Positions 1-7,850 of a stretch of DNA of 7,850 bases are shown here, one piece after another. The stretch's first letter is position 1. Every line of letters starts with the position of its first letter. Source of the DNA: Thermoplasmata archaeon (GTDB lineage: Archaea; Thermoplasmatota; Thermoplasmata; Thermoplasmatales; Thermoplasmataceae); the NCBI GenBank assembly GCA_021811635.1, contig JAJZNS010000011.1, forward strand, positions 1 to 7,850, in the 5' to 3' direction. Under the pieces are notes generated by a model that was not told the origin of the DNA, ran no database searches, and saw only the letters and a program-made list of their open reading frames with translations. The translations under genes and the position numbers were made by a program.

Positions 1-441
1 GGGGGCAAGGCCTCAGCAGGTGCACCGCTTGGCCCTGCACTTGGCCCGCTTGGATTAAATCTTGGCCAGGTAATCAAGGATATCAACGAGAAGACCAAGG
101 CATTTGCAGGAATGCAGGTTCCAATATCGGTCATAATCACCGATCCAGCTTCGAAGAAATACGAGATTAAGGTGGGAGTGCCGCCAACCTCTGCCCTACT
201 CAAGAAGGAACTTGGAATCGAGAGCGCGTCCGGAAACAAGAAGGAGAAAATCGCTGCTGACGCTTCCCTCGAAGTCATCAAGAAAGTGGCTGCTTCCAAG
301 ATGACGTCAATGCTATCATACGATCTCAGGGGGGCTGTAATGGAGGTCCTTGGGACATGCGTGTCGATGGGGGTCAACGTTGAAGGCAAAGACCCGAAGG
401 AAGTGCAAAAGCTTATTATGAGCGGGTCAATCAAACTCTGA
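1..441 (+). CDS. rpl11: Large ribosomal subunit protein L11 (uL11), 5' end missing
   Basis: This is ribosomal protein L11, which binds the GTPase-associated region of 23S rRNA at the base of the stalk, where translation factors dock. The frame is open from the first base, and the first methionine in view (base 112) is internal. The N-terminal domain starts with the glycine/proline-rich stretch GGKASAGAPLGPALGPLG, the L11 signature of alternating Gly-Pro that contacts factors and, in bacteria, thiostrepton. The C-terminal rRNA-binding domain runs from about residue 70 of the visible part and ends in the family-typical segment MGVNVEGKDPKEVQKLI. There are 146 codons here. By comparison with archaeal L11, only about ten N-terminal residues should lie upstream of the window. 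It is the first visible gene of the stalk operon, 40 bp ahead of rpl1. Identity is certain; the start is not visible. Confidence 0.97.
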   Translation, partial: GGKASAGAPLGPALGPLGLNLGQVIKDINEKTKAFAGMQVPISVIITDPASKKYEIKVGVPPTSALLKKELGIESASGNKKEKIAADASLEVIKKVAASKMTSMLSYDLRGAVMEVLGTCVSMGVNVEGKDPKEVQKLIMSGSIKL

Positions 442-474
442 CCTGTAGGAGAGAGTATATCTCGCACGGACTAC

Positions 475-480
475 GGAGGT
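475..480 (+). promoter_or_regulatory. Shine-Dalgarno sequence of rpl1
   Basis: GGAGGT is a full match to the archaeal anti-SD. It ends one base before the ATG at 482 but 7 bases before the in-frame TTG at 488. The spacing therefore favours TTG 488 as the true start of L1, or else an unusually tight arrangement. Confidence 0.7.
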
Positions 481-481
481 A

Positions 482-1141
482 ATGCGTTTGCCGGAAGATG
501 GCATTTCAAAAACAATTGATGAAATAAAGAAGCAGTCGCCTGAGAGGAAATTCAGGGAGAGCATAGAGCTTGCAATCAACCTGAAGGATCTTGATCTTTC
601 TGATCCCAAGAACAGGGTAAATGAAGAAATTGTGCTGCCCAAGGGAAGAGGAAAAGACATTTCCGTGGCAGTTTTTGGCACGTCAGAGCTCAAGGAGAAG
701 GCCAAGAAGGCCACAAAAGCCGTCTATGGACCTGAAGACATCAATAAGTTCCTTGAGGACAAGAGAGAGTTCAAGAAGCTTGTCGAAAAAATTGACTTTT
801 TCATAGCCGAATCCACATTGATGGCTTCCATTGGTAAGTCGCTGGGTCAGATACTCGGACCAAGAGGTAAGATACCCAAACCCATCCCGCCAGGCCAGGA
901 TCCCGTTGCCATGATCTCCAGCCTTGGTAAAACCGTAAGGGCAAGAAGCCGTGACAAGAGGACGTTCCACGTACCGGTCGGTACCAGGGACATGAAGGAC
1001 GAGGATCTTGAGGAAAACATAAATGCAGTGCTAAGAAGGCTTGTCACCAAACTTGAAAAGGGGTATGGAAACATAGAATCAATTTTCGTAAAGACCACGA
1101 TGGGAAAGGCTGTCAAACTTGAAATTGGTGATCGCAAATGA
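482..1141 (+). CDS. rpl1: Large ribosomal subunit protein L1 (uL1)
   Basis: Ribosomal protein L1 forms the mobile L1 stalk that guides deacylated tRNA out of the E site. The protein is 219 aa, the usual archaeal length. The N-terminal part of domain I (about 1-65) carries NRVNEEIVLPKGRG. Domain II (about 66-160) contains the family signature LGPRGKIPKPIPP (125-137). The chain returns to domain I and ends with IFVKTTMGKAVKL (201-213), the conserved rRNA-binding loop. The start is ambiguous: ATG at 482 lies one base from the GGAGGT, whereas TTG at 488 has normal spacing and shortens the protein by two residues. The stop overlaps the rpl10 start as ATGA, so the two are probably translationally coupled. 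In Methanococcus, L1 represses its own operon by binding its mRNA early in the L1 gene. I did not identify such a site here. Confidence 0.97.
   Translation: MRLPEDGISKTIDEIKKQSPERKFRESIELAINLKDLDLSDPKNRVNEEIVLPKGRGKDISVAVFGTSELKEKAKKATKAVYGPEDINKFLEDKREFKKLVEKIDFFIAESTLMASIGKSLGQILGPRGKIPKPIPPGQDPVAMISSLGKTVRARSRDKRTFHVPVGTRDMKDEDLEENINAVLRRLVTKLEKGYGNIESIFVKTTMGKAVKLEIGDRK
1127..1133 (+). promoter_or_regulatory. Shine-Dalgarno sequence of rpl10 inside rpl1
   Basis: GGTGATC matches the part of the SD complementary to the GATCACC of the 16S rRNA 3' end. It sits 4 bases before the ATG at 1138. It is embedded in the Ile-Gly-Asp-Arg codons at the end of rpl1 and supports the overlapping start of rpl10. 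Confidence 0.7.
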
Positions 1142-2094
1142 GGAAACCAGCACAGTGGAAAGTGGAATTGGTTGACGATCTCTCAGATCGGCTTTCCAAG
1201 TCGAAAGTTTCTGCGATAGTGGGTATCAAGGGAATCAGCAACAATCAGTTGCAGAAGATTAGGAGAGACCTCCGCGGGGAAATGGAACTCAAGGTTACGC
1301 GCGGAACTCTGATCTGGAAAGCACTTGAAAAATCTGGAGTCAAGGGATTTGAGAACCTGAAGGAACTCGTTTCAGGACAGGTGGCGATTCTCACGACAGA
1401 CCGTTCTCCGAACGCAACGTTCGAGAAGCTCTCAAAAACAAAGCAGAAATCCCCCGCCAAAGGCGGTGAGGTTGCCGAGGATGACATAGTCGTAGAGGCG
1501 AGCGAAACATCGTTCCCTCCTGGCCCTATGGTCAGCGAGTTCCAGAAAGTTGGGCTCCAGACTGCAATCGAGAAGGGAAAAATTGTAATCAAGAAAGACA
1601 CAGTTCTTGTAAAGAAGGGAGAAACCATCTCGAAGGAGAAGGCAGCGGTGCTGAAAAAATTGGAGATTTTCCCGCTCACTGTAGGCATAGACATGAAGGG
1701 TGCCCTGTACGATGGCATATTCTTCGATGAAAGTGCTCTCTCAATAACTCCATCCAGTGTCCTGCAGGATGTATCACGTGCGCTGGTGACAGCAAAGAAG
1801 CTTGCGCTTGCCTCAAAGTTCATCGTGCCGGAAATAGTTCCAGAGCTTCTCGTCATGGCAAGGATAAATGCCGAGTCGCTTGCAATAGCTGCCGGGGTTG
1901 TTGATGAGGGCAGTATAGAGTTATTTATACTGAAAGCAATTAAGGATGCCGCTGCACTCAATTCGGTAGTCTCCCCAGGCGAGAACGTGCCGGAGAAGGC
2001 AGAGGAACCTAAAGCTAAAAAGGACAGGGAACCGGAGAAAAAGGAGAACATGGACGACCAGATATCTGAGGGTCTAGGAGCCCTGTTCGGATAA
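1138..2094 (+). CDS. rpl10: Large ribosomal subunit stalk base protein L10 (uL10, P0)
   Basis: This is the archaeal P0 protein, which anchors the L12 dimers to 23S rRNA and forms the stalk that recruits and activates translational GTPases. The protein has 318 residues. The rRNA-binding N-terminal domain (about 1-105) includes [11 protein letters not shown]. It is followed by the archaeal/eukaryotic-specific inserted domain (about 108-185), with the characteristic [16 protein letters not shown] (124-139). A helical spine (about 205-275) binds L12 dimers. A lysine/glutamate/proline-rich hinge (about 283-305) leads to the tail [14 protein letters not shown]. That tail matches the end of L12 and is the factor-binding peptide shared by P0 and P1. 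The ATG overlaps the rpl1 stop by 4 bases and the gene ends in tandem stops (TAA TAG). An AT-rich dyad with a TATA-like core lies inside the gene at 1911-1932. Confidence 0.97.
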
Positions 2095-2108
2095 TAGAGG
2101 AGAGAAAA

Positions 2109-2450
2109 ATGGAATATGTATATGGGGCTCTGCTCCTGCACTCAGCAGGATCGGAGATAGACGAAACAAAACTGAAGAAGGTACTTGAAGGAGCAGGCGT
2201 GAAGGCGGACGCAGCCAGGATTAAATCCATGGTGTCGAGTCTGCAGGGCGTGAACATCGATGAGGTCCTGAAGAACGCCGCATCGGCAACCGTATCGGCA
2301 GCACCCGCTGCCCAGGCTCAGTCACATGAAGCCACTCACGAGGGCGATAAGAAGGGCGGGAAGAAAGCGAAGGAGGAGCCTAAGGAAGAGAAGAAGCAGG
2401 AAGGCTCTGAGGACGATGCGCTTGCAGGCCTGAGTTCCCTTTTCGGATGA
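2109..2450 (+). CDS. rpl12: Large ribosomal subunit stalk protein L12 (P1-type)
   Basis: This is the archaeal L12/P1 protein, present as several dimers on each L10, which captures elongation and initiation factors through its C-terminal tail. It has 113 residues. The helical dimerisation domain [14 protein letters not shown]... runs to about residue 58 and includes [11 protein letters not shown]. An alanine-rich then strongly charged Lys/Glu hinge follows (about 59-101). The conserved tail [13 protein letters not shown] parallels the last residues of L10. GAGGAG at 2097-2102, 6 bases before the ATG, is a good SD. The gap to rpl10 is only 14 bp, so this is the same operon. It is an archaeal/eukaryotic P-type protein, unrelated in fold to bacterial L7/L12. 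Confidence 0.97.
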
Positions 2451-2458
2451 TCTGAGAA

Positions 2459-2638
2459 ATGGATCTTTCAAAAATCTATATTCTTGCCGTGAAGTTTATA
2501 ATTCCGGCATTATTCTTTATAATTTTCTCGTTCATCTACGTCGATATCCTTATGGTAATAGTCTCCGTGATCTGGCTCTTCATAGCTGTGTTTATAACAA
2601 TAATGAATGTCGAAGATTCTACCGGGCGCGGCATTTAA
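2459..2638 (+). CDS. Small two-helix membrane protein, unknown function
   Basis: This is a 59-codon gene (MDLSKIYILAVKFII... to ...EDSTGRGI, TAA at 2636-2638) that length filters easily miss. It starts 8 bp after the rpl12 stop, with TGATC at 2448-2452 as a plausible SD 6 bases before the ATG. The protein is almost entirely two hydrophobic helices, about residues 6-27 and 29-49, separated by a short Tyr-Val-Asp turn. A Lys near the N-terminus and a hydrophilic tail (NVEDSTGRGI) complete it. Too short a loop for independent segments suggests a helical hairpin in the membrane with both ends on the same side. I do not recognise a family. Its place as the last gene of the stalk operon suggests co-expression with ribosomal proteins, but does not show a ribosomal or secretion role. 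An uninterrupted hydrophobic frame and tight spacing make it likely to be real. Confidence 0.72.
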   Translation: MDLSKIYILAVKFIIPALFFIIFSFIYVDILMVIVSVIWLFIAVFITIMNVEDSTGRGI

Positions 2639-2719
2639 TAAAAGACTTGCCCAAATTCCGGGAGAATTCGCTATAACTGATCCAACCGGATTTGAGATTC
2701 AGTGCGGGAAGCGCCGGGT

Positions 2720-3181
2720 TTACGGCGTAAGTTTGAGTTCCTTCATCTTTTCCAGCACTTCAGATCCATGGGCCTTTGGAGAGACCTTTTCATAGACGTG
2801 GGCAATCTTACCGTCCCTGTCTATCAGGTACGTCACCCTGTTCGCATGCCCTGTCATGCCCTTTACCCCGTACTGAGTGACAATCTTTTTCGAGTCATCG
2901 GCCACAAGCGTAAAATTCAGGTTGTATTTTTCCTGGAACTTCTTGTGCGATTTCTGGCTATCGACGCTTACTCCAAGCACGGTTATGCCCTTTTCCTTGA
3001 ACTGGCTGAAATTGTCCCTGAAATTGCATGCTTCCGCGGTGCATCCTGGAGTATCATCCTTCGGATAAAAATAGAGAACAACCGGGGATCCCCTGAAGCT
3101 GCTCAGTTTCACATGCTTGCCGTCCTGATCCACTGATTCGAAATCCGGTGCCTTTGTTCCTGGTCTAAGCAGTTCTTCCAT
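2720..3181 (-). CDS. bcp: Thioredoxin-dependent thiol peroxidase, Bcp/PrxQ family peroxiredoxin
   Basis: A cytoplasmic peroxiredoxin that reduces hydrogen peroxide and organic hydroperoxides, using thioredoxin-like donors. The 153 residues match the usual Bcp/PrxQ length. The chain opens with LRPGTKAPDF, typical of the thioredoxin fold. The active site is YPKDDTPGCTAEACNFRD (residues 39-56), giving P40, T44 and the peroxidatic C47. C52 is five residues on, in the position of the resolving cysteine in E. coli Bcp. R115 in NRVTYLIDRDGKI completes the catalytic set. The gene is convergent with the stalk operon and lies 111 bp downstream of the CBS gene on the same strand. No SD is visible before the ATG, but an AT-rich element sits about 16-28 bases upstream, so a leaderless or short-leader transcript is likely. 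The stop codon lies in the loop of a small GC hairpin (2712-2727). Confidence 0.95.
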   Translation of the reverse strand: MEELLRPGTKAPDFESVDQDGKHVKLSSFRGSPVVLYFYPKDDTPGCTAEACNFRDNFSQFKEKGITVLGVSVDSQKSHKKFQEKYNLNFTLVADDSKKIVTQYGVKGMTGHANRVTYLIDRDGKIAHVYEKVSPKAHGSEVLEKMKELKLTP

Positions 3182-3196
3182 GGATTGACAATATTA

Positions 3197-3209
3197 CTTA
3201 TTAGTTAAG
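3197..3209 (-). promoter_or_regulatory. Putative TATA-type promoter element of bcp
   Basis: On the - strand this reads CTTAACTAATAAG, about 16-28 bases before the bcp ATG, in an otherwise SD-less upstream region. Position and composition fit an archaeal TATA box giving a very short leader. The match to the TTTATATA consensus is weak. Confidence 0.35.
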
Positions 3210-3292
3210 CGTTTCTAAAAGCCGACTCCGTCCCTCGTAATTCGAAGGGATTTTGGAATTCGCCATGAAAATCATGCGTTATTTATGGCAGG

Positions 3293-4387
3293 TCATCGCT
3301 TCTTCTGCTTGATCAGCCTTGCCTCATAACCCTCAAAGATCTCGTAGACGCATTTTCCGAAATTCCAGTCGTAGGAGTTCACGGACATGTAAATCTTCCC
3401 GGCAGTAAGACGGGTCCTGACTGAATATTTCGTGCTGCCCTCCGTGTTGTACCTGATCACGTGAATATTGAGCAGAGCAGATTTCACGCCAAACATCTTT
3501 CCCAGCTTCTGGGCAAACTTCTCACTCAGGCCGTAAGCGATGTCGTACAGATCCTCGTCACCTGGACCAAGGCCGGTGATGGTCACCAGGAGACCTTGCT
3601 TTCCGGCAGGCCTGGCGAGTATGTCAATGATGTCGTCGATCCCTATCACGCCGGTTATCTTCTGCGATGAGTCGACCACGGGAATTATGTGCATGCGCAG
3701 TTTTACCATCTCGCTGCATGCCTTGCTCAGCGGATCCCTGTCTGTAACGGACACAGGGTCATCCATCAGTGAGGAGACAATGACTTTTGACTTGCTCTTT
3801 TCCGAGGTGTATTGCCCGTACTGGATCCGCTGCCTGTCAGCCATTGTCATTTCCATAATGCTTTCAAGCCTCAGCACTCCGGCCAGTTTTCCTGAATCAT
3901 CGGAAACGGGAACTTCATATTCATCGAGCTTCCTCATGGCCTCGACTGCGTTCTCTATGGAATCACCAACGTTCACGGAAATTGGATCGACGGTCTTAAC
4001 CTCAAGCGCCATAATCCCGCTTACGTCACTGATCTCCTGTACGTATTTTGCGATGTCAAACCTGGAGAGTATTCCGACGAGCTTCTTCTTATCGGTTACA
4101 GGAAGTGCTGGCAGTCCGGAAGAATGGAGTTTCTGGACTGCGCTTAAGCTATCCTCATCCGGGGACAGTTCCGCGGTGGTGATCATGAAGGACGCAACCT
4201 TGGCCCTGGGCTGGATGCTCCTCCTGCGCATAATGTCCCTGTAAACAACCAGCCCCTGGTATTTGCCCCCCTTGATTAGAGGGAGGGAATGGATGCTGTT
4301 CTCCCTCATCTTGGTCAGTGCGGCAGAAAGAGGCTCTGATGCCTCCAGTGTTATGAGTTCCCTTGTCATCATCTGTTCAACTTTCAC
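3293..4387 (-). CDS. Four-CBS-domain protein with C-terminal HPF/RaiA-like ribosome hibernation domain
   Basis: The protein has 364 residues. Four CBS motifs can be read, at about 1-56, 62-118, 125-182 and 203-257. Each has the usual end pattern, for example GLVVYRDIM, GILSRFDIA and GVIGIDDII. Pairs of CBS motifs form Bateman modules that usually bind adenosyl ligands such as AMP, ATP or SAM. Residues about 266-364 are a different domain with the order strand (LLVTITG), helix (EDLYDIAYGLSEKFAQKLG), three strands (NIHVIRYN; TKYSVRTRLTAG; KIYMSVNSYD) and helix (GKCVYEIFEGYEARLIKQKKR). That beta-alpha-beta-beta-beta-alpha layout, the ITG start and the basic C-terminal helix match the HPF/RaiA fold, which blocks the ribosomal decoding site. 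The role as a ligand-gated ribosome inactivation factor is inference. The start is GTG, overlapping the upstream SHMT gene as GTGA, with GGTGAT 5 bases before it (4393-4398). Confidence 0.88.
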   Translation of the reverse strand: MKVEQMMTRELITLEASEPLSAALTKMRENSIHSLPLIKGGKYQGLVVYRDIMRRRSIQPRAKVASFMITTAELSPDEDSLSAVQKLHSSGLPALPVTDKKKLVGILSRFDIAKYVQEISDVSGIMALEVKTVDPISVNVGDSIENAVEAMRKLDEYEVPVSDDSGKLAGVLRLESIMEMTMADRQRIQYGQYTSEKSKSKVIVSSLMDDPVSVTDRDPLSKACSEMVKLRMHIIPVVDSSQKITGVIGIDDIIDILARPAGKQGLLVTITGLGPGDEDLYDIAYGLSEKFAQKLGKMFGVKSALLNIHVIRYNTEGSTKYSVRTRLTAGKIYMSVNSYDWNFGKCVYEIFEGYEARLIKQKKR

Positions 4388-5553
4388 TTGAAATCACCAT
4401 ACAGTGCGGATGCAATTTTCGTGACAGTACCTTTCACGTCCTCTCCGCGCAGGGAGGCCATGATCAGTTCGGAGATGCGGGACATGTCCTCATACCCCAG
4501 CCGTGAGATCTCCGAAGTACCTATTCTACCATCCCTATCCACTATGATATTGTTTCGCTCCAGTTTACTGGAAAGTTCCACGCGCGTGATTTCTTTCCTG
4601 TTAAGCCATCCGTCGTCTATCAGGAGCTGATGAGAATGTGAGAACCATGGCTTGAACCTTACGCCGAATCCCCTTTCAGAGAGTTCTGCGCCCAGTTTCC
4701 CGCTGTTTCTAACGACCCTTGAAGCGTACTCTCCGGCGTACTCCTTCATTTCCTCCAGTGTTACCCCAAGTGCTGCAATTCTAGCCAGGTGGGTATTATC
4801 CTGGATGTGCCATGTGAAACCTTCCTTCATGCCCACTAGCATGTCCGGATCGTTTGCCAGAATTATGCCACCCTGAGGACCGGGAAATGTTTTATGTGTG
4901 GATCCGAAAAGTACGGAGCAGTAGCTCATAACATCTTTCTGGAAAGCCCTGCCGGCAATGAGGCCCATCACATGCGATCCATCATAAACCAATCTGCTTG
5001 AAGAATCATCGCAGATATCCCTGATCCTCTTCAGGTCATATTCCCTGACGAATGCAGACTGGCCAAGCACTATCAGTGCAGGCCTTTCTGACTTGACCAT
5101 GGTTTCCAGCGCCTCATAATCAATCTCCTGCTCCGCGAAGTTGTATGGTATGGTGCCCTCCTCCACGCCGAGCAGTTTCGGGATGTAGGGGCTGTCATAG
5201 CCTGGATACCCCCCATTCTCTGTGGAAATATGGAGCATTTTCTGCCCGGGCCTTAACGTTGATCTCAGCACTGCAATAGCTGCAATGTGCCCCCCCACAG
5301 GGCTGACATCAGCAAGTTTCACCCCAAAAAGGGACTTTGCGGCTTCTATAGTCCTCTGATGGATTTCCTCAAAAATCGAGGTGCCGCCATAGTCGTTGAT
5401 TCCATTTTCGCCGATGTGGGAATACCTGCCGGAGAGATCCGATGAAAGCGCCTCCAGAGCCTTTTTTGACATGATGTTCTCTGAGGCCTGAAGGTTCAGG
5501 CAATTTCTTCTGTACTCATTGTGATTGCTGACAAGAGAGGATATGCTTTTCAT
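4384..5553 (-). CDS. glyA: Serine hydroxymethyltransferase-family PLP enzyme
   Basis: A fold-type I PLP enzyme most like SHMT, which interconverts serine and glycine while passing a one-carbon unit to a folate or archaeal pterin. The sequence shows NLQASEN (residues 20-26, with the catalytic Glu position), DYGG (54-57), SPVGGHIAAIAVL, DGSHVMGLIAG (191-201, with the Asp that pairs with the PLP nitrogen and the following His), GSTHKTFPGPQGG (217-229, K221 as the Schiff-base lysine) and GRIGTSEISRLG (342-353, R343 in the position of the substrate-carboxylate Arg). At 389 residues it is shorter than the usual 415-430, mainly at the C-terminus. The GGHLTHG segment of typical SHMTs, whose His stacks on PLP, appears as ENGGYPGYDS, with Tyr instead. 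Family is secure; exact substrate is less so. It heads an operon with the CBS protein and is divergent from the DP1 gene. GTGAT (5562-5566) lies 8 bases before the ATG. Confidence 0.85.
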   Translation of the reverse strand: MKSISSLVSNHNEYRRNCLNLQASENIMSKKALEALSSDLSGRYSHIGENGINDYGGTSIFEEIHQRTIEAAKSLFGVKLADVSPVGGHIAAIAVLRSTLRPGQKMLHISTENGGYPGYDSPYIPKLLGVEEGTIPYNFAEQEIDYEALETMVKSERPALIVLGQSAFVREYDLKRIRDICDDSSSRLVYDGSHVMGLIAGRAFQKDVMSYCSVLFGSTHKTFPGPQGGIILANDPDMLVGMKEGFTWHIQDNTHLARIAALGVTLEEMKEYAGEYASRVVRNSGKLGAELSERGFGVRFKPWFSHSHQLLIDDGWLNRKEITRVELSSKLERNNIIVDRDGRIGTSEISRLGYEDMSRISELIMASLRGEDVKGTVTKIASALYGDFK

Positions 5554-5567
5554 TGTGGGATATCACG

Positions 5568-5591
5568 CAAAAAATAAAAAAGTGTTTTAAC
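5568..5591. promoter_or_regulatory. Shared divergent promoter region between glyA and the DP1 gene
   Basis: Only 64 bp separate the two divergent starts. The core is an A/T tract: on the - strand TTTTTTATTTTTT lies 16-28 bases before the glyA ATG, preceded by TTAAAACAC. On the + strand TTTTAA (5585-5590) lies about 30 bases before the DP1 TTG. Either can serve as a TATA element for a short-leader transcript. The exact boxes cannot be fixed by eye. Confidence 0.5.
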
Positions 5592-5617
5592 CGCCCGAGA
5601 CTTTTAGCCTGATCACG

Positions 5618-7027
5618 TTGCTTCAGTCAAGGGAAAAAGAGAGAATCCTGGAATTTTTTCAGTCAAATGGGATACTCGTCGCCCCTGACGCGCTAAACAG
5701 GATCATTGAGAATAATATGGGCCCGATGATCCGATCCCTGCTGACCTCTGAGGTGCTGGACTCCGGTTATCTTTCTGAAAAACAGATACATTCCGTCCTC
5801 GTAGACTCAAACAAAACAAGAAACCCGTACTTTGAGGTCGATTATTCCAACCTCAAGGTCAACAGCTCTGCCGAGGATTTCAGGAAATACTTCTCGGACA
5901 GGTATGAGAAACTGAAGAAGATTATCCTGCTTTCCAGCCATATGCGCGGGACCCTCCCGATCTCCAAGGCAAAAAGGACTCCGGGCAAGTTAAAAGTGGT
6001 CGGCATGGTTTCGGAGACGAGCGTCACTTCCAATGGGCACAGAAAGCTCCTCATTGAGGATCTTGAGGATTCCATTCAGGTCATAATAATGAAGAAGAAC
6101 CCGATCTCCTCCGAGCTTATCCTGCCTGATGAGGTAATTGGCATCGTGGGATCGGTATCCTCAGGCAAAGGCGACCCAGTGATATTCGCGGATGAGATCG
6201 TCAGGCCGGATATACCGAACAGGGTGGTGCAGTTCGAGGAATCTGCCCCCGTATTTGTCGGGTCGATCTCAGACATACACGTCGGGAGCAAGACTTTCAG
6301 GAAGGACGATTTCCGATCCATGATCCACTGGCTCAACGGAGGAAGCGAAGAATCAAAGCAGCTGAAGTACCTGGTTCTGAGCGGTGACGTGGTGGACGGG
6401 ATTGGCGTTTACCCTTCCCAGGAAAACGATCTTGAGATCCTTAACCCCATGGAGCAGTATTCTGCTCTGGCGGAACTGATTTCCGGCATACCCGAAGACG
6501 TGAAGGTATTCATAATGCCGGGAAACCATGATACCGTGAGGCTCGCCGAACCACAGCCATGCCTTCCGGAAGCCCTCAGGAAGGATCTTCCGGATAATGC
6601 GTTCCTTATCCCGAACCCATGCACCCTGACGCTGGAGAAGAGGAAGGTCCTGGTCTATCACGGAATGTCCCTCAATGATCTTGTTGAACTGATCCCGGGA
6701 ATGAATTACTCAACCATAGGAGATGCGGTGAAAGAGCTGCTTAAAAGGCGGCATCTTGCCCCGAGGTACGGAGGAAAAACTCCGTTAATCCCCTCTGCCA
6801 CCGATTACCATGTCATAGAGGAGATCCCGGACGTGTTCATAACGGGCCACGTGCATTCCCATGCAATGGGAGAATACAAGTCGGTGAGGTACGTGAATTC
6901 TTCCACCTGGCAGTCACAGACTGATTACCAGAGGATGATGAATTTCAGCCCCAATCCTTCGATACTGACCCTGTTCGATCTGAACTCCCTCAATGTGGTA
7001 AAGAAGGATTTCAAGCCAACTTCCTAG
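5618..7027 (+). CDS. polB: DNA polymerase D (family D) small subunit DP1, 3'-5' exonuclease
   Basis: The small subunit of replicative DNA polymerase D, which carries the proofreading nuclease and partners the catalytic subunit DP2 (not in this window). The 469 residues contain a small helical N-terminal region (about 1-60), an OB-fold (about 122-205) and a calcineurin-like phosphoesterase domain (about 210-469). The metal-binding motifs are all intact: SISDIHVGS (216-224, D219 and H221), LSGDVVDGIGVYP (D257), MPGNHDTVRLAEPQP (N303, H304, D305), VYHGMSLNDL (H348) and TGHVHSHAMG (H411, H413). This predicts an active nuclease, unlike the eukaryotic B subunits, which lost these residues. The start is TTG with TGATC 3 bases before it. 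An in-frame stop at 5588-5590 leaves no ATG upstream. The stop overlaps that of the next - strand gene in a shared CTAG. Confidence 0.96.
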   Translation: MLQSREKERILEFFQSNGILVAPDALNRIIENNMGPMIRSLLTSEVLDSGYLSEKQIHSVLVDSNKTRNPYFEVDYSNLKVNSSAEDFRKYFSDRYEKLKKIILLSSHMRGTLPISKAKRTPGKLKVVGMVSETSVTSNGHRKLLIEDLEDSIQVIIMKKNPISSELILPDEVIGIVGSVSSGKGDPVIFADEIVRPDIPNRVVQFEESAPVFVGSISDIHVGSKTFRKDDFRSMIHWLNGGSEESKQLKYLVLSGDVVDGIGVYPSQENDLEILNPMEQYSALAELISGIPEDVKVFIMPGNHDTVRLAEPQPCLPEALRKDLPDNAFLIPNPCTLTLEKRKVLVYHGMSLNDLVELIPGMNYSTIGDAVKELLKRRHLAPRYGGKTPLIPSATDYHVIEEIPDVFITGHVHSHAMGEYKSVRYVNSSTWQSQTDYQRMMNFSPNPSILTLFDLNSLNVVKKDFKPTS

Positions 7028-7365
7028 AGCGTTTTCCTGATGATATCTTCGATTTCCTTCTGGAATACGCTTAGGAAATCTGAGATTGCCTCATCCTTAA
7101 GCGATTCCGGAGCCAGGCTGTATCCAAGTTTTGCTGAAATCCGGGTCATCTTTGCCATGGAATCGTACTCCTTCACCTTTGCCTCGGTGAATTCCTTCAG
7201 GACTTCCACTATTTCGTGTTTGAGATGATCATCGCTGTTGATTTTCTTCTTGATGTACTCCTTTATGATATCCTTCAGGATTTCCCTTATCGCCTCAAAG
7301 TAAATCTCCTCTGAAGGCAGGCTTCTGATGAAATTCTCAAGTTTCTTGTCAATTTCGCCTGGCAC
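7024..7365 (-). CDS. Hypothetical charged helical protein, 113 aa
   Basis: I do not recognise a family. The 113-residue protein (GTG start, MPGEIDKKLENFIRSLPSEE...) is predicted mostly helical. It is rich in Lys, Glu, Asp and Ile, with long amphipathic runs such as EAIREILKDIIKEYIKKK and HEIVEVLKEFTEAKVKEYD, and it has no Cys, no Trp and no membrane segment. A soluble helical bundle or coiled-coil interaction protein fits. No catalytic motif is evident. The start is GTG at 7363-7365. The frame is closed by TAG at 7378-7380 on the - strand, leaving only a CTG as a longer option. It lies 41 bp downstream of the 107-aa gene on the same strand and converges on the DP1 gene with a 4-base overlap. 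Codon use resembles its neighbours, which supports a real gene over a shadow frame. Confidence 0.7.
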   Translation of the reverse strand: MPGEIDKKLENFIRSLPSEEIYFEAIREILKDIIKEYIKKKINSDDHLKHEIVEVLKEFTEAKVKEYDSMAKMTRISAKLGYSLAPESLKDEAISDFLSVFQKEIEDIIRKTL

Positions 7366-7389
7366 GTCTATCGTCAGCTAATCCAACCG

Positions 7390-7402
7390 TAGATTAAATC
7401 TA
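7390..7402 (-). promoter_or_regulatory. Palindrome overlapping a possible TATA box upstream of the 113-aa gene
   Basis: TAGATTAAATCTA is a perfect 6-base inverted repeat around one central A. It lies 25-37 bases upstream of the GTG at 7365, where a TATA box for a short-leader transcript would sit. It could be a TATA element within an operator-like dyad, or a chance AT palindrome. Confidence 0.35.
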
Positions 7403-7406
7403 TTGC

Positions 7407-7730
7407 CTATTCGTCAAGGTTGGCAAAAATCTCTACGCCGAACATTTCCTTCAGCCTCTTATCGGAGAATATTGACAGCGCGTCTGAAAGCAGCGGATGT
7501 TCCGTCCCCTCTGGATCGTTTTCCAGAGTCTTCAGTATGCATTTTTTTGCGGACTCTGCGATCTCTCCGTTCTCAACAGAACCGTTGTTGATGAGGTTCT
7601 CGAACCATTCAAGGAAGTCGGCGGACTTTCTGGAAAGTTCCGCAGGATCGTAATTTTCAGACTCCTCAATTGATTTGACTTCTGTGGAAAACTTGTGTTC
7701 CACCTGTTTTATCAGAGAATCACAATCCAT
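7407..7730 (-). CDS. Hypothetical acidic protein, 107 aa
   Basis: I do not recognise a family. The protein (ATG start, MDCDSLIKQVEHKFSTE... to ...MFGVEIFANLDE) is acidic and probably all helical, with two Cys (residue 3 and in KKCILK, about residue 64). There is one Trp in ADFLEWFENLINNG, no signal peptide and no membrane segment. Short segments such as HPLLSDALSIFSDKRLKEMFG look like packed helices in a small globular domain. No SD precedes the ATG, but an AT-rich element about 24-38 bases upstream fits a leaderless promoter. It is followed after 41 bp by the 113-aa gene, so the two may be a small operon. Both are short, helical and charged, but I see no convincing sequence similarity between them by eye. 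Confidence 0.7.
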   Translation of the reverse strand: MDCDSLIKQVEHKFSTEVKSIEESENYDPAELSRKSADFLEWFENLINNGSVENGEIAESAKKCILKTLENDPEGTEHPLLSDALSIFSDKRLKEMFGVEIFANLDE

Positions 7731-7753
7731 GCAAATGGCTTAGTGGTTCGACC

Positions 7754-7768
7754 GTTAATAATTTTTGT
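7754..7768 (-). promoter_or_regulatory. Putative TATA-type promoter of the 107-aa gene
   Basis: On the - strand this reads ACAAAAATTATTAAC, about 24-38 bases before the ATG at 7730. It is the most AT-rich segment of the spacer. The spacing and absence of an SD fit a leaderless archaeal transcript. Confidence 0.45.
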
Positions 7769-7790
7769 GGTACTATTCATATTCTGGAAT

Positions 7791-7850
7791 TCACACGGTA
7801 TTCCTGACAGTGACTGACGACAGCGTAGGTTTTCTGATGGCTTCCTCTTC
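7791..7850 (-). CDS. Possible C-terminus of a further - strand gene (partial)
   Basis: On the - strand the frame is open from the window edge for 19 codons, ending ...KPTLSSVTVRNTV and TGA at 7791-7793. The AT-rich spacer begins just after this stop, which fits a gene end. The stretch is too short to identify. A + strand frame is also open here (from a TTG at 7765), so strand and reality are uncertain. Confidence 0.3.
   Translation of the reverse strand, partial: EEEAIRKPTLSSVTVRNTV

Follow-up and report, generated by a model that had tools for sequence, protein, structure and literature searches.

A HibA-family protein with four CBS domains and an HPF/RaiA-like domain is encoded directly behind an SHMT-like paralog in a Thermoplasmata archaeon

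The window, i.e. the whole stretch of 7,850 nucleotides from Thermoplasmata archaeon contig JAJZNS010000011.1 that we analysed, carries a gene for a protein in which four CBS domains are followed by an HPF/RaiA-like domain (Table 1). The gene, its domains, the predicted fold and the homology of its product were established in this analysis. Its reading frame runs on the minus strand from a GTG start at 4387 to a stop at 3293-3295 without any internal stop, and the span given in the first-pass annotation is thus right. We use the name hibA for this gene on the evidence given below.

Table 1. Features of the window, with positions counted from its first letter.
Feature	Position	Strand	Remarks
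L11-L1-L10-P1 ribosomal protein genes	1-2450	+	convergent
PrxQ-like peroxiredoxin	2720-3181	-	downstream of hibA
hibA (putative orthologue), CBS x4 + HPF/RaiA-like domain, 364 aa	3293..4387	-	ORF, Pfam, profile match, AF2 model
C-terminal HPF/RaiA-like domain, residues 258-364	3296..3616	-	
CBS module, residues 1-257	3617..4387	-	
Loop after CBS3, about residues 186-200, QRIQYGQYTSEKSKS	3788..3832	-	lines up with the P. abyssi PTC loop (190-207)
CBS2 motif GILSRFD, residues 105-111	4055..4075	-	S/T and D both present, as in no other CBS of this protein
SHMT-like paralog, 389 aa	4384..5553	-	directly upstream of hibA; stop overlaps the hibA GTG by 4 bases
DNA polymerase D small subunit	5618-7027	+	divergent from the SHMT-hibA pair
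Two small proteins, 113 and 107 aa	7024-7365 and 7407-7730	-	

The four CBS motifs reported in the first-pass annotation are recovered by Pfam (E 2.7e-36), and the AF2 model of the full-length protein (pLDDT 84.8) matches four-CBS modules over residues 1-261 in a fold comparison. The best 50 rows for this model contain no HPF entry and no 9sr9, the PDB entry that matters below, in a library that ends 2026-04-08 and from which 9sr9 is perhaps absent. CBS chains filled this list, and we therefore folded the C-terminal domain alone. The homologues with E <=5.4e-26 (33 proteins) cover 97-100% of the query and five of the 12 invariant columns in their alignment fall in the C-terminal part, which argues that the fused architecture is not due to chance. 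A MAG protein with 99% identity (P0002) is named 'CBS domain-containing protein [Candidatus Thermoplasmatota archaeon]', and the closest named locus (L001) belongs to Thermoplasmata archaeon isolate YP2.bin70. Eight records were matched in the plasmid collection, and among the best five of them the query coverage does not exceed 52%.

Predicted alone, residues 258-364 give a mean pLDDT of 90.2 and the strand-helix-strand-strand-strand-helix order that the annotation had claimed, with strands at 265-271, 303-315, 318-329 and 332-340 and helices at 278-299 and 343-363. The ITG start and the basic C-terminal helix that it described are also found, at residues 270-272 and in the ending EARLIKQKKR of the last helix. 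Residues 258-364 carry a net charge of +7, residues 1-257 one of -4, though across 76 sequences that of the C-terminal domain varies from -2 to +8, so the basic character is not constant. The fold comparison matched this model to the HPF/RaiA fold, as had been anticipated, with 7-16% identity to bacterial HPF, RaiA (YfiA) and plastid pY over the top 31 rows; unlike the window protein, these chains have no CBS module. The Pfam profile of the bacterial family is presumably the one named S30AE. Pfam gives no HPF/RaiA family match in the window protein up to E 1 and nothing over the cut-off in its last 100 residues, and we therefore file the protein under HibA rather than under bacterial HPF.

The best match among all PDB chains in a single-sequence search is 9sr9_H (residues 1-361, E 8.5e-17), and profile A1 of 34 relatives aligns with the same chain end to end (positions 2-360, E 1.9e-46). 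Its depositors call the molecule 'Dehydrogenase', but PMC13324472 lists 9SR9 as HibA-ATP; the P. abyssi HibA entries are 9sr9, 9sra-9srf and 9t7h. The two proteins share 72 of 359 aligned residues (20%), 14 of 99 in the C-terminal domain, and are 364 (window) and 392 (P. abyssi) residues long. A 29-row profile of the C-terminal domain retrieved neither HibA nor HPF among the PDB sequences up to E 10. The 76-row profile matches the P. abyssi C-terminal domain at E 0.013, with no shuffle out of 2000 reaching E 10, and the whole P. abyssi protein at E 0.19. Of eight C-terminal columns with 90% conservation across 77 rows, P. abyssi shares four. The HPF/RaiA domain of HibA carries two archaeal insertions (PMC13324472); in our protein the stretch that follows strand 1 and the one that joins strand 2 to strand 3 align with P. 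abyssi, the second being 2 residues shorter. Judged from the end-to-end profile match, the window protein is a member of the already published HibA family.

The description of HibA appeared in April 2026 (PMC13324472). In P. abyssi it binds 70S/30S, with the C-terminal domain in the mRNA/tRNA channel of the 30S subunit and the CBS module at three places on the 50S subunit, and translation in P. abyssi extract is inhibited by it. When T. barophilus loses HibA, its stationary-phase cells have ~60% less 70S and regrowth is delayed. The protein is present in 47% of archaeal genomes covering all major lineages, and its CBS module (HibA-CM) sits beside CM-5 in the tree of archaeal CBS modules (PMC13324472). 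This paper rules out the idea that a CBS-HPF/RaiA fusion is undescribed; besides it, we found no further paper on this HibA, as judged by titles and the starts of abstracts. The first-pass annotation had proposed a candidate archaeal hibernation factor: its reading of the anatomy is right and that of the function most likely right, given the HibA homology and the fold comparison, while the novelty implied by 'candidate' is gone. A generic 'CBS domain protein' of a Thermoplasmata lineage is hereby placed in a family for which a ribosome-bound structure has been solved, and hibernation thus becomes testable in this lineage.

We consider it very probable that the window protein is the Thermoplasmata orthologue of HibA, ribosome binding and the binding sites being carried over from P. 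abyssi. Its four-CBS module would fill the vacant tRNA sites of the 50S subunit, the loop after CBS3 would extend to the peptidyl-transferase centre (PTC), and idle 70S ribosomes would be blocked and kept intact until growth resumes. With less confidence, we suggest that the CBS module may bind an adenine nucleotide, probably through CBS2, and that translation coupling to the SHMT-like gene may tie the HibA level to that gene.

The likeness to P. abyssi HibA includes the loop after CBS3, which agrees in aligned length and in YG[QE]xxxEK; its shape is not confidently predicted, with pLDDT under 50 at residues 186-199 of the AF2 model. Three of six genomes (G003, G004 and G005) encode two full-length HibA proteins, one beside the SHMT-like gene and one not. 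The unlinked copies (L018, L023 and L024) form a single clade with support 100/100 in a 60-row tree, and their loops after CBS3 have 32, 32 and 43 residues versus 25-27 in the other 51 sequences of the window clade, i.e. they are longer by 5 to 18 residues. G005, the source of L018, is titled a complete genome, and bin mixing is therefore an unlikely cause of the second copy there. Since the P. abyssi loop extends to the PTC (PMC13324472), the long-loop copies may contact the 50S subunit differently, which we offer as a lead rather than a result. A distant Thermoplasmata genome (G193, L096) has two HibA-like genes in tandem on one strand.

The adenylate-type CBS motif is G-h-h-[ST]-x-x-D. The window protein has it in CBS2, its CBS3 (GVLRLES) having neither the S/T nor the D and its CBS4 (GVIGIDD) no S/T, whereas P. 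abyssi HibA has it in CBS3 (GLVTLHD) and CBS4 (GILTVKD) and misses the Asp in CBS1 and CBS2. We compared 76 sequences (window included) and P. abyssi after dropping those of <330 aa, exact duplicates and L044-L046. Both motif residues are present in CBS2 of 54/54 window-clade sequences (window included), in CBS1 of 10, in CBS4 of 8 and in CBS3 of 0, and among 22 more distant Thermoplasmata in CBS2 of 17, in CBS4 of 22 and in CBS1 or CBS3 of none; near-identical rows remain, and neither the 54 nor the 22 are independent sequences. The placement in CBS2 is absent from the passages of PMC13324472 that were compared. Judged by the motif, the putative ligand site has probably moved from CBS3/4 in this lineage.

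The SHMT-like gene upstream of hibA resembles a T. volcanium protein (P0141, 45% identical) named 'serine hydroxymethyltransferase'. We can rule out that it is the housekeeping enzyme: a second SHMT elsewhere in all six genomes searched scores 208-218 bits to PF00464, versus 119-138 for the hibA-linked gene. Folate binding in canonical SHMT is tied to a YAEG..YY segment, a GGGH motif and a NKN...PSGIRIG loop, all of them present in every canonical SHMT compared (six sequences, from six genomes). The 28 aligned hibA-linked paralogs (chosen by eye, 27 distinct, with the 98% identical L001 standing for the window gene, which was itself read by eye) all lack YAEG..YY, have GGY in place of GGGH and miss the 15-residue loop before RIGT (NKN...PSGIRIG). 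They all keep the PLP lysine motif STHK, YD[GA]SHV and R[IVL]G, the T that follows being L or S in four. In E. coli GlyA the first two lost positions correspond to E57 and H126; with these and the folate-binding loop gone, SHMT activity of the linked paralog is doubtful. The same losses are seen in 19 of 20 SHMT homologues fetched from elsewhere in other Thermoplasmata. The exception is L119, of canonical type, which lies divergent to hibA at about 195 bases in one distant genome (G045).

This gene is found directly upstream of hibA on the same strand in 31 of 34 loci, all but the three with unlinked copies (L018, L023 and L024); the loci were collected with a single peptide pattern characteristic of close relatives and include some from the same MAG (L008, L009), so this is not a census. 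The spacing is -4 to +19 bases in these 31 loci, and the gaps in the pairs measured range from -11 to +19 bases. When 200 genomes were drawn from the class, 192 gave a HibA profile match at E <=1e-30, the weak ones perhaps being CBS-only modules, and in at least 26 an SHMT-like gene immediately precedes hibA on its strand, by coordinates compared by eye. For genomes with HibA at E <=1e-132 the pairing holds in 25/26 among the matches listed, G175 being the one without it. The flanks fetched for 24 distant loci (L082-L105), 0.1 to 3 kb long, contain no SHMT-like gene, the upstream side of L090 being cut by a contig end. The adjacency is confined to one clade. For the 60-row tree, 17 of 77 rows that by eye seemed to be near-copies were left out. 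A branch in it (100/97) sets apart all 35 linked rows together with the G175 row and the three unlinked copies with long loops. Three changes of the linkage label are required on this tree, which fits one gain and two losses of the pairing but does not prove them. One literature search found no publication on the pairing; it is absent from the passages of PMC13324472 compared, and a word search of the main text turned up neither gene neighbourhood nor hydroxymethyltransferase.

The first-pass annotation had called the factor ligand-gated, and the P. abyssi data do not bear this out. There the isolated CBS module binds AMP with a Kd of 12 uM, ADP with 65 uM and ATP with 113 uM, one nucleotide per module at the CBS3/CBS4 interface, yet AMP left the ribosome-bound classes unchanged, ATP gave rise to a single further state of low population, and no nucleotide was present in the native complexes (PMC13324472). 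Here, moreover, the motif is in a different CBS. We therefore regard as unlikely a protein that binds ribosomes like HibA and in which the CBS module is a true switch, with a nucleotide or SAM in CBS2 turning this binding on or off. The conservation of the CBS2 motif in all of the window clade and in most of the distant sequences favours such a switch, since a kept motif suggests a kept ligand, but the motif by itself is neither binding nor switching.

It is still less probable, and we would give it little weight, that the protein is a metabolic rather than a ribosomal regulator, serving as subunit or allosteric partner of the co-translated SHMT-like enzyme. The close spacing on one strand, the adjacency in 31 of 34 loci and the restriction of the pairing to one clade would suit such a partnership, but the HibA architecture occurs without a nearby SHMT-like gene in the 24 distant loci (with the reservation on L090) and in the second copies of the same clade, and at its C-terminus the protein has the fold of a ribosome-binding factor. 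We consider it very improbable that it regulates transcription as the CM-3 protein HhpR does: the NCBIfam HhpR model does match residues 2-173 (E 1.3e-8), but with 34.3 bits against a cut-off of 520 and over CBS domains only, and HhpR is a stand-alone CBS module (PMC13324472) without the HPF-like domain found here. Profile matches to Dri of Pyrobaculum calidifontis (9e6q, 9e7f), which consists of two CBS modules (PMC13324472), and to the Sri proteins of Methanosarcina acetivorans (9znf, 9zng, 9zni) are confined to the CBS part; a literature search for SriA/SriB found nothing. Chain a of 9l96 ('CBS domain-containing protein', 406 aa; also 9l98, 9l9c and 9l9v) aligns by profile from 1-363 to its residues 1-382 (E 8.9e-34), and it may therefore be another full-length relative; a literature search found neither organism nor publication for it.

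With the HibA orthologue as the preferred reading, the parts worth following are the SHMT-paralog pairing and the moved CBS motif. The SHMT-like gene, for a vitamin B6-type enzyme, may be linked to the control of HibA. We speculate, as a long shot, that a Thermoplasmatales-like clade has tied hibernation to amino-acid/one-carbon status, where a co-translated PLP enzyme without the folate pocket would control the amount or state of HibA and the ligand site would have moved from CBS3/4 to CBS2. The conserved pairing is a concrete lead on the signal that might reach hibernating archaeal ribosomes, which PMC13324472 leaves open in the parts compared.

Among the other neighbours, the PrxQ-like gene comes after hibA, on its strand, in the window, L001-L003 and L059, and not directly in the others of the 34 loci. 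The gene for the DNA polymerase D small subunit is divergent to the pair in L001-L003 and L059. HibA has been pulled down with replication proteins in Thermococcales, as cited in PMC13324472; the polymerase D neighbour is limited to near relatives and may therefore be due to chance. The 113- and 107-aa small proteins, which have no Pfam match over the cut-off, are conserved in L001-L003.
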